The notes beneath the pieces are model-generated. The model was given only the letters and a program-made list of their open reading frames with translations. It was not told the DNA's origin and ran no database searches. Below are positions 1 through 64,000 of a stretch of 64,000 nt of DNA, piece by piece. This stretch comes from a virus, in IMG/VR virus record IMGVR_UViG_3300017917_000784, positions 1-64,000 of that record. One strand, written 5' to 3'. Every line of letters begins with the position of its first letter. Positions within the stretch are counted from its first letter, which is position 1. Both the position numbers and the translations under genes were made by a program.

Positions 1-300
1 GGTGCTGTGGCACTTGGCACTGCCTGCGATTTAACGGCTAAGGCGTTTGTCGAATTAATTTGGATGAGTCCGGATGTTAAAAAAGCCATAGGCAGTAAAA
101 ATAAACAAATCTTAACAGATGCTATTGCATTTGTATTAGCAAAATCTATCGACAAAGCGGCAGGTGCGATGATTGTACCTCAAAGTTGTGCCGCAGTGGT
201 AGCAGGTATTGTAACAACTCTAGTAGCACAGTTGGCCTGCGAAGGAACATTACCAAGTGGTGCCCGCGAATGGGCAACTGTTGGTGCAAGTGGTTTATAA
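1..300 (+). CDS. Hypothetical small hydrophobic protein, 5' end cut by window edge
   Basis: The reading frame is open to base 1 (GGT GCT GTG), so the GTG at 7 is probably internal and the gene is 5'-truncated. The visible part is about 99 residues, rich in Ala, Val and Ile, with two hydrophobic stretches that could be membrane or buried helices and four cysteines. I do not recognise the family. It ends two bases before the Shine-Dalgarno of the holin-like gene, so it is probably co-transcribed with it and may belong to the lysis group. Confidence 0.55.
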   Translation, partial: GAVALGTACDLTAKAFVELIWMSPDVKKAIGSKNKQILTDAIAFVLAKSIDKAAGAMIVPQSCAAVVAGIVTTLVAQLACEGTLPSGAREWATVGASGL

Positions 301-316
301 TAAAGGAGCGTAAAGA

Positions 317-823
317 ATGGCAACAGCAGAAGAATACGCAAAAATGAGCGATTCAGAAAAGAAAAAAGAAGATTGGATGAATAACAAATGGCGTCCAATG
401 ATGGGTTGGATGTACATGGTAGTCTGTATGGCAGACTTTGTTGTATTTCCAATCCTATGGAGTATTGTACAAGTACACGGTGGTGGCGAAGTTAAAGCAC
501 AGTGGCAACCTATTACCTTACAGGGTGCAGGATTATTCCACATCGCAATGGGTGCTATTTTAGGTATTGCCGCATATGGTCGTACACAAGAAAAAATGGC
601 AGGAGCCAACAACGGCGGTTTAGCATTGCCAAGTGCTAGTCCAACTCCAAGTTTTAGTGCGCCTGCATCGACACCAAGTTTTTCAGCACCAGCACCAAGT
701 TTCAGTGCTCCAAAACCCACACCGAGTTTTTCAGCACCGGCACCAAGTTTTTCAGCACCAGCACCGGTGATGAGTAGCACAGGTAAACCAATGCCGGTAC
801 AACCTGATCAACCAGAACTATAA
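317..823 (+). CDS. Three-TM holin-type membrane protein with Pro-rich repeat tail
   Basis: A 168-residue protein. An acidic/basic head (1-25) is followed by hydrophobic segments at about 31-53 and 66-87, with WRPMMGWMY and GLFHIAMGAILG around them. This NKWRP...WQPITL...GRTQEK pattern is what I know from the phage/gene-transfer-agent 3TM holin superfamily, whose members permeabilise the inner membrane at lysis. The C-terminal half (from about 105) is a low-complexity Pro/Ser/Ala tail with five PSFSAP units, unusual for a holin. AAGGAG lies 10 bases before the ATG. The holin role is inferred from family resemblance. Confidence 0.65.
   Translation: MATAEEYAKMSDSEKKKEDWMNNKWRPMMGWMYMVVCMADFVVFPILWSIVQVHGGGEVKAQWQPITLQGAGLFHIAMGAILGIAAYGRTQEKMAGANNGGLALPSASPTPSFSAPASTPSFSAPAPSFSAPKPTPSFSAPAPSFSAPAPVMSSTGKPMPVQPDQPEL
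647..760 (+). repeat. Imperfect in-frame repeat encoding PSFSAP units
   Basis: Five copies of PSFSAP, separated by A, AP, KPT or ST spacers, are encoded in the 3' half of the holin-like gene. The unit is about 21-27 bases (core CCAAGTTTTTCAGCACCA) and copies differ by synonymous changes. The antisense frame is also open here because of the repeat, but it is not a gene. Confidence 0.85.
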
Positions 824-835
824 GGAAATAAGTTT

Positions 836-1072
836 ATGAAAAAATTATTAGCATTGTTAATAGCATCTGCATTTGTTATGCCAGTAATGGCTGCAGAAGA
901 AGCACCAAAAACAAAACGTGCCTGCGTAATGCAAAAAGATCCAAAAACAGGCAAAGAAAAAGAAGTATGTAAAACAATTAAAATTCACAAAAAACACGAA
1001 GGCACAGCAGTACCTGACAAAGCACCTGCTAAAAAGGACGATAAAAAGAAACCTGAACCAGCCAAAAAATAA
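836..1072 (+). CDS. Small secreted Lys-rich protein
   Basis: 78 residues. Residues 1-19 form a clear Sec signal peptide (KK, hydrophobic core LLALLIASAFVMPV, cleavage near VMA-A). The mature part is highly basic, more than a quarter Lys, with two cysteines (about 30 and 45) and a KKDDKKK tail. Similar short secreted Lys/Pro-rich proteins are frequent in marine phages, but I know no function. It follows the holin gene with an AGGA ribosome site and is the last gene before the terminator/promoter at 1079-1125, so a lysis-related or periplasmic role is possible. Confidence 0.7.
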   Translation: MKKLLALLIASAFVMPVMAAEEAPKTKRACVMQKDPKTGKEKEVCKTIKIHKKHEGTAVPDKAPAKKDDKKKPEPAKK

Positions 1073-1078
1073 TCAGGC

Positions 1079-1107
1079 TTGACATAAATTAAAAGGTATA
1101 GTATAAT
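1079..1107 (+). promoter_or_regulatory. Consensus sigma70 promoter for dnaJ-def-clpA
   Basis: TTGACA (1079-1084), exactly 17 bases, then TATAAT (1102-1107): both boxes are perfect consensus for the bacterial housekeeping sigma factor. Transcription would start near 1114, only about 17 bases before the dnaJ ATG. The -10 box lies inside the inverted repeat 1095-1118. This is the expected form of an early or middle promoter read by unmodified host RNA polymerase. Confidence 0.85.
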
Positions 1108-1125
1108 TTTACTATACCTTTTTTT
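1091..1125 (+). terminator. Rho-independent terminator overlapping a promoter
   Basis: GGTATAGTA (1095-1103) and TACTATACC (1110-1118) form a perfect 9-bp stem with a 6-base loop, flanked upstream by AAAA and downstream by seven T. It should end transcripts from the upstream holin group. The same dyad contains the -10 box of the next promoter, so it could alternatively or also be an operator. Confidence 0.75.
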
Positions 1126-1130
1126 ACCAT

Positions 1131-1952
1131 ATGAGTGATCACTATAATACATTAGGTGTTGGACGAAATGCCAACCCAGACGAAATTAAAAAGGCCTACA
1201 GAAAGTTGGCTGCCAAACACCATCCGGATCGCGGTGGGGACACCAAACGATTTCAACAAATCCAAGAAGCATACGATATCCTAAGCGATCCAGGTAAGCG
1301 TCAGCAATACGACAATCCTCAACCAGAATTCCGTTTCCATACAGGAAACATGGGTGGGTTCGAAGATATCTTTTCAAACTTTGGGTTTGGAGGTATGGGT
1401 CGTAGACAACAAGTACGAAGAAATAAAAACGTTACTATACAAGTACGCATGACGTTGAAGGATATTTTTGAAGGCAAGGAAGTAGTAGGAAGTATTCGAC
1501 TACCCAGCGGTAAAGACCAAGCACTACAAATAAAAATACCTAGAGGTGTTCAACACGGCGATCAAGTAAGATTTCAAGGCCTGGGCGACGACAGTTTACC
1601 AGGAATAGCCAAAGGAGACTTGATTGCTAATATTGTTCAACTACCGGACGCTCGTTTCCGAAGAGAAGGGCCGCATCTGTTTACTGAAGCACAGATAAAT
1701 GCATTTGATGCTATGCTAGGAACCACTATTATTGTAGATACTGTGGCAGATAGTCGATTAGAAATTTCAGTTCCTGCAGGAATACAACATGGACAAATGA
1801 TTAATTGCAGAGGTCATGGGTTATATGAAATGAACAGACATGACTCTAGAGGTAGCATGTTTGTTGTAATTAATGTTACTACACCTAATAACTTAGAACC
1901 TGGTGACAGAGTAGTGTTAGAAAAACTACAGAGGAAATATGCAGGTCAGTGA
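1131..1952 (+). CDS. dnaJ: DnaJ-family co-chaperone (type II, no zinc finger)
   Basis: 273 residues. The J domain (about 3-67) contains the invariant HPD that stimulates the ATPase of DnaK. A short Gly/Phe-rich linker (about 75-98) follows, then two C-terminal substrate-binding beta domains. The CxxCxGxG zinc-finger repeats of type I DnaJ are absent, so it resembles CbpA/DnaJB. The start is fixed because the J domain begins at residue 3. It has almost no Shine-Dalgarno and probably a very short leader. It overlaps the def gene by 14 bases. In the phage it would recruit host DnaK, perhaps for replication-complex or virion folding. Confidence 0.93.
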   Translation: MSDHYNTLGVGRNANPDEIKKAYRKLAAKHHPDRGGDTKRFQQIQEAYDILSDPGKRQQYDNPQPEFRFHTGNMGGFEDIFSNFGFGGMGRRQQVRRNKNVTIQVRMTLKDIFEGKEVVGSIRLPSGKDQALQIKIPRGVQHGDQVRFQGLGDDSLPGIAKGDLIANIVQLPDARFRREGPHLFTEAQINAFDAMLGTTIIVDTVADSRLEISVPAGIQHGQMINCRGHGLYEMNRHDSRGSMFVVINVTTPNNLEPGDRVVLEKLQRKYAGQ

Positions 1953-2448
1953 TTTCCAACTTAAAAAAGATCCGGATCCGATACTTTATCAAAAATTAGA
2001 AGATTACGATTTTTCTTGTGGACTAGATCCATATGAAATTGAACGTGTGATGATTGCCATAATGGAAGATGAATATGGTATTGGAATTTCAGCCAATCAA
2101 GTAGGATTTGATAAAAGAGTTGTAATAGTAAAACCAAAAGGACAATCGGCTTTTGCATTGTTTAATCCTGTTATTATAGAACGACACGGAGAATGTTCAG
2201 ACGAAGAAGGATGTCTAAGTTTTCCAGGTTTATTCATGCAGATAAAAAGATCCGAAACTATTACTGCAAAATATCTTGACAAGGATGCAAAAGAATGTAC
2301 AATTACACTATCTGGTATGGATGCCAAATGTCTTCAGCATGAAATAGATCATTTGGACGGGATAGTTTTTACTAGTCATGTCAGCAAAATGAAATTAGAT
2401 TTAGCACGTAAACGTCAAAGGAAATTATTAAATGGTAGAACCAAGTGA
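1939..2448 (+). CDS. def: Peptide deformylase
   Basis: 169 residues, the usual length. It removes the N-formyl group from nascent proteins. All three metal-site motifs are present: GIGISANQ (motif 1, with Ser in place of the first Ala), EEGCLS (motif 2, metal-binding Cys) and HEIDHLDG (motif 3, HExxH). Deformylase genes are well known in T4-like cyanophages. It starts inside dnaJ after a GAGG site and overlaps clpA by 17 bases, so the three genes form one translationally coupled unit. Confidence 0.95.
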   Translation: MQVSDFQLKKDPDPILYQKLEDYDFSCGLDPYEIERVMIAIMEDEYGIGISANQVGFDKRVVIVKPKGQSAFALFNPVIIERHGECSDEEGCLSFPGLFMQIKRSETITAKYLDKDAKECTITLSGMDAKCLQHEIDHLDGIVFTSHVSKMKLDLARKRQRKLLNGRTK

Positions 2449-4684
2449 AGAACTACAAGCAGTCTTTGAAAAAGCAGTAGAAGATTGTAAAAAACTCAGT
2501 CACGAATATGTAACATTAGAACATCTTTCATTCGCTATGCTGTGCGAAGAAAAATTCTATGAGTTGTTGACCAACTATGGTGCTAACACAGAATACATCA
2601 AAACTAATCTCGAACATCACTTAAAAACTAAGTGTGAAGATATTATTTTAGAAAACCCTGGCAAATACAAGCCAAAGAAAACACAAGCAGTTGAGCGTGT
2701 TTTGAATCGTGCGTTTACCCAAGTACTTTTTAGTGGACGTCAGAGTATCGAACTGTTGGACGTGTTTCTCAGCATTCTTAGCGAAAAACGCAGTTATGCT
2801 GTCTACTATCTAAACAAAGGCGGAATAGAAAAGGATAAGTTTGCTGACTTTATCAACAGCGAAGTTGAAAGCGAAGAAGAAGAACACACCAGTGATGGGC
2901 AAAGTGAAAAAGCACTTCGTAGTTTTACTACTAACCTAAATGAACAGGTCAAAAAGAGTAAAGTTGATCCTGTAATTGGTCGTGAATTTGAATTAGAACA
3001 AATTGCACTGGGTCTTGGCCGTAGAACAAAGAATAACGTTTTGTTAGTTGGTGATCCAGGTGTTGGTAAGACCGCTATTGCAGAAGGCTTAGCCTATAAC
3101 ATTGTTAACGGCAATGTTCCAAAGTTTTTAAAAGAATACACTGTTTATAACTTAGACATCAGCAGTATGTTGGCTGGTAGTAAGTACCGTGGAGACTTTG
3201 AAGAGCGTTTCAAACTTGTGCTCAAAGCATTACAAAGCAAGGGCAAAACTGTGTTATTCATCGACGAAGCACACATGATTAGTGGTGCAGGTGCAGGAGG
3301 ACAACAAAATAGTAACGATCTTGCTAACATGATGAAGCCTGCTCTAAGCAAGGGCAATATTAAAGTTGTTGCTTCAACTACTTGGGAAGAATATCGCAAG
3401 TACTTTGAAAAGGATCGTGCGTTGATGCGTAGATTCCAACGTGTCACTGTTGACGAGCCTACAGCAGATATGGCACGTGATATTCTTCTTGGAATTAAGA
3501 AATATTATGAAAAACATCATAATGTTATTATTACAGATGAAGCCGTTGAATCAGCAGTTAAACTATCAGTAAAATATATCACTGATAAAAAATTGCCAGA
3601 TAAGGCCATCGATTTAATTGACGTTGCTTGTTCTAGATTTAATATTAAAGAGCAAGACGAGAATCGAATTGTAGATGTTGCTGAAGTACAGTTTGAGCTC
3701 AGCAAAATGGTTAACTTGCCCGAGGAAACTGTTAAAGAAAGAGAAAGTTCTAATTTGGTCAATCTAGAAAAGAACATGAAAGCAGAAGTATATGGTCAGG
3801 ACGAAGCCATTGGCGAACTTATCGATAAGATTTTAGTAGCACAAGCAGGTTTAAAACCAGAAAATAAACCTATTGGAAGTTTTGTATTCATGGGCCCAAC
3901 AGGAACTGGTAAAACAGAAACTGCTAAACAGTTGGCTAAACAAATGGGCATTCCGATGATTCGCTTTGATATGAGTGAGTATCAGGAAAAGCACAGTGTA
4001 TCTAAATTAATTGGTAGTCCTCCAGGGTATGTAGGATTTGAAGAAAATGCTGGCTTGTTGATTACTAAACTACAAGAGCATCCGCACTGTGTTCTGTTGC
4101 TAGATGAAATTGAAAAGTCGCATCCTGATGTTTCAACTATTCTTCTACAACTTATGGACAATGGTAAAGTTACCGGCAGCAACGGTAAAGAAGCAGATGC
4201 TCGGAATGTAGTGTTGATTATGACCACTAACTTGGGTGCCGCAGATGCTGATCGCAATGTCATCGGTTTTGGTAATCAGGATAATGAGTATGAGGATCGA
4301 GAACTTAAGAAGTTCTTTGCCCCAGAGTTCCGTAATCGTTTAGACGGTATTATTACGTTTGGTAAACTCAGCAAAGAAACTATGATTAAAGTAGTGGGCA
4401 AATTCTTAGTAGAACTTAAGACTCAAATTAAAGACAAGGACATTGATATTACTATTTCTGACGAAGCAATAGATTATCTAGTGGATAAAGGCTTTGATAA
4501 GAAGATGGGTGCCCGTCCTTTACAGCGTGTAATCGACAAAGATATTAAACGTCCGCTAAGTAAGAGTATGCTGTTCGGAGACTTAAAAGGCGGCGGGCGT
4601 GTGCGTATCGATGTACGAAACAACGAGTTGATCCTTGAAACTGAAAATGAAACAAATAAAGAAAACCAATCATCTGTTCTATGA
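2432..4684 (+). CDS. clpA: ClpA-type AAA+ protein unfoldase
   Basis: 750 residues, close to bacterial ClpA (about 758). A Clp N-terminal repeat domain (1-150) is followed by two AAA+ modules with Walker A GDPGVGKT (about 207) and GPTGTGKT (about 488), Walker B FIDEAH and LLLDEIE, and the PGYVGFEE pore region. There is no ClpB-type coiled-coil middle domain, so it is an unfoldase rather than a disaggregase. An IGF tripeptide near residue 611 sits where ClpA carries its ClpP-docking IGL loop, suggesting it can feed host ClpP. No ClpP or ClpS is encoded here. It is coupled to def and shares the strong promoter at 1079. Confidence 0.93.
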   Translation: MVEPSEELQAVFEKAVEDCKKLSHEYVTLEHLSFAMLCEEKFYELLTNYGANTEYIKTNLEHHLKTKCEDIILENPGKYKPKKTQAVERVLNRAFTQVLFSGRQSIELLDVFLSILSEKRSYAVYYLNKGGIEKDKFADFINSEVESEEEEHTSDGQSEKALRSFTTNLNEQVKKSKVDPVIGREFELEQIALGLGRRTKNNVLLVGDPGVGKTAIAEGLAYNIVNGNVPKFLKEYTVYNLDISSMLAGSKYRGDFEERFKLVLKALQSKGKTVLFIDEAHMISGAGAGGQQNSNDLANMMKPALSKGNIKVVASTTWEEYRKYFEKDRALMRRFQRVTVDEPTADMARDILLGIKKYYEKHHNVIITDEAVESAVKLSVKYITDKKLPDKAIDLIDVACSRFNIKEQDENRIVDVAEVQFELSKMVNLPEETVKERESSNLVNLEKNMKAEVYGQDEAIGELIDKILVAQAGLKPENKPIGSFVFMGPTGTGKTETAKQLAKQMGIPMIRFDMSEYQEKHSVSKLIGSPPGYVGFEENAGLLITKLQEHPHCVLLLDEIEKSHPDVSTILLQLMDNGKVTGSNGKEADARNVVLIMTTNLGAADADRNVIGFGNQDNEYEDRELKKFFAPEFRNRLDGIITFGKLSKETMIKVVGKFLVELKTQIKDKDIDITISDEAIDYLVDKGFDKKMGARPLQRVIDKDIKRPLSKSMLFGDLKGGGRVRIDVRNNELILETENETNKENQSSVL

Positions 4685-5303
4685 CAAGTATGTAAACAAA
4701 ATCACCATCTACACCCCGTTGGCTGGTGATTTTCGTACTAAAGAATTAGATCGATTAAAAGTTAACTTTGATCACTACAGCCATCTTCTAGAAAACAGCA
4801 AAAATGGTTTTATAGAAGTTGGCTCGTGGAATAAAAAACGCATATCAGTTAGTGACGTATTTGTTGGGTTTAAGTTATTAAATCTTTTAGATTCTGAGGA
4901 AGATTTTGCTGTGCGTGTTGAGGGCAAAGTATTAGGAATTTATTCTAACAACGATGTTCTTATAGAAAAAATACGCTGTTTAGATCCTGGTATAGTTCGT
5001 GAAATTAGCAAGCCTAGCAATGAAATCGTAAAAAACTTTTTGTTGGCCAACCCTAATAAAGTTATTGCAAAAACCTATACTCACAAGTACCGAGTAACAA
5101 TCAATCCTCTACGACACAACAGTGAAAGTTTTCACGAATGGGCTGAAAAAATTCCTAAAATTAAACTTTTAAAACGTACTTACAGAACCGAAGGCTATTT
5201 TTATGCCGCAGATGAAAAAGTACTAGGTTTATGTAAGTTATTTTTAGGCTCTAAAATACGTAGAATAGACGAATTAGTCACAGAAGAGGAAATTTGTGGC
5301 TAA
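4647..5303 (+). CDS. Conserved phage hypothetical protein
   Basis: 218 residues from the ATG at 4647; the frame is open upstream to a TTG at 4635. It has a mixed alpha/beta composition with no signal peptide or membrane segment. I know similar sequences (start KKTNHLFY-KY, then TPLAG-FR) only as uncharacterised proteins of marine T4-like phages. It overlaps the clpA end by 38 bases and is probably the last gene of the early operon, just before the first late promoter at 5314. Confidence 0.75.
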   Translation: MKQIKKTNHLFYDKYVNKITIYTPLAGDFRTKELDRLKVNFDHYSHLLENSKNGFIEVGSWNKKRISVSDVFVGFKLLNLLDSEEDFAVRVEGKVLGIYSNNDVLIEKIRCLDPGIVREISKPSNEIVKNFLLANPNKVIAKTYTHKYRVTINPLRHNSESFHEWAEKIPKIKLLKRTYRTEGYFYAADEKVLGLCKLFLGSKIRRIDELVTEEEICG

Positions 5304-5313
5304 AGCAAAATAG

Positions 5314-5321
5314 CATAAATA
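5314..5321 (+). promoter_or_regulatory. T4-type late promoter box CATAAATA
   Basis: CATAAATA matches the T4/cyanophage late consensus (TATAAATA, NATAAATA) except at the first base. It lies 31 bases before the ATG at 5345, at the junction between the early operon and the late structural block. No sigma70 -35 box precedes it, as expected for late promoters read with the gp55/gp33/clamp system. Confidence 0.7.
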
Positions 5322-5344
5322 CTCTAATAATGGGTAGTTATGCT

Positions 5345-5701
5345 ATGAAAACATTCAAAGAACTATTTGAAAGCCTTGATAAACCAGAGCACTGGTTAGA
5401 AGAAACCTATCACGGCGATGATTTTTATCTACAATACGGCGACGTAGAAGAAACTTTAGAAGAAGCAGAGTACCGTGGACGCAAAGTTTCCCTAGGTAAA
5501 CCAATGCAGGGCGATGTTAAAAAATTCAAAGTCTATGTGCGTAACCCACAGGGTAATGTTGTCAAAGTAAACTTTGGCGACCCTAACATGAAAATCAAAA
5601 AGTCTAATCCTGCAAGACGTCGCAGTTTCCGTGCCCGACATAATTGCGATAATCCCGGACCAAGACATAAGGCACGTTACTGGAGTTGTCGCAAATGGTA
5701 A
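5345..5701 (+). CDS. Putative capsid-targeted structural protein with Cys/Arg tail
   Basis: 118 residues from the ATG at 5345; an in-frame ATG at 5330 is the alternative. The N-terminus MKTFKELFES is strikingly like the T4 internal-protein capsid-targeting sequence MKTYQEFIAE, and LFE at 7-9 fits the gp21 prohead-protease rule (L/I-x-E). The C-terminus is basic (RRRSFRARHNCDNPGP, then YWSCRKW) with two cysteines, a motif I recognise from many marine phage structural proteins. Packaging in the head is inferred from the leader; the function is unknown. Confidence 0.7.
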   Translation: MKTFKELFESLDKPEHWLEETYHGDDFYLQYGDVEETLEEAEYRGRKVSLGKPMQGDVKKFKVYVRNPQGNVVKVNFGDPNMKIKKSNPARRRSFRARHNCDNPGPRHKARYWSCRKW

Positions 5702-6042
5702 AATTATACGAGTTAGATCAGCAATTAAAAAATTTAGAAGATGTAGATTTAGTAGACGATCTACATTACTTCATGAATAACGACCCTAAGTTTTATAGAA
5801 GAATCATGTATCCTGTTCTAAGTCAAGTGAAGAACAAAATAAAACAAGGTCAAGGTTGTAGTCATGATGTATTCAGACCTTGCGTAGATACAGCAGCCAA
5901 ACTCTACTGTAAAAAGTTTCAAATACCAGACAACGATAAATCTGTGTTTACCGATGTTGACAGAGATGCCTTAGCACGTAAAATATTTCAACAAGAAAGT
6001 GAAAGAATTAAACAAGGCACATACGACAGGAACGAACAATGA
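5695..6042 (+). CDS. Conserved phage hypothetical protein
   Basis: 115 residues, starting MVKLYELDQQL; the ATG overlaps the previous gene's end by 7 bases. It is mostly helical and charged, with three cysteines spread through residues about 55-75. There is no membrane segment. It sits between two capsid-type genes in the late block and is linked to the next gene by ATGA. I do not recognise a domain. Confidence 0.7.
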   Translation: MVKLYELDQQLKNLEDVDLVDDLHYFMNNDPKFYRRIMYPVLSQVKNKIKQGQGCSHDVFRPCVDTAAKLYCKKFQIPDNDKSVFTDVDRDALARKIFQQESERIKQGTYDRNEQ

Positions 6043-6878
6043 TATTATTAGAAGGCGGCAATGTATTTGCAGATGCTACTCCTTTTGATCACAAAGAAGT
6101 ACCTGCAATATTAAAAAGAGTTAATGATGCATTACAGGGCACAGGCATACGTGCTATCCCTGTAGGCAGTGCTGCCACACCAACTCCTGGAAAACAAAGC
6201 GGAGATATGGATGTCATTGTTGACGAAAAGGCTGTGCTAGATTTTTTTAAAGCCAAGGATGCTAAGACTGGCCGTAAAGCATTAAACGATTATATTTCTA
6301 GTAAGGGTCTACAAACTGCGCAGAGCGGTATCAATGTTCATGTCCGTGTACCAACAGAAGATAGTTTTGCACAGGTAGACGTTATGGTGTCTCAAAACGC
6401 AGAACGTGTTTCTCAATTTCACAAACATAATATCCCAGCAGGCAGTCCTTACAAGGGGGTTAACAAACAATTAGTCATGGCTATACTTGCTAAGAGCAAA
6501 GGCTATATGTGGTCAGCGTGGCAAGGATTGTTCAGTCGTACACCAGATGGCAAGAAAGGCGAGTTTGTTACAGACGAACTAGCAGACATAGCAGAGATAT
6601 TAACAGGACAAAAAAATGCCGCAGTGTTAGGCAGTGTGGAAAGTATTTTAGATGCTCTTCCAGATGATCAAGCCCAAGCATTATTAGCCAAGGCTAAAGA
6701 AGATCCTAACTGGAAAGAAATTACTAAAACAGAAGGTATTGCAGAAAATAGTTCTGAATGGTTTAGTGCTATGACCAGTCTATTAGAAACTGCTAATTGC
6801 AAATATGGACGTTATTTTTGTTCAACTGATAAACGTTGGAAATGTCGCGTTCGTCCTAAACAATCAAGGGGTGGTTAA
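6039..6878 (+). CDS. Nucleotidyltransferase-fold protein of the late block
   Basis: 279 residues. The N-terminal domain has the pol-beta-type signature: GSAA (about 48), SGDMDVIVD supplying two metal carboxylates (DxD), then VDVMVS with the third acid near 113. Such enzymes transfer a nucleotide to RNA, DNA, protein or antibiotic; the substrate here is unknown. The extreme N-terminus MILLEGG contains an LLE prohead-protease-like site. After an acidic linker the C-terminus carries a Cys/Arg tag (CKYGRYFCSTDKRWKCR) like other proteins of this block, suggesting a virion protein. Confidence 0.72.
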   Translation: MILLEGGNVFADATPFDHKEVPAILKRVNDALQGTGIRAIPVGSAATPTPGKQSGDMDVIVDEKAVLDFFKAKDAKTGRKALNDYISSKGLQTAQSGINVHVRVPTEDSFAQVDVMVSQNAERVSQFHKHNIPAGSPYKGVNKQLVMAILAKSKGYMWSAWQGLFSRTPDGKKGEFVTDELADIAEILTGQKNAAVLGSVESILDALPDDQAQALLAKAKEDPNWKEITKTEGIAENSSEWFSAMTSLLETANCKYGRYFCSTDKRWKCRVRPKQSRGG

Positions 6879-8122
6879 TGCGACTAAGAGAATTACTTTC
6901 TGAAAAATGGAGCGACAAATACAAACGCTCAATTAACTGTTCTAACCCTAAAGGGTTCAGTCAGAAGGCACACTGCGCTGGCCGTAAAAAGAAAGAAAGT
7001 GTTAATGAAGCAGAAACCAAACAGTTAGGTCGTGCATTTAACCATTTAGAAGATTTAGTTTTCTTTTACGGTAGTAAAGGCACACAAGAAGCATTAAGTC
7101 ATATTAAAGACTTTGCTACACAACAAGGTGCTGAAAGTATTCGTATGAAGTGGGACGGTAATCCTCAAATCTATTGGGGTAGAGAAACAAAGAACGGTCC
7201 ACTACTATTAGGCGGACACAACGGCTGGAGTCGTGGGGCTAAAACTGACAGCCCAGAAGCCATTAAAGATTTTATTTTAAACAAGAGCGGCAGTCCTAAA
7301 ACACCAGACGAAAAGGCCGCACGTGAACAGTTTGCTGATCAATTTGCTAACTTATATGATTATTTTGATCGTGGCACACCTAAAGACTTTGTAGGATTTG
7401 TTTATGCTGATGGGCTGTTCTTACAACGTCCACAATTAGATAAAGAAGGTGTTTATAACTTCTGTCCTAATCCTAAATCACAAACCTGCTATCACGTTCG
7501 TAAAAACAGCGATCTTGGCAAGCGTATATCACAGGCAGATGTTATGGTTGTTGGTCATGCATATTTCCCACAATGGGGTATGCCTGATTCAGCACAAAAA
7601 CCAATTTCAGATTTTAGTCAATTTAATTCTAATCCTAAATTAATAGTGTTAGGTCCTATCTATAATAAAAAGCCTGTTAAGATAGACAATGACAGTGTGT
7701 TGGCCGTAGAAAAATATCTAGCACAACACGCAGGACAAATAGATGGGTTCCTTGCAGACACTGCGGGATTAGCAGATTTAAAAGATATTCTTTACAAGTA
7801 TGTAAATCAAACAGCCAAAGCCAGACAATTAGACGACGTCAGCATGGCACACTTTAAGCAATGGTTAAACACTGCTAAAGTCAGTGCAGGTAAGATGGCC
7901 AAGATTGATGAAAAAATTAAAGCAAATCCTAACGGTCTTGATGCCATATTTAAATTAGTACGTATGATACAAGATATGAAGGACGATGTTATTGATCAAA
8001 TAGAAGGCGAGCAGGGCGACATATGGGACACACAAGGTGAAGGTCGTGTTCGCTATGCTGATCAAGGCAAAGAATTTGGTAATGTAAAACTAGTACCTCG
8101 TAAAAGGTGGACACCGCAATGA
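6878..8122 (+). CDS. Ligase-like (KxDG) protein with capsid-type leader
   Basis: 414 residues. The leader MRLRELLSEKW contains LSE at 7-9, a prohead-protease-like site. A Cys/Lys motif follows (SINCSNPKGF, KAHCAG). The central part has KWDGNP near 89, resembling motif I (KxDG) of the nucleotidyltransferase superfamily of DNA/RNA ligases and capping enzymes, then GFVYADG and a C-terminal KLVPRKRW that may serve as motif V. I infer a ligase or polynucleotide-adenylylating fold. Related proteins occur in marine phages as uncharacterised. It is coupled to its neighbours by shared or overlapping stop/start codons. Confidence 0.65.
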   Translation: MRLRELLSEKWSDKYKRSINCSNPKGFSQKAHCAGRKKKESVNEAETKQLGRAFNHLEDLVFFYGSKGTQEALSHIKDFATQQGAESIRMKWDGNPQIYWGRETKNGPLLLGGHNGWSRGAKTDSPEAIKDFILNKSGSPKTPDEKAAREQFADQFANLYDYFDRGTPKDFVGFVYADGLFLQRPQLDKEGVYNFCPNPKSQTCYHVRKNSDLGKRISQADVMVVGHAYFPQWGMPDSAQKPISDFSQFNSNPKLIVLGPIYNKKPVKIDNDSVLAVEKYLAQHAGQIDGFLADTAGLADLKDILYKYVNQTAKARQLDDVSMAHFKQWLNTAKVSAGKMAKIDEKIKANPNGLDAIFKLVRMIQDMKDDVIDQIEGEQGDIWDTQGEGRVRYADQGKEFGNVKLVPRKRWTPQ

Positions 8123-9012
8123 GATTAAGAAAGTTATTTGAAGCGTTAGGCGAAGAAGTTGCCATTATATTTGGCCGCTTTAATCCTCCGCACAAAGGAC
8201 ACAGAGCCGCTTGGGAATTAGCCAGCAAGAGTCCTATATGGTTTGTAGGTACTAATCAAAGTACGCAAGGACCAAAAGATCCATTACCGTTCAATGTTAA
8301 AGTAGAAGCAATGAAAACTGTATGGCCCGAAGTAGAAGGACACATAGTTTCTGAAACAGGATGGTTGACATTGGCCAGCAGAGTATATGAAAAATATCCC
8401 AAGGCTACTTTATTATGCCTTACAGATGAAGATTGGGTTACTAAAACTATTCAACAGTATAACGGCAAGGAAGGCGCACACGGCTACTACAATTTTGCAA
8501 AAATTGAACAGAAGCCCACACCAAGATTAAGTTCAGCCACAGCACTACGTGATGCAGTCATTAAAGGTGACAGAGAAGCATTTACAGTTGCCGCGGGAGT
8601 AGACGCCGATACAAATGTAGCCGGTAAACCTTTCTTTGATCTAGTAGCAGAATACTTACTGCCCTATCAAAATGCTCCTAAAAAAACTAGTAAAAAGAAA
8701 GTTGCAGAGCCTGCAGAAAGTATAAGCGAAGCACCTATTGAAATGAATCCTGAAGATCCTATGGATCCAATGATCTATGGACACGATAAGGCCAATCCTG
8801 GCAGTTTAAAATATCGTATGATGAGAGCATCAAAACAACTAGCAGATCTTGCCGTCCGTGCTGAAAACGCTGGCCCTGGGGAATGGGACACTATTACTAA
8901 ACATTTTCAAGAATTAAAAATGAACATTGAGCAGATACGTCACGGTTTAGAAGAACTACGTAAAATGCGTAGTCGAGGTGGTCGTGGAAGTAGAGGCATA
9001 GAGAAATTCTAA
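8119..9012 (+). CDS. HxGH nucleotidylyltransferase with capsid-type leader and tail
   Basis: 297 residues. After the leader MRLRKLFEAL (LFE at 6-8) comes a cytidylyltransferase-like domain: GRFNPPHKGH (about 21, the HxGH motif) and SSATALRDAV near 140, equivalent to ISSTxxR. The closest known functions are nicotinamide-nucleotide or pantetheine-phosphate adenylyltransferase, so NAD metabolism is possible. After about 185 the protein becomes a charged tail (PAESISEAPIE, coiled-coil region, RGGRGSRG) that is not part of the enzyme fold. A packaged or injected enzyme is plausible. Confidence 0.78.
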   Translation: MRLRKLFEALGEEVAIIFGRFNPPHKGHRAAWELASKSPIWFVGTNQSTQGPKDPLPFNVKVEAMKTVWPEVEGHIVSETGWLTLASRVYEKYPKATLLCLTDEDWVTKTIQQYNGKEGAHGYYNFAKIEQKPTPRLSSATALRDAVIKGDREAFTVAAGVDADTNVAGKPFFDLVAEYLLPYQNAPKKTSKKKVAEPAESISEAPIEMNPEDPMDPMIYGHDKANPGSLKYRMMRASKQLADLAVRAENAGPGEWDTITKHFQELKMNIEQIRHGLEELRKMRSRGGRGSRGIEKF

Positions 9013-9230
9013 TGGACATAAAAGATTTAAAACGTCTTGCTGGCATAGAAGAATTCAAAGGATATAAACCTGTTGAAGGTATTAATATCTCTCATACAGG
9101 CACAGAAAAACGTGAGCTTGAACGTAAGCATAACATTAGACCCGGCACACCCGAATGGTTCCAATTATGGTTTAGTCTGCCTTATATGACTGGTGAAAAA
9201 CCAGTGGGTAAAGGAATCAGAGACAAATGA
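9012..9230 (+). CDS. Small conserved phage protein
   Basis: 72 residues. The N-terminus MDIKDLKRLAGIEEF again looks like a short amphipathic leader with an IEE site. The remainder (HTGTEKRELERKHNIRPGTP, EWFQLWFSLPYMTGEKP) is a sequence I recognise from marine T4-like phages, without a known function. It is coupled at both ends: its ATG overlaps the previous stop and its stop overlaps the next start. Confidence 0.75.
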   Translation: MDIKDLKRLAGIEEFKGYKPVEGINISHTGTEKRELERKHNIRPGTPEWFQLWFSLPYMTGEKPVGKGIRDK

Positions 9231-10609
9231 GATTTCGTGACATAGAACCTAAAAAGTTAGTAGTCTTTGACATAGACGACACTCTAGTACACACCCAAAC
9301 TAAAGTACACGTAGTCAAGGATGGAAAAGTTGTTAAGAGTTTAAACAGTCACGACTTTACACACTATAAACTACAGCCTGGAGAAAAGTTTGACTTCGAG
9401 GATTTTCGTAGTGCTAAAGATTTTTTCGACAATCATAAGCCTATTATTCCTATGATGAATCAGCTCAAACGTGATATTGCTACAGGTAATAAAGTTGTAA
9501 TGGTTACTGCTCGTTCAGACTTCGATGATAAAGAATTATTCTTAGATACGTTTCGTAAGTATGGAATAGATATGAACAAAGTTCATGTCTATCGTGCAGG
9601 CAATATCAAAGACGGGTCAACAGAACAACGTAAAAAAACAATTATTAAAACATTGTTAGATAAAGGTAATTATACCAAAGCCATTATGTATGATGATGCG
9701 AAACCTAATCTACATAGTTTCATGGAATTAAAAAAGGATCATCCTCGTACACGCTTTTATGCATGGTTGGTTAGTCTCGATGGCGAAGCCTCTGAATACA
9801 TGCGAGAAGACCTTGTCAGCGAACGTAAAAAGAAAAGAAAAAAGAATAAAAGCAAACGTGTATACGGTGCAGTATGGGGACCAGGTCCTTATGGACTGTA
9901 CGGGTGGGATGCAGGATATAGCGGTAGTGGCGGAGTATCGTCTGGTGACGGCGGCGGTGTTGGCGAAGATATAGAAGAAGGTTGGAAAGATTGGGTAGCA
10001 GGTGCGGCACTAGGTGCGGCAGCATTAACTGCCAGCCCAGACGCTACAGCCAAAGTAGATAACAAAGCCGGTGTTATACAACAAGTTAACAAAAAAGATA
10101 TTGCTAAAACTGTAACAGGTTCGCCTCACGAAGTAGTATTAAAAAAATATGCAGAGAAAGCAGGAATAAAAGGTCAAGAACTTGCGGCGTTCTTAGCACA
10201 GTGCGCACATGAAACAATGAACTTTAAACACATGAAAGAGATCGGCGGTAGTTTAGACTTCCGTAAATACGATCCCAAATATGCACCTAAGAAGGCCAAA
10301 GCACTAGGCAATAAAGTTGTAGGTGACGGTGCCAAGTTTAAAGGAAGAGGATACATACAACTTACTGGTCGTTATAATTATAAACGTGCCGGAGAAGCGT
10401 TAGGATTACCTTTAGAAAAACATCCTGAATTAGTTGAAAAACCTGAAGTGGCTGCTAAGGTTGCCGTGTGGTATTGGCAAAATCGTGTTGCTCCAAAGGT
10501 TGATACATTTAAAGATGTTAGAGCAGTAACTAAACCTATTAACCCAGGTATGAAACATTTAGATCAAAGAAAAGAGAAACATCAAGCATTCCAGGTGGCC
10601 ATGAAATGA
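9227..10609 (+). CDS. HAD phosphatase-GH19 chitinase/lysozyme fusion
   Basis: 460 residues with two enzyme domains. Residues 1-195 are a HAD hydrolase: VVFDIDDTLV (nucleophile Asp), VMVTARS (motif II), KAIMYDDAKPN (motif IV), resembling T4 PseT-type 3'-phosphatases. A basic stretch (RKKKRKKNKSKR), a Gly/Tyr-rich linker and an Ala-rich segment follow. Residues about 285-460 resemble glycoside hydrolase family 19 lysozymes: AAFLAQCAHET (catalytic Glu), GDGAKFKGRGYIQLTG, and NYKRAGEALGL. Such domains cut peptidoglycan or chitin. The linker contains IEEG, a possible prohead-protease site, so it may be cleaved into two virion enzymes. Confidence 0.82.
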   Translation: MRFRDIEPKKLVVFDIDDTLVHTQTKVHVVKDGKVVKSLNSHDFTHYKLQPGEKFDFEDFRSAKDFFDNHKPIIPMMNQLKRDIATGNKVVMVTARSDFDDKELFLDTFRKYGIDMNKVHVYRAGNIKDGSTEQRKKTIIKTLLDKGNYTKAIMYDDAKPNLHSFMELKKDHPRTRFYAWLVSLDGEASEYMREDLVSERKKKRKKNKSKRVYGAVWGPGPYGLYGWDAGYSGSGGVSSGDGGGVGEDIEEGWKDWVAGAALGAAALTASPDATAKVDNKAGVIQQVNKKDIAKTVTGSPHEVVLKKYAEKAGIKGQELAAFLAQCAHETMNFKHMKEIGGSLDFRKYDPKYAPKKAKALGNKVVGDGAKFKGRGYIQLTGRYNYKRAGEALGLPLEKHPELVEKPEVAAKVAVWYWQNRVAPKVDTFKDVRAVTKPINPGMKHLDQRKEKHQAFQVAMK

Positions 10610-11553
10610 GAGCAAAAGAATTTATCATAAAAAAGCAAATTGAAGATCAACATCCTAACGACACGCCTCAAGGTCCTGAGATTAAACCTACTATGCCTAA
10701 AGGCACAGTAAGAGTTGATGTCAGCGATGTGTACGATTGGTACAAACTTGGAATGCATATTGCTAATTTAAAAGGTTTAGGAAAACATGACTTTGGCAAA
10801 GGACCTCCCAGTACTATATTGTCTTTTGGCAGTGAGGAAGAAGAGCACGAGTATATTCAGGCTTTAAAACAAATTGGTTTAGATATTACAGATATAGATC
10901 CTGCGTATCACGATAAGAAAAAAGGACAAAAGACAGATCCTACCTATAATGTAGGAGAAAACTTTGCTGATGGTAAAAAGCCTGGACGTAAAGGATTGGC
11001 AAAACGTAGTGGTGTTAATACTAAAGCATCTGTTAGTAGTCTACGTAAAACTGCTAAAAATTCATCAGGCGAAAAACAGCGTATGGCGCACTGGTTGGCT
11101 AATATGAAAGCAGGCCGTGCTAAAAAGAAAACAAACGAGTCTGTAGATTTTGAACAGATGCAACCGCAGAATATTATAGCCGTAGCTCAACAGACATTTG
11201 CTAAACTTTATCCCAATGTTAAACTATACGGAAAGTCAGTAGTAGAAGGTGTAGGGTTAACAACACACAAAGGTGGAGCAGGCAGTGCCAGTGCATTTGC
11301 CGGTGGTGATACTCGACGTGGTGAGTTTTATCTTACCTTAAATGCCTATGCCGAAGGTGACGCAATGATTGTAGTTATTGAAGATGCCACCGCTGGCAAC
11401 TACAAAGGTGCCGCTACTGCTATTATCAAGTCATTGTTCGAAGCAGGCGAAAGACTATACAAAACAGAACAACGTGAATTAGTGGTTAACGATAATTCAA
11501 ATTACGATGCATGGTCTACTATTGCTGATCGTGTAGGTGCAGAGTTACTATGA
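10606..11553 (+). CDS. Putative capsid-targeted protein with basic Lys/Arg module
   Basis: 315 residues. Leader MRAKEFIIKK resembles T4 MKTYQEFIAE. Residues about 125-183 form a basic module (DGKKPGRKGLAKRSGV, then GEKQRMAHWLANMKAGRAKKK) that I know as a recurrent piece of marine phage proteins and that probably binds nucleic acid. The C-terminal part (185-315) is an alpha/beta domain of unknown function. The start overlaps the previous stop by ATGA, and the end overlaps the next start the same way. Confidence 0.68.
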   Translation: MRAKEFIIKKQIEDQHPNDTPQGPEIKPTMPKGTVRVDVSDVYDWYKLGMHIANLKGLGKHDFGKGPPSTILSFGSEEEEHEYIQALKQIGLDITDIDPAYHDKKKGQKTDPTYNVGENFADGKKPGRKGLAKRSGVNTKASVSSLRKTAKNSSGEKQRMAHWLANMKAGRAKKKTNESVDFEQMQPQNIIAVAQQTFAKLYPNVKLYGKSVVEGVGLTTHKGGAGSASAFAGGDTRRGEFYLTLNAYAEGDAMIVVIEDATAGNYKGAATAIIKSLFEAGERLYKTEQRELVVNDNSNYDAWSTIADRVGAELL

Positions 11554-11999
11554 GAGCGAAAGAGTTTGTTACCGAACAACAATTAGACGAACTGTTTAAA
11601 CCAGGTCAGCAATGGGATTGGAAATTTACCGGCTACAGTGAAGCCGTTGCTTCGTTTAAAGTGGGTGACGTTCCTTATGAGTTTCATGCTGATCATGCCG
11701 GCGATGGAGAATGGGACGTGGAATTCAAACGTATTGGTTACGACCTTGATAAATCGCAAAAATACGGTTTAACTGGCACAGGACGCAGTGCCGAAGTTAT
11801 GAGCGTTGTAGTTGACATCATGCGTTCTTTTTTAAAAGATTATAAAGATGATATAGAAATATTAAGATTTTCAGCCAAGGAAGGTTCGCGCCGAGATCTT
11901 TATAGTAAAATGATTAGTCGATTACTGCCTAACTGGAAACTAGAACAAGATGGCGAAACCTTTGTACTACGTGCTCCTAATCCGTATAAAGGTCAATAA
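11550..11999 (+). CDS. Putative capsid-targeted small alpha/beta protein
   Basis: 149 residues. Leader MRAKEFVTEQQLDEL repeats that of the previous gene, with LDE at 12-14. The body has a beta-rich half (residues 20-70) followed by a helix-strand part with ILRFSAKEGSRRDLYSKM, a pattern that recurs in phage proteins and looks faintly like the end of a GNAT acetyltransferase fold. No catalytic residues can be named. It is the last gene before a new late promoter at 12005. Confidence 0.68.
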   Translation: MRAKEFVTEQQLDELFKPGQQWDWKFTGYSEAVASFKVGDVPYEFHADHAGDGEWDVEFKRIGYDLDKSQKYGLTGTGRSAEVMSVVVDIMRSFLKDYKDDIEILRFSAKEGSRRDLYSKMISRLLPNWKLEQDGETFVLRAPNPYKGQ

Positions 12000-12004
12000 G
12001 ATAC

Positions 12005-12012
12005 AATAAATA
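12005..12012 (+). promoter_or_regulatory. T4-type late promoter box AATAAATA
   Basis: AATAAATA, followed by TTAC, lies in the 20-base gap between two late genes, only 8 bases before the ATG at 12020. Transcription from it would start at or inside the gene, so the distance is short and the call is less secure than for 12645 or 16988. Confidence 0.45.
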
Positions 12013-12019
12013 TTACATT

Positions 12020-12649
12020 ATGAAACTATACGAAATTATCTCAGAATCCAAAAAAGTCGAGGCTCCTAAGCCACGTAATTTTGTTGCTAAAAATGCTGTA
12101 AGCACTACATCGGGTGCTGGCGCACACAAAGATAAAAAGAAAGCCGAAAAACAAGGCGATTTTAAACATAAGAAAGAAAAAGTTCCTATGGACGAAGCAG
12201 GTTTTTTCGGAGGGGGCGGAAGTTTTAGCAGAGGCTGGAAAGTAGGAGGTGGAAGACACCGAGATCCGGAAGATTGGGACGAAGGTAACACAGAACCACC
12301 TAATAATTTTGCTGTTTACATTAACGGCAAAAAGTGGAAAGTATTTAAAGGTCGCGGACAATTTGCTGACGACTACAAAGAAATACAGCATTTTCGACAA
12401 CTTCGAAACTGGGCACAGGCAAAATCTGCGTCTACTGGCAAAAAATGGGAAGTTTTTGTCACCGGCGAGCCTGCCACAGAAAGTATGCAGGAAACTGCTA
12501 CAGCAGGTGCTACTAGTGCCGGTAATGTTGGAGTAGGTGCAATTTATAAAAATAAACCCGGTAAAACACCTAAAAACAAGGATGGTACTGCAAAAAACGC
12601 CCTAGATATGAAAAACAATCTGCTCACCGGCGGTAGTGTTAAACGATAA
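12020..12649 (+). CDS. Putative capsid-targeted basic protein
   Basis: 209 residues. Leader MKLYEIISESKK has ISE at 7-9 (prohead-protease-like). A Lys/Gly module follows (RNFVAKNAVSTTSGAGAHKD, KKKAEKQGDFKHKKEK), another recurrent element of marine phage late proteins. A Gly-rich spacer leads to a small central domain (about 90-150, YINGKKWKVFKGRGQF) and an Ala/Gly/Lys-rich tail. No enzyme motif is visible. It may be a DNA-associated internal head protein. Confidence 0.68.
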   Translation: MKLYEIISESKKVEAPKPRNFVAKNAVSTTSGAGAHKDKKKAEKQGDFKHKKEKVPMDEAGFFGGGGSFSRGWKVGGGRHRDPEDWDEGNTEPPNNFAVYINGKKWKVFKGRGQFADDYKEIQHFRQLRNWAQAKSASTGKKWEVFVTGEPATESMQETATAGATSAGNVGVGAIYKNKPGKTPKNKDGTAKNALDMKNNLLTGGSVKR

Positions 12650-12652
12650 ATA
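12645..12652 (+). promoter_or_regulatory. T4-type late promoter box GATAAATA
   Basis: GATAAATAC overlaps the stop codon of the upstream gene and lies about 16 bases before the ATG at 12668, with AGGAG between. The same GATAAATAC occurs in front of aceA at 16988. Confidence 0.6.
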
Positions 12653-12667
12653 CAGTATCAGGAGATT

Positions 12668-13642
12668 ATGATGCACGACGAAATGAAACCACAAATGCCC
12701 GTAGATGACAGCGAAGTCCGTATGGCTCGCGCTGAGTTATATAGAGCCGCTAAAAATTCTATGAAACTTTTTGAAATGATTCAAGAAGGGCAAGAATTAG
12801 AGGGCTGGGTTAGTGCTAAGATTACAAAGGCAGCAGACTACCTAGATTCAGTGTATCATTACATGGAATATCAAGTAAAATTTGGTCAAGGCGGAACTGC
12901 TTCTAGCCTAGACGATATCACATCCGACGCCACAATGGCTGTTAAAAGTGAAGTTTCTGAAGAGGACGATGAAAAAGAAATGAAAGAATCCGCATACCAA
13001 CAAAAACTACAGGCCCTGTTAGAAGGTGCTATGAAGAAGGTCAAAGGCAAAAAAGCCGAAGAAAAGAAAGATGAAAAAATGGACGAAGCCACTGGCTTTC
13101 GTGCTGGAGATAAGAAAAAAGGTAAAGTTGAAAAAACAACTCGCAAAGCCTATTTCTTAAAGTTTGAAAAAGACGGTCGTACTAAAGGTGTAACAATGGT
13201 TGCAGACGAAGGCGAAAGTTTAGGAGATATGAAGGATCGTGCCAAGCGTGAAAACATGGGTTGGTCATTAGTCAGCGTTCGTGAAAAAGAAGCAGTAGAA
13301 GAAAGCAAACACGAAGACGCTAAGAACGCCGAAGAAGAAAAACGTAAGAAAGAAGAAAAGAAAAAGAAAATCGCTAAGATTGTAGACGAAGGAAAGAGCG
13401 AAGCACAAAAGGCTGCTCAAGAAAAATTCAAAGCCATGATTTCTAAAAAGAAGGGCGACAAGAAAGACGACAAAGAAGTTAAAGAAGCAAAGAAAGCCAA
13501 ACCAGACTTTCTAGATGTCGATAAAGACGGTGACAAAAAAGAACCTATGAAGAAGGCTGTTGCTGATAAAAAAGAAGTTAAAGAAAGTGCAGAACTTTCT
13601 GACATTCTTAAACTAGCAGGTCGTCGTCCAATTAACGGTTAA
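12668..13642 (+). CDS. Scaffold/prohead-core-like charged protein
   Basis: 324 residues, extremely rich in Lys and Glu. The N-terminal part (15-80; ELYRAAKNSMKLFEMIQEGQ) is helical and contains LFE and IQE protease-like sites. A small globular piece (about 140-200; AYFLKFEKDGRTKGVTMV) is followed by a long charged coiled coil and DFLDVDKDGDKKEPMKK, which contains an EF-hand-like DxDxDG. The C-terminus is SDILKLAGRRPING. The composition matches prohead core or internal proteins of T4-like phages. The role is inferred. Confidence 0.65.
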   Translation: MMHDEMKPQMPVDDSEVRMARAELYRAAKNSMKLFEMIQEGQELEGWVSAKITKAADYLDSVYHYMEYQVKFGQGGTASSLDDITSDATMAVKSEVSEEDDEKEMKESAYQQKLQALLEGAMKKVKGKKAEEKKDEKMDEATGFRAGDKKKGKVEKTTRKAYFLKFEKDGRTKGVTMVADEGESLGDMKDRAKRENMGWSLVSVREKEAVEESKHEDAKNAEEEKRKKEEKKKKIAKIVDEGKSEAQKAAQEKFKAMISKKKGDKKDDKEVKEAKKAKPDFLDVDKDGDKKEPMKKAVADKKEVKESAELSDILKLAGRRPING

Positions 13643-13652
13643 GGATTAAGTT

Positions 13653-14288
13653 ATGGACATGAAACAGATTCTTGCTGCCTTTGACAGTGCTGGTAAAAAG
13701 CCTGTTACGGGCGCCAACGACATGAAAAAGTTCGTGTCTATTATCAAAGAAAATTCTGCTCCAAAGCAGGAAGCAGTTATTACAGGGTTTGAAGAAGATA
13801 GTATTGGCGGACAGGCTAATGCGTTTCTTATTTCCGCTGATAAGATCAACGACATGGTCATGAGCGAAATTGAAAAAGTTAAAATCAATGCTAACCCAGA
13901 ATTACTAAAAGGTCTGATGAACAAGTTTAACGAATTTATGACTGCTTATCACAGCGTAGGTAAAGAGATTCTTCAACCAGATATGTTTAAAGATGACGTT
14001 AATGTTGAAGAAGGTGCCGCAGAAGATCTAGCACAGATTGAAAAACATCCTGCCGCAGACGATCCACGTATTCAGCAGGCTGTAGCAGACAAGAAAAAAG
14101 AACTTGATACTAAAGAAGAAGGCATACACAATGGCCTAGCATTTAAAGACTATTTTGCTTTAGAAGAAGCCAAAAAGAAAATTACTGCCAGTGAAGATCC
14201 TTGTTGGAAAGGTTACAAGATGGTAGGCACTAAGAAAAAAGGCGGCAAAGAAGTGCCTAATTGTGTGCCAGGTAAGAAGGGTGATTAA
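13653..14288 (+). CDS. Late structural-type protein with C-terminal Cys tag
   Basis: 211 residues, mostly helical, acidic in the middle. The N-terminus MDMKQILAAFDSAG echoes the ILKLAGRRP end of the previous protein. An NGLAFKDYFALEEAKKK segment near 165 resembles another leader-like element. The C-terminus carries DPCWKGYKMVGTKKK and PNCVPGKKGD, a two-cysteine basic tag common in marine phage late proteins. It ends one base before the next gene. The function is unknown. Confidence 0.65.
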   Translation: MDMKQILAAFDSAGKKPVTGANDMKKFVSIIKENSAPKQEAVITGFEEDSIGGQANAFLISADKINDMVMSEIEKVKINANPELLKGLMNKFNEFMTAYHSVGKEILQPDMFKDDVNVEEGAAEDLAQIEKHPAADDPRIQQAVADKKKELDTKEEGIHNGLAFKDYFALEEAKKKITASEDPCWKGYKMVGTKKKGGKEVPNCVPGKKGD

Positions 14289-15563
14289 ATGAAGATTCAA
14301 GAGTTTTACATTGGTAACTTAGACGAATTACGATTCGATCGTAACACTGGCAAACCAATAAGAGATCGTAGTAAAGATATCACTCCTTTTGTACGAGCAT
14401 TTAAAAATTTAGATAGTGGTGCTGAACCTAAAAGCGATATCGAATGGGCAGTTAAACTAGTAATGGACGGTGCTAGTATCGAGTCTCCAAATTTGACATA
14501 CAAACTGGAAGACGATTACGGTGTTCCTAGAGGACATGGGAAATCTGTATATGATTTAATGCGTCAAACACCTAGTATTGAAGAATTAGAAAAGGCTGCT
14601 AGAGATAAGGAAGTTACTGCACAGCAACAACAACAGTCTGACCAACTAAGTGCATTACAGCACAATATGACTGTTCAACAACTAATCCGTCAAAATCAAC
14701 TAGCAGACGCAGACGCAGAAGCCATGTTAAAAATGGATGTTGAGGCACGTCAGGCCATTCGTGAACGTATGCAGGCTATGGAACTAGAATCTAAAGAACG
14801 TTTAGCCAAGGTTGAAATTGATATTCGTAACAGCAAAGAGCCAGAAGCAGAACGTGCCCAAGCACTTGAGATGGCAAAACAAACTCATGTTCACGAATTA
14901 GAAGTTATTAAAGTTACTGCCGAGGGCGAATATAAGAAAGCCAAACTAGAAGCAGACTATCAAATCAAAATTAAAGAATTAGAAAATATCGATAATGCTG
15001 GCGAACGTCAGAATCGCTTAGATGTTATTAACACAGAAAAACAAAAAGAATTGGCTATTATCGATAAAGAAACCAGCGCCGCTATCGCTAAAATGCAGGC
15101 AGGTGCAGATATTAATCGACAAGAAAGCGATACACGTATCCGTGAAGAATTCATGATGACATTTAAACCTGTTTGGGGCAACTTGCTAGACAAGGCCAGC
15201 CAAGTAGGAAAGACTGTAGGACAAAACATCAGCGCCGTTATGGGCGCACTAGGACGATTAGCGAGACCAATTATGCCAAAAGCCGAATCAAAAGACTCTA
15301 TTTCATATTTTAGAAACCTTGTAGATAACATGCAAGCATCAACTACAACACCAACAAAAAACATTCCTAATCTTCAAAAAGAATTTAAAGTTGGACAAAC
15401 CGTTGAATTTGGTCACTTTCTTAAAATGGACAAACATCGAGTAGGTAAGATTGTTAATATAGATGATCATCTGCTAACTATAGATGTAGACGGGGAACTT
15501 GTAAAAGTTCACATTGGTAATAAGAGTTTAGCAATTAACATTATAGATGAAAAACAAGTATGA
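14289..15563 (+). CDS. Long coiled-coil late protein
   Basis: 424 residues. Leader MKIQEFYIGNLDEL has an LDE site. Residues about 95-290 form a long, nearly uninterrupted coiled coil rich in Gln, Glu, Ala and Lys. A short small-residue/hydrophobic segment follows (about 295-320; VGQNISAVMGALG), then a compact beta domain at the C-terminus (about 360-424; VGQTVEFGHFLKMDKHRVGK) like a small SH3-type barrel. I do not recognise it as a named protein; a head-interior or tape-like structural role is possible. Its stop overlaps the lipoprotein start. Confidence 0.65.
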   Translation: MKIQEFYIGNLDELRFDRNTGKPIRDRSKDITPFVRAFKNLDSGAEPKSDIEWAVKLVMDGASIESPNLTYKLEDDYGVPRGHGKSVYDLMRQTPSIEELEKAARDKEVTAQQQQQSDQLSALQHNMTVQQLIRQNQLADADAEAMLKMDVEARQAIRERMQAMELESKERLAKVEIDIRNSKEPEAERAQALEMAKQTHVHELEVIKVTAEGEYKKAKLEADYQIKIKELENIDNAGERQNRLDVINTEKQKELAIIDKETSAAIAKMQAGADINRQESDTRIREEFMMTFKPVWGNLLDKASQVGKTVGQNISAVMGALGRLARPIMPKAESKDSISYFRNLVDNMQASTTTPTKNIPNLQKEFKVGQTVEFGHFLKMDKHRVGKIVNIDDHLLTIDVDGELVKVHIGNKSLAINIIDEKQV

Positions 15564-15949
15564 AAATTGTATCCATCCTTTTAATCAGTTTAACACTTTC
15601 AGGTTGTGCTACTGTTAAAGGATGGATTCCAAGTTTTTGGGATGATAATCAATCTGCAAGAATTGTAGATGTTAGACATAAAATAGAAAACTTAGATTGT
15701 TCAAAAGATCAACTACCTCAGGTCGTTGCCATACGAGCTGATCTAGAATGGTTTCAGTTATACAGTGAAAGCAAAGGTTGGCGCCAAGCAGATGTGTTAC
15801 GTGTTGTTAAACCCATGCAGGAAACTGTAGAAGACATGTATAAAAGAGCGCAGAATAATCAAGGTAGTAAAACTTACTGCGAACTTAAAAAGAAAATTAT
15901 GCAACAGCAGAGCAAACGTGCTGCCGAAGCAGTGCTAAGGAGATTTTAA
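15560..15949 (+). CDS. Outer-membrane-type lipoprotein, possible o-spanin
   Basis: 129 residues. A type II signal peptide is clear: MKIVSILLISLTLSGCAT with lipobox LSGC, the cysteine being residue 15. The Ala after it lacks the Asp retention signal, so outer-membrane sorting is likely. The mature protein is mainly helical with two further cysteines (about 50 and 112). Phage lipoproteins of this size are often outer-membrane spanins, but no matching inner-membrane spanin is adjacent, so superinfection exclusion or another envelope role is equally possible. Confidence 0.7.
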   Translation: MKIVSILLISLTLSGCATVKGWIPSFWDDNQSARIVDVRHKIENLDCSKDQLPQVVAIRADLEWFQLYSESKGWRQADVLRVVKPMQETVEDMYKRAQNNQGSKTYCELKKKIMQQQSKRAAEAVLRRF

Positions 15950-16183
15950 ATGATAGAACAACTACAAGTACTATGTGGTGCTCCTGATCCTGCTATTGCT
16001 GGCCGAGCACAGATGGCTCTTCAAATTACAGAAGCCGCACAACGTGGCGAAATCAGTCAAGACGAATACAAAGAATTAATGTTGGATCTTGTACGTTCTG
16101 ATAAATTAAATGAAGAATGTAGTGATTTAGAAATGAAAACAATGTTAGTAACAGCAGTATACGCTGTAGCACAGGTAGCATAA
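15950..16183 (+). CDS. Small conserved phage protein
   Basis: 77 residues, helical and acidic, with two cysteines and no signal or membrane segment. It starts directly after the lipoprotein stop (TAA ATG) following an AAGGAG site and ends one base before the Dps-like gene. I recognise no domain. Confidence 0.65.
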   Translation: MIEQLQVLCGAPDPAIAGRAQMALQITEAAQRGEISQDEYKELMLDLVRSDKLNEECSDLEMKTMLVTAVYAVAQVA

Positions 16184-16184
16184 A

Positions 16185-16619
16185 ATGGACGATTTACGTA
16201 AAGCACTTAAAATAGCATTTGCATCAGAATTTGCTTATTATTTAAAAGCACATTATTTCCACTGGAATGTGGAAGGTGCAGACTTTAAACAATATCACGA
16301 TTTGTTCGGCGATATCTATGAAGAAGTCTATGGTAGCATCGACGAATTTGCAGAAAATATTCGTAAGACCGGTGGCTACACTCCAGGCAGTTTTGAACGT
16401 TTTAGTATGTTGAGTCGCATAGAAGACGAAACAGCAGTTCCTACTGCATTAGATATGGTTAAAGAATTATTAGACGATTCTGAAAAGATGGCTAATATTT
16501 TTAAATTAGTTTTTGACCTAGCAGAAAAATATGGCGAACATGGCCTTGCAGATTTTCTAGCAGGACGTCAGGATGCACATCGCAAACACGCATGGATGTT
16601 GAGGGCCACATTAAAATGA
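16185..16619 (+). CDS. dps: Dps-type mini-ferritin
   Basis: 144 residues. The Dps signature HWNVEGADFKQYHDLF is present. The inter-subunit ferroxidase ligands His26, His38, Asp53 and Glu57 have exactly the spacing of E. coli Dps (His51, His63, Asp78, Glu82). Family members oxidise Fe(II) with peroxide, store iron in a 12-mer shell and protect DNA. The Lys-rich N-terminal tail used by E. coli Dps to bind DNA is absent. It lies at the end of the late block, so packaging or protection of newly made phage DNA can be imagined but is not shown. Confidence 0.85.
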   Translation: MDDLRKALKIAFASEFAYYLKAHYFHWNVEGADFKQYHDLFGDIYEEVYGSIDEFAENIRKTGGYTPGSFERFSMLSRIEDETAVPTALDMVKELLDDSEKMANIFKLVFDLAEKYGEHGLADFLAGRQDAHRKHAWMLRATLK

Positions 16620-16801
16620 AAGATTTAACTCTAGCAGATTACATCAAAAGAACGATGGAAAAATTAGAAGTTGATAAACAAAGAGTGGTCGAAAACAGAA
16701 ACGTGTGGAACGATCCAGAACTAGCAAAACAAGATACTTACAACGTATATCCCGAAGATGATGGAACAGATCGTTCAAACAACCCTTACAGTAATCATTG
16801 A
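16616..16801 (+). CDS. Small acidic phage protein
   Basis: 61 residues, MKDLTLADYIKRTMEKL..., with an amphipathic N-terminal helix and an Asn/Asp-rich end. The ATG overlaps the Dps stop (ATGA). The leader-like N-terminus resembles those of the capsid block, but no L/I-x-E site is evident. The function is unknown. Confidence 0.65.
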   Translation: MKDLTLADYIKRTMEKLEVDKQRVVENRNVWNDPELAKQDTYNVYPEDDGTDRSNNPYSNH

Positions 16802-16862
16802 AACATTAGCAAGGTTCGGCTGCGGACTAGCAGGCTTACCTTACGACCCAGACACACCTTAG
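16761..16862 (+). CDS. Possible 33-residue hydrophobic peptide
   Basis: An ATG (16761, or 16758 giving MM) opens a frame of 33 codons that overlaps the previous gene by 41 bases and runs into the otherwise non-coding gap. The peptide reads MEQIVQTTLTVIIETLARFG, then CGLAGLPYDPDTP. A hydrophobic helix with a C-terminal C...YxPxxP end looks superficially like cyclic-lactone autoinducer precursors. There is no strong ribosome site except GAAGATG just upstream. It is too short to be certain. Confidence 0.35.
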   Translation: MEQIVQTTLTVIIETLARFGCGLAGLPYDPDTP

Positions 16863-16960
16863 GACCGCTATGGTGCGTGGCCGGCTGCTGGCCTAACTGA
16901 CAGGATTCGCTACCCTTGTAGGTTTAAAGTGAGCATTTTTGTCCTAAACACTTAAAACCT
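16859..16960 (+). ncRNA. Structured intergenic RNA candidate upstream of aceA
   Basis: This gap without a longer ORF has strong pairing potential. TTAGGAC (16859-16865) is the exact complement of GTCCTAA (16941-16947). AGGTTTAAAGTG (16920-16931) pairs with CACTTAAAACCT (16949-16960) with one mismatch, and the first helix's 3' strand lies in its loop, so the two would form a pseudoknot or alternate. GGCC...GGCC (16879-16893) gives a small hairpin inside. It does not fit a tRNA (no T-arm GGTTC) or tmRNA. It may be a small RNA or a leader element of aceA. Confidence 0.4.
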
Positions 16961-16987
16961 TTGTCCAAGTGCGGTGCCGCAAAATAC

Positions 16988-16995
16988 GATAAATA
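16988..16995 (+). promoter_or_regulatory. T4-type late promoter box GATAAATA before aceA
   Basis: GATAAATAC lies 27 bases before the aceA ATG, with an AAGGAG ribosome site at 17008-17013. It is identical to the box at 12645-12653. A GCGGTGCCGC hairpin (16971-16980) lies just upstream. Confidence 0.65.
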
Positions 16996-17021
16996 CTTGC
17001 TCACACTAAGGAGATCCAGAC

Positions 17022-18296
17022 ATGGACCAACGCACACAGAGACAGCAGGCAATGCAACAAGACTGGGCTATAAACCCACGATGGAATGGAATAAAAAGAC
17101 CATACACAGCAGAGGAAGTCGTTCGCTTACAAGGCTCCAGGACTTATCCTAATCAGTTTGCTGTTGAACAAGCCAACAAACTATGGACGCTGTTAACTAC
17201 AGAACCATATATCAACACATTAGGTGCTTTGACAGGTATGCAGGCACTACAACAAGTCAAAGCAGGATTAAAAGCAATATATCTATCAGGATGGCAAGTA
17301 GCCGCAGATGCTAATCTAGCAGGCGACATGTATCCTGATCAAAGTCTGTATCCAGCAGACTCAGTGCCAGCAGTGGTAAAGAAAATTAACAATGCATTTG
17401 CTCGTGCTGATCAGGTAGCATGGAGTGAAGGCAGTGAAAGAGATTTCTTTGCACCTATCGTAGCAGACGCTGAAGCAGGATTCGGTGGTGTATTAAATGC
17501 CTACGAACTTATGAAAGATATGATTGAAGCAGGCGCTGCCGGTGTTCACTTTGAAGATCAATTAGCATCTGCTAAAAAATGCGGACACATGGGTGGTAAA
17601 GTTCTTGTACCAACTAGAGAAGCAATCAATAAACTTGTGGCTGCTCGTCTTGCTAGTGATGTTATGGGCGTACCTACTTTAGTCATTGCCCGCACTGACG
17701 CCGAAGCCGGTAACCTTATTACTAGTGATATTGACGATAATGATAAGCCGTTTCTCACTGGCGAACGTACTGTTGAAGGTTTCTATTACACTAGAAATGG
17801 CATTGAACAGGCAATCTCACGAGCAGTTGCTTACGCACCATATGCTGATCTTGTATGGTGTGAAACAGGAAAACCAGACCTTGACTTTGCAAAGCAATTT
17901 GCCGAAGCAGTACACAAACATCATCCAGGTAAGATGTTGGCCTACAACTGTTCGCCGAGTTTCAATTGGAAGAAGAATCTAGACGATGCCACAATCGCCA
18001 AGTTCCAACGTGAGCTTGGTGCGATGGGTTACAAGTTCCAATTCATCACCTTAGCAGGTTTCCATAACTTAAACAATGGTATGTTTGAACTTGCTTACGG
18101 TTATGCTCGTAACGGTATGACTGCTTTTGTAGAGTTACAAGAACGAGAGTTTGCTAACGCTGCCATAGGCTTCGAAGCAGTGAAACATCAGCGTGAAGTA
18201 GGAACAGGATATTTTGATCTGATCACTACTACTGTTGAAAAAGATGCAAGTACACAGGCACTAAAAGGTAGTACAGAAGAGGAACAGTTTCATTAA
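17022..18296 (+). CDS. aceA: Isocitrate lyase
   Basis: 424 residues, full length (E. coli 434). It splits isocitrate into succinate and glyoxylate, the first step of the glyoxylate shunt. The signature KKCGHMGGK is intact with catalytic Cys187; [10 protein letters not shown] and YNCSPSFNW (active-site strands), [10 protein letters not shown] and the GSTEEEQF C-terminal segment are all present, and similarity to proteobacterial AceA is continuous. Nothing suggests decay. It sits behind a T4-type late promoter, so expression late in infection is inferred. No malate synthase or isocitrate dehydrogenase kinase is in the window. Confidence 0.96.
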
Positions 18297-18478
18297 TGCG
18301 TAAGTTTGCCTGGTTACCTACACGTATGTCAAGCGGAAGGGTAACCTGGCTTTCTTGGTATTATGAATATAAAACATTATACGATGAATCCACTGGTAGA
18401 CCTCCGTTGAATAATTTGTATTTTATTTTTAAAGAAACACCAAAAGAAAAAACTTTTAGATTGTTAAAGGAAAAATAA
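18296..18478 (+). CDS. Small conserved phage protein
   Basis: 60 residues. The ATG overlaps the aceA stop (TAATG). It has the pattern WLPTRMSSGR, WYYEYKTLYDESTGRPPLNN, which I recognise as a conserved but uncharacterised protein in marine T4-like phages. It is basic and aromatic, without a membrane segment. Confidence 0.78.
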   Translation: MRKFAWLPTRMSSGRVTWLSWYYEYKTLYDESTGRPPLNNLYFIFKETPKEKTFRLLKEK

Positions 18479-18486
18479 GGATTATT

Positions 18487-19134
18487 ATGTTAGAAACTAT
18501 ATGTGATATTTTAGTAGAAGCATACAAGCGTAACTGGATTACCAGTCGTGACGGCAACGTTTCTATCCGTCATCACGATAGAGATTATTTTTATGTAACA
18601 CCTAGCGGTGTGCGTAAGCAGACATTACAGCCTGATCAATTTAAAAAAATAAAAATTAATAAAGGATTTTTTGATCAACCACCGAGACTACATTATAGTT
18701 GGGAAGAAATGCCTTATAGTGATATTTCCATTGGATTAAAACCTACTGGAGAAATGCCATTGCATTTTGGTCTACAAAAAGAAATAGGCGATGATGAAGT
18801 ACGTGTTGTTACACACATTCATCCTACTTATATTGTAGCAGCCATGCATGCTGGCATAGAATTAAATGAGTTAGTAAAAGATTTTCCAGAATTAAGTCGT
18901 TACACTCGTGTAGCACCAAACGTAGGCGATGTACCTCCTATCAGTCAAGAACTAGGAGATCAATGTCACGAAAAACTAGGACTAGATCATAAAACTGGTA
19001 AATTGCAGTACGACATAGTCGGAATTAAAGGTCACGGGGTCGTGGCCATCGATACTAGCCCTTGGCGCAGTTTCGAACATATTGAGAGACTAGAACATAT
19101 TTGTAAAATAGTTCTGTCCTCAGGGAACTATTAA
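18487..19134 (+). CDS. Class II aldolase/adducin-family protein
   Basis: 215 residues. It has DGNVSIRHHD near the N-terminus, SGVRKQTL (phosphate-binding region), HIHPTY (about 114-119, metal-binding His pair) and GHGVVAID with a following HIERLEHI (third metal His region). Enzymes of this family cleave sugar phosphates such as fuculose- or rhamnulose-phosphate or epimerise ribulose-phosphate. The substrate cannot be assigned here. It overlaps the desaturase start by one base, so the two are translated together. Confidence 0.85.
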   Translation: MLETICDILVEAYKRNWITSRDGNVSIRHHDRDYFYVTPSGVRKQTLQPDQFKKIKINKGFFDQPPRLHYSWEEMPYSDISIGLKPTGEMPLHFGLQKEIGDDEVRVVTHIHPTYIVAAMHAGIELNELVKDFPELSRYTRVAPNVGDVPPISQELGDQCHEKLGLDHKTGKLQYDIVGIKGHGVVAIDTSPWRSFEHIERLEHICKIVLSSGNY

Positions 19135-19847
19135 TGTTAACAATTATATACACCTTGGTGATGGTTCAAATCACTATTGCCTGCGTTACACTTTATCTAC
19201 ATCGTAGTCAGGCACATAGAGCAGTACAATTTCATCCTGCGGTAGCACATTTTATGAGATTTTGGTTATGGATGACCACAGGCATGAATACTCGCGAATG
19301 GGTAGCAATACATCGCAAACATCATCAAGCCGCAGACACAGAACAAGACCCACATAGCCCCACACAACATGGCCTTTGGCGTGTACTGTTTTTAGGTTGG
19401 AAATTGTATGTTAATGCCAGCAAAAATAAAATTTTAATAAATGAATTAGGTGCAGGTACACCTAACGATTGGATTGAGCGTAAAGTTTACACTCCCCACC
19501 CCTATGGCGGGATTCTTTTGATGTTAGTCATAGACTTAGTGTTCTTTGGCCCGATAGGAATTATTGTGTGGGGAGTCCAGATGTTATGGATTCCGTTTTG
19601 GGCCGCAGGTGTTATTAATGGTCTAGCACATTGGTGGGGTTATCGTAATTACAGTGTAAAAGATACAAGTCGAAATATTATACCCTGGGCGTTCTGGATT
19701 GGCGGCGAAGAACTACATAATAATCACCACGGTGATGGCGCCAGTGCTAAGTTTAGCAAAAAGCGTTGGGAATTCGACATAGGTTGGATGTACATTAGAA
19801 TATTAAAATTTTTGCGTTTGGCTAAATTAAGAAATCAAATAACTTGA
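19134..19847 (+). CDS. Membrane fatty-acid desaturase (acyl-CoA/lipid type)
   Basis: 237 residues. Three histidine boxes of the di-iron desaturases are visible: HRSQAH (23-28), HRKHH (60-64) and LHNNHH (near 200). Hydrophobic segments at about 1-20, 36-52, 125-145 and 146-165 give the usual four-helix membrane topology. These enzymes insert a double bond (typically delta-9) into acyl chains and need an external electron donor. Desaturases are known in cyanophages. The likely effect is changed host membrane fluidity, which is inference. Confidence 0.9.
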   Translation: MLTIIYTLVMVQITIACVTLYLHRSQAHRAVQFHPAVAHFMRFWLWMTTGMNTREWVAIHRKHHQAADTEQDPHSPTQHGLWRVLFLGWKLYVNASKNKILINELGAGTPNDWIERKVYTPHPYGGILLMLVIDLVFFGPIGIIVWGVQMLWIPFWAAGVINGLAHWWGYRNYSVKDTSRNIIPWAFWIGGEELHNNHHGDGASAKFSKKRWEFDIGWMYIRILKFLRLAKLRNQIT

Positions 19848-19872
19848 TTTATTCGACTGTTTAGCATAAAAT
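19844..19872 (+). promoter_or_regulatory. Sigma70-type promoter before the replication genes
   Basis: TTGATT (19844-19849), 17 bases, TAAAAT (19867-19872). It precedes the DsbA-like gene by about 25 bases and is followed by AAGGAG. The boxes are near-consensus. Confidence 0.6.
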
Positions 19873-19896
19873 ACTAAAGTTATTAAGGAGAAATGT

Positions 19897-20157
19897 ATGG
19901 GCAGTCGTACCTACGGACCAGAAGAAAAAGCAAAACTAGAACGCCTTGTTAACGAGGGCGTTCAAATCAAATACGAAATTGAAAGCCTCTCAGAAGGATT
20001 AAAAGAAACTGTTAAAGCAGTTGCCGAAGAATTAGATATCAAACCAGCACTAATTAATAAAGCAATCTCAATCGCACATAAAGGTAACTGGAACGATGTG
20101 TTCAGCGACTTCGACGATTTGGAAACATTGATTGTTACTGTTGGTAAAGACAAGTGA
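19897..20157 (+). CDS. dsbA: DsbA-like dsDNA-binding late-transcription accessory protein
   Basis: 86 residues, helical. The arrangement of a charged helix, then EELDIKPALINKAISIAHK, then GNWNDVFSDFDDLE parallels T4 DsbA (89 residues; ELGVDGKMFNRLLALYHK followed by DNRDVF), a double-stranded DNA-binding protein that enhances late transcription. The similarity is short but colinear. It stands directly upstream of the polymerase, as in many T4-like cyanophages. Unrelated to thiol oxidoreductase DsbA. Confidence 0.72.
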   Translation: MGSRTYGPEEKAKLERLVNEGVQIKYEIESLSEGLKETVKAVAEELDIKPALINKAISIAHKGNWNDVFSDFDDLETLIVTVGKDK

Positions 20158-20447
20158 TTATAAATGTTGCCTCAGGCATCGTACAATGGATCCGAAAAGA
20201 TTATGCAAGTAATCGAGTACGTTTTTGTTTTGAGGTCCTTGCTTGGGCTATGTCTATTGGTTGTGCTATCACTATGGCACTCACCGTTCCAACACCACCT
20301 TTCATGGTTCTTTACCCTGTTTGGATATCAGGCTGTATTATATACGCTTGGTGTTGTTATAACCGTGGTTCCTTTGGCCTGTTGGCTAATTATGTTCTTA
20401 TGGTCACGATCGACAGCATAGCCCTGGCAAGATTGATAATTACTTAA
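20154..20447 (+). CDS. Small three-TM membrane protein
   Basis: 97 residues from a GTG start that overlaps the previous stop (GTGA). Three hydrophobic helices, about 24-44, 48-66 and 74-94, leave an N-terminal cytosolic tail. It is similar in layout to the 87-residue membrane protein after the sliding clamp (23961-24224), so the polymerase is flanked by two such genes. Function unknown. Confidence 0.7.
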   Translation: MIINVASGIVQWIRKDYASNRVRFCFEVLAWAMSIGCAITMALTVPTPPFMVLYPVWISGCIIYAWCCYNRGSFGLLANYVLMVTIDSIALARLIIT

Positions 20448-20458
20448 TATAGAGAAAG

Positions 20459-20508
20459 GTATGCGGGCCATAAACCGCATGTTTGGTATTTGTGAGCCGT
20501 AAATCACA
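20459..20508 (+). promoter_or_regulatory. Tandem hairpins, candidate translational operator of DNA polymerase
   Basis: Hairpin 1 is ATGCGG (20461-20466), loop GCCATAAA, CCGCAT (20475-20480). Hairpin 2 is TGTGA (20491-20495), loop GCCGTAAA, TCACA (20504-20508). The loops are both 8 bases and differ at one position. Hairpin 2 ends 2-3 bases before the AAGGAG of the polymerase gene. T4 polymerase gp43 represses its own translation by binding a hairpin with a 5-bp stem and 8-base loop next to its ribosome site, so a similar autoregulatory operator, here doubled, is likely. Confidence 0.75.
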
Positions 20509-20519
20509 TAAGGAGAAAA

Positions 20520-23192
20520 ATGAGTTACGTTGACGCTCTGTTTGACAGAGAGAATGATATTATTAAAGTCGTCGAAAGAAACGACAAAGGTGAGCGTGTA
20601 TATAAAGAGTTTCCTGTACGCTACACTTTCTACTACCCAGACGCTCGCGGTAAGTTTCAAAGCATTTATGGCGATCCTCTTACAAGAGTAGTATGTAAAA
20701 ACTCTAAAGACTTCCGTAAAGAACTAGCCATTAACAGTGGCAAGGAACTATACGAAAGCGACATTAATCCAATTTTCGTTACACTTAGCGAAAACTATCT
20801 TAATCAAGATGCACCAACACTAAACGTTTGTTTCTTCGACATCGAAGTAGACTTTGACCCAGAGCGTGGTTATGCAGATCCCAGTGATCCGTTTATGCCT
20901 ATCACTGCTATTACTGTTTACTTGAAATGGTTAAATCAGTTAATTACACTGGCATTACCACCTAAAACACTTACATTAGAGCAGGCTAAAGAACTCTGTA
21001 AAGATATTCCTAACACATATCTTTACGACAACGAAGGCGACATGCTGGAAACATTCCTAGAGTTAATTCAAGATGCAGATGTGTTAAGTGGATGGAACAG
21101 CGAGGGCTATGATATTCCTTATACTGTTAACCGTGTGACCCGTGTATTAAGCAAAGAAGACACACGTAGATTCTGCCTATGGGATCAATTTCCTAAAAAG
21201 CGCGAATATGAAAAATATGGGCGTATGCAAGAAACATACGATTTAGTTGGTCGAGTACATCTCGACTCGTTGGAATTGTATCGTAAATATACCTATGAAG
21301 AACGTCATACCTATCGATTAGACGCTATTGGAGAGATGGAAATTGGCGAAAACAAAACAGTATATGAAGGTACTCTAGATCAACTTTACAACAAAGACTT
21401 TCATACTTTTATTGAATATAATAGACAAGACGTGGCCTTGTTAAACAAACTTGATGATAAATTAAAGTTCTTAGATCTCGCCAACAAACTAGCACATGAA
21501 TGTACAGTACTGTTACAGACTACTATGGGCGCCGTAGCCGTTACCGAACAGGCTATTATCAACGAAGCGCATCGTAGAGGTTTCCAAGTTCCTAACCGTC
21601 CCAAGCGTGAAGACGGAGAGGACACTGCGGCTGCCGGTGCTTATGTTGCATACCCTAAAGAAGGTTTGCAAGATTGGATTGGTTCTCTAGATATTAACTC
21701 GTTGTACCCTAGTGCGATTCGTGCATTAAACATGGGTCCAGAAACTATTGTTGGACAACTACGTCCTGTATATACGCAGGCACATATACACGAACAAACT
21801 ACTCTTAAGAAAAAATCATTTGCGGCTGCTTGGGAAGGAATGTTTGGAACTGTGGAATACGAAGCAGTTATGGAAAAACGTAGAGATACTGAAATTACCA
21901 TAGACTGGGAAGATGGCAATAGTACTGTACACAGTGCCGCAGAAGTATATCAATTGATCTTTGATAGTCATCAACCTTGGATGCTGTCTGCAAACGGTAC
22001 TATCTTCACTTACGAAAAAGAAGGTATCATTCCAGGATTGTTAAAACGTTGGTATGCTGAACGTAAAGAAATGCAGGCTAAATTAAAGGAATGTATAGCG
22101 GCGGGGAACAAAATTGAAGAAGAATATTGGGACAAACGTCAGTTGGTTAAGAAGATTAATCTTAACAGTCTTTACGGTGCTATTCTTAATCCTGGTTGTC
22201 GTTTTTTCGATAAACGTATTGGTCAAAGTACAACCCTTACTGGACGTCAGATTGCCAAGCATATGGCTAGTAAGGTAAATGAAATTATTACCGGAGAATA
22301 CAATCACGTAGGTCGTGCTGTTATATACGGCGACACAGACTCCTGTTATTTCAGTGCTTATTCTACATTAAAGAAAGACATTGAAGCAGGTGTTATTCCG
22401 TGGACTAAAGAAAATGTTATTGCACTTTATGATCAAATAGGAGAAGAAGTTAATGGCACGTTTGTTAAATTCATGGAACAACAGTTCCACTGTCCGCCCA
22501 GCAGAGGAGAAGTCATCAAAGCAGGTCGCGAGATTGTTGCTTCCAAAGGACTATTCATCACAAAGAAAAGATACGCAGTGCTCTACTTCGATAAAGAAGG
22601 AAAACGTACCGATATTGATGGTAAGCCAGGCAAAATCAAAGCCATGGGACTCGACCTCAAACGAAGCGACACTCCTGCATTCATCCAAGACTTCTTAAGC
22701 GATGTTCTTGAACGTGTACTAACGGGTGCCACAGAAACTGAAGTATTAGATTTTATCACGGCATTCCGCACAGAATTTAAGAGCAGACCAGGTTGGGAGA
22801 AAGGCAGTCCGAAACGTGCTAACAACATTACCGAGTATGCGGCTAAAGAAGCCAAGGCCGGTAAAGCAAATATGCCAGGTCACGTTCGTGCAAGTATCAA
22901 CTGGAATACATTGCGTAGAATGAACGGAGACAAATATTCTATGCAAATCGTAGACGGAGCCAAAGTTATTGTATGTAAACTTAGAGATAATCCTTTGGGA
23001 TTTACATCTGTAGCATATCCCGTAGACGAACTAAGATTGCCAAAATGGTTTATGGAACTACCTTTTGACGATGCTGAAATGGAAAGTACCATTATAGACA
23101 ATAAGTTAGAGAACCTAATTGGTGTACTTCATTGGGACATTAAATCAACCGAAGAGAAAAATACATTTAATAAATTGTTTGACTTTTCCTAA
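20520..23192 (+). CDS. 43: T4-type family B DNA polymerase (gp43-like)
   Basis: 890 residues, close to T4 gp43 (898). The exonuclease motif FFDIEVDFD (about 105) and the later exo motif with NRQDVALL are present. Polymerase motif A is DINSLYPSAI (about 390), motif B has KKINLNSLYGAILNP, and motif C is YGDTDS (about 603). It is the replicative polymerase, acting with the clamp encoded just downstream. It is full length with no intein or intron interruption. The ATG at 20520 follows a strong AAGGAG and the tandem hairpins. Confidence 0.97.
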   Translation: MSYVDALFDRENDIIKVVERNDKGERVYKEFPVRYTFYYPDARGKFQSIYGDPLTRVVCKNSKDFRKELAINSGKELYESDINPIFVTLSENYLNQDAPTLNVCFFDIEVDFDPERGYADPSDPFMPITAITVYLKWLNQLITLALPPKTLTLEQAKELCKDIPNTYLYDNEGDMLETFLELIQDADVLSGWNSEGYDIPYTVNRVTRVLSKEDTRRFCLWDQFPKKREYEKYGRMQETYDLVGRVHLDSLELYRKYTYEERHTYRLDAIGEMEIGENKTVYEGTLDQLYNKDFHTFIEYNRQDVALLNKLDDKLKFLDLANKLAHECTVLLQTTMGAVAVTEQAIINEAHRRGFQVPNRPKREDGEDTAAAGAYVAYPKEGLQDWIGSLDINSLYPSAIRALNMGPETIVGQLRPVYTQAHIHEQTTLKKKSFAAAWEGMFGTVEYEAVMEKRRDTEITIDWEDGNSTVHSAAEVYQLIFDSHQPWMLSANGTIFTYEKEGIIPGLLKRWYAERKEMQAKLKECIAAGNKIEEEYWDKRQLVKKINLNSLYGAILNPGCRFFDKRIGQSTTLTGRQIAKHMASKVNEIITGEYNHVGRAVIYGDTDSCYFSAYSTLKKDIEAGVIPWTKENVIALYDQIGEEVNGTFVKFMEQQFHCPPSRGEVIKAGREIVASKGLFITKKRYAVLYFDKEGKRTDIDGKPGKIKAMGLDLKRSDTPAFIQDFLSDVLERVLTGATETEVLDFITAFRTEFKSRPGWEKGSPKRANNITEYAAKEAKAGKANMPGHVRASINWNTLRRMNGDKYSMQIVDGAKVIVCKLRDNPLGFTSVAYPVDELRLPKWFMELPFDDAEMESTIIDNKLENLIGVLHWDIKSTEEKNTFNKLFDFS

Positions 23193-23206
23193 AAAACCTA
23201 TATACT
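23179..23206 (+). promoter_or_regulatory. Sigma70-type promoter before the sliding clamp
   Basis: TTGACT (23179-23184), 16 bases, TATACT (23201-23206). It overlaps the end of the polymerase gene and is followed by CAAGGAG before the clamp ATG. This gives the clamp its own promoter, useful because clamps are needed in excess and also serve late transcription in T4-like phages. Confidence 0.65.
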
Positions 23207-23227
23207 ATATCTATCCAAGGAGAAAAA

Positions 23228-23959
23228 ATGAAAGATATTTTACAAGACATCGTAGCACACACTCATAGCCTAGGCTTTTTGCCTTTGGTTAAAATTACAG
23301 GTGCTGACGATTCAACAACAATCGAAAGTATGGCTGAAGATCGTTCAGTTATTGTAACTGCTAATGCTCATAAGCCTGTGGAAGAATTTGTTGGCACATT
23401 TGGTATGCCAAACTTAGATAAACTTAATTTGCATTTAAAGAATCCCGAGTACAAAGAAAATGCTAAGATTGATGTAGTCAAAGCAGAACGTAACGGTGCA
23501 GTTGTTCCAACAGGACTACACTTTGAAAACCAAGCAGGGGACTTTCAGAATGACTATCGTTTTATGAACGCAGACATTATTAATGAAAAGTTAAAGAGTG
23601 TTAAGTTCAAAGGCGCTAGTTGGGAAGTTGAATTCAAACCCAGTGTTGCTAGTATTCAGCGTCTTAAATTACAAGCCGAAGCACACAGCGAAGAAAGTGT
23701 TTTCCAAGTTCGCACAGAAGATGGTAATCTAGTAATTTTCTTTGGTGATGCAGCCAGCCACGCAGGTAGTTTTGTATTCCAGCACGATGTTGGCGGCAAA
23801 CTAAAACACACTTGGAGTTGGCCAGTTAATCAAGTACGTAGTATCCTTAACTTAGACGGTGATGTTACTATGAAGATTGCCGATGCAGGTGCTATGCAGA
23901 TTACTGTTGACAGTGGTATTGCAGAGTATAACTATATTCTGCCAGCACAAAGCAAATAA
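23228..23959 (+). CDS. 45: Sliding clamp (gp45-like)
   Basis: 243 residues (T4 gp45 is 228). The N-terminal part (DILQDIVAHTHSLGFLPLVKI) and the beta-rich two-domain layout match T4-like clamp proteins of marine phages. The trimeric ring tethers the polymerase and, in T4, activates late promoters through gp33/gp55. Position directly behind gp43 supports the call. Sequence identity of clamps is low, so the call rests on position plus pattern. Confidence 0.82.
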   Translation: MKDILQDIVAHTHSLGFLPLVKITGADDSTTIESMAEDRSVIVTANAHKPVEEFVGTFGMPNLDKLNLHLKNPEYKENAKIDVVKAERNGAVVPTGLHFENQAGDFQNDYRFMNADIINEKLKSVKFKGASWEVEFKPSVASIQRLKLQAEAHSEESVFQVRTEDGNLVIFFGDAASHAGSFVFQHDVGGKLKHTWSWPVNQVRSILNLDGDVTMKIADAGAMQITVDSGIAEYNYILPAQSK

Positions 23960-23960
23960 T

Positions 23961-24224
23961 ATGACAGTTATATTAAACTATATTAAAACGCATATTCCCC
24001 AGATGGAGATGGCTGGGGTTATTATGCGTATTTTTTGTTTTACACTAGTGTCGTGGTTAGGTCCTGCAAGTCCGTTTATGCTTGTATGGGTTGTTAATAC
24101 CCTAGATGCTATTCTATTAACCTACTGTGCTATTTTAAAGAAAGACAAAGCATATACTTTACTAAATGGCTTTTGGATCTTAGTAGGTATAGTTGGAATT
24201 CTGCGAGCCGGTGGGTGGATCTAA
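23961..24224 (+). CDS. Small membrane protein
   Basis: 87 residues starting ATG two bases after the clamp stop. Hydrophobic helices lie at about 18-36, 36-53 and 65-82. It has no recognisable motif and resembles the small membrane protein at 20154-20447 in size and layout. Confidence 0.68.
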   Translation: MTVILNYIKTHIPQMEMAGVIMRIFCFTLVSWLGPASPFMLVWVVNTLDAILLTYCAILKKDKAYTLLNGFWILVGIVGILRAGGWI

Positions 24225-24234
24225 GGAAAACTTT

Positions 24235-24732
24235 ATGTCATCGAGAGATACAACACAAGACGATTTAGATTTAGAAACGTTGATCGATTTATTTGATACA
24301 GCATTAACATCTAATAATCCTGCTATGAAAAAAGCCATTAAGAACTTGCTTCTTGTGGCTACTTTAATTGACAGTGAGCTGTCTCCAGAACAACGTGTAC
24401 GTGGACCATTGCGTCAAGCCTTGGAAGATATGCGTGATCTTAGTCGACGTATGGATCGAATTGAAATGGAACAGCGTAATCAAAAGAACCCTTACACATA
24501 TCCTATGCCAGCCACTCCTTATAGTCCGGCGCCAGCCACTCCTTGGCCTAATCCTAACATTACCACGCCTTGGGTTATTCCCCCTGGCACGACTATAAGT
24601 ACATCAACTAGCGGTTCAAGTTACACTATACCTGATGCATACAGTGTTAACTCTAAAGTCACCGTTAGTACAACTGCATTTGATGATCAATTTCGTGCAG
24701 AAGAACTATTAACTAAATTAGAGAGTAAATGA
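24235..24732 (+). CDS. Phage hypothetical with helical head and Pro/Thr/Ser tail
   Basis: 165 residues from the ATG at 24235 (AAGGAAA before it). Residues 1-85 are helical and charged (LDLETLIDLFDTALTSNNPA). Residues 90-125 are Pro/Tyr-rich with two copies of PATPxxP, followed by a Ser/Thr-rich beta-like segment. Similar Ser/Thr-rich designs occur at 31442 and 35804. It overlaps the next gene by ATGA. Function unknown. Confidence 0.68.
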   Translation: MSSRDTTQDDLDLETLIDLFDTALTSNNPAMKKAIKNLLLVATLIDSELSPEQRVRGPLRQALEDMRDLSRRMDRIEMEQRNQKNPYTYPMPATPYSPAPATPWPNPNITTPWVIPPGTTISTSTSGSSYTIPDAYSVNSKVTVSTTAFDDQFRAEELLTKLESK

Positions 24733-26285
24733 ATAAAAATTTAACCGCCACGCAGAAAGACTATGCAATATTTTTGCCAGCAACGTCTGGCTTTTATGCT
24801 ACATTTATAGGGAAACAGCGGTATGGTAACTATGTGGATCCAGCACGTATTCCTAAGTCTTTCCTTAACGGTGTAGAAAGTTTAAACTACCTAAACCCAG
24901 ATAAGGGTGCATTTTATTATAATTGGTGTTTATATTCAGCAGGGCATGCCAATCTTGACTTAAACAAAGTAGATCACGGTGAGGACATGTTCCGTAATCG
25001 AGATCGAAATACTAGTTGGGTATTAGGCGACAGCGGCGGTTTCCAAATTGGTAAAGGTGTATGGGAGGGTGATTGGAAAAATCCTAACTGTCCTAAAGCA
25101 CAAAAGAAACGCGAACAAGTTCTTAAGTGGATGGATGCACTTATGGACTATGGTATGTGTCTTGATATTCCTGCTTGGGTTGCTCGTAGCCCTGCTGGTC
25201 AAAAAGCCACAGGTATTACTACTTACGCAGAAGCAGTTCAAGGAACTTATATTAACAATGATTGGTTTGTAAACAATCGCAACGGTAATTGTAAATTCCT
25301 TAATGTGTTACAAGGCGAAAATCATGCCGATGCAGATGATTGGTATGATCGTATGAAGAAGTATTGTGATACTAAGATTTATGGTGATCGTGCTTTTAAC
25401 GGCTGGGCTATGGGCGGACAAAATATGTGCGACATACACTTAGTATTAAAAAGATTAGTAGCATTACGATTCGACGGATTACTTGAAAAGGGCCAACACG
25501 ATTGGATGCACTTCTTAGGCACAAGTAAACTAGAATGGGCAGTATTACTCACTGACATTCAACGAGCAGTTCGTAAGTACCATAACCCTAATTTTACAAT
25601 CAGTTTTGACTGTGCAAGTCCGTTCTTAGCCACAGCCAACGGTCAAGTCTATGTTCAAACAGAAACTGAGGATAGAACTAAATGGGTCTACAGAATGTTA
25701 CCTAGTATTGATAACAAAAAATATCATCAGGACACTAGACTATTTCGAGATGCAGTAGTACAAGACGGACATTTTAAAAACTTTGACAACAGCCCAATTA
25801 TCGACGGAGTAGAAATCAAAGATGTTTGTATTTACGGTCCAGGCGATTTGAATAAAATTGGCAAAGAAGGTAAAACAAGTTGGGATAGTTTTAGTTACGC
25901 TATATTAATGGGCCATAATGTTTGGATGCATCTAAACAGTGTGCAAGAAGCCAATCGTCAATATGATGCTGGTCGCTGTCCTAGTATGCTGGTTCAGGAA
26001 CGCTTTGATAGATTATTTTTTAAAGACATCGTTGAAGCAATATTTTCAACCAGTGATAGAGCAACTGCTGACAAGGTAGTAGAAGAATACAGTCGTTTTT
26101 GGATGAGTATTATTGGTACAAGAGGTGCAGTAGGTAAGAAAACAGTAAATGCTAGTACCAAATATTTCGAATTGTTTGACGAAGTGGACAATAATAGTGT
26201 ACAATCTACTGAAGAAGGCCATAGCGAAGAGTTTTCTGAAGAAGAAATTCACAAATTAGACAATTTAGAAGAAAGTGTAAAATGA
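24729..26285 (+). CDS. dpdA: TGT/DpdA-family 7-deazaguanine transglycosylase-like protein
   Basis: 518 residues. Tell-tale tRNA-guanine transglycosylase elements are GDSGGFQIG (Asp101, base recognition), GWAMGGQ (about 220), FLGTSK, and FDCASPF...NGQVY, aligned with the TGT segment FDCVxPTRxGRNGQ, which makes Asp294 the likely nucleophile. The canonical CxCxxC zinc motif of bacterial TGT is not visible and the protein is much longer than TGT (about 375). Phage and island-encoded relatives (DpdA) insert 7-deazaguanines into DNA. FolE and QueE in the same window support a DNA-modifying role. Confidence 0.8.
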   Translation: MNKNLTATQKDYAIFLPATSGFYATFIGKQRYGNYVDPARIPKSFLNGVESLNYLNPDKGAFYYNWCLYSAGHANLDLNKVDHGEDMFRNRDRNTSWVLGDSGGFQIGKGVWEGDWKNPNCPKAQKKREQVLKWMDALMDYGMCLDIPAWVARSPAGQKATGITTYAEAVQGTYINNDWFVNNRNGNCKFLNVLQGENHADADDWYDRMKKYCDTKIYGDRAFNGWAMGGQNMCDIHLVLKRLVALRFDGLLEKGQHDWMHFLGTSKLEWAVLLTDIQRAVRKYHNPNFTISFDCASPFLATANGQVYVQTETEDRTKWVYRMLPSIDNKKYHQDTRLFRDAVVQDGHFKNFDNSPIIDGVEIKDVCIYGPGDLNKIGKEGKTSWDSFSYAILMGHNVWMHLNSVQEANRQYDAGRCPSMLVQERFDRLFFKDIVEAIFSTSDRATADKVVEEYSRFWMSIIGTRGAVGKKTVNASTKYFELFDEVDNNSVQSTEEGHSEEFSEEEIHKLDNLEESVK

Positions 26286-27160
26286 CAGCATTAGTTGTTG
26301 GATTGGGCATGGGTAATCTCTATGTTCAAGAATTAAAAAAATTAGGACATACTGTTGATACCGTTGACACAGATAAAAACAAAAATCCAACATTTTTATC
26401 CGCAGATCAGGTAACCGGTCATTACGCTATTGCCGTTATTTGTACTCCAAATTTTACACACGAGCCCATTGCAAGAACTATTGCAGATAAATGCGATATA
26501 GTTTTAATTGAAAAGCCAGGAGTCAAAGATAGTAATTCTTGGAAACAATTAACCGAAGATTATCCCAATACTAGATTTATGATGATTAAAAATAATCAGT
26601 ATAGGGATGAAATTTCACTGTTTAAAAAACAAGCTCTAGAAAGTAACAAAGTTTACGTTCGATGGAATAATGCAAATAGGATACCAAGTCCCGGCAGTTG
26701 GTTTACTACTAAATCAAAAGCATTTGGCGGAGTTAGCAGAGATTTAATACCGCACATGCTCAGTTATTATTGTGCGTTAACAGATTATAAGCAAGGTAAT
26801 AAAATTACTGCGACAGCAAAACAAAACTACGAACTTAAAAATATAGATTCCACCGATTACGGTATTATTGATCCTAACGGAATATATGACGTTGATGATT
26901 TTTGTTTGTTTGAATTTAAAAACGAAAACACCACTTGGATATTGACTGCTAATTGGAGAACTAAATTAGATCATGATGATAGTAGTATTGCATTTGTGTC
27001 TAAAAACGAATTGCCTAATAGATATGAGTTAGGGTTATGTCCTGAAGAAGCATATAATAAAATGATGTCAACTGCAATACAAAACCTAAATAATGACGAG
27101 TTTTGGAAAATACAATTGGATCAAGATCTTTGGATACATCAACAGATAGAAAATTTATGA
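26282..27160 (+). CDS. Gfo/Idh/MocA-family NAD(P) oxidoreductase
   Basis: 292 residues. The N-terminal Rossmann fold has VVGLGMGN (glycine motif, about 5) and VICTPNFTHEP; IEKPG (near 80) is the family hallmark EKP. The second half is the usual alpha/beta substrate domain with GGVSRDLIPHML, containing the expected Asp-x-x-x-His pair. Members oxidise or reduce sugars, cyclitols such as myo-inositol, and their amino derivatives. Substrate unknown. ATGA overlaps at both ends tie it to the dpdA-like gene and the SulP transporter. Confidence 0.88.
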   Translation: MTALVVGLGMGNLYVQELKKLGHTVDTVDTDKNKNPTFLSADQVTGHYAIAVICTPNFTHEPIARTIADKCDIVLIEKPGVKDSNSWKQLTEDYPNTRFMMIKNNQYRDEISLFKKQALESNKVYVRWNNANRIPSPGSWFTTKSKAFGGVSRDLIPHMLSYYCALTDYKQGNKITATAKQNYELKNIDSTDYGIIDPNGIYDVDDFCLFEFKNENTTWILTANWRTKLDHDDSSIAFVSKNELPNRYELGLCPEEAYNKMMSTAIQNLNNDEFWKIQLDQDLWIHQQIENL

Positions 27161-28326
27161 AACCTCATATAATGTTGAGGAACAGTCTAGCAGGTATTAC
27201 GACTAGTCTGGCCATGGTGCCAGAAGTTGTTGCTTTTGCTTTATTGGCACAAGTTAATCCGTTAGTTGGTCTCTATGCCGCAGTGGTACTCGGATTAGTT
27301 ACTGCATTATTTGGAGGCAGACCAGGACTAATCAGCGGCGGCGCAGGTAGTTTGGCCGTAGTTAGCGTTGCCTTAGTTGTCAGTCACGGTGTGGAATATC
27401 TGTTTGCCTGTATTATACTTATGGGTATTTTTCAATTTTTATTTGGAGTATTTAGGTTAGGCAAACTAATCAAATTAGTAAGTCCTAGTGTAATGACTGG
27501 GTTTGTTAACGGATTGGCATTAGTTATTTTCCTTTCTCAATTTCATCAACTTAAAATCGATGATGTATGGTTACAAGGTTCAGCGTTGTTTAACATGATC
27601 GGCCTTGTTGCTGTTACTGTCTTCGGAGTAATTGTTGCTCCTAAAATAACTCGTCACATTCCAGCCAGCCTTTTTGGTATAGTGTTAGTCACTGCTATAG
27701 TATGGTGGTTTGGTATCGAGACTAGAACTGTTGGAGATATTGCTCAAATTAGTGGTTCCCTTCCTAGTTTTAATATTCCTAGTGTGCCTATGACGTTAGA
27801 GACCCTTTGGATTATTTTGCCTTATAGTTTGATACTTGCTATGATTGGGTTAATTGAGACATTATTAACTGCTAATTTGGTTGACGATTTTGTACATCAA
27901 CATAAACCCAATCATAAAACACACCCAAATAAAGAAAGTATGGCTCAAGGAGCAGGTAATATTTTAACTGGCTTTTTTGGAGGAATGGGCGGCTGTGCTA
28001 TGATTGGTCAAACTGTAATTAATCTAGAGGCTGGTGGATTTCATAGATTAGCAGGAGTTGTCCAAGCACTTTGCATCCTTGCTTACATTGTATTTGCTAG
28101 TTTTTTAATTGAGTCAATACCACTGGCCGCATTGATTGGTGTAATGTTTGTTGTGTGTTATCATACATTTAACTGGAAAAGTTTAAAAGTCTTTACACAG
28201 CCTAAAGAAGATGTTATTATTATTTTTATAGTAACTGTATCAACTGTGATTTTTAATTTGGCATATGCTGTTATAATTGGGGTACTATTAACTACCTTAC
28301 TTAACTATCGAAGAAAAGTTATATGA
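27157..28326 (+). CDS. SulP-family anion transporter without STAS domain
   Basis: 389 residues from the ATG at 27157 (overlapping the previous stop); an upstream in-frame start at 27103 would add 18 residues unlike the family. About ten to twelve hydrophobic helices; AMVPEVVAFALLA near the start and RPGLISGGAGSLAVV are typical of SulP permeases for sulfate, bicarbonate or dicarboxylates. The C-terminal regulatory STAS domain is missing, as in short bacterial SulP proteins. As an inner-membrane importer it would change host anion supply. Confidence 0.9.
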   Translation: MKPHIMLRNSLAGITTSLAMVPEVVAFALLAQVNPLVGLYAAVVLGLVTALFGGRPGLISGGAGSLAVVSVALVVSHGVEYLFACIILMGIFQFLFGVFRLGKLIKLVSPSVMTGFVNGLALVIFLSQFHQLKIDDVWLQGSALFNMIGLVAVTVFGVIVAPKITRHIPASLFGIVLVTAIVWWFGIETRTVGDIAQISGSLPSFNIPSVPMTLETLWIILPYSLILAMIGLIETLLTANLVDDFVHQHKPNHKTHPNKESMAQGAGNILTGFFGGMGGCAMIGQTVINLEAGGFHRLAGVVQALCILAYIVFASFLIESIPLAALIGVMFVVCYHTFNWKSLKVFTQPKEDVIIIFIVTVSTVIFNLAYAVIIGVLLTTLLNYRRKVI

Positions 28327-29213
28327 ATGTAAAAGTGTTACAGACATTAGGCGATGGAAAATTTGTAGAAGTTGACTGGAAAAAGCCCGAACCAACTAAT
28401 ACAGAAATTGAAGTCAAAAATATTATGACCGGTATCTGTCGTAGCGATATTGATATGATGACCGGTGATTTTGGCCCGTTACCTATTCATATGCAAGGGC
28501 ACGAGGGGTTAGGTGTAGTAACTAAAGTAGGTAGTGAAATCACAGATGTTAAAGTTGGAGATTTAGTTGCTACACGCGGCGAACCTGCTTATGCTGATTA
28601 TTATAATGTTAAGAAAAAAGAATATGTATCGGTACCCGAAGCTCACCCAAGATATATTATTGAACCTGTGGCCTGCGGTATTAATATTGTAGAGCAACCT
28701 AGAAAAGAAATTGAAAAACGACAAGGCGGAAGGTTATTAATTCTAGGTAGTGGGTTTTTAGCCTGGGTAGCGTACCATGATATTCTTTGGAATAAGTTTA
28801 ATTTTGAAATTGATGTAGTGGGTACTGCTAACAAAGACCTTTGGGGCGATGTTCTTAAATCAGAATATCATGGCAAGTATGACGTTATTATTGATTTGAG
28901 CAGTAAAGACGATGCGTTAACTAAAGATATTTTAAATGTTGGAGCATTAGTTATTTTTGGTAGTCAAAAATCTACTAACAGTGACTTTAGGTATCTACTT
29001 TGGAATGCCTGTACTATGACATTTCCTAGTCCAAGAAATGATGAGTTTTATTATTGGATGAAAAAAGCCGTTTACAGGATTCAAAACGGTGAACTTGATG
29101 TTGACAAGTTCTGGACAAAAGCATATAATAGAAGCACAGAATGGCAACAGGCGTTTCAAGACGGGTTGAATAGGCAATTAGGCTACAGTAGAGGGTATAT
29201 TAAATGGGTTTGA
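28323..29213 (+). CDS. Zinc-type medium-chain dehydrogenase (short MDR)
   Basis: 296 residues, shorter than usual (about 340). CRSDIDMMTG (zinc Cys, about 38) and GHEGLGVVTKVG (about 61) mark the catalytic domain of alcohol/polyol dehydrogenases. RLLILGSGFLAW is the Rossmann glycine loop. The structural zinc CxxCxxC lobe is absent. MDR enzymes oxidise polyols, threonine or aminocyclitols; specificity is unclear. It is coupled to SulP (ATGA) and to the next gene by a 10-base overlap. Confidence 0.85.
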   Translation: MNVKVLQTLGDGKFVEVDWKKPEPTNTEIEVKNIMTGICRSDIDMMTGDFGPLPIHMQGHEGLGVVTKVGSEITDVKVGDLVATRGEPAYADYYNVKKKEYVSVPEAHPRYIIEPVACGINIVEQPRKEIEKRQGGRLLILGSGFLAWVAYHDILWNKFNFEIDVVGTANKDLWGDVLKSEYHGKYDVIIDLSSKDDALTKDILNVGALVIFGSQKSTNSDFRYLLWNACTMTFPSPRNDEFYYWMKKAVYRIQNGELDVDKFWTKAYNRSTEWQQAFQDGLNRQLGYSRGYIKWV

Positions 29214-29728
29214 ATACCGAAGAACGACAAGGGGTAGTGTATTTTACAGGATACGAAGTTGAACATACTATATGCCATGGTATGTTTACATTGTTTGTAG
29301 TAGGAACACCTCCATTAAAAGAAATTATAGAACAGGCCGAAAAACACAAAGTTAAACACGTTTACTTTGGTACTAGTCAAAGTTTTAATCCTAAAAGTAT
29401 TAGCCATGAAGAATATAAAGCATGGGATGAAGTCATCGTTGGATGTTTGAAAAAAGATTACTGGGTTACATTGGATTTTGGAGTTGAACATATCGAAGGT
29501 GTGCTCGAAAGTTGCTATTGCGAATATCCTCGGTTTGTTCCAATGATTAGTGTAAAACTTCCATACATTAACCAACTTAATTATAATGCTACACTTAAAT
29601 TAGATGATCGTACGTGGGGTGCTACTAATCCTGGAGTATGGACTCATCACCTGCCAAGTTTGCTAAGTAAAGATAAATTTACCTACTGGGATCAATATAC
29701 TCAAGACACGGAAATAAAATGCAAATGA
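29204..29728 (+). CDS. Conserved phage hypothetical protein
   Basis: 174 residues of mixed alpha/beta sequence with several buried-looking strands (HVYFGTSQSF, DYWVTLDFGVEH). No motif of a known enzyme. I associate the pattern with uncharacterised proteins in marine T4-like phages. It overlaps both neighbours by about 10 bases. Confidence 0.7.
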   Translation: MGLNTEERQGVVYFTGYEVEHTICHGMFTLFVVGTPPLKEIIEQAEKHKVKHVYFGTSQSFNPKSISHEEYKAWDEVIVGCLKKDYWVTLDFGVEHIEGVLESCYCEYPRFVPMISVKLPYINQLNYNATLKLDDRTWGATNPGVWTHHLPSLLSKDKFTYWDQYTQDTEIKCK

Positions 29729-30120
29729 AAATTAAACACGACGTTAGACCCAACAAAATGATCTGGGTTACCTTTCGCAAAGAAGGTATTCATAAATATC
29801 CAGCCGCATTAACAGACCCCAATTTAGCAACAGGAGACGAGTATGATGTTTCGTTCCTTGGTTATCCTCACCGTCATATCTTCCATTTCAGGGTGTGGAT
29901 CTCTGTGCAACACAATGACAGGGACATCGAGTTCATCCAATTCAAACGATGGCTCGAGTCGCTGTATAATGGTCAAGGTGCCGTTCTAAGCCTTGACTAC
30001 AAGAGTTGCGAAATGATGTCAGATGATTTATATGACATCATTAGCAAAAAGTATCCGGACCGTGAGGTTTGGATTGAGGTCTCCGAAGATGGAGAAAATG
30101 GTTCATTCATCAAATATTAA
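29719..30120 (+). CDS. Conserved phage hypothetical protein
   Basis: 133 residues from the ATG at 29719; the ATGA at 29725 is an alternative start. A compact alpha/beta protein, rich in aromatic residues and histidine (FLGYPHRHIFHFRVW), with no membrane segment. Function unknown. Base composition in 29830-30110 is slightly richer in GC than its neighbours. Confidence 0.65.
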   Translation: MQMKIKHDVRPNKMIWVTFRKEGIHKYPAALTDPNLATGDEYDVSFLGYPHRHIFHFRVWISVQHNDRDIEFIQFKRWLESLYNGQGAVLSLDYKSCEMMSDDLYDIISKKYPDREVWIEVSEDGENGSFIKY

Positions 30121-30139
30121 TCTTAAAGGAAACACTAAG

Positions 30140-30376
30140 ATGAAACCCGAAGTAGTCAAAATTTTTGACGATCTTGAAGCACTGCATAATTTCTGCAGAA
30201 TCGAACTCCTGCCGTTTGACCCGGCAGATTTGTACAACCGTAGTTCCAAAGTTTGGCGCGATTTCGAATATTCAAAGAAGCCTAAACGTCAGTGGAACAA
30301 TGACAAGCCGCGATACAACAACGACCGGCCACGTCATAATAAAGAGTTTAATAATAAACCACGCTGGGAAAGATGA
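30140..30376 (+). CDS. Small basic tail protein with Asn/Arg/Lys-rich end
   Basis: 78 residues from the ATG at 30140, after an AAAGGA site. The first 45 residues form a small helical domain (VVKIFDDLEALHNFCRIEL, FDPADLYNR). The rest is a disordered, positively charged tail rich in Asn, Arg and Lys with three NDxPR-like units, likely to bind nucleic acid. Its stop overlaps the glycosyltransferase start. Confidence 0.7.
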   Translation: MKPEVVKIFDDLEALHNFCRIELLPFDPADLYNRSSKVWRDFEYSKKPKRQWNNDKPRYNNDRPRHNKEFNNKPRWER

Positions 30377-31488
30377 AAACCATCTACATAGTAGATCTTG
30401 AGGCAGTTGAAACTCGCTACACAGCGCAGTGGAAATCTCATCTGCCTAAACACCTGAGAAAGGAAGGGCACAATGTTCAAGTTATCTCTGGTCCTGAAGA
30501 TATTCCTAGTGCAACCACTCCTGGCGCTTTTCTTAATTTTGGTGGCACTAATATCTACAAGTCTAATCAAGTTGAGCAAATTGGTCGACTATTTTGCTCT
30601 GGACGCATTCACGCTGGCGACCACTTTATTTTTACTGATGCTTGGCATCCGGGCATTATAAATTTAAAATATATGAGTGAGCTACTGAACATTCCAGTAA
30701 TCACTCACGGATTATGGCACGCCGGTAGTTATGATCCTCAAGACTTTTTAGGACGTCTTGTTGGAAATAAACCGTGGGTCAGACATGCTGAGAAATCGTT
30801 TTTTTCGGCATTTGATTATAATTACTTTGCCACTTCTTTTCACATCGATATGTTTCATCATAATTTACTTAACGATGGTCTTATTGAAAATCCTTGGGAA
30901 AACGATGATAAGGTAGATATGATCCAATCCGGAAAATATGTACGCACAGGTTGGCCTATGGAATATATGGAAGATATTCTTACTGCTTATAAAGGCATGA
31001 AGAAGCGTAATCTTATATTGTTTCCACATCGTATTGCTCCAGAAAAACAAGTTGAAATTTTCCGTGACTTAAAAGAACACTTGCCGCAATATGAATTTGT
31101 TGTATGTCAGGATCAACAACTGACTAAAAACGAGTATCATAATTTGCTCGGTGAAGCAAAACTAGTTTTCAGTGCTAACTTACAAGAAACGTTGGGCATA
31201 TCTTGTTATGAAGGTGCGGTCGTAGATGCTATCCCTATGGTTCCTGACAGACTTAGTTATACAGAAATGTATTACGATACTTTCAAGTATCCTAGTAAGT
31301 GGACTGAGAGTTGGGAAAATTATCAAGGATATCGTCCGTATCTCTGTAAAAAGATTATAGAATATATGGACAACTATGATAAGTTCCTTCCTCAGTTGAA
31401 AAAACAGACTAAGGACTTAACAGACAACTTTTTTACTGCTAATGGACTCTATCAACAACTCAAGCATACCCATAGTATCGATAGATGA
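30373..31488 (+). CDS. GT-B-type glycosyltransferase
   Basis: 371 residues. The C-terminal domain shows NLILFPHRIAPEKQVEIFRDL (donor-domain start, like family 1/4 transferases) and ETLGISCYEGAVVDAIPMVP, matching the E-x7-E phosphosugar motif region of GT-B enzymes. The N-terminal half is an alpha/beta acceptor domain. It would move a sugar from a nucleotide-sugar to DNA, protein or a surface glycan; the acceptor is not evident. Its end overlaps the next gene by 47 bases. Confidence 0.75.
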   Translation: MKTIYIVDLEAVETRYTAQWKSHLPKHLRKEGHNVQVISGPEDIPSATTPGAFLNFGGTNIYKSNQVEQIGRLFCSGRIHAGDHFIFTDAWHPGIINLKYMSELLNIPVITHGLWHAGSYDPQDFLGRLVGNKPWVRHAEKSFFSAFDYNYFATSFHIDMFHHNLLNDGLIENPWENDDKVDMIQSGKYVRTGWPMEYMEDILTAYKGMKKRNLILFPHRIAPEKQVEIFRDLKEHLPQYEFVVCQDQQLTKNEYHNLLGEAKLVFSANLQETLGISCYEGAVVDAIPMVPDRLSYTEMYYDTFKYPSKWTESWENYQGYRPYLCKKIIEYMDNYDKFLPQLKKQTKDLTDNFFTANGLYQQLKHTHSIDR

Positions 31489-31819
31489 TATTCTATCTTC
31501 TGATACTATAACGTTGACATCTACTGGAATAGATACAATGTCTAGTGCCAATACTATTACTATTGATCTTAGTAACTATACTGGTAGTCAACCGTCATAC
31601 TACGATTCTACTATAGGAAACATAACATTAGGTTCAGGAGATAGTTTTAATTGGAGTATGATTGAAACTATCCCGTTTGAAAACGGGTTTCCAGAATGGC
31701 AAGATTTTCAAGAAATGTGCAAAGAGTATCCTGGATTAGAAAAAACACTTGAACACTTAAAATCATTTTACAAACTTTGTAAAGACGATTGGGAAACAAA
31801 GAAGAGAGGCGATGCCTAA
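31442..31819 (+). CDS. Phage hypothetical with Ser/Thr-rich head and helical end
   Basis: 125 residues. Residues 1-70 are a Ser/Thr/Ile-rich, probably beta or disordered region. Residues 80-125 (PEWQDFQEMCKEYPGLEKTL, YKLCKDDWETKK) form a helical module that recurs in small proteins of marine T4-like phages and is similar to the end of the 35804 product. Function unknown. Confidence 0.65.
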   Translation: MDSINNSSIPIVSIDDILSSDTITLTSTGIDTMSSANTITIDLSNYTGSQPSYYDSTIGNITLGSGDSFNWSMIETIPFENGFPEWQDFQEMCKEYPGLEKTLEHLKSFYKLCKDDWETKKRGDA

Positions 31820-32780
31820 CAGTGATAACGGTACTATCTGTTCAGCATTCTGGCGTCATACTAATTTACGAGGCGACGACAGAGTGTTTCCCTGTTGCCG
31901 CTTTAAAGAACCTGTAGGAAAGTTTGACGGCGATGTTGTTAAAATTCTTAACAGCGAAGAATATCAAGAACTGCGTAGAGCCAGTTTAGCCGGAGAAAAA
32001 ATTTCTGGCTGTGCCAAATGCTATCATGAAGAAACATTAGGTAAAGAAAGTCTACGACAGCAGTTTAATAAGACCTATAATAGAGATAATGTCGAACTAG
32101 AATATTTAGAAATTGGTTTTGACAATATATGTAATCTTACCTGCGATGGGTGTTTTGACGAATTTAGCAACTCCTGGGCTAAGAAAAATAATCCGGATAA
32201 ACCAAAAAGAATCTTAACAACAAAATTACATGAAATTAAATCGTTACCTGATACCATAAGAAAAATATTGTTTTTAGGTGGCGAGCCGTTGATGACTAAC
32301 CGCCATAAAAAATTACTTAAGATGGTTAAGAATAAACATATGGTATCTGTGACCTACAACACCAATGGAACGTTTTTATTAGATTTAGACACTACTGATT
32401 TGTTAGACGAATTTAAAAAAGTTGATTTTATTGTTAGCATAGATGCTTATGGTGTTTTAAATAATCATGTAAGAAACGGAAGTAAGTGGGCAGGAATATT
32501 AGAATTTATAGATCAAATAGAGGATCTAGGATTTGATATATCTGTACACACAGTTATTCATAAAAATAATTGGTTTGGTCTTGCAGACTTACACAAATTT
32601 GTAGATCGTATGAGGTTACCCTGGACTACAAATATATTGACGTATCCCGCTCAGTTAGATATAATCAACCTAACAGATCAAGAAAAAAATAATTTTAAAG
32701 AAATACTCGATTCTACAGAAATCCCTAACAAGGATTATATTTTGGAACATTTATTCCACAGAAAGGCCGATAATGTTTAA
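31812..32780 (+). CDS. Radical SAM enzyme (twitch-type)
   Basis: 322 residues. CNLTCDGC (about 107-114) is the canonical CX3CX2C cluster site, followed by ILFLGGEPLM (GGE SAM motif). An N-terminal cysteine set (CCRF, CAKCYHEE) in the first 75 residues may bind an auxiliary cluster. The reaction is unknown; relatives include peptide- and cofactor-modifying enzymes. A related protein lies in the minus-strand operon (55729-56919), also close to an amidinotransferase. It overlaps neighbours at both ends by 8 bases. Confidence 0.9.
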   Translation: MPNSDNGTICSAFWRHTNLRGDDRVFPCCRFKEPVGKFDGDVVKILNSEEYQELRRASLAGEKISGCAKCYHEETLGKESLRQQFNKTYNRDNVELEYLEIGFDNICNLTCDGCFDEFSNSWAKKNNPDKPKRILTTKLHEIKSLPDTIRKILFLGGEPLMTNRHKKLLKMVKNKHMVSVTYNTNGTFLLDLDTTDLLDEFKKVDFIVSIDAYGVLNNHVRNGSKWAGILEFIDQIEDLGFDISVHTVIHKNNWFGLADLHKFVDRMRLPWTTNILTYPAQLDIINLTDQEKNNFKEILDSTEIPNKDYILEHLFHRKADNV

Positions 32781-33267
32781 ATGGTTTTTAAATTTTCTAG
32801 AAAAAATAGGTCGCAAAAGAATTATTCTAGACAGAGAATCCAGCGAACCGTATTTGGAAAGATATTACCTATTTCTTAAAGAACGTAAAACTTTTCCATT
32901 CAATATATTTGTACACAAGTTTCTTAAGTCAGATCCGGACGATGTACACGATCACCCTTGGCCTTATGCTACACTAATTCTCAAAGGTGGATACTATGAA
33001 TGGGTTCCGCAATTTGACAAAGAAGGAAAATTGTCTTGTGAAATTCGCAAATGGCGAGGTCCTGGACATTTTCGTATTTGTAGTCCTAACTCCTATCATC
33101 GCATCGAGTTAAAGGAAGGCGTTACTGCTTGGACATTGTTCATGCCAGGACCACAGCGTCGTGAGTGGGGGTTCTTAGTAAATAACCAATGGATACATAA
33201 TGACCAGTATCTTGAAAACAGGAAACGAATAAATGAAAAATCCGCTGTTGGATACCGACGCTTATAA
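32773..33267 (+). CDS. Cupin-like protein
   Basis: 164 residues. DVHDHPWPYATLILKGGYYE and, later, SPNSYHRIEL fit the two cupin motifs (HxH...G and H near the second strand) of a metal-binding beta-barrel. It could be a dioxygenase, isomerase or sugar epimerase. Placed between a radical SAM gene and an oxygenase-like gene with overlaps at each end (8 and 35 bases). Confidence 0.7.
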   Translation: MFKWFLNFLEKIGRKRIILDRESSEPYLERYYLFLKERKTFPFNIFVHKFLKSDPDDVHDHPWPYATLILKGGYYEWVPQFDKEGKLSCEIRKWRGPGHFRICSPNSYHRIELKEGVTAWTLFMPGPQRREWGFLVNNQWIHNDQYLENRKRINEKSAVGYRRL

Positions 33268-33835
33268 AAAATGGCACAAGTACGGTGCCGCACATAACAG
33301 AATTCCAGTTACCTGGACAGATGCTGATCTAAACTTCGATTGGCAGTTAACATATCAAACTGATGAAGTTCCGCCAGGCGACGAGTGGCAAATTTGTTCC
33401 ACCGATTTAAAAAAACAACAAGAAGCACTTTTTTCCGAATGGGGAATTACTAAGGAAGCCACTACGCATTGGATGTCGCTACATCCAGAATTAAATGAAA
33501 ATCTTTCTAAAATTTTACAAAATTTTAAATTAAAAAACTATCGATACAATTTTCTTAAATTAACTGCCGGTAGAATGTTACAGTGGCACATCGATGGCTA
33601 CAGTACTTTTGTAAAATATAACAACATCGAAGCACATCGTTGGAAAGAAATTAAACGTGCTGTAGTCATGTTGTCTGATTGGAATTTTGGCCAAGTCATG
33701 CAAATAGGTAGACAGGTTATTGCAGAATGGGAAGCCGGGGACGTTTATACATGGATCGGCGATACATGGCATGGGGCTGCCAATTTTGGTGTAGACGATT
33801 TAGTTGTTATGCAAATTACCTATTTAGATGAATAA
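33233..33835 (+). CDS. 2OG-Fe(II) oxygenase-like protein (family A)
   Basis: 200 residues. WHIDGY supplies the HxD of the iron triad, EAGDVY precedes the third ligand, and DTWHGAANFG gives the distal His. The same HxD...AGD...HxAANLG...LQI layout is found in the products of 38370, 52673 and 63605, making a four-member paralogous family in this window. Such enzymes hydroxylate amino-acid side chains, sugars or small molecules using 2-oxoglutarate. The substrate is unknown. Confidence 0.72.
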   Translation: MKNPLLDTDAYKKWHKYGAAHNRIPVTWTDADLNFDWQLTYQTDEVPPGDEWQICSTDLKKQQEALFSEWGITKEATTHWMSLHPELNENLSKILQNFKLKNYRYNFLKLTAGRMLQWHIDGYSTFVKYNNIEAHRWKEIKRAVVMLSDWNFGQVMQIGRQVIAEWEAGDVYTWIGDTWHGAANFGVDDLVVMQITYLDE

Positions 33836-34772
33836 TATACAAGTAAAATTCGACCATCGAGATAAACCACTGGGCGGTGCGTTTGCTGTTAAGGACCCGG
33901 ACTTTCTACAGGTTTTAAATGAATACCACCCTAGTTGGAATTATGTGTTTAACAGCAACTACCATACCGATGAGTTTTGCGAGCAATATTTAGATTGGAT
34001 TAAAGCATCTAGACATAGTAATTTTAAAGGCTTAGAAGATTTCCCCCATTATGCCTTTTCTGCAGGCACTACAGAATCATTTGATAAATTTTACATGAAA
34101 AATCATACTCGAAGATTTAGATGTTTTCGAGGAGAATATTTGTATCATGAATTAGCATGGCGCAACTGTTGGCCCAATTGGCGTTACATCGAATCCGACG
34201 AAATTAGAGTCAACGATGCTGTAGTTATTAGTCTTCCCTTTGCAGACACTGGCGATAAGCATAAGCAGTATGAACATTTAATGGAGACCTGTACTCGGTT
34301 AGGCGTACCTGTGCTAGTCGACTGTGCATATTTTGGACTTGCTACAGAAGTTGAATTTGATCTCAGTTACCCGTGTATTACTGATGTGACATTTAGTCTT
34401 AGCAAATACTTTCCTATAGCACATGCTAGAGTTGGTATGAGATTAACAAGAGTTAATGATGACGATCCATTGTTTGTTTATCAGTATAGAAGTTATAATA
34501 ATAAACACGGTGCAGTACTAGGTCAGTATATGATGAATAACTTTGATTGTAATTTTTTAATTGACCGCTACAGACAACGTCAAACAGAATTTAGTGAATT
34601 TATAAATGTATGCCCTACACGAACCATATTGTTTGCGTTAGGTAGTGACAAGTGGAAAGATTATAATCGTGGCGGCGAACTTAATAGATTAAGTTTTCAC
34701 AAATACCTGCATTTAGATACAGAAGAATTTAAAACAATAATAAAGGAAAAATATGGCAATTTGCTCACATAA
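33828..34772 (+). CDS. PLP-dependent aminotransferase-like protein (fold type I)
   Basis: 314 residues. SAGTTESF (cofactor phosphate loop), VLVDCAYFGL (Asp to the pyridine nitrogen, then Tyr) and FSLSKYFPIAHARVG (SxSK lysine, then Arg) reproduce the class I/II aminotransferase order. It is shorter than the usual 380-400 residues, mainly at the C-terminal small domain. It overlaps the following amidinotransferase gene by 20 bases. I infer that it makes the amine the next enzyme uses. Confidence 0.75.
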   Translation: MNNIQVKFDHRDKPLGGAFAVKDPDFLQVLNEYHPSWNYVFNSNYHTDEFCEQYLDWIKASRHSNFKGLEDFPHYAFSAGTTESFDKFYMKNHTRRFRCFRGEYLYHELAWRNCWPNWRYIESDEIRVNDAVVISLPFADTGDKHKQYEHLMETCTRLGVPVLVDCAYFGLATEVEFDLSYPCITDVTFSLSKYFPIAHARVGMRLTRVNDDDPLFVYQYRSYNNKHGAVLGQYMMNNFDCNFLIDRYRQRQTEFSEFINVCPTRTILFALGSDKWKDYNRGGELNRLSFHKYLHLDTEEFKTIIKEKYGNLLT

Positions 34773-35811
34773 CGATTGGGATCCGTTAGAGGAGATAATA
34801 GTAGGTACAGCAGATCACTCAATGTTACCTACTATGAGTAAAGCAGTACAGGCATTTAGTTACGCAGAATACACCCTGGAAGAATTGCAAGTACTACAAG
34901 GACCACACGATCAACGTATTCGTGACGAAGCAAATGAGGACTTAGAAATTCTAGCAGACACACTTAGAGGTTTAGGTGTTAAGGTACATAGACCTAAAAG
35001 CGTCGATCACGGCAAAGAGTTCAGCAGTCCAGATTGGACTACTACTGGCTGGTATACATTCTGTCCACGTGATTTGTTGTTGCCACTAGATAACCTAGTG
35101 TTAGAAGCCGCAAGTCCTGGCCGTTGCCGTCAATATGAAAGTCGTGCTTACTATGATTATCTATATCAGCAAGTAGAAGAGGGCGTAGAATGGATCAGTG
35201 CTCCTAAGCCCATTCTGCTGGACGACTTATATCAAGTAGAAGACCTAAGCAAGCCTACAGTTAAAAATCACGAAATCATTTGGGAAGCACCTAACGTTGT
35301 GCGTCTAGGCAAGGACTTGTTATATCAAGTTTCTAACACTGGAACACTTAAAGGTTACCAGTGGATGAAGAACATTGTCGAAAAGCGTGGTTATAAATTA
35401 CACCTAGCAGAAGGTTTTTACTTCTTTGCACATTTCGATTCTACAGTTATTCCTTTACGTCCAGGTTTGGTTATGTTTAATGGTGCAAGATTGCGTGAAG
35501 ATCATTACCCACAGATTTTCAAAGACTGGGACAAGATTTGGATCACTCCAGATATGATGTATACTGCTCCTACTGAATTACCTGGCGGAATTCCTCCTTG
35601 CAGTCCTTGGATTGGTATGAACATGCTTAGTGTTAATCCTAACCTTGTTATCATCGACAAGGATCAGGATGTCATACGCAGAGTGTTAGACAAGCACGGT
35701 ATTGAAACTATCGGTTTACCACAGCGTCAAGCACGTACAATGAGCGGCGGATTTCATTGCCAAACATTAGACGTTAAACGTAAAGGAACTTTGGAGAGTT
35801 ATTTTGACTAA
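34753..35811 (+). CDS. Amidinotransferase (AGAT/StrB-like)
   Basis: 352 residues. FCPRDLLL (about 107), HFDSTVIPLR (catalytic His) and SGGFHCQTLD with the nucleophilic Cys at about 336 match the arginine:glycine / arginine:inosamine-phosphate amidinotransferases of the guanidine-modifying pentein fold. Enzymes of this family move the amidino group from arginine to an amine. A second, diverged copy is at 56912-57901, also directly behind a PLP enzyme gene. Both keep the His and Cys. The acceptor is unknown. Confidence 0.88.
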   Translation: MAICSHNDWDPLEEIIVGTADHSMLPTMSKAVQAFSYAEYTLEELQVLQGPHDQRIRDEANEDLEILADTLRGLGVKVHRPKSVDHGKEFSSPDWTTTGWYTFCPRDLLLPLDNLVLEAASPGRCRQYESRAYYDYLYQQVEEGVEWISAPKPILLDDLYQVEDLSKPTVKNHEIIWEAPNVVRLGKDLLYQVSNTGTLKGYQWMKNIVEKRGYKLHLAEGFYFFAHFDSTVIPLRPGLVMFNGARLREDHYPQIFKDWDKIWITPDMMYTAPTELPGGIPPCSPWIGMNMLSVNPNLVIIDKDQDVIRRVLDKHGIETIGLPQRQARTMSGGFHCQTLDVKRKGTLESYFD

Positions 35812-36154
35812 TAATGTTCTGCCAAATAACATAACTGCTATACCGATCAATAACGGTAGTACCAATTATACTATAGCCAATTCAGGATCGACGTGGGGAA
35901 CGACTGCTGTTAATCCTGTAATGACACTTTGCGAACCAGCAACATTGGATGTCAAAGGTACGCTAGTGTTAAATGGACAGAATTTGGAAGAACGATTAAA
36001 AATTATTGAAGATGTATTGCATATACCTGAAAGAGATGTTAAACTAGAGAAAAAGTATCCTAAACTTAAAAAAATGTATGACGCCTACATCAGAGAGTTA
36101 GCAAAGTATAGAACATTTGAAGCAATTAAAGGAGATAATAATGGAACTACATGA
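35804..36154 (+). CDS. Phage hypothetical with beta head and helical tail
   Basis: 116 residues. A short Asn/Thr/Ser-rich N-terminus precedes a segment LDVKGTLVLNGQNLEERLKI that looks like a beta hairpin leading into a helix, then IEDVLHIPERD and a charged helical end (YPKLKKMYDAYIRELAKY). The pattern recurs in T4-like marine phages without an assigned function. Its stop lies just beyond the next gene's start. Confidence 0.68.
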   Translation: MTNNVLPNNITAIPINNGSTNYTIANSGSTWGTTAVNPVMTLCEPATLDVKGTLVLNGQNLEERLKIIEDVLHIPERDVKLEKKYPKLKKMYDAYIRELAKYRTFEAIKGDNNGTT

Positions 36155-36371
36155 ATCAGTTGCGCACACTTGCAAAGAAATTACAGTTAAAGAACATGAA
36201 GGATATCGTGTACGCATGGTGAAACACGAAGTTCTTAATCCGAAAGGGTTGTTTAGCCTTGATATCATTCAAGAAAGTTTAAAAGACGGTAAAGTTACTA
36301 ATAGTCAAACATATAACTTCTTTATGACTAAAGATGAATTGCAAACTCTAGCACACGGTTTAACATCATGA
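36141..36371 (+). CDS. Small conserved phage protein
   Basis: 76 residues from the ATG at 36141, preceded by GGAG at 36131. It is a small beta-rich protein followed by a helix (MTKDELQTLAHGL). No motif recognised. It overlaps the previous gene by 14 bases and the next by ATGA. Confidence 0.68.
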   Translation: MELHESVAHTCKEITVKEHEGYRVRMVKHEVLNPKGLFSLDIIQESLKDGKVTNSQTYNFFMTKDELQTLAHGLTS

Positions 36372-36889
36372 AAAAAGTCTACGTTAGTTGGAATGATGTC
36401 CAACGTCAAGTTCAAGAACTAATACGTCAAATGTGGAAGGACGGATGGACTCCTGACTATGTAGTAGGCATTACTAGAGGTGGTCTAACACCTGCTAACT
36501 TAATTAGTCAGTACTTAGGATGTTCTATGGAAACTTTAAAAGTTAGTCTTAGGGATGGATCTGAACAAGAAAGTAATCTTTGGATGGCCGGTGATGCCTT
36601 TGAAGGTAAAAAAATACTAATAGTTGACGATATTAACGATAGCGGTGCTACACTAAGTTGGATTAAAAATGACTGGCCTAGTGGACATTTCCCTAATGAT
36701 GAAAAATGGAATTCCGTCTGGGGAGGAAATGTTCGTGTAGCCTGTTTATATGATAACGAATCCAGTAAAAGCACACTGGACGTAGACTATGCCGCAGAAA
36801 CTATTAATAAATTAGAAGACCCTTGTTGGATTGTATTTCCTTGGGAAGAATGGTGGAGACGTTGGAATCCAGCAGAGGAGCATAGATAG
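36368..36889 (+). CDS. Phosphoribosyltransferase-family protein
   Basis: 173 residues. ILIVDDINDSGAT (83-95) is the PRPP-binding motif, and VVGITRGGLTPANL (about 32) the preceding loop. It is similar to hypoxanthine/xanthine-type transferases. It probably salvages a purine or purine-like base such as a 7-deazapurine; that link is inferred only from the window context. Coupled to the previous gene by ATGA and one base before the HIT gene. Confidence 0.85.
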   Translation: MKKVYVSWNDVQRQVQELIRQMWKDGWTPDYVVGITRGGLTPANLISQYLGCSMETLKVSLRDGSEQESNLWMAGDAFEGKKILIVDDINDSGATLSWIKNDWPSGHFPNDEKWNSVWGGNVRVACLYDNESSKSTLDVDYAAETINKLEDPCWIVFPWEEWWRRWNPAEEHR

Positions 36890-36890
36890 T

Positions 36891-37268
36891 ATGATTACAG
36901 ATATAGAACGTGCAATGAACACAGGACGTGCTCCTTGGACTGAACTAGAGTATCAAACAGAATACTTTTGGGTGTTTTCAGACAAGTATCCAGTAACAGA
37001 AGGTCATATGCTGTTTGTTCCAGCAATGGAAAATAAAATCTGTATTATGAAATGCTACGAAGCCGCATACGATGTAGGTGAAGATGGTGTGTTGAATCAG
37101 TTTTGGGATGGATTCAATGTAGGTCAAAATATTGGTGTTGCGGCTGGTCAAACTGTAATGTATCCACACATACACTTAATACCTAGACGTACAGGAGATA
37201 TGTCTGACCCCAGGGGCGGGGTTAGACACGTAATACCGGAAAAAGGAAACTATAAGAAAAATGCTTAA
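36891..37268 (+). CDS. HIT-family hydrolase/transferase
   Basis: 125 residues starting at the ATG one base after the previous stop. YPHIHLIPRRTGD carries the histidine triad (HxHxxxR variant, the third position not a His), with EGHMLFVPA in the first half, as in galactose-1-phosphate uridylyltransferase/AP4A-hydrolase relatives. It would act on a nucleotide phosphate bond. The altered third position means catalysis is likely but not certain. Confidence 0.8.
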   Translation: MITDIERAMNTGRAPWTELEYQTEYFWVFSDKYPVTEGHMLFVPAMENKICIMKCYEAAYDVGEDGVLNQFWDGFNVGQNIGVAAGQTVMYPHIHLIPRRTGDMSDPRGGVRHVIPEKGNYKKNA

Positions 37269-38394
37269 CGAACTACAAGTCCATTGGGATAATAAAGTTG
37301 TTGATTATGATTTAGAAAAATATAATTGGCCTGCATGGGCACTGAGTGTTATACAAGAAGTTGCTCCTCAAGTAAAAGAACTTGAAACAATGCACGAGGT
37401 TCTAACACCAGCAGAAATTGTTAGGGTGGGTCAGCATGTACAAAATGCTTGCAGTCGCAGAGACTTTATGGAAAGATTCGACGAGTTTGCGGCAGGTATT
37501 GTTCCACAACGTATTAACAATAAGCGTTATATGATTCAACGTCAAGGAACTTTACGTGTTGTTATTCCTAATCAAGCAAAGGTAGGACGTAGACTTGCGT
37601 TTCATCAAGGTATTTTTGTAGGTAATGGCAGAGGTTGCCGTACTATTTGGACTCCATTTACTCGTGCAGAAAAAACCAATACTATGTGGATGTTGGACCT
37701 AGACATCAGCAGAGAAATTACTAAACGTGTGCTCGCTGAAAAATGGAGTTTAGAAAAGTTTGAAGAAGAAAGTTTAAAACACGCATGGCCAGTTACGCTA
37801 AGTCCAGGTCAAAGTCATTTATTTTTCCAAGAGCATATTCATGGTAATGTAAACAACGATGAAGGATATACTCGTGTTAGTTTAGATATGCGTATCCTAA
37901 TCGAAGGCGAAGAGTGGGGACGTAGACTTCCTGGTGGATTTATGCGTTTACCTGGTGACTACGAAGTTACAGAAACTATGGATTATACTGGTAAAAGTTT
38001 TATCACGTATGCTGGGTGGAATAGTAAGTTTAGTAAAGACATTCCGTTACCTATGCAACGTGCAATTATAGAGCCATATTGTCAAAAGAACAAGATTGCT
38101 TATACAAGTTATGAATTTGAAAACGAACATATGGATTGGCAGCCTGGTTTAGAGTATTACATTAAAGAACGTCCGGACGGTATTGTTTTGTGCAGTATGT
38201 ACAGTCTAACTGATGACATTCAACGTCGAAGTGAAATTTTAAATTTGGCTTTAGATTTAGGAGTTGAATTACACTTTGCTAACGAACTTACCAGTCTTAA
38301 AACTAAAAAAGATTTAGAAAAAATTGAAACTTATCTAAATTTTGCAGTTCCTAAAAAGGGACTACAAGTATGGGAAGAAGGTTGGCCGGGTTGA
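37261..38394 (+). CDS. Fusion of 2OG-type oxygenase and sporadic-carbohydrate-cluster domain
   Basis: 377 residues. The first 230 residues resemble the phytanoyl-dioxygenase-like 2OG oxygenases found in sporadic carbohydrate clusters: LAFHQGIFVGNGRG, LFFQEHIHGN (distal His) and TRVSLDMRIL (Arg for 2-oxoglutarate). From about 240 the sequence (TYAGWNSKFSKDIPLP, MQRAIIEPYCQKN, DGIVLCSMYSL, LHFANEL) resembles the small companion protein I recall as the LIC12192-type family. In bacteria I know these as neighbours, so the fusion suggests joint action on a sugar. Substrate unknown. Confidence 0.65.
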   Translation: MLNELQVHWDNKVVDYDLEKYNWPAWALSVIQEVAPQVKELETMHEVLTPAEIVRVGQHVQNACSRRDFMERFDEFAAGIVPQRINNKRYMIQRQGTLRVVIPNQAKVGRRLAFHQGIFVGNGRGCRTIWTPFTRAEKTNTMWMLDLDISREITKRVLAEKWSLEKFEEESLKHAWPVTLSPGQSHLFFQEHIHGNVNNDEGYTRVSLDMRILIEGEEWGRRLPGGFMRLPGDYEVTETMDYTGKSFITYAGWNSKFSKDIPLPMQRAIIEPYCQKNKIAYTSYEFENEHMDWQPGLEYYIKERPDGIVLCSMYSLTDDIQRRSEILNLALDLGVELHFANELTSLKTKKDLEKIETYLNFAVPKKGLQVWEEGWPG

Positions 38395-38897
38395 AAACAC
38401 AAGGGCACTTGACACCTTATTGGACAAAGGAATCTATTAGCCAGATTCCTTTTGTTACACCTCCAAATCCTAATATTGGATTTGATCTTGTTGATGATCA
38501 AGATCAAATAAGATACAACGGATTAATCACTGCTGATAGGGTAACTGAATTACCGGAAGTTTTAAAATCGGATTTATTAGAAAAAGAATTTGATTGGTTA
38601 GAAAATAAAATTTATGCTGTACATAGAATGAACCCCGGAACCCTTTTGCCTATACACAGAGATTTATATAGATATTTTAAAACTAACAATAACATTGATA
38701 ACATAAACGATATCATTAGAGTAATAGTTTTTTTAGATAGTTGGCACAGCGGTCAACTATTAGAAATAAACGATACTATGGTTGTAAATTGGCAAGCGGG
38801 TGACTGGTATATGTGGAGAGGCGGTGATGCACATCTTGCGGCTAATCTGGGTCATCAAAATAGATATACTTTACAGATTACAGGAACTTTAAAGTGA
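38370..38897 (+). CDS. 2OG-Fe(II) oxygenase-like protein (family A)
   Basis: 175 residues from the ATG at 38370. A TTG at 38391, overlapping the previous stop as TTGA, would give the same N-terminus length as its closest paralog at 52673 and may be the true start. LPIHRDLYRYF (HxD), QAGDWYMWR and DAHLAANLG (distal His) followed by RYTLQITG are shared almost residue for residue with the 52673 product. The reaction is unknown. Confidence 0.75.
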   Translation: MGRRLAGLKTQGHLTPYWTKESISQIPFVTPPNPNIGFDLVDDQDQIRYNGLITADRVTELPEVLKSDLLEKEFDWLENKIYAVHRMNPGTLLPIHRDLYRYFKTNNNIDNINDIIRVIVFLDSWHSGQLLEINDTMVVNWQAGDWYMWRGGDAHLAANLGHQNRYTLQITGTLK

Positions 38898-39103
38898 GTC
38901 CTAGCGATCACGAAGTTAACGTGGACTATCATACCGGACAAAACGGAATTTGGTGGAATGAAACCTGCGCTATGGTTATGGAAGTATTTGGACTACCTGG
39001 AGATCGGTTTGTGGCCTCTCCTACAGAAGATTATATGACATTTACATTTAAATCAAAAAAGGATGCGGATTTATGCAGGATTCTACTGTCAGAAAGGTTG
39101 TAA
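38894..39103 (+). CDS. Small phage hypothetical protein
   Basis: 69 residues from a GTG start overlapping the previous stop (GTGA). Contains HTGQNGIWWNETCAMVMEVF and a short alpha/beta end with KSKKDADLCRILLSERL. No known family. The 3' end overlaps the next gene by 31 bases. Confidence 0.62.
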   Translation: MSPSDHEVNVDYHTGQNGIWWNETCAMVMEVFGLPGDRFVASPTEDYMTFTFKSKKDADLCRILLSERL

Positions 39104-39312
39104 TTACTGGTTGGTTGGTTTCGATATCATTAATATTAATATTCAGTAATTTTGGAAATTCCAAACCAATAATGGTATACGACTGCGGTATAGCAGAATG
39201 GCATCCAGATATACCAAAAGAAGTTCGAGACGAATGTCGTAAATTACGTTTGGAAGAATTTTATCAAAGAAACGAGCAAGAAATTCCTAGAAAAAATTTG
39301 ACAACGACCTAA
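39073..39312 (+). CDS. Small single-pass membrane protein
   Basis: 79 residues. One hydrophobic helix at about 8-26 (VVITGWLVSISLILIFSNF), then a charged soluble tail with two cysteines and PDIPKEVRDECRKLR. It looks like an inner-membrane protein with a periplasmic tail. Function unknown. The next promoter (39298) starts within its 3' end. Confidence 0.65.
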   Translation: MQDSTVRKVVITGWLVSISLILIFSNFGNSKPIMVYDCGIAEWHPDIPKEVRDECRKLRLEEFYQRNEQEIPRKNLTTT

Positions 39313-39327
39313 ATAAACCTATATAAT
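39298..39327 (+). promoter_or_regulatory. Sigma70 promoter before folE
   Basis: TTGACA (39298-39303), 18 bases, TATAAT (39322-39327): both boxes are consensus. AAGCG...CGCTT (39334-39338/39345-39349) forms a small hairpin in the leader, and CGGAG precedes the ATG. Confidence 0.8.
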
Positions 39328-39369
39328 ATTACAAAGCGATCCACCGCTTAAACTCGGAGTAAAATATAA

Positions 39370-40116
39370 ATGACAGATAAAAAAGAAACAGCATTAGACG
39401 CACTAGCCGGCGACGGCGGATATCAAGAAGCATATCTAGCAGACGTAATCCGTACAAAAATGAAACGTGACAAAAAGCGTTTCTGGGCAGGTGACAATAT
39501 TTCAGACTATGTCACTGAAGAAATGAAACACAAACTTATCGATGAAGCAACAGAAGCATTTGAATTAGTGCTTGATCGTTTGCTTATTGATAGAGAAACA
39601 GATCCTAACAGTCAAGGAACAGCACGTAGGTTGGCTAAGATGTACTTTAACGAGATAATGAATGGAAGATATGAGCCAAGCCCAGATTGTACAGCGTTTC
39701 CGAACGATTCGGCAGACCGCTATGAGGGTATGCTCGTGGTGCGTAGTGAACTTCGTAGTATGTGTAGCCATCATCATCAACCTGTTGCTGGGGTTGCGTA
39801 TATTGGCATCATTGCGGCAGAAAAACTGATTGGACTCAGTAAGTACACTCGTATTGCACAGTGGTGTGCTAGACGTGGTACTCTACAAGAAGAACTTGCT
39901 AATGACATTGCTCGTGAGATTGCTAAAGCAACCGGAGCAAAAGACGTAGGCGTCTATATTCAAGCCACACACGGTTGTTGTGAAAATCGCGGAATTATGG
40001 CACATAGCAGTTTAACACAGACTACAGTGTTAAAAGGTGCATTTAAAGACGATGCAGGCACAAAGAAAGAGTTCTTTGATAACATTAAACTACAACAGGA
40101 CTTTGCTCCTAGGTAA
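39370..40116 (+). CDS. folE: GTP cyclohydrolase I
   Basis: 248 residues. CSHHHQPVAGVAYIG holds the zinc Cys-His and catalytic His; KLIGLSKYTRI, QEELANDIA and ATHGCCENRGI complete the family signature with the second zinc Cys. It converts GTP to dihydroneopterin triphosphate, the first step to tetrahydrofolate and, through QueD/QueE/QueC, to preQ0. With QueE 1.2 kb downstream and a DpdA-like enzyme upstream, the 7-deazaguanine branch is the likely use. An N-terminal extension of about 60 residues precedes the core. Confidence 0.96.
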   Translation: MTDKKETALDALAGDGGYQEAYLADVIRTKMKRDKKRFWAGDNISDYVTEEMKHKLIDEATEAFELVLDRLLIDRETDPNSQGTARRLAKMYFNEIMNGRYEPSPDCTAFPNDSADRYEGMLVVRSELRSMCSHHHQPVAGVAYIGIIAAEKLIGLSKYTRIAQWCARRGTLQEELANDIAREIAKATGAKDVGVYIQATHGCCENRGIMAHSSLTQTTVLKGAFKDDAGTKKEFFDNIKLQQDFAPR

Positions 40117-40126
40117 GGAAAAACAA

Positions 40127-40321
40127 ATGACACCAAAAGTAGAAAATATGAAAAAAGGTACATGTGGGTGCGGACGTAGCCCTACTGGAGATTGCATCGG
40201 CTGGCACGCCCTATCTGAAGAAGAATATCAAAAGAAAAAATCAGATTGGGAATTAGCCGAATATCGAAAACAGGCTAACGAACTTTGGAACGATAGTTGT
40301 ACTAGTGGAAGGGCAGAATAA
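40127..40321 (+). CDS. Small CDGSH-like Cys/His protein
   Basis: 64 residues, ATG at 40127 after AAGGAA. GTCGCGRSPTGDCIGWHALS resembles the CDGSH iron-sulfur motif (CxCxxS...CxGxH) but is one residue shorter between the Ser and third Cys and has Ile-Gly-Trp in place of Asp-Gly-Ser. I recognise the same short motif in other phage small proteins. Cluster or zinc binding through three Cys and one His is likely but not proven. Confidence 0.6.
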   Translation: MTPKVENMKKGTCGCGRSPTGDCIGWHALSEEEYQKKKSDWELAEYRKQANELWNDSCTSGRAE

Positions 40322-40812
40322 TGGCTACTTGGAAAATTCGAAATTACTACAAAAAATCCATTGAAGAACACGAGCAGTTTAGCAAAGATGGCTTGACAAT
40401 TACTCATAGAACAGGGTGGCGTTCAGGTAGTTGGTATGTTACTACTTCCGACGATGAACTTCCTGAATTTGAGTTTGACTATGTTCCAGGCGGAGATGGG
40501 CGCAAAGATAGTATCGATGTATATAACTTCCCTGGTCCAAACATTGAAGATGTTGAACTTATCGAAACATTCGATGGTTGTTGGGAGGAATATGATTGGC
40601 CCGAGGAGTTGGATGAAGACGAACGTGCTCAACTAGAAGAACTTGTCGACGAAGAAGGTGTTTATGCTTTGGAAGAACATGGCTGGACACAGGAGGATAC
40701 CCAATGTTGGATGTGGGGCCCTATTGTTATCGAAGACGAAGATGGTAATCAAGTAAAGATTATTATGGCCGACGAAGAAGGCAACTGTGTAGAGTTCAAG
40801 GAGGAAGAATGA
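40321..40812 (+). CDS. Acidic conserved phage protein
   Basis: 163 residues, strongly acidic, with Trp-rich segments (WKIRNYYKKS, GWRSGSWYV, DTQCWMWGP). It has no membrane segment or known motif. Highly acidic phage proteins of this type can be DNA mimics, but nothing here proves it. Overlaps its neighbours by one and four bases. Confidence 0.68.
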   Translation: MATWKIRNYYKKSIEEHEQFSKDGLTITHRTGWRSGSWYVTTSDDELPEFEFDYVPGGDGRKDSIDVYNFPGPNIEDVELIETFDGCWEEYDWPEELDEDERAQLEELVDEEGVYALEEHGWTQEDTQCWMWGPIVIEDEDGNQVKIIMADEEGNCVEFKEEE

Positions 40813-41024
40813 ACTCTGTAGACATGGCCAATGATTTAATTAATCGTGCTAAAAATCTAAAAAAGTTTGAAGTAAAGCGTATGCTCGAAAACGGAATCTT
40901 ATTTAACGGTAGTGTACCTTTTGATATTAAAGGTAAAGACGACTGCTATTGGATTTATGCCTATGCTGTTACTCAAGAAGAAGCAGAAGCAAAAGTCGAT
41001 GCGTGGCTAAAGGATCGTGTATGA
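40809..41024 (+). CDS. Small phage hypothetical protein
   Basis: 71 residues. N-terminal helix with a basic face (LINRAKNLKKFEVKRML) and a C-terminal alpha/beta piece (WIYAYAVTQEEAEAKVDAW). No motif recognised. ATGA overlaps at both ends. Confidence 0.68.
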   Translation: MNSVDMANDLINRAKNLKKFEVKRMLENGILFNGSVPFDIKGKDDCYWIYAYAVTQEEAEAKVDAWLKDRV

Positions 41025-41299
41025 AGTGGCTTAAAAGAAAACTACGCATTTGGCTTCAAGAAGAAGACACGCTAGAATGTGCATCTATTGGAAAAATTCG
41101 AGTTTCAGAAGATTGTGTTGAAAGCGATCCTGTGTTAAACTTTAAAGTATATAATGCTATAGGTGGAAAGATTGTAGAGTTTAGGCACTATGATCGTCAG
41201 AAAGATCGAAATTTTAATCAAACCTATATCATTACTAATGATCAAGATTTTGGAGAACGAATTGCTAAAATCGCAACTATGGAAGTATTAAAACAATGA
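41021..41299 (+). CDS. Small phage hypothetical protein
   Basis: 92 residues starting at the ATG that overlaps the previous stop. Basic first 11 residues (MKWLKRKLRIW), then a beta-rich body. Function unknown. Its stop overlaps the queE start (ATGA). Confidence 0.68.
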   Translation: MKWLKRKLRIWLQEEDTLECASIGKIRVSEDCVESDPVLNFKVYNAIGGKIVEFRHYDRQKDRNFNQTYIITNDQDFGERIAKIATMEVLKQ

Positions 41300-42156
41300 G
41301 TCAAATTAAACTTGCTGAATTATTTTACAGCATACAGGGCGAAGGACGCTACATGGGCGTCCCGTCTGTGTTTATGCGTACTTTTGGTTGTAACTTTAAA
41401 TGTGCTGGCTTTGGTATGCCTAAAGGTGCAAATACTACAGAAGTAGAACCAATTGCCGCTAATGTGCATCTTTACAAAAGTTACGAGGAATTGCCATTGG
41501 TTAGTACAGGCTGTGACAGTTATGCTAGTTGGCACCCTGCTTTTAAACATCTAAGTCCATTTTATACTATTGATGAAATTATAGATAAAACATTAGCAGT
41601 ATTGCCCAACAAGCAATGGGAAGATGAACACTTGGTCATTACAGGTGGTGAACCTTTACTAGGGTGGCAACGTGAGTACGAAGCATTAATTAGCGATCCT
41701 CGTATGCGTGGTTTAAAAGAAATTACATTTGAAACTAACGGTACTCAAGAACTACATCGTAGTTTTAAAGACTTTTTAATTGCATGGCAACAACCTCCGT
41801 TGGGTATGCCTAAAACTCACGAAGTAACATTTAGTGTTAGTGCTAAACTTAGTTGCAGTGGTGAAAGTCGAGCAGATGCTATTAAGCCAGACGTAGTATG
41901 TTCTTATCAAGAAGTAGGATATACATATCTTAAATTTGTAATTGCTACAGAAGAAGACGCAGAAGAAGCATTAGAAACTTTAGATATCTATCGTGCTGAA
42001 GGATTTACAGGTCCTTGTTATTTGATGCCTGTTGGCGGAGTTGAAAGTGTTTATACGCTAAACAATCGTCGAGTGGCAGAATTTGCAATGAAAAACGGGT
42101 TGCGTTATTCGGATCGCCTACAAGTACCTTTATTTAAAAATGAGTGGGGTACATAA
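41296..42156 (+). CDS. queE: 7-carboxy-7-deazaguanine synthase (QueE)
   Basis: 286 residues. FYSIQGEGRYMGVPSVFMR is the QueE start signature; Cys32 and Cys36 plus Cys73 (in TGCDSYASW, equivalent to the family's CDTxYAS) should bind the 4Fe-4S cluster, the third Cys being displaced by an insertion of roughly 35 residues. VITGGEPLL is the SAM motif. QueE converts 6-carboxytetrahydropterin to 7-carboxy-7-deazaguanine, the precursor of preQ0. It overlaps neighbours at both ends. QueD and QueC are not seen in the window. Confidence 0.93.
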   Translation: MSQIKLAELFYSIQGEGRYMGVPSVFMRTFGCNFKCAGFGMPKGANTTEVEPIAANVHLYKSYEELPLVSTGCDSYASWHPAFKHLSPFYTIDEIIDKTLAVLPNKQWEDEHLVITGGEPLLGWQREYEALISDPRMRGLKEITFETNGTQELHRSFKDFLIAWQQPPLGMPKTHEVTFSVSAKLSCSGESRADAIKPDVVCSYQEVGYTYLKFVIATEEDAEEALETLDIYRAEGFTGPCYLMPVGGVESVYTLNNRRVAEFAMKNGLRYSDRLQVPLFKNEWGT

Positions 42157-42587
42157 TGAAAAACATTATTAAAAGAGTATTTGGCATTGATAAGTTAGAG
42201 CAAGCCAAACAAGAAGCCAAACAAGCGGCAGAAGAAGCACTAAAAATAGCAGAGGACGCTAAACGTGCGGCAGAAGAAGCATTGATGACTCCAAAAGAGC
42301 GTGCCACTGCTAGAGGTGAGCCCTATGTTGGTGTATTGGAAACTCACGTCAATAAAGAAAATCTACGTAACGGTTTTTTTGAACTTGACTGGAACGACCA
42401 ATTTGTGTTACAATTAAAGCAAGAAGGTTATGGTTTTGACGGCGATCCAGATGAAGAAATTGTGGATCGTTGGTTTAGAACTTTATGTCGAGACATAGCC
42501 GGCGAAGAGGGCATTGATATGACTGACCGTGGTGCTGGTTTTATTAATGTTAGAAAAATTGCTGAAGGTAAATCGGAAGTTTCATGA
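42156..42587 (+). CDS. Conserved phage protein with Ala/Glu coiled coil
   Basis: 143 residues; the ATG overlaps the queE stop (TAATG). Residues 12-50 form an Ala/Glu/Lys coiled coil. The C-terminal domain (ELDWNDQFVLQLKQEGY, EIVDRWFRTLCRDIAGEEG) is a pattern common among uncharacterised marine phage proteins. Function unknown. Confidence 0.72.
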   Translation: MKNIIKRVFGIDKLEQAKQEAKQAAEEALKIAEDAKRAAEEALMTPKERATARGEPYVGVLETHVNKENLRNGFFELDWNDQFVLQLKQEGYGFDGDPDEEIVDRWFRTLCRDIAGEEGIDMTDRGAGFINVRKIAEGKSEVS

Positions 42588-43552
42588 CATACATTTTAGT
42601 TGATACTGCTAATACATTCTTTCGTGCAAGACACGTAATTAAGGGCGATGCCGATATTAAACTTGGCATGGCATTCCATATCACACTTAACAGTATCAAG
42701 AAAGCATGGCAAGATTTTGAAGGTAGCCATGTAGTTTTCTGCTTAGAAGGTCGCAGTTGGCGTAAGGATTACTACGAACCTTATAAACGCAATCGTAGTG
42801 ATGCTCGTGCGGCGCTGACACCTAAGGAACAAGAAGAAGATCAATTGTTCTGGGAAAGTTTTGACATGTTCAAAGACTTTATTGCAGAAAAGACTAATTG
42901 TACTGTGCTACAGCATCCTCAACTAGAAGCAGATGACTTAATTGCTGGCTGGATTCAAAGTCATCCTGATTCAAAACATGTTATTATCAGTACCGACAGC
43001 GATTTTGTTCAACTCATTGCGCCCAATGTAAGTCAATATAATGGTGTTATGGAACATCACATCACACACGAAGGTATATTTGATAAAAAAGGTAATCGTG
43101 TTTTAGATACTAAAACTAAAGAGCCTAAGGCTATTCCAGACCCGCAGTGGCTACTATTTGAAAAATGTATTCGTGGAGACAGCAGTGATAACGTATTTTC
43201 TGCATATCCAAAAGTGCGTAAAAACAAATTAGAGGAAGCCTTCCGAGATAGACAAAATAAAGGGTTTGCATGGAATAATCTTATGCTACAACGTTGGGTT
43301 GATCATAACGGCGAAGAACATCGTGTGTTGGAAGACTACGAACGTAATCGTAAATTAATTGACCTTACACAACAGCCAGACGATATTAAAGAAAAAATAT
43401 TTGGTACTATTAAAGAAAATATTGATAAAGAAAAAAATGTAAGTCAAGTTGGTATTCGTTTACTTAAATTTTGCCAACTATATGATCTTAAGAAAATTTC
43501 TGAACAGGCACAACAATATGCCGAACCACTTAATGCGAGATATCATAAATGA
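42584..43552 (+). CDS. rnh: 5'-3' exonuclease (T4 RNase H / FEN-like)
   Basis: 322 residues, near T4 RNase H (305). ILVDTANTFFR (first metal Asp), RKDYYEPYKRNR, PQLEADDLIAG and ISTDSDFVQL give the acidic cluster of PIN/FEN nucleases, followed by CIRGDSSDNV of the helix-hairpin-helix region. It removes RNA primers and flaps during lagging-strand synthesis. Coupled to both neighbours by ATGA. Confidence 0.93.
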   Translation: MTYILVDTANTFFRARHVIKGDADIKLGMAFHITLNSIKKAWQDFEGSHVVFCLEGRSWRKDYYEPYKRNRSDARAALTPKEQEEDQLFWESFDMFKDFIAEKTNCTVLQHPQLEADDLIAGWIQSHPDSKHVIISTDSDFVQLIAPNVSQYNGVMEHHITHEGIFDKKGNRVLDTKTKEPKAIPDPQWLLFEKCIRGDSSDNVFSAYPKVRKNKLEEAFRDRQNKGFAWNNLMLQRWVDHNGEEHRVLEDYERNRKLIDLTQQPDDIKEKIFGTIKENIDKEKNVSQVGIRLLKFCQLYDLKKISEQAQQYAEPLNARYHK

Positions 43553-44085
43553 ATGCTTGTCAATATGTTGACACTTGTGAAAGTAAAACTGAAAATTGCT
43601 GGGAGAAAACAGTGAATGAATTACATGCTAAACCTATTGTAGATGGTAAATTCTGGATTGTCGAAGATCACGGAAACAAAGTGGGTATTCTTAAAGTTAC
43701 TGAACAGAAAAAATATGTTTTTAGTAGTAAGGATACTGTTACTACTTTCGATAATAAGAAAAAACTTTTTGAAACATTTGGAAAGAACTTTTTCGTAGCC
43801 AAATCATTCGAAGTTAAACAAGAAATTGAAAAAGAAGTCCACGGGTACCCTGCAAGTAGCGAACCACATAATCCAATGTTCGATGTAAGACGCAATCTTC
43901 CGCTGTTTACAAAAAGCGGTAAATCAAAGTCAGTTTATTGTGCAGGATACTATATTATTAAGTTTAACAAAGGTTGGGTTAAAAGTTTCTGTCCTAAATT
44001 GATTACTATTGAAAGAAATCCGTACGAAGGGCCGTTTAAAACTCAATTAGAAATGAAGCAGAGGTTATCCAGTGTCTCAAAATAA
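43549..44085 (+). CDS. Conserved phage hypothetical protein
   Basis: 178 residues. Begins with a Cys-rich stretch (CQYVDTCESKTENCW), followed by a basic beta-rich body (HAKPIVDGKFWIVEDHGNKV, KKYVFSSKDTVTTFDNKKKL). I recall similar proteins in marine T4-like phages without function. Coupled to the exonuclease by ATGA. Confidence 0.72.
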   Translation: MNACQYVDTCESKTENCWEKTVNELHAKPIVDGKFWIVEDHGNKVGILKVTEQKKYVFSSKDTVTTFDNKKKLFETFGKNFFVAKSFEVKQEIEKEVHGYPASSEPHNPMFDVRRNLPLFTKSGKSKSVYCAGYYIIKFNKGWVKSFCPKLITIERNPYEGPFKTQLEMKQRLSSVSK

Positions 44086-44317
44086 TTTAATTAATACAAC
44101 ATCTATTCAGCAGTTTATTAATCAAGTTAAGGGTGCCGAAAATAGCAACCAGCGAGAGATCAAACTGGATATTACTACTGCTAAAAATCTTAGTCACACG
44201 TTAGCACTAGTAATGACACGACTAGCAGGTAATTACGAAGGCTTGATACAAAAAACCTCTAGTAATGAACCAGAAGTACAGGTAAAAATGGACGGCGGTA
44301 GTTGGGATAAAAACTGA
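44072..44317 (+). CDS. Small phage hypothetical protein
   Basis: 81 residues from a GTG start, overlapping the previous gene by 14 bases. Helical, with an amphipathic stretch TTAKNLSHTLALVMTRLAG and a polar end. Function unknown. Confidence 0.65.
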   Translation: MSQNNLINTTSIQQFINQVKGAENSNQREIKLDITTAKNLSHTLALVMTRLAGNYEGLIQKTSSNEPEVQVKMDGGSWDKN

Positions 44318-44326
44318 CCTAGATGG

Positions 44327-44334
44327 GCTAAATA
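44327..44334 (+). promoter_or_regulatory. Degenerate late promoter-like box GCTAAATA
   Basis: GCTAAATATACG, 27 bases before the ATG at 44361, in a 43-base gap between genes. It differs from TATAAATA in the first two bases, so the call is weak. GGAG follows at 44347. Confidence 0.35.
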
Positions 44335-44360
44335 TACGCATATATTGGAGATATGTGTAT

Positions 44361-44645
44361 ATGAGCCGTCCAAAGCCAACTGTAATACTAGAAAACATAA
44401 ACAAGAAAACTTTTAAAAGCGATCAAATATTAGAAGCAGAAGCCATCTGGGCCGTGTTCTTTAAAGGTCGTCCTTTTAATTTAAAAAGTCAGAATAGTCT
44501 AGGCGGCTACGCTGGCAGTAAGTATAAAAAAGTAAGTTTCTCTAATCCAGGCCATGCACACAATTTGGCAAAAAAACTAAACACCATGTTCAATTCTAAA
44601 GACTTTGCGGTTGTAAAATTAACGCAAGGCGAAGAAGTGAAATGA
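44361..44645 (+). CDS. Conserved small phage protein
   Basis: 94 residues from the ATG at 44361 (GGAG at 44347-44350). SRPKPTVILENINKKTFKSD, EAEAIWAVFFKGRPFNLKS and SFSNPGHAHNLAKKLN are highly characteristic of a conserved, uncharacterised T4-like cyanophage/marine phage protein. It is basic and alpha/beta. Function unknown. Confidence 0.8.
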   Translation: MSRPKPTVILENINKKTFKSDQILEAEAIWAVFFKGRPFNLKSQNSLGGYAGSKYKKVSFSNPGHAHNLAKKLNTMFNSKDFAVVKLTQGEEVK

Positions 44646-45028
44646 ATCAAGAAACATATACACGAATTTTCTTAAAATCTGCCGAACAATCCATCACAGA
44701 AGAAAATGTAAAAATACATCTTCGTAAATGGTGGAAAAATACTAGACTTAAAAAAGAAGGCGGTTTACGCCTCACAGACGAAGGTTTAGACTTTGTTAAA
44801 AATACATTAGACTTAAGAGTCTACGAAGTTCCATTTCCTTTAAGTTTAGATTTAAAACCAGAAGTTATACTTTTTTTGGACAAGTTTATCGATTGTCCAT
44901 ATCATCTCAGTGAAGAATCTATAACAGTGCTCAGTGAACGTAAAAATTTTGAACTTCACTTATTTGCAGGCGATGTTCATAGATACGGTTTAATAAAGGC
45001 TATGAAAAGAAAAAATGGGGAACAATGA
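44642..45028 (+). CDS. Conserved phage hypothetical protein
   Basis: 128 residues. Basic N-terminal half (KIHLRKWWKNTRLKKEGGL) with a winged-helix-like RLTDEGLDFVKN, then PLSLDLKPEVILFLDKFIDC and a short C-terminal part. Similar proteins occur in T4-like marine phages. Coupled by ATGA on both sides. Confidence 0.72.
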   Translation: MNQETYTRIFLKSAEQSITEENVKIHLRKWWKNTRLKKEGGLRLTDEGLDFVKNTLDLRVYEVPFPLSLDLKPEVILFLDKFIDCPYHLSEESITVLSERKNFELHLFAGDVHRYGLIKAMKRKNGEQ

Positions 45029-46506
45029 AATTTCACGGATTACTCTTCAATGCTTGCACACTAAGATTTCGAAGAAATTTAGGTCCTTATAGACTAGCAC
45101 ATTTTTTAAGAGAAGAAGGTTGGGACATAGAAGTTTGTGAATGGGTTCCTTTTTGGCCTTTAGAAAAACTTAAAGAATACGCCCTTAGTCGAGTTACAAG
45201 TGATACTAAATTTTTTGGGTTTAGTGGTCATATGTGTTATTGGGATGATAACTTAAACGAGTTTGCAGGATGGTTGAAACAACAATGGCCAAATATTACT
45301 ATTATATACGGTGGTCAAAGTCGCCCTCAAATGGACAGCAAGTATATAGACATCTACATTTCAGGGTATAGCGAAGTAGCAATTAAAGAAGTATTGAAAT
45401 ACATAGCCGGTAATGGTACTATATCCGATCTGCGATTAGATGCTAATTGGTTATTACGAGGGAAAAAAGTTATAGATGCTAACGTAGCATTTGATCTTGC
45501 TGTTCCTAAAAGTTTAATGGTCAAATATCAGGATCGAGATTATATATTTCCCGACGAATGGCTTATTATTGAATTTAGCAGGGGCTGTAAATTTGAGTGT
45601 GTATTTTGCAATCACCCTGTATTAGGTGTCAAAGGCGATACTAGTCGTAGTCAAGAAGATTTTATAGAACAAGTGCAAGATGCCTATGATAGATTTGGTA
45701 GCACTAGATATTATGTAGCAGATGAAACATTTAATGATCGAACAGAAAAGATTGTAAAGTTTGCAGACGCTGTAGAAAGATTACCCTTTGAACCATTCTT
45801 TCACGGATTTATTAGAAGTGACTTACTAGTTGCTAGAGAAGAAGATCGACATCATCTAGCTCGTATGAACTTTCGTAGTCATTTTTACGGAGTTGAAACT
45901 TTTAATCATGCCAGTGGAAAGTTAGTAGGTAAAGGCATGAACCCAGAAAAACATAAACAAGGTTTAATCGATGTACGTCGATATTTTGAAACACAAGGGA
46001 ACGGAATATATAAAGGACAAATAGCATTAGTATTAGGGTTGCCTCACGAAACATGGGATACACTAAACAGCACATGGAAGTGGTTAAACGAAAATTGGGC
46101 AGGACAGGCTATAGACCCTAGTCCACTACAAATAAGCAAAGATGATATGTTAGATAAACCTAGCATTATTGATCGAGAATGGCGTAATTGGGGGTATCGA
46201 GAATCTAACCAGCCGTTGGAAGGTTTAAATTTTGTACAGGACGAATTGGAATTAACAGAATTAGCGGCTTTATTGAATTGGGAAAATGATCAATTCAATT
46301 TTAACGATATGAGAAAACTTGCAGATCAATGGATGGATGACGGTATGCATACATTTACCCCTCATGCGTGGGCATGGGAATGGCCGTTAATGGTTGTTGA
46401 TAATGATTTGAAAAAAGCCATGAATGTAAAAATGAGCGAAATTTTTGGGTTGGACGACCGACATTTATTGTTAGTAGACGCTTACATCTCCAAAAAACTT
46501 AATTGA
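45025..46506 (+). CDS. B12-binding-type radical SAM protein
   Basis: 493 residues. The N-terminal 150 residues have the Rossmann layout of cobalamin-binding radical SAM enzymes (GPYRLAHFLREEGWDIEV, GFSGHM, IIYGGQSRPQ). SRGCKFECVFCNHPVLG (about 191) is the CX3CX2C site. The core continues with FYGVETFNHASGKLVGKGMN and LVLGLPHETWDTL. Members methylate or rearrange unactivated carbons. The substrate is unknown. It ends the folE transcript before a new promoter. Confidence 0.88.
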   Translation: MKFHGLLFNACTLRFRRNLGPYRLAHFLREEGWDIEVCEWVPFWPLEKLKEYALSRVTSDTKFFGFSGHMCYWDDNLNEFAGWLKQQWPNITIIYGGQSRPQMDSKYIDIYISGYSEVAIKEVLKYIAGNGTISDLRLDANWLLRGKKVIDANVAFDLAVPKSLMVKYQDRDYIFPDEWLIIEFSRGCKFECVFCNHPVLGVKGDTSRSQEDFIEQVQDAYDRFGSTRYYVADETFNDRTEKIVKFADAVERLPFEPFFHGFIRSDLLVAREEDRHHLARMNFRSHFYGVETFNHASGKLVGKGMNPEKHKQGLIDVRRYFETQGNGIYKGQIALVLGLPHETWDTLNSTWKWLNENWAGQAIDPSPLQISKDDMLDKPSIIDREWRNWGYRESNQPLEGLNFVQDELELTELAALLNWENDQFNFNDMRKLADQWMDDGMHTFTPHAWAWEWPLMVVDNDLKKAMNVKMSEIFGLDDRHLLLVDAYISKKLN

Positions 46507-46518
46507 TTTAAAAAGAAG

Positions 46519-46559
46519 TTGACAGAATCGCGCAGTGATAATATACTATTGATACTGCG
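46519..46559 (+). promoter_or_regulatory. Sigma70 promoter with dyad before the MoxR gene
   Basis: TTGACA (46519-46524), 17 bases, TATACT (46542-46547). CGCAGT (46531-46536) and ACTGCG (46554-46559) form an inverted repeat centred on the -10 box, a typical operator position. AAGGAG precedes the ATG at 46588. Confidence 0.75.
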
Positions 46560-46587
46560 AAACTGATTCAACTTTTAAGGAGCAATA

Positions 46588-47682
46588 ATGGCAGCAGAAA
46601 TTATCAATCGTCAAGTCAGTCCTAATGGTGCTAAAAACGCTATCCGTAAGGCATTTAAGAAACAGCGTCCAATTTTCCTTTGGGGTCCTCCAGGGATTGG
46701 CAAGTCCGATATTATTCACCAAATTGGTGCAGAAATGTTGGCTCATGTAATCGATATTCGTTTGAGTCTTTGGGAACCTACTGATATTAAAGGTATTCCG
46801 TATTTTGATAGTAATTCAGGTACTATGGTTTGGGGTGCTCCTTCCGAACTGCCTAATAAAGAATTTGCTAGCCAATTTCCAAACGTAATCTTGTTCCTAG
46901 ACGAAATGAACAGTGCGGCGCCTAGCGTACAGGCTGCGGCTTATCAACTTATTTTGAATCGCCGTGTTGGTCAATATCACCTTCCAGATAACGTGCTGAT
47001 TGTGGCCGCTGGTAACCGTGAAGCAGACAAAGGTGTTACTTATCGTATGCCTGCTCCGTTGGCTAATCGTTTCTTGCACTTGGAAATGCGTGTAGACTTC
47101 GATGATTGGGCACAATGGGCTACTGATAATCGTGTTCACAAAGATGTAGTTGGTTACTGTACTTTTGCCAAAAAAGACTTGTACGACTTTGATCCAAAAT
47201 CTGCAAGCCGTAGTTTTGCTACTCCTCGTAGTTGGAGTTTCGTATCTGAACTGCTCGAAGACGATGACACCGACGAAACTGTTCTTATGGATCTAGTGTC
47301 TGGTGCTGTAGGCGAAGGATTGGCTGTTAAGTTTATGGCTCATCGAAAGATTGCCAGCAAGATGCCAAAGCCTGAGGATATTCTTGCAGGCAAGGTTAAG
47401 AAAATGGACACTAAAGAGATTTCGGCCATGTACTCACTGACTGTGTCTCTATGCTATGAGCTCAAAGATTCATCTGATAAAAACGACAAGAAGTTTAACG
47501 AAAAAGTTAATTATTTCTTCCGTTTTATGATGGATAATTTTGAAACTGAATTGGTTGTTATGGGCACTAAACTTGCTCTTACCCAATATCAACTTCCGTT
47601 GGATCCGGACGAAATTGACTGCTTTGATGAGTTCCACGATAAGTTTGGTAAGTATATTGCGGCCGCTCAACATAAGAACTAA
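46588..47682 (+). CDS. MoxR-family AAA+ ATPase
   Basis: 364 residues. Walker A GPPGIGKS (33-40), Walker B ILFLDEMNSA, sensor 1 AAGNRE and the MPAPLANRFLHLEM arginine-finger region match MoxR ATPases. Such ATPases act with a VWA-domain partner to remodel proteins or insert metals, and the next gene encodes that partner. Relatives in cyanophages have been annotated cobS; nothing here shows a cobalamin role, so I keep the neutral name. Confidence 0.9.
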   Translation: MAAEIINRQVSPNGAKNAIRKAFKKQRPIFLWGPPGIGKSDIIHQIGAEMLAHVIDIRLSLWEPTDIKGIPYFDSNSGTMVWGAPSELPNKEFASQFPNVILFLDEMNSAAPSVQAAAYQLILNRRVGQYHLPDNVLIVAAGNREADKGVTYRMPAPLANRFLHLEMRVDFDDWAQWATDNRVHKDVVGYCTFAKKDLYDFDPKSASRSFATPRSWSFVSELLEDDDTDETVLMDLVSGAVGEGLAVKFMAHRKIASKMPKPEDILAGKVKKMDTKEISAMYSLTVSLCYELKDSSDKNDKKFNEKVNYFFRFMMDNFETELVVMGTKLALTQYQLPLDPDEIDCFDEFHDKFGKYIAAAQHKN

Positions 47683-47688
47683 AACCCA

Positions 47689-47710
47689 AAAGGCGCAGAA
47701 ATGCGCCTTT
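47689..47710 (+). terminator. Rho-independent terminator after the MoxR gene
   Basis: AAAGGCGCA (47689-47697), loop GAAA, TGCGCCTTT (47702-47710): a perfect 9-bp GC-rich stem with a stable tetraloop, followed by TCTCTT. It lies directly before the next promoter. Confidence 0.85.
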
Positions 47711-47713
47711 CTC

Positions 47714-47742
47714 TTGACAAAAACATCGAGAGAGCATATAAT
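47714..47742 (+). promoter_or_regulatory. Consensus sigma70 promoter before the VWA gene
   Basis: TTGACA (47714-47719), 17 bases, TATAAT (47737-47742): perfect boxes and spacing. The start site would be near 47750, and AAGGAG precedes the ATG at 47767. Confidence 0.85.
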
Positions 47743-47766
47743 ATATACATAAGTTAAGGAGCAGAT

Positions 47767-48939
47767 ATGTACCAAGATCCAATCGTTGATAAAATTGTTA
47801 TTGCTCGTGTAGGGCTGTTGCTACGTCATCCATTTTTTGGAAATATGGCTACCCGAATGAAATTGGTAGATGCCAGCGATTGGCTTCCCACTGCCGCAAC
47901 TGATTTTCGTAATTTTTATTACAATCGAGAGTTTTTTGAAAAACTTAATCCGCGACAAGTGGAGTTTGTTGTAGCACACGAAATTCTACACTGTGTTTAT
48001 GACCATATGAGTCGACGTGAAAGTCGCGATCCCCAAATTTTTAATATTGCCTGCGATTACTGTGTAAACGGACTTTTGAAACGTGAGCGTATCGGCGAAG
48101 ATCCTCCTGTAAAGTTTTTCCATGATTCTAAGTATTACGGTTGGAGTGCTGAACAAGTTTATGACGAAATTTATTCAAAGTACGACGAAGAGCAACTAAA
48201 ACAACTTGGCGAATTATTGGATGAGCATTTGGATGGCGAAGGCGATGGCAAAGATGGTCAACCAAAGTACAGTAAAGAAGAACTTAAAAAGATTCGCGAC
48301 GAAATCAAAGAAGCAATGATTCAGGCCGCACAAGCCGCAGGTGCAGGTAATGTTCCTGGCGAAATTGCTCGTATGATTAAAGAAATGACTGAGCCCAAGA
48401 TGAACTGGCGTGAACTGTTGCGTCAGCAAATCCAAAGCACAATTAAAAATGATTTTAGTTTTAGTCGTCCTAGCCGTAAAGGCCAAATGACTGGTGCTAT
48501 TCTTCCTGGCACTAACTTTGATACTACTATTGATATCTGCGTTAGTCTTGACATGAGCGGTTCTATTACAGACGCTATGGGTTCAGATTTTCTAGGTGAG
48601 ATTAAAGGCATTATGGACGAGTTTAAAGACTTTAATCTTAAAGTTTGGTGCTTTGATACTCGCGTGTATAACGAGCAAGACTTTGATGGCTATAACGGAG
48701 ATAGTATTAGTGAATATGAATTACACGGAGGCGGTGGTACTGACTTTATGTGTAATTGGGAATATATGAAAGAGCATGATATTGTTCCTAAAAAGTTTAT
48801 TATGTTTACTGATGGATATCCTTGGGATAGTTGGGGCGACGAAGATTATTGCGACACTATCTTTGTTATTCACGGAAATGAAAGTATTGTTCCTCCCTGG
48901 GGACAGTATGCTTATTACGAAGCACCTAAAAAATCGTGA
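47767..48939 (+). CDS. VWA-domain protein with metallopeptidase-like N-terminus (MoxR partner)
   Basis: 390 residues. HEILH (71-75) in VVAHEILHCVYDHM is an HExxH zinc site of the type found in putative metallopeptidases fused to VWA domains. A charged helical region (about 140-205) follows, then a C-terminal VWA-like domain with DMSGS (about 262, MIDAS), GGGGTDF and MFTDGYPWD. Such proteins pair with MoxR ATPases in protein-remodelling systems. The role in the phage is unknown. Confidence 0.88.
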   Translation: MYQDPIVDKIVIARVGLLLRHPFFGNMATRMKLVDASDWLPTAATDFRNFYYNREFFEKLNPRQVEFVVAHEILHCVYDHMSRRESRDPQIFNIACDYCVNGLLKRERIGEDPPVKFFHDSKYYGWSAEQVYDEIYSKYDEEQLKQLGELLDEHLDGEGDGKDGQPKYSKEELKKIRDEIKEAMIQAAQAAGAGNVPGEIARMIKEMTEPKMNWRELLRQQIQSTIKNDFSFSRPSRKGQMTGAILPGTNFDTTIDICVSLDMSGSITDAMGSDFLGEIKGIMDEFKDFNLKVWCFDTRVYNEQDFDGYNGDSISEYELHGGGGTDFMCNWEYMKEHDIVPKKFIMFTDGYPWDSWGDEDYCDTIFVIHGNESIVPPWGQYAYYEAPKKS

Positions 48940-49220
48940 GCCTAGTAGATAAAATAAATCCACTAAATGTTTTGGATTGTAGGGAGGTTGAAGATCCGCC
49001 TCCCCATTTCCATTATGTATATATCGACCTCAAATATAATTTGATAAAGTCTATTCACGACTGGGTTGTTACTAATCTACGACACAGATTCTATATAAGA
49101 GAAAGTCTTGTTTTGGACGACGGACAATACCAAATCAAACTTAAAATTGGTTTCGAAGAACCAAAAGAGGCTAGTTTCTTTTTAATCGCTTGTCCACATT
49201 TAAAGTACTCCGCAAATTAA
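48936..49220 (+). CDS. Small phage hypothetical protein
   Basis: 94 residues from a GTG start overlapping the VWA stop (GTGA). Alpha/beta, with DPPPHFHYVYIDLKYN and FLIACPHLKYS. Function unknown. Confidence 0.65.
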   Translation: MSLVDKINPLNVLDCREVEDPPPHFHYVYIDLKYNLIKSIHDWVVTNLRHRFYIRESLVLDDGQYQIKLKIGFEEPKEASFFLIACPHLKYSAN

Positions 49221-49221
49221 A

Positions 49222-49251
49222 CTGATATATAATAGTGCCTTATTATATCAG
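49222..49251 (+). promoter_or_regulatory. Inverted repeat with TATAAT, promoter/operator candidate
   Basis: CTGATATA (49222-49229) and TATATCAG (49244-49251) are perfect inverted arms around a 14-base centre; TATAAT occupies 49228-49233. No good -35 box is visible upstream. GAAGGAG follows and the gene starts at 49264. It could be an operator, a leader hairpin or a promoter needing an activator. Confidence 0.5.
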
Positions 49252-49263
49252 AAGGAGTAAGAC

Positions 49264-49500
49264 ATGGCAGAAGAATTAAACCAACCAGTAGCAGAGCAAA
49301 CACAGGCTCCTGCACAAGAAACACCTAATTATGATCTCACAGTACAAGACCTTGGCGCACTAAAGGCAATTATCGATGTAGCCGCACAACGCGGTGCATT
49401 CAAGCCTGCTGAAATGCAAGCCATTGGAACTGTATACAATAAACTATCAGGTTTCTTAGACGCTGTGAGCAAACAGGGAGGTCAAAAAGAAAATGTCTGA
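49264..49500 (+). CDS. Small conserved phage protein
   Basis: 78 residues. A disordered Gln/Pro/Ala-rich head (AEELNQPVAEQTQAPAQET) leads to a conserved helical module (LTVQDLGALKAIIDVAAQRG, FKPAEMQAIGTVYNKLSGFL) that I recognise in many marine T4-like phages. Function unknown. Strong AAGGAG site; overlaps the next gene by 8 bases. Confidence 0.8.
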   Translation: MAEELNQPVAEQTQAPAQETPNYDLTVQDLGALKAIIDVAAQRGAFKPAEMQAIGTVYNKLSGFLDAVSKQGGQKENV

Positions 49501-50113
49501 TAATTTAAAACACGTAGGTAGATTGTCTACTACAGGACGTAAAGTTCTAGTAGCATACCGAACATTACCCGGCGAAAGCGATTCTGCATTAGTAATACAA
49601 ACAGAATCATTAAGCGACGAGCAACACGACGCAATGATTCGTTTAGTAGAAAGCAACGCAGGTCAAAACAGTTATGAGTTTGCCGAAGCATTAGCACGTG
49701 AACGCTTTCCTAGTGGAGAAGTTATGTTAACGTATCTTCATCAACAAGGTAAACTAACAAAGGTAAAAACATCCGATGTTATTATGACACCAAGTTTGCA
49801 GGCTACAATTAAATTAGATCAGTTGAATCAGTTAATTGCAGAACAACAAGGCATCAGTGTTAATGATCTAGCATTAGGCAACAGCACAAAGATTCAAGAA
49901 GTGGGTCGTGTTAACGAAGTGGCTGCTCCTAAGAGTGAGCCGATTGAGCAACCTGCATTTGAAACCAAGTCTGACCAGCCGTTAAGCGACCAAGATATTG
50001 CTCGTCAATTACGTAGCCAAGCAGATGCATTATACAAAGAAGCCGCTAAACTTCGTGCTCAAGCAGAAGAATTAGCACCAAGTAAAAAGAAGACAACGGT
50101 TAAAGCAGAGTGA
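49493..50113 (+). CDS. Conserved phage hypothetical protein
   Basis: 206 residues. N-terminal alpha/beta domain (VGRLSTTGRKVLVAYRTLPG, SALVIQTESL), a middle helical part, and a C-terminal helical/coiled region (IARQLRSQADALYKEAAKLR) with a basic tail. The protein family recurs next to the 49264 type in marine phages. No known function. Confidence 0.78.
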   Translation: MSDNLKHVGRLSTTGRKVLVAYRTLPGESDSALVIQTESLSDEQHDAMIRLVESNAGQNSYEFAEALARERFPSGEVMLTYLHQQGKLTKVKTSDVIMTPSLQATIKLDQLNQLIAEQQGISVNDLALGNSTKIQEVGRVNEVAAPKSEPIEQPAFETKSDQPLSDQDIARQLRSQADALYKEAAKLRAQAEELAPSKKKTTVKAE

Positions 50114-50442
50114 CACCAAAAGGCAAAGGGCTACCGAAAGATGTGGTAGCACAATGGCCTGAAGTGTTTGGTGAAATTAATGTAAAGGCTGTACCATTAA
50201 CTTATCTTCATAGTATGAGGATAATTTTTAAAGGTGGTAAAGTTTGGGATATTAATATTGCCTCTCATGCTAGAGCCCATGGTGCCGATAATCTGGAAGA
50301 GCATTTACAAGAACTGCTGTCAAACTATGAGGAAGAAATTGAGCATATCGATTTCCGACTTGATGTTGACCGTGTTAAAAAAGACGTGATGAAGCAGACT
50401 GCTTCATTCCTAAAAAAGAAACGTAAAAAGAAAGAAGAATGA
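50110..50442 (+). CDS. Conserved phage hypothetical protein
   Basis: 110 residues from a GTG overlapping the previous stop. KGLPKDVVAQWPEVFGEINV, SMRIIFKGGKVWDINI and a Lys-rich tail (KKKRKKKEE). I recall it as conserved in marine T4-like phages; a nucleic-acid or scaffold role is possible from the basic end. Coupled to the DHFR gene by ATGA. Confidence 0.78.
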   Translation: MTPKGKGLPKDVVAQWPEVFGEINVKAVPLTYLHSMRIIFKGGKVWDINIASHARAHGADNLEEHLQELLSNYEEEIEHIDFRLDVDRVKKDVMKQTASFLKKKRKKKEE

Positions 50443-50972
50443 TAGCGGCACTATTCGCAGTAGACGAAGTAGGGGGCATGGGCTTTAAAGGACAACTGTC
50501 GTGGCCTCATAACAAAGAAGATATGACATGGTTTAAAACTATGACTCAAGATCAAATTGTTGTTATGGGAAAGCGTACTTGGGAAAGTCCTGATATGCCA
50601 AAGCCCTTACCTGGAAGATTCAATGTAGTTTTTACTAATAATTTTTTCGACAGAGATGATGTAGAACAAGTGCGTGGAGATGTGGCAGAAGCATTAAAGG
50701 CACTTAAAAGTAACAACAGAAGAAAAAAGATATTTGTTATAGGAGGTCCGAATTTACTCCTTCAGAGTAGACCTGTTTTAGACAAAATTTATGTCACTAG
50801 AATTAAAGGTGAATTTCTTCATGACACATATATCAATGTTGAAGAATTTACACAAGGAATGAAATTAAGCAACACAGTAAATTTAGGTTCCTGCATAGTA
50901 GAAGAATATACAAATGAAACAATATCATCAAGCACTCGAACACATACTCCAAAACGGAAAACACAAGACTGA
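50439..50972 (+). CDS. frd: Dihydrofolate reductase
   Basis: 177 residues. Core features of DHFR: IAALFAVDEVGGMGFKGQLSW (substrate loop), MTWFKTMT, VVMGKRTWES and IFVIGGPNLL (NADPH phosphate loop), with IYVTRIKGEF at the end. It regenerates tetrahydrofolate consumed by the thymidylate synthase encoded in the following, 59-base overlapping frame. The two-gene order frd-td is as in T4. Confidence 0.94.
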   Translation: MIAALFAVDEVGGMGFKGQLSWPHNKEDMTWFKTMTQDQIVVMGKRTWESPDMPKPLPGRFNVVFTNNFFDRDDVEQVRGDVAEALKALKSNNRRKKIFVIGGPNLLLQSRPVLDKIYVTRIKGEFLHDTYINVEEFTQGMKLSNTVNLGSCIVEEYTNETISSSTRTHTPKRKTQD

Positions 50973-51756
50973 TCGTACAGGCGTAGGTACAATATCTGTA
51001 TTTGGTTATCAAATGCGTTTTGATTTACGTCAGGGTTTTCCTGCCGTTACTACTAAAAAACTTGCCTGGCGGGCAGTAGTATCTGAACTACTTTGGTTTT
51101 TAGAAGGCAGTGGAGACGAACGCAGACTTGCAGAAATTCTACACGGTACTAGAGATCCAGAAAAGAAAACTATCTGGACCGCTAATGCAGAAGCAGAATA
51201 TTGGAAACCAAATGCCGCGTTTGAAGGTGACTTAGGTCGGGTATATGGAGTGCAATGGAGACAATGGGGCCCACGACTTGGTAACTATATTGATCAAATT
51301 GAAAGATTAATAGAAGGTATTAAGCGTGATCCTTCCGGACGCAGACACATCTTGACAGCATGGAATCCTGGCGAGTTGGATCAGATGGCGCTACCGCCAT
51401 GTCACGTATTAAGCCAATTTGATGTAACCGATGGATATCTAAGTTGTCAGATGTATCAGCGTAGTTGCGATATGTTTTTAGGAGTACCTTTTAACATAGC
51501 CAGTTACAGTTTACTTACTCATATTATTGCTCGCGAGTGCGGACTTAAAGTAGGTGAATTTATATGGACTGGCGGCGACTGTCACATATACAAAAATCAT
51601 GTAGACGCTGTAAAAGAACAATTAAGCAGAGAAGAAAGAACCTTACCTACACTGTTTGTTACTGTAGATAAAAAACTAGGTGAGTACACTGTAGAGGATT
51701 TTATTTTGGAAAACTACAATCCTCATCCAACAATTAAAGCGGAGATGGCAGTATGA
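50914..51756 (+). CDS. td: Thymidylate synthase (ThyA type)
   Basis: 280 residues. DRTGVGTISVFGYQMRF at the start, ALPPCHVLSQF with the catalytic Cys, RSCDMFLGVPFNIASY and GGDCHIYKNH are all present. The Asn in PFNIASY is the residue that selects dUMP; hydroxymethylases for dCMP have Asp there, so this is a true dUMP-to-dTMP enzyme rather than a hydroxymethylase. Uninterrupted, unlike the intron-containing T4 td. Overlaps frd by 59 bases. Confidence 0.96.
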   Translation: MKQYHQALEHILQNGKHKTDRTGVGTISVFGYQMRFDLRQGFPAVTTKKLAWRAVVSELLWFLEGSGDERRLAEILHGTRDPEKKTIWTANAEAEYWKPNAAFEGDLGRVYGVQWRQWGPRLGNYIDQIERLIEGIKRDPSGRRHILTAWNPGELDQMALPPCHVLSQFDVTDGYLSCQMYQRSCDMFLGVPFNIASYSLLTHIIARECGLKVGEFIWTGGDCHIYKNHVDAVKEQLSREERTLPTLFVTVDKKLGEYTVEDFILENYNPHPTIKAEMAV

Positions 51757-52676
51757 AAATATTTTTAACAGGTGCTAGTGGATTTATTGGTAGCCATTTA
51801 CAGCCATTGCTGGAAAAAAACGGACATCAAGTATATTGTTTAAAACACGATTTACTCGACTACGATGCTGTTACAGCAGAAGTAGTGCGCGAACAACCAG
51901 ATGTTATTGTACACTTAGGTGCTAGAACTGAAGTAGAAAAAAGTTTTTACGAACAGATTACATTCAGTCAAATTAATTATGTAGGCAGTGTTAACCTTAT
52001 AGAGGCTGCCAGCAAAGTTAAAAATCTTAAAAACTTTGTATTTGCCAGTACCATGGAAGTCTATGGTTGGCAACCTATCAGCGACGAAATTAAGTACAAT
52101 AGAGTTCCTAAAGAATTTATTGCTTTTGATGAAAACACAGAACCACATCCTAATGCGCCTTACGCTGTTGCCAAATATGGTGTAGAAAAATACTTAGAGT
52201 ATATGCATCGTAGTTGTGACTTTCCGTTTACTGCTATACGTCAAACAAATAGTTATGGTCGCAAAGACAACGATTTCTTTGTAACTGAGCAAATTATCAG
52301 TCAAATGATTAAGAATGATAAAGAAATAAATCTAGGGTATGCAGAACCTTATCGTAATTTTATCTATATAGACGACTTGCTAGGTGCATGGATGACTTGT
52401 ATTGAAAATCCTGAACTAGTTAACAGTGGTAAAATCTTTACTATTGGTCCCGATCGTCCAATTAAAATTTCAGACTATGCGGCTATGATTGGTAGCATGA
52501 TGGAATGGCGTGGAGAAATACACTGGAATAAAAAGCCTATACGCCAAGGAGAAATTTATTGGCTGTGTAGCAATCACAATCTCATTACTAAACTCACTGG
52601 ATGGGCTCCTAAAGTTAGTCTAGAAGAAGGTTTAGAAAAAACTATCCGTGTGTGGCGAGAAAAACTTAAAAAATGA
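51753..52676 (+). CDS. NAD-dependent sugar epimerase/dehydratase (extended SDR)
   Basis: 307 residues. GASGFIGSH (7-15) is the NAD-binding loop; ASTMEVYG holds the catalytic Ser/Thr and PYAVAKYGVEKY the YxxxK pair; RNFIYIDDLLGAW is the typical extended-SDR region. Members act on nucleotide sugars such as UDP-glucose or GDP-mannose. It may supply a sugar for the phage's glycosyltransferase-like genes. ATGA coupling to both neighbours. Confidence 0.92.
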   Translation: MKIFLTGASGFIGSHLQPLLEKNGHQVYCLKHDLLDYDAVTAEVVREQPDVIVHLGARTEVEKSFYEQITFSQINYVGSVNLIEAASKVKNLKNFVFASTMEVYGWQPISDEIKYNRVPKEFIAFDENTEPHPNAPYAVAKYGVEKYLEYMHRSCDFPFTAIRQTNSYGRKDNDFFVTEQIISQMIKNDKEINLGYAEPYRNFIYIDDLLGAWMTCIENPELVNSGKIFTIGPDRPIKISDYAAMIGSMMEWRGEIHWNKKPIRQGEIYWLCSNHNLITKLTGWAPKVSLEEGLEKTIRVWREKLKK

Positions 52677-53185
52677 TTAGCGGTCGTATTACTCCTACAT
52701 GGACTTACGAAACTTTAGAATCACTTGATATAAATCCACATCACGAAATATATCGAGGATTTGATCTTATAGATGAACAGGATCGTAATCGATACCCATC
52801 GTCAGTTATGCACGATGTACATAGAGATTTACCTGCATTTCTCGACGAAGATATATTTGAAAAAGAGTTTGCTTGGCTAGCAGAAAAAAGTTATGCCCTA
52901 CATCGTATGCAACCAGGTATGTTGCTGCCGTTACACAAAGATCGATACAGGTACTACAGTCAAAGTCGAAATCTTAAAACAACAGAAAATGTTGTACGAG
53001 TTATAATGTTTCTTAGTGATTGGAAGAACGGACACTATTTAGAAATAAACTATAGTCCTATAACAAACTGGCGAGCTGGAGATTGGGTAGCATGGAGAAA
53101 CGATACTGCTCACCTTGCCGCTAACTTAGGGCATAAAAATCGATATACTTTACAAATTACAGGTATCGATATTTCTAAGAGTTGA
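52673..53185 (+). CDS. 2OG-Fe(II) oxygenase-like protein (family A)
   Basis: 170 residues. LPLHKDRYRYY (HxD), WRAGDWVAWRN and AHLAANLGHKNRYTLQITG are the family motifs, nearly identical to the 38370 product. It is the last gene of the plus-strand run here and its end overlaps the end of the convergent minus-strand gene by 36 bases. It is coupled to the epimerase, so a sugar substrate is possible. Confidence 0.75.
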   Translation: MISGRITPTWTYETLESLDINPHHEIYRGFDLIDEQDRNRYPSSVMHDVHRDLPAFLDEDIFEKEFAWLAEKSYALHRMQPGMLLPLHKDRYRYYSQSRNLKTTENVVRVIMFLSDWKNGHYLEINYSPITNWRAGDWVAWRNDTAHLAANLGHKNRYTLQITGIDISKS

Positions 53186-54490
53186 TAATATTAAAAGATT
53201 ATGTTCTAGGATATCTTTGACTTCCTCGTACATTAATTTTAATTGATCAACAGATTTAGAATCTATAAATTCAATAACATCAAAGATCTTTTTCAAACGT
53301 TGTTCATGGTTCGTTTCTTGATCATAACTTTCGTCCCACAGCCTATCAAATGTTTTAAACCCTAATTGTTTTAACCATTCTAAACTGCGAGGACTTGAAA
53401 CTAATACAAACGGTCTTCCGGCTTTAATAGCATTAATAACCTTTTCGCTTATGTTAGCACTAGGTCTACGAAATTCAGATTCCGTTACTACAGCACAAAA
53501 ACAACTTGTATAATCTTGAAAAGGTAACGGCTTAACTGTAGGACAGATGTACTCTTCGTCACCCACATCGGGAACTGCAAACAACTGTGTTTTATCTATG
53601 GTAGTTTTTTTAAAATTAATATCTAAAACATAAGGAACATTGGTTTGCAGAAAACTGGCTCCTTGTTTTAGTTTTAAAAATAATTGAGAGTCGGAGTCTT
53701 TCCATCTTTCTATCATAGTCCACAAATTTGTATCTTCTAGAGCAGTATCGTATGCCCAAGATATTTTAGAATCTAATCGTACTAAAAAGGCTGCTAGTAA
53801 AAATCTATGGTCAGCGTATCTCCAGTTTCCGCACCAAAATTTATTTTTAATAGATTTGGAATTTAGATTCAACATCATGTCTTGATCTAAGTCAAAACTA
53901 GATCTAATATTGCTGGTACCCGATAACGTAGATATGTAATTCTCTCTATAACTAATTTTAATATTAGGATATTTTTCTGACAAATAAGGTGCTATACCAT
54001 AATCGCGAACAACAAGTTCTACATTAGATATATTATTCTTATGCATGAATACACGAACACAGTCTACATCAAAACAAAAAAAATCTGTGTCATTATCGAA
54101 CTCAAAAGAAAAATCCTTAGCAGTATAATTTTGATTTTCTCTTACTATAAACTTTTTTGGTATTCCTGCATGATACCACATTATTTCATAGTAAAATATT
54201 TTTAGCCCTTTTTCTAAAATTAAACTGCGTTCTTCAGGTGTTAACATCATATCTTCTATCTGTACAATAGTGCCGGCACCTGTAGCAATCATATAGGGTG
54301 TGTCTAACTTATCAAAAAAACCACCTGCTATTTTATCATCATAATAATCAAAAAATGTATAAGAGTCTTTTACATCTTTACGAAATACTTCTGTTCCGTC
54401 TTCTAACACCAGATATGGTTCACCGCCAAAGTTCTTGTATAGAACATCTCGGTAAAATTTATCGCTAACGTCTTTAAATTCTTTAGGCAT
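53150..54490 (-). CDS. Glycosyltransferase-like protein, paralog 1 of 3
   Basis: 446 residues. Shared with the products of 54483 and 58484: a central FWCGNWRYADHR block, FCAVVTESEF, ISEKVINAIKAGRPFVLVSS, and LGFKTFDRLWDESYD, then a short helical end. The T/S-EK...A..GRPFxxxxxPxxLexLxxLGF pattern is reminiscent of the nucleotide-sugar-binding half of GT-B enzymes (fucosyltransferase/exostosin types). The function is inferred from this weak resemblance. It is the last gene of the minus-strand operon and overlaps its upstream paralog by 8 bases. Confidence 0.65.
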   Translation of the reverse strand: MPKEFKDVSDKFYRDVLYKNFGGEPYLVLEDGTEVFRKDVKDSYTFFDYYDDKIAGGFFDKLDTPYMIATGAGTIVQIEDMMLTPEERSLILEKGLKIFYYEIMWYHAGIPKKFIVRENQNYTAKDFSFEFDNDTDFFCFDVDCVRVFMHKNNISNVELVVRDYGIAPYLSEKYPNIKISYRENYISTLSGTSNIRSSFDLDQDMMLNLNSKSIKNKFWCGNWRYADHRFLLAAFLVRLDSKISWAYDTALEDTNLWTMIERWKDSDSQLFLKLKQGASFLQTNVPYVLDINFKKTTIDKTQLFAVPDVGDEEYICPTVKPLPFQDYTSCFCAVVTESEFRRPSANISEKVINAIKAGRPFVLVSSPRSLEWLKQLGFKTFDRLWDESYDQETNHEQRLKKIFDVIEFIDSKSVDQLKLMYEEVKDILEHNLLILSTLRNIDTCNL

Positions 54491-55751
54491 ACTGTAAAGT
54501 ATTTAATTTAGAAAAATTGTGATCAAGTATAGGTTTGATATCATCGTATAATCGTCTCAATTGATCTATGGTCATCGCATTTATTGAATCTAATGTTTTA
54601 AAAATCTTTTCTAAACGCAGTTGATGATCCGTTTCTTGATCATAACTTTCGTCCCAAAAATTACTGAACGTTTTAAATCCTAGACTTTTTAAATATTCAA
54701 GACTATATGGACTTGATAACAGTATAAAGGGACGCTTAGATTTAATAGCATTAAATGTTTTTTCAGTAATAGTACCTAACGGATGAGCAAATAATGATTC
54801 TGTAACTATGGCTAAAAAACTACATTGATACGATTCTAAAGGCAAAGGAACAGCATTAGGCGGTATGCCATCATAGTTGGGTGTAGTATAAAGTTGACCA
54901 TTATCTATACCTGTTATGTTAGGATTAATATCAATAGTCCATGGGGCTCCATTACATAGTATGCTGTCGTTTGATATAAAGTCAAATTTAGATAAGTCAA
55001 CCCATGTTTTTATATCTTGTATACTAGTATTATAGGACCAAGAAAACACAGAAGATTTATCAACAAGATATAATGCTGTTAAATGCCTATGTATATCGTA
55101 ACGCCAGTTACCTGACCAAAACTTACACTGTATTGTTTCGCTAGAGAAGTCAAGCAACGGATTATGTTGATGTGAATTTGGTATTCCTTCAGTATGGGCT
55201 AATAGACTTAAAAGAAAAATATCCTGTGTTTTTATTTGAAATTCAGGATAGTTGTTTTGCAATGAACTCGAATTGTACTCACAGGTGTAAACTGTTACAT
55301 TGATTAAATTATTTTGTTTAACAAATAATTTTATGCTTTCAAATTCATAAGAAAAATTACCCGCAGTAAAATCATAATCGCGTGGGCTGTATTCTTTATT
55401 TTCAGTAATATAAAATTTTTTTGTTGGTTCTTTTGTAAATGTTAGATTTTCAAATAGATATATGTCTAATCCTTTTTGATTTAACAGTACTCTATCGGCT
55501 GATTTTAAAATTAAATTTTCTAACTGTCGTATCGATCCTAGCCCTGTATAGATAAAGAAAGGGGTAGTTTGAGAATTTAAAATTGTGTTAGAATAATGTT
55601 CCTGAAAATAATCAAAAAATGTATAGTCAGCAAATCCTGGAAATAATGTATCTCCGCTGTCTGTGATTATTTTAGGTTCATTTATTTTCTGATATAGGAC
55701 TGCAAAGAAACCAGGTCCTTCTATACCGTTATAATTTGAGGATGAGGTCAT
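54483..55751 (-). CDS. Glycosyltransferase-like protein, paralog 2 of 3
   Basis: 421 residues from the ATG at 55751; a start at 55808 would add 19 residues inside the upstream gene and is less like the paralogs. FWSGNWRYDIHRH, FLAIVTESLF, ITEKTFNAIKSKRPFILLSS and LGFKTFSNFWDESYD align with the neighbours. Adjacent tandem copies point to duplication followed by strong divergence. Overlaps the radical SAM gene by 23 bases. Confidence 0.65.
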   Translation of the reverse strand: MTSSSNYNGIEGPGFFAVLYQKINEPKIITDSGDTLFPGFADYTFFDYFQEHYSNTILNSQTTPFFIYTGLGSIRQLENLILKSADRVLLNQKGLDIYLFENLTFTKEPTKKFYITENKEYSPRDYDFTAGNFSYEFESIKLFVKQNNLINVTVYTCEYNSSSLQNNYPEFQIKTQDIFLLSLLAHTEGIPNSHQHNPLLDFSSETIQCKFWSGNWRYDIHRHLTALYLVDKSSVFSWSYNTSIQDIKTWVDLSKFDFISNDSILCNGAPWTIDINPNITGIDNGQLYTTPNYDGIPPNAVPLPLESYQCSFLAIVTESLFAHPLGTITEKTFNAIKSKRPFILLSSPYSLEYLKSLGFKTFSNFWDESYDQETDHQLRLEKIFKTLDSINAMTIDQLRRLYDDIKPILDHNFSKLNTLQYA

Positions 55752-56919
55752 AATACTCTGCAAAAGTTTTAGGAAAACTTTCTCCTCTATATGGATCTCG
55801 AATTTCAATATCTTTTAAAAATCTCGACCATTGCTCTGGGTCGTCTTGAGATCCGTCTATGTAACTCCAAATCTTTTCAATTTCTTCCCAATACACTGTA
55901 CCTTGGTCCACTGTATTTTTAAAATGTTGATATATCTGATCTTTCAACTTTCTAGGTATGTGTTGCATGGCAAAATTGTTAGGATTGTATACTGTATTAA
56001 TAAAGAAAGGGAGATCATATTTTTTAGAAAAATCTATAACTTCATTTACATAATATACATTATAACTACTAGCAGTGTAATGAGTTAATAAAGTTCTACG
56101 TTCTCTATCTTCCTCTCTCCATGCTAACATTTTTTCAATATTAGAGTGTACTTGATCCCATTTAGCAGGATGACGCATATATTCAAATCTTTCGCCTATA
56201 CCATCAAGACTTAGACCTATTCCTACTAATCTAAAATGTTTAAAAAGTTCTACTCGAGAATCGTCCCAGAAAGTACAGTTAGTGTTAAAACTTAACTCGA
56301 TGTTTTTAGCATATCCTTTTTCTACTGCGTGTTCAAGAATATCCCATGTTGTTTTAATCATGAATGGTTCGCCACCAAAGAAATGTAATTCTTCTATATC
56401 GGCTAAACTTTGAGATTTTAAAGATTGATAAAAACTACTGTCCGGTTCAATTCTAAATATATTTTGTTTTTGGAAAGTTTGGTAATACTCTTTTTGGTCG
56501 CCTAAATCTAAATCATAAAACTCTTTAATCCAGTAAGAACTATCTATAGGATTGCAGGTACGACATTTAAGATTACACTGGTTACCTAAAGCAAGATCTA
56601 TTAGAGTAAGTTTATTATTCTTTTCATAAGTTTTACCAAACCACCGTATTTCACTCATACGAGGACTTTCGCCACCAATGTCTTCTACTTCCCAACACTT
56701 GGTGCAGTTTTTGTCTCGAATACCGTTGTCGAGATTTGTACGTATTTGCTGAAACTCTGGACTGTTAAACGCTTCCTCGAGAGTATGTGTTTGAGCCATA
56801 AACGGTTTTCCTGTTTTAGAATCAATAACAGGATCACCATTACAACAAGTTGTAATTAGGCCACTAGTTTTAATACTAACATTATGTGCGGCAAACGGAC
56901 ACCATAAGTCTTTATTCAT
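55729..56919 (-). CDS. Radical SAM enzyme (twitch-type), minus-strand copy
   Basis: 396 residues. CNLKCRTC (about 117) is the CX3CX2C site and HFFGGEPFM the SAM motif. An N-terminal Cys group (WCPFAAH, TTCCNGD, CTKCWEVED) precedes it, as in the 31812 product; LSLDGIGERFEYMR is the later strand. Both radical SAM genes stand near an amidinotransferase gene. Here the overlap with the amidinotransferase gene is 8 bases. The substrate is unknown. Confidence 0.9.
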   Translation of the reverse strand: MNKDLWCPFAAHNVSIKTSGLITTCCNGDPVIDSKTGKPFMAQTHTLEEAFNSPEFQQIRTNLDNGIRDKNCTKCWEVEDIGGESPRMSEIRWFGKTYEKNNKLTLIDLALGNQCNLKCRTCNPIDSSYWIKEFYDLDLGDQKEYYQTFQKQNIFRIEPDSSFYQSLKSQSLADIEELHFFGGEPFMIKTTWDILEHAVEKGYAKNIELSFNTNCTFWDDSRVELFKHFRLVGIGLSLDGIGERFEYMRHPAKWDQVHSNIEKMLAWREEDRERRTLLTHYTASSYNVYYVNEVIDFSKKYDLPFFINTVYNPNNFAMQHIPRKLKDQIYQHFKNTVDQGTVYWEEIEKIWSYIDGSQDDPEQWSRFLKDIEIRDPYRGESFPKTFAEYYDLILKL

Positions 56920-57901
56920 GATTTCTCTCTAAATCTAAAGTAACACAGTGGAACCCGCCACCTAATGTTCGTTGCTGACGTCCTGGCAAGCAAGCACAAT
57001 CTATACCATAGCTCTCAATTTGTCGACGCAGTTCATCTTGTCCCTCTAACATAACTACGAGGTCTGGTCTTATACTAAACAAATTAACGTTTAACCAAGG
57101 ACTAGCGTTGCAGTATCCAGGATAGTGACCAATATCTACTGGGTCTGCGGCAAATATAGCGTCCCAACTTTGTAATTTTTTAGGTAGTTGATCTTTGCTT
57201 TTTACACGACTAGGATTTAACAACATCAGTCCTTCACGTAGAAAAGCAATAGTACTATCAATATGCATATAACTATATACGCCTTCGACTAAATGAACTT
57301 TTTTATTTGGTACTAAACTCTGCAAATACTCCGCTCCGGTTTTATTTCCACTATTGCTGACTAGATAATACAAATCATCATTATCACGTAAAATATTTGC
57401 GGCATCAAAACTAGGTTCTACTTCGGTAAGTGCTAACGTATTTTTGTCACCTAAACAATTTATGTTATACAATCCGTCTGGTCTAGAAATTTGCTTATCA
57501 ATATACCTGACATTTTGTCTTGTATAAGGATAAAAATGCTCGTGCATGGCCATATATTCATTAGTTCTTGCTCGAAGAGGTTGTGGTGTTGCTAAAATTA
57601 AATCATCGTAAACTAGTACGTTATCTCTAGGACAATAATTATAATATTTAGGCACACGAGTTTTATCAGGCCGTAAAACTTCAACTCCTTCTTTACGTAA
57701 TAAATCGCAAAACTTTTCTAAATCTTCGTTGGCTTCGTCTATAACTTGTTGCGGATATTTTCCTTGAGGGATTTCACTAACGTCTTTTTTATCTGCGTAA
57801 TTTATAGTACGCAAACTAATGTCAAGAGACGGAATAGTAGCATCATCGGCAATACCGACTATTACTTTTTTTAACGGGTCGTATTCGTTTTTACTAAGCA
57901 T
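56912..57901 (-). CDS. Amidinotransferase (AGAT/StrB-like), minus-strand copy
   Basis: 329 residues. NYCPRDNVLV, YMHIDSTIAFL (catalytic His) and GGGFHCVTLDL (nucleophilic Cys near residue 320) match the 34753 product and the AGAT/inosamine-phosphate amidinotransferase family. It is clearly diverged from the first copy, so recent tandem duplication is unlikely. It starts 8 bases inside the preceding DegT-like gene. Confidence 0.88.
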   Translation of the reverse strand: MLSKNEYDPLKKVIVGIADDATIPSLDISLRTINYADKKDVSEIPQGKYPQQVIDEANEDLEKFCDLLRKEGVEVLRPDKTRVPKYYNYCPRDNVLVYDDLILATPQPLRARTNEYMAMHEHFYPYTRQNVRYIDKQISRPDGLYNINCLGDKNTLALTEVEPSFDAANILRDNDDLYYLVSNSGNKTGAEYLQSLVPNKKVHLVEGVYSYMHIDSTIAFLREGLMLLNPSRVKSKDQLPKKLQSWDAIFAADPVDIGHYPGYCNASPWLNVNLFSIRPDLVVMLEGQDELRRQIESYGIDCACLPGRQQRTLGGGFHCVTLDLERNHE

Positions 57902-58484
57902 TGAAAACCTTCATTTTAGATATGTTTGGGTAGTCTTGCCAACTCCATTGTTTGGCTTCTCGTTCTATACAACTTGGTAGTTTTTCTAAACCTAATTGAG
58001 CAGTTTCTGGAGTCATATAGTAATGATAACCCATTATATCTACGTCTTGCTCTGCCCATGGTACATCAGGCAACCTTCCATCGTAACTCATTTTTTTAAG
58101 TGTAATATAATCGTCTTTGTTATCGCAAAGTATCATACCGCCACGGCCTAGATTAAGATGTTTTCTAAATTGAAAACTAAGACAAATTAGTTTTCCTGAA
58201 ATATAACCATTTTGTTTCCAGTAAACTGCACCATCGATTATATTTGTATTACCTATTTCGTAATACTCCTGCCATTGTTCATTTTTAAATTCCCATGATA
58301 ATCCTAACTTTTTAAAAGTCATAGGAATTGAAAGATATGTATGTGTAGGGCAAGTAACATTATTACTATTACGAAGCCTTAAAGATAATTCAATGGCATG
58401 AGTACAACAATCGGTACTTACAGCGTAAGGAGCATTGTAAAATTCAGCAACTGATTGTTCGAACTCTGCTATCTTATTCCACAT
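57894..58484 (-). CDS. Short DegT/DnrJ/EryC1-type PLP aminotransferase
   Basis: 196 residues, about half the usual length. FEQSVAEFYNAPYAVSTDCC (start of the family), VTCPTHTYLSIPMTFK and CLSFQFRKHLNLGRGGMILC, where Lys stands at the PLP-lysine position of SFHxxKxxxxGEGG, are family features. The C-terminal small domain of DegT enzymes is missing. It may be a natural minimal version, work as a multimer, or be a decayed remnant. It overlaps the amidinotransferase start by 8 bases. Confidence 0.75.
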   Translation of the reverse strand: MWNKIAEFEQSVAEFYNAPYAVSTDCCTHAIELSLRLRNSNNVTCPTHTYLSIPMTFKKLGLSWEFKNEQWQEYYEIGNTNIIDGAVYWKQNGYISGKLICLSFQFRKHLNLGRGGMILCDNKDDYITLKKMSYDGRLPDVPWAEQDVDIMGYHYYMTPETAQLGLEKLPSCIEREAKQWSWQDYPNISKMKVFNA

Positions 58485-59842
58485 TAATCAAAAATCCACT
58501 GTTTAGTTTTTAAAGTTTTTAACATTTCAGCATTATTTTCTAATATATCTTGCATATTAGAATACATAACGCGAAGTTCGTTAATATCCTTGCTATCTAT
58601 ATAGTCAATAACTTTTAATATCTTTAGCATTCGTTGTTCTGGATCCTCTTCCTCATCATAACTTTCGTCCCAGAATCTGCCAAAAGTTTGAAATCCTTGT
58701 TTCCTCATATACTCTAACGTATGAGGAGGTGCAACAATTACAAAAGGTCTACCTAGTTTCATAGCGTTCATTGCTTTTTCGCTAAAAATGCCCATTGGTT
58801 GTGCAAACATTGTTTCTGTTACCACTACACAGAAACTATTTAAGTAGGCATCGTCCATTCGATAATCGCTAGGACTTCCGCAAGTGTAATTTCCTGGAAA
58901 TTTCCAGTAGTCTATGTTTCCATCAATTTTTGTTACTGGCTGTTCTATATTAATCTGTAACGGAGATTTTAAATTTAAATCCTCTACCCCTTGTACCAAT
59001 ACAGTATATTGATCAGGATTTTTTGTTTTCCAAGTTTCCAAATCAAACCAAAGATTTTTCTTTAAAACATCAATACTTCCATTGAAGTACCAAGAATAGT
59101 GTCCGCTTTTGTTTACAAGATAACTCATAATTACATGTCTTGCAGTATGATATCTCCAATTTGGGCAGACAAATTTACGTTCTATTAAACTAACTACATC
59201 AGGTAATTTACGGAAAGGATACTCGTCCTCAGGCGGATAGTCAACCATTGATGCTAGATGAAGATCTTTACAGTGTAGATTTATATTAGGATACTTGTGC
59301 TGAAAGTATTTCTTTACATTATAGTGACACCCGTATACATTTACTTTTTTAAGATTATTGCGTTCAGCAAAAATTGATATGGATTCAAATTCGTAGCATC
59401 TTAAATCCGCATAGTGCTCTAACTTGCAGTCAAATATCATATTATCACCGCAATTTTTTACAATAGTTTCTGAAATTGCGGCATCTTTGTCTGGATGATT
59501 AAATTTTTTAGACTTATCTATATTGCCTAACCCAAATGTTAATACTTCATAAAGATAAATGTCTAGTCCTTTATCATTAAGATGATCGATTGTTCGTTGA
59601 TCAAATGTTTTAGTTTCTAATTGGGGTATATACCCTTTAACTCCACATATCATATGTGGCGTTGTTTCAGAATCAATCCATGTAGGTGCTATAGCCCACT
59701 TATAAAAATGAAAAAAGTAAGCATCGTCTTCATGATACAATTCTGTACCATCCATTAATGTTATATGTCCTTGACGATTATCTAACAGTAATCTTTCAAA
59801 TAAAATAAAATTATCGTAGGCCTTGGCTATATATTCAGACAT
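58484..59842 (-). CDS. Glycosyltransferase-like protein, paralog 3 of 3
   Basis: 452 residues. FVCPNWRYHTARH, FCVVVTETMFAQPM, FSEKAMNAMKLGRPFVIVAP and QGFQTFGRFWDESYDEEEDP align with the other two copies. It differs from them by a longer middle region and Cys-containing segments. TAATG links it to the DegT-like gene. Function as a glycosyltransferase is inferred. Confidence 0.65.
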   Translation of the reverse strand: MSEYIAKAYDNFILFERLLLDNRQGHITLMDGTELYHEDDAYFFHFYKWAIAPTWIDSETTPHMICGVKGYIPQLETKTFDQRTIDHLNDKGLDIYLYEVLTFGLGNIDKSKKFNHPDKDAAISETIVKNCGDNMIFDCKLEHYADLRCYEFESISIFAERNNLKKVNVYGCHYNVKKYFQHKYPNINLHCKDLHLASMVDYPPEDEYPFRKLPDVVSLIERKFVCPNWRYHTARHVIMSYLVNKSGHYSWYFNGSIDVLKKNLWFDLETWKTKNPDQYTVLVQGVEDLNLKSPLQINIEQPVTKIDGNIDYWKFPGNYTCGSPSDYRMDDAYLNSFCVVVTETMFAQPMGIFSEKAMNAMKLGRPFVIVAPPHTLEYMRKQGFQTFGRFWDESYDEEEDPEQRMLKILKVIDYIDSKDINELRVMYSNMQDILENNAEMLKTLKTKQWIFD

Positions 59843-60890
59843 TCTGTTCCTCTATCATTTTATTAAACTCGTTAGGATCGTTTAATCTATCATCAAACGA
59901 AGAACAAGTTGTGGCACACGTAAATAATCGACCTTGTTCATAATTTTTATCCCATGTCGATTTAATATCAGTAAAAAAATTACCCTCTATTATAGAATGC
60001 CATGCTGTTTTTCTTAAATCAATTTTATCTTTGTGTTCTTCCCAAATTTTTTCCCACCCGTCTTGAATAACTGCGCCTCGACGAGCGTATACTCCGGCTG
60101 CTAAAAAACAGCAAGGAAATACTCTACCTAAGTGGTCAATGTAAACACTTTGATTTTTTAATACATAACAGTCAATACAACTGTTATCAGAATCGTTCAT
60201 TATACCCTTAAGAGTTTTAGGTGTTCGATGTAAGATTACTTTATGTGTTAAGGATTCATCGCTAGGCGGCTCTACTGGACGAGAACGTCCTAACACTTCA
60301 TCTAATGCAAACCTATGACTTGGTTTAACTATAAATTTTTGAAATCCTAACTTTTCGGATAAACTTCTTGCTTCTTCTACTTGATGTTGGTTGTGTTTAA
60401 AAGTTATATATTGCCAGTATGGTTTCCCGCCACCTTCTACAAAGGCGTGTACGTTAGCCATAACGTTAGCCCAGCGTACATTGACTCGGTATATGTGGTT
60501 AGTATCTTCTAACCCGTCTATGGCAAAAATAACTTCGCTACGATCGCCTACTATTTCTGCAAGTTCTTTCCAAAAATTAGGACTACGAAGCCCACCGTTA
60601 GTGCTAATTTTTATTATTATATCTGGATTCTTTTTTCTAATTAATCTACATACATCTAAAAAGTTTGGTGCCGCACAAGGATCTCCTATGTTGCCACAAA
60701 AGAAAATTATTTTTGATTCTTGATAAACGTAATCAGGAATCAAATTAAAAAATTCAGTTTCTAAATATGTTTCTTGAAGCCAACTTTTATCCTCGGGCGT
60801 TATTTCTCTAACACATTGAGGGCAGGCAGCATTACAAATACTGCTGTTTTCAATTTGAACTTCAAAAAATTTACCTGTATAAAATGTCAT
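59835..60890 (-). CDS. Radical SAM/SPASM-type protein
   Basis: 351 residues. SSICNAACPQCVREI is the CX3CX2C site near the N-terminus; FCGNIGDPCAAP replaces the usual GGEP; DSCIDCYVLKN-like cysteines (about 235-240), FPCCF and CATTCSSFDDR in the last third look like a SPASM auxiliary-cluster region. Such enzymes often modify peptides or carbohydrates. It is the only SPASM-type member in the window. Coupled by ATGA to the upstream gene. Confidence 0.88.
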   Translation of the reverse strand: MTFYTGKFFEVQIENSSICNAACPQCVREITPEDKSWLQETYLETEFFNLIPDYVYQESKIIFFCGNIGDPCAAPNFLDVCRLIRKKNPDIIIKISTNGGLRSPNFWKELAEIVGDRSEVIFAIDGLEDTNHIYRVNVRWANVMANVHAFVEGGGKPYWQYITFKHNQHQVEEARSLSEKLGFQKFIVKPSHRFALDEVLGRSRPVEPPSDESLTHKVILHRTPKTLKGIMNDSDNSCIDCYVLKNQSVYIDHLGRVFPCCFLAAGVYARRGAVIQDGWEKIWEEHKDKIDLRKTAWHSIIEGNFFTDIKSTWDKNYEQGRLFTCATTCSSFDDRLNDPNEFNKMIEEQNV

Positions 60891-61576
60891 TGTGGGTCCG
60901 GAAATATAATTGCTTGATCTTTGTATTTTTTAAGACTTTTATTAACTAACTGTCTATGTTTTTCTCTATCTAAAATTCCTAATACACAAAGCATGATTTT
61001 ATTTTGTTCAACATAATCTGCTCCGTGCCAATGATATCGTTCACAAATACTAAAACATGCTTGTTTTTTAGTAATATTTGGATATATCTTTTCACTATCT
61101 TTATTTTCAGAAACATAGAAACTCTTACTTTCATGCTTATTCATTAGAACATTGTAACGTCGAGGCTCTATATCAATTGCAATTTCTGTAGGATCGACTA
61201 TGATATCTCTTTGCTGAGCGTCCATATGAGTATTGACTTGTTCTCTCTGCATCAACATTACCACAAAACTAAATTCTAAAAACGGAAGTTGATCTAGCAT
61301 ATAAGGAATTTCAGGAAACACTTTGTCTATATCGTTAGCGTATAACGAGGGACCAAGATTTGGAATAAATCTCGAATATAAACAATTTTTAAACTTTTCA
61401 ACATCGTACCATTCATTACCTTTTAACCGTCCACGAACTGGAATTTTATTCCAATGCTCCATAGAATCAATATTTTGATTCCAATCTTTAGCTCTGGTTT
61501 CTTGACAGAAATCTAAAAGTTTTTGTTCGTCAGGTAACTGAACATCGATGTCTATAGGTAAGTATGCTATTGTCAT
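60887..61576 (-). CDS. 2OG-Fe(II) oxygenase-like protein (family B)
   Basis: 229 residues. VNTHMDAQQRD (HxD), RYNVLMNKHESKSFYVSE and ERYHWHGADYVEQ with the distal His fit the double-stranded beta-helix oxygenase plan. It does not belong to family A (no AANLG). Function unknown. Overlaps its neighbours by 4 bases each. Confidence 0.65.
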   Translation of the reverse strand: MTIAYLPIDIDVQLPDEQKLLDFCQETRAKDWNQNIDSMEHWNKIPVRGRLKGNEWYDVEKFKNCLYSRFIPNLGPSLYANDIDKVFPEIPYMLDQLPFLEFSFVVMLMQREQVNTHMDAQQRDIIVDPTEIAIDIEPRRYNVLMNKHESKSFYVSENKDSEKIYPNITKKQACFSICERYHWHGADYVEQNKIMLCVLGILDREKHRQLVNKSLKKYKDQAIIFPDPQ

Positions 61577-62097
61577 GTTTTTATTAAATCTATCATCAAA
61601 ATTACTCTGTCGTTGTCTGTGGGATTAAAAGCAAAATGTTCTACTGTGTCATCAAATACAGTATCTTCGCCTTCGTTCCAATAATAAACATCACCACCAA
61701 CATTAATCCATGCTTTACCAGATGCTATTAAACCTAAATGATACTTAAACACCGCAGGATTATCTGGGCCGCTATGTGGAAATATTTCGCAGCCGCCCTT
61801 TAATATACTAAACCCTACTAAGAAAATATTAGGTATTTTTTCTGCTACGCTTATAGTCACTGGACAAAATTCTTTATCTACTAACCATTTACCATCAATA
61901 AACAACGGAAGAAAATCCCACTGCCCGTTGTTGTTAGTAACTACTCCGTCTGGGCCGTCAACAATAGTTCCTTGGAATGCTTTTGGAGGCCACTTTTCTG
62001 CGTGATCTTTAACAGATAAAAATTCATCACGAATAGTTTTCCAATGTTGTTTAACATGGCTTACAGAAGGAAAATTACTTGTGGAAAATATGTTCAT
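61573..62097 (-). CDS. Aspartyl/asparaginyl beta-hydroxylase-type protein
   Basis: 174 residues. CEIFPHSGPDNPAVFKYHLG (first His with the Arg/Lys region), KAWINVGG, WNEGEDTVFDDTVEHFAFN and RVILMIDL follow the order of the AspH-type dioxygenase domain. The usual HxD is replaced by the HSG pattern of that family. It hydroxylates Asp/Asn side chains in relatives, but small-molecule substrates are also known. Coupled by ATGA. Confidence 0.8.
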   Translation of the reverse strand: MNIFSTSNFPSVSHVKQHWKTIRDEFLSVKDHAEKWPPKAFQGTIVDGPDGVVTNNNGQWDFLPLFIDGKWLVDKEFCPVTISVAEKIPNIFLVGFSILKGGCEIFPHSGPDNPAVFKYHLGLIASGKAWINVGGDVYYWNEGEDTVFDDTVEHFAFNPTDNDRVILMIDLIKT

Positions 62098-62786
62098 AGT
62101 TTTTCTAATATCATATCTATAAAATCATCTTCGTAGTTAGATCTAAAACTATTCAGTGCCGCTTCTTGTAGTCTTTTTGGAGAGTAAGTTTCCTGTATCG
62201 TCATTCCAAGTTTATCTAACACACCGTGCATTTTTTCTAATCTGCCTGGACTAATTTGTATTAATAAATTTTCAAAACTGTCTGTGTCTTTATCTGTATC
62301 GTAACAAAAAAACCAGTTTATAGGAAACATTACTCCGTCCTGTATTGTCCAACTATTAGGATGTAGACTTAATTTTGTAATATTTGCATTCCACATACAT
62401 TGTATTAAATTAGCCCACTGTTCTTTCCAATTTTTACACGCTAATTCTCTACTACCTGCTGAGATACTTTGCATTAAAAAATCGTCACCTGGCCATTTGT
62501 ATATTACTTTACGTTCAACTTCATCTATATCTTCAATTTCTAACACAGGCATAAACTCTTTAGCCTTTGAATGAAATTTTAATTCTTTGCGAAATCTATC
62601 TTCTAACAACTGCTCAGTCCAGAGTGTATTTTCTTCAACACTGCGATGGTATCTTATGTCTCTAGCAAACCACTGACAAAAGTGTTTTTTATCAGGACTA
62701 ACATAGGCACTATAGACTAAATTGGCTCGTACCAATTCGTCCCCTTCTAAGTTCCAATATAAGTTCCAATTTGATATATCTGTCAT
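62094..62786 (-). CDS. Kinase/phosphotransferase-like protein
   Basis: 230 residues. The pattern of an N-lobe-like start (VYSAYVSPDKKHFCQWFARD), RFRKELKFHSKAKEFMPVLE, and LSLHPNSWTIQDGVMFPINW...FCYDTD, like LHPDNxLVxDGxxxxIDW, resembles aminoglycoside/choline-type phosphotransferases in a degenerate form. The catalytic His-x-Asp is HPN and the later Asp of IDW is Asn, so it may be inactive or atypical. It heads the minus-strand operon behind a late-type promoter. Confidence 0.5.
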   Translation of the reverse strand: MTDISNWNLYWNLEGDELVRANLVYSAYVSPDKKHFCQWFARDIRYHRSVEENTLWTEQLLEDRFRKELKFHSKAKEFMPVLEIEDIDEVERKVIYKWPGDDFLMQSISAGSRELACKNWKEQWANLIQCMWNANITKLSLHPNSWTIQDGVMFPINWFFCYDTDKDTDSFENLLIQISPGRLEKMHGVLDKLGMTIQETYSPKRLQEAALNSFRSNYEDDFIDMILEKL

Positions 62787-62815
62787 TGTTTTGTTGATAA
62801 ATTAAAGTATGCTAT

Positions 62816-62823
62816 ATTTATTG
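62816..62823 (-). promoter_or_regulatory. T4-type late promoter box on the minus strand (AATAAATA)
   Basis: Read on the minus strand the gap gives CAATAAATATAGC, matching the boxes at 12005 and 16988. It lies 30 bases upstream of the first gene of the minus-strand operon, the expected distance. It is the only promoter-like signal I see for the ten-gene operon. Confidence 0.65.
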
Positions 62824-62828
62824 AGCCT

Positions 62829-63608
62829 ATGATCCGCGGAATAAATTCTCAACCTTACATTAATCTAGATCCTTTTATTGATATAGAAGGATTTTCCAAA
62901 CTGCATTACGAAATCTGTAAAGGTATCGTTATGGCTGATTATAAAAAAGAAGGGAATATGGTTAAACCTGCGGCAGCCGAACAATATCGTTGGGAATTTA
63001 AACCACTGTATCAAGCATTGGAAGAATATCATGCACTACCTGCAGATCACGAAATTAAACGGTTAGGCATAGAAATAGGAGAATATAATAATCGCGATAA
63101 GTTTATGTTGTTTTTAAAACTTGCGTTAGGTGCGTATGATCCTTATCAATTTATTTTCCTTAAAACAGAAGAGGGCGGTTGGGAATCAAGGTTTGAAGAA
63201 AAGGCATGGACTGATGATGCTGTAAATCATTTTCCTAAAGTTAAAAATTGGATTGAGCAATCAATACAAGGCAAAGTTTTTAAGACCATAGGTCGTATTA
63301 TAATCTTTAAAGCAGAACACGATTGTCTAATGCCTATGCATCGTGACTTGCTAGAGGGAGAAAACGACTATTATCCACATAGGCATGAATTTATTCATTT
63401 GCGTCCTAATGCTGATAAACCGTTTTATATCTATGATCCTGAAATAGATAAACGTATATCTGTAGATTGTCGTGCAGTGTTTTTTAACGATTTAGATTGG
63501 CATGCTGGCGGACGTTCTGATGTACAAAGTTACAGTATAAGAATTGACGGATCGTTTACAGACGAATTTAGAGAACGCATCGGTGTTGCACACCTAGAAA
63601 ACTATTAA
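62829..63608 (+). CDS. 2OG-Fe(II) oxygenase-like protein (family C)
   Basis: 259 residues. MPMHRDLLEGE (HxD), a long loop with PHRHEFIHLR, DCRAVFFNDLDWHAGG (distal His) and SYSIRIDGSF (Arg for 2-oxoglutarate) follow the oxygenase order. It is transcribed away from the minus operon and meets the partial minus gene at its 3' end (4 bases). Substrate unknown. Confidence 0.68.
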   Translation: MIRGINSQPYINLDPFIDIEGFSKLHYEICKGIVMADYKKEGNMVKPAAAEQYRWEFKPLYQALEEYHALPADHEIKRLGIEIGEYNNRDKFMLFLKLALGAYDPYQFIFLKTEEGGWESRFEEKAWTDDAVNHFPKVKNWIEQSIQGKVFKTIGRIIIFKAEHDCLMPMHRDLLEGENDYYPHRHEFIHLRPNADKPFYIYDPEIDKRISVDCRAVFFNDLDWHAGGRSDVQSYSIRIDGSFTDEFRERIGVAHLENY

Positions 63609-64000
63609 TCAAACAATAAAATTTGTAAACTAATTTTAGGAACTGTTCCTAAATTGGCTGCTCCGTGTTCTATATTTGCAGGTGCTAGTTCGAACATATC
63701 CCCTGCTTTATAATTTTCTAAAAACTGTCCTTCATACGCAAACACATGACCGGGCTGATGATCTTGACAGGCCATCCAATAACGTTGTACATTTTCTGCA
63801 GATTCAAAATGATCCACGTGCATAGGCAACATGTCTCCAGGATTAAGTTTACTAAACCACCACTTGTATTTTTTACCATTGATATTCATAGGTAAATCAA
63901 TATGATCTCTACCTATGTGTTCATTATAGTAAAATTCCCAACCTATCTTAGTCATATCGATACCAGAAGCCTGCCATTTTTTCAAAGTGGATAGCTCGTA
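63605..64000 (-). CDS. 2OG-Fe(II) oxygenase-like protein (family A), 5' end beyond window
   Basis: About 131 visible codons on the minus strand. The frame is open to base 64000 and the TTG at 63985 is not a convincing start, so the gene continues beyond the window. LPMHVDHF (HxD), YKAGDMFEL and IEHGAANLG (distal His), then SLQILLF match family A (33233, 38370, 52673). Confidence 0.7.
   Translation of the reverse strand, partial: YELSTLKKWQASGIDMTKIGWEFYYNEHIGRDHIDLPMNINGKKYKWWFSKLNPGDMLPMHVDHFESAENVQRYWMACQDHQPGHVFAYEGQFLENYKAGDMFELAPANIEHGAANLGTVPKISLQILLFD

Follow-up and report, generated by a model that had tools for sequence, protein, structure and literature searches.

The leader of the gp43-type DNA polymerase gene in this phage record carries two tandem copies of a compact RNA element, each of which is probably a small H-type pseudoknot and not a plain hairpin, its three-dimensional form being read from base pairing. 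We interpret the leader as a translational operator of two tandem pseudoknots with the polymerase, by analogy, as the ligand, and give this reading a probability of about 0.57. The comparison of relatives establishes both stems, the S1 pairing, the restriction to the polymerase gene and the position on or beside the Shine-Dalgarno sequence. The element occurs in the leaders of some 200 distinct phage polymerase genes.

The window (the whole stretch of 64,000 nt that was analyzed, positions 1 to 64,000 of the record) had been described in a sequence-only reading as having two 8-base-loop stems upstream of the AAGGAG at the polymerase gene. Sequence, together with covariation of both stems in relatives, confirmed them (Table 1): the copy 1 hairpin is GCGG-GCCATAAA-CCGC (20463-20478) and the copy 2 hairpin is TGTGA-GCCGTAAA-TCACA (20491-20508). 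What that reading overlooked is a conserved GGY, 2-4 nt 5' of each stem, that is complementary to the GCC of the loop. A unit spans roughly 24 nt in the order S1-L1-S2-S1'-L3-S2', with an L1 of 2-4 nt, no L2, an S2 of 4-6 bp closed by the loop GCCNNAAN, and an A-rich L3 of 5 nt whose invariant AA are the only unpaired invariant bases. In all tandem relatives the linker between units was 5-7 nt, counting from 4 bp of the unit A 3' arm. The two sites in the leader are the only noncoding ones in the 85,169-base record that combine stem, loop and upstream GGY (shuffles gave 0.56 per genome). The folding energy of the 91-nt leader as a single sequence was ordinary (z -0.65) and uninformative by itself. 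The bare loop motif GCCRTAAA was rejected as the signal; it occurred 10 times in the window versus 4.6 expected, and the other copies lacked the stem and the GGY.

Table 1. Features of the polymerase leader and gene in the window.
Feature	Position	Strand	Details and basis
Whole leader	20448..20519	+	72 nt, from the upstream ORF (20154-20447) to the polymerase start
Pseudoknot unit A (copy 1), probable	20458..20478	+	Sequence, parsing of relatives, covariation
Unit A, S1 5' (GGU)	20458-20460
Unit A, L1 (AU)	20461-20462
Unit A, S2 5' (GCGG)	20463-20466
Unit A, loop GCC (S1 3')	20467-20469
Unit A, L3 (AUAAA)	20470-20474
Unit A, S2 3' (CCGC)	20475-20478
Linker, unit A to unit B	20479..20484	+
Pseudoknot unit B (copy 2), probable	20485..20508	+	Sequence, IMG/VR pattern matches
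Unit B, S1 5' (GGU)	20485-20487
Unit B, L1 (AUU)	20488-20490
Unit B, S2 5' (UGUGA)	20491-20495
Unit B, loop GCC (S1 3')	20496-20498
Unit B, L3 (GUAAA)	20499-20503
Unit B, S2 3' (UCACA)	20504-20508
Shine-Dalgarno AAGGAG	20510..20515	+	Sequence; position in relatives; 1 nt (U) past the unit B 3' arm
gp43-type family B DNA polymerase	20520..23192	+	890 aa, ATG at 20520; phrog_262, Pfam, RB69 gp43 match

The polymerase ORF matched phrog_262 with an E-value of 5.7e-201, as well as Pfam DNA_pol_B and DNA_pol_B_exo1, and its best PDB match and closest solved relative was RB69 gp43 (1clq, E 1.6e-61). Among cultured phages the best match was Sinorhizobium phage Phosso, at only 51%, followed by Agrobacterium phage Atu_ph07 (48%) and the Escherichia 121Q group (about 45%). 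The polymerase is the presumed regulated gene and, by analogy, the likely ligand.

Covariation of the stems in related phages, proposed as a check in the sequence-only reading, was very strong both in 50 leaders and on a tree of 260 polymerases. The named structure paired in 98.2% of cells in the 50 leaders; shuffles reached 86.9% and slid controls 21-46%. Cells changed on both sides numbered 102, versus 33 in shuffles. On the polymerase tree, proximal pairs 2 and 3 changed at least 51 and at least 49 times, respectively, and each was paired in 165 of 166 rows. The distal unit was looser than the proximal one, with a one-base bulge in some copies. These compensatory changes strongly support two copies of a conserved RNA structure at the ribosome site of the polymerase gene. 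A protein site in the form of a double-stranded DNA dyad was rejected because the arms vary freely with complementarity kept, while conservation sits in the loop and the GGY. The counts of G-U versus A-C mismatches (10 versus 7) were not decisive between RNA and double-stranded DNA, one reason being that the bulge was ignored when bulged copies were parsed.

The S1 pairing was followed through its own compensatory changes. In a soft scan whose sole requirements were a stem and a loop with AA, 266 of 267 GCC-loop stems had GGY at a distance of 9-12 nt on the upstream side, a count biased in the share that comes from pattern-selected loci, which were chosen for proximal GGT and GCC. The distal copies of those loci and the protein-similarity sets are free of this selection. 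At the matching place, all 7 genuine GCT loops in the scan had AGT. In the tree set the GCT loop had its AGT partner in 8 of 8 cases, representing at least two proximal and at least three distal independent changes. Directed scans found AGT with GCT before the polymerases of L249 and L291, but no polymerase was preceded by a proximal unit with either single change (AGT/GCC or GGT/GCT). Each unit shows 16 or more alternations between UG and CG at the third S1 position and not one change to a non-pair; L084 has ACC opposite GGT, which gives U-A at S1. In three leaders (L042, L123 and L177) copy A has AGT/GCT while copy B remains GGT/GCC, and since only copy A changed, the pairing lies within each unit. 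The middle G-C pair of S1 was invariant. In the distal unit of L210, TCC stands opposite GGT and the S1 pairing is broken. The GGY:GCC pairing and its compensated AGT:GCT form indicate that each unit is probably an H-type pseudoknot. With just 3 bp, often including a U-G, S1 may depend on protein or magnesium for its formation.

The distribution of the element was examined in two ways. In a set of 80 polymerase relatives gathered by protein similarity, with the leader not considered, the tandem element lay directly upstream of the polymerase in nearly all. One leader (L073) had a single copy of the unit. Two that had been taken as element-free (L026 and L084) were found to carry it about 160-190 nt upstream of the polymerase, ahead of a small ORF. 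A DNA pattern with GGT, TTTG, GCC, AAA and CA fixed and the other arm positions free was also run over 2.9 million viral contigs (IMG/VR). It gave at least 120 matches. Among those listed, 118 precede a gene related to this polymerase, each with a perfect 5-bp stem, though three of the arm pairs were left free. The element was absent from 8 of 8 cultured relatives examined and from many uncultivated lineages related to L291 (70-75% polymerase identity), and its history on the polymerase tree requires at least 14 gains or losses. No polymerase residue tracked the presence or absence of the element significantly in 11 independent pairs, a comparison of low power. Two units, or one unit plus a second type of hairpin, were retained in most leaders. 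In a sister group (L320-L399 and related leaders), unit A is replaced by another conserved hairpin, located some 30-60 nt ahead of the start codon of the polymerase, of the form TCG-NNN(N)-ACGTTAC/CCGTAAG-NNN(N)-CATG, with a stem that varies complementarily (L326, L341, L407 and L249 are examples). Bacterial genome collections were uninformative as to the host. Four contigs with polymerase relatives (L487-L490) had been placed in MAGs of four organisms unrelated to one another (Thermoplasmata, Rickettsiales, Halobacteroidaceae and Bacteroidia), and are probably mis-binned phage contigs.

The element is specific to one gene. A covariance model (R1) matched 20456-20523 with an E-value of 3.1e-20, the sole match in the 85-kb record, and in each of 15 other tandem-bearing records (92-322 kb) it had a single strong match, again at the polymerase. 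The second-best matches in G012, G016, G017 and G018 were rejected as other genomic targets, being chance matches and not the motif. The gene upstream of the element differs between lineages. In most leaders 1-6 nt separate the end of the proximal stem from the GG of the Shine-Dalgarno sequence, and in 49 sister-group leaders this GG lies inside the S2 3' arm of the pseudoknot. A small ORF intervenes between element and polymerase at 6 loci. In five of them (L026, L110, L134, L249 and L291) the stop codon of this ORF and the start codon of the polymerase overlap in an ATGA, so that the element still comes before the first of two coupled ORFs. The small ORFs of L026, L084, L110 and L134 are cysteine-rich and possibly zinc-binding; those of L026, L110 and L134 are 46-63 aa. 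The single gene target, the position on the Shine-Dalgarno sequence and the coupled ORFs point to control of polymerase translation, and they give good support to a translational operator specific to the polymerase. The sequence-only reading had proposed an autoregulatory operator and is partly supported: this evidence favors an operator role at the polymerase gene, and the polymerase would be the binder by analogy with T4 and RB69.

In T4 and RB69, gp43 represses its own translation by binding a short hairpin (8-nt loop) at the ribosome site of the polymerase gene (PMC3014915). The T4 gene 43 operator is AGCCU-AAUAACUC-GGGCU, and its earlier description as a 5-bp stem with an 8-base loop was correct. 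As in the present phage, whose stems have 5 bp in copy B and 4-6 bp in copy A, the T4/RB69 operator lies just upstream of the Shine-Dalgarno sequence of the homologous polymerase gene, and it has a short stem (5 bp in T4) with an 8-nt loop that includes an A-rich AUAA (PMC3014915). The T4/RB69 loop (AAUAACUC) is dissimilar to that of the phage element (GCCNNAAN). UAAC is found in the T4 and RB69 operator loops and UAAA in that of RB49. The loops of the window have UAAA, but its U varies in relatives (GCCGGAAA, GCCGAAAA), and only the AA is invariant. The T4/RB69 operator is a single hairpin with no GGY partner, whereas the phage element has two units, each with GGY:GCC pairing. The 2010 review reports no evidence for a pseudoknot at the gene 43 operator and points out that autoregulation is missing in some T4-related polymerases (PMC3014915). 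The element probably works like the gp43 operator but lacks its single-hairpin, pseudoknot-free character. To call it a diverged T4 hairpin, as had been suggested, is not quite right: its units carry a pseudoknot pairing that T4 and RB69 lack, and the likeness is one of position and shape.

The gene 32 leader of T4, T2 and RB69 offers a second comparison, since it has an H-type pseudoknot before a replication gene of a T4-superfamily phage, which serves the autogenous repression of gp32 and in T4 is bound by gp32 (PMC3014915). The ABAB order of the strands and the compensatory changes in S1 agree with such a pseudoknot in the present leader. The gene 32 pseudoknot lies 67 nt upstream of the start, has a separate A+U-rich tract for cooperative binding and serves the gene of a single-stranded-DNA-binding protein, whereas here two small pseudoknots fill the leader of a polymerase gene and abut or include the Shine-Dalgarno sequence. 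Rfam 15 gave no family at the gathering threshold for the window (E up to 10). A weak alignment to the cis-regulatory RNA freshwater-2 (RF02980) ran over 20440-20522, around the hairpin and the AAGGAG...ATG; membership was rejected at 21.4 bits versus a gathering score of 49.9 (E 1.1), and 20 relatives compared with Rfam gave no freshwater-2 and only a tRNA. No description of such an element was found in openly licensed papers, and a BLAST of phage records with the 83-nt leader listed only matches of 18-23 nt.

Most likely, the tandem folds let the phage limit the amount of polymerase. A folded, bound proximal unit would block 30S binding, which would reduce polymerase synthesis. By analogy with T4 and RB69, the ligand would be the polymerase itself when not engaged on DNA, and the two units may give tighter or cooperative binding. 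The main rival, which we regard as unlikely, is a cis-only attenuator in which the pseudoknots tune or time ribosome access (also with temperature or magnesium) with no dedicated trans-acting ligand, the conserved AA and the U residues of L1 merely stabilizing the pseudoknot via triples. Pseudoknot stability would explain nearly all of the conserved bases (GGY, GCC, the A-rich L3 and AUU in L1), and in one branch the Shine-Dalgarno sequence is itself a stem arm. However, the retention of a second unit or hairpin in most leaders is superfluous for simple masking, window-type Shine-Dalgarno sequences are predicted to be open (0.94-0.99 unpaired), and the element is confined to a single gene, one for which the homologue in T4 is under autoregulation.

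A different protein as the ligand (the phage ssb, the clamp, a RegA-like repressor or a host protein) is improbable. The binding of a pseudoknot by gp32 in its own leader is a precedent, and RegA represses many replication mRNAs, but a general repressor should have more targets than the polymerase, the only site of the tandem element in 16 records, and RegA sites are unstructured (PMC3014915). It is very unlikely that the units are plain tandem hairpins with a conserved loop, the GGY being an independent protein-contact or spacing signal. S1 is short, and folding with a pseudoknot-free energy model is enough to give the S2 stem of copy A; as a plain hairpin this copy can be extended to 20461-20480, or to 20457-20484 with G-U pairs, and its GGU could alternatively join the extended hairpin (up to 10 bp). 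Against this, the joint change of GGT/GCC to AGT/GCT happened five or more times and no single mutant turned up, the GGY always has its Y opposite G, and L084 has U-A. Small riboswitches use H-type pseudoknots with an A-rich L3 and tandem aptamers exist, but a metabolite riboswitch of tandem mini-pseudoknots (for a nucleotide, for example) is hardly credible with just two invariant unpaired bases (the AA of L3), too few for a known kind of pocket, with no Rfam match and with a single gene per genome.

With the polymerase operator as the preferred reading, we see about an even chance that tandem mini H-type pseudoknots form an undescribed RNA family, the autogenous operator of the replicative DNA polymerase in a large uncultivated clade of the T4 superfamily, including the branch with the Shine-Dalgarno sequence in a stem. 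Autoregulation by T4 gp43 is classic, and how a polymerase reads its own mRNA is a standing question; no gp43-RNA complex had been solved at the time of the 2010 review, in which gene 32 was considered possibly the only viral pseudoknot in translational autoregulation (PMC3014915). If the reading is true, a gp43-type polymerase would have a second way to recognize its own mRNA, and gene 32 would be joined by a further viral pseudoknot of this kind. The element is compact, gene-specific and deeply sampled; its natural variants number in the hundreds and include compensated double mutants for either helix, and some lineages have lost it. Short synthetic RNAs and one protein would be enough to put questions of RNA recognition and cooperativity directly to the test.

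One gene upstream of the leader, at 19897-20157, the window encodes a DsbA-like transcriptional regulator (phrog_639, E 2e-10; Pfam Phage_DsbA under the cut-off), and cultured jumbo relatives have a small ORF in a similar place before the polymerase. Directly after the polymerase lies a clamp-like gene (23228-23959) that matched only a PHROG of unknown function; the similarly placed gene of Phosso is annotated as a sliding clamp. Three unusual metabolic genes of the window lie beside its replication genes: one for an isocitrate lyase family protein (17022-18296; E 9e-103 with Pfam ICL), one for a class II aldolase-like protein (18487-19134) and one for a ferritin/Dps-like protein (16185-16619).
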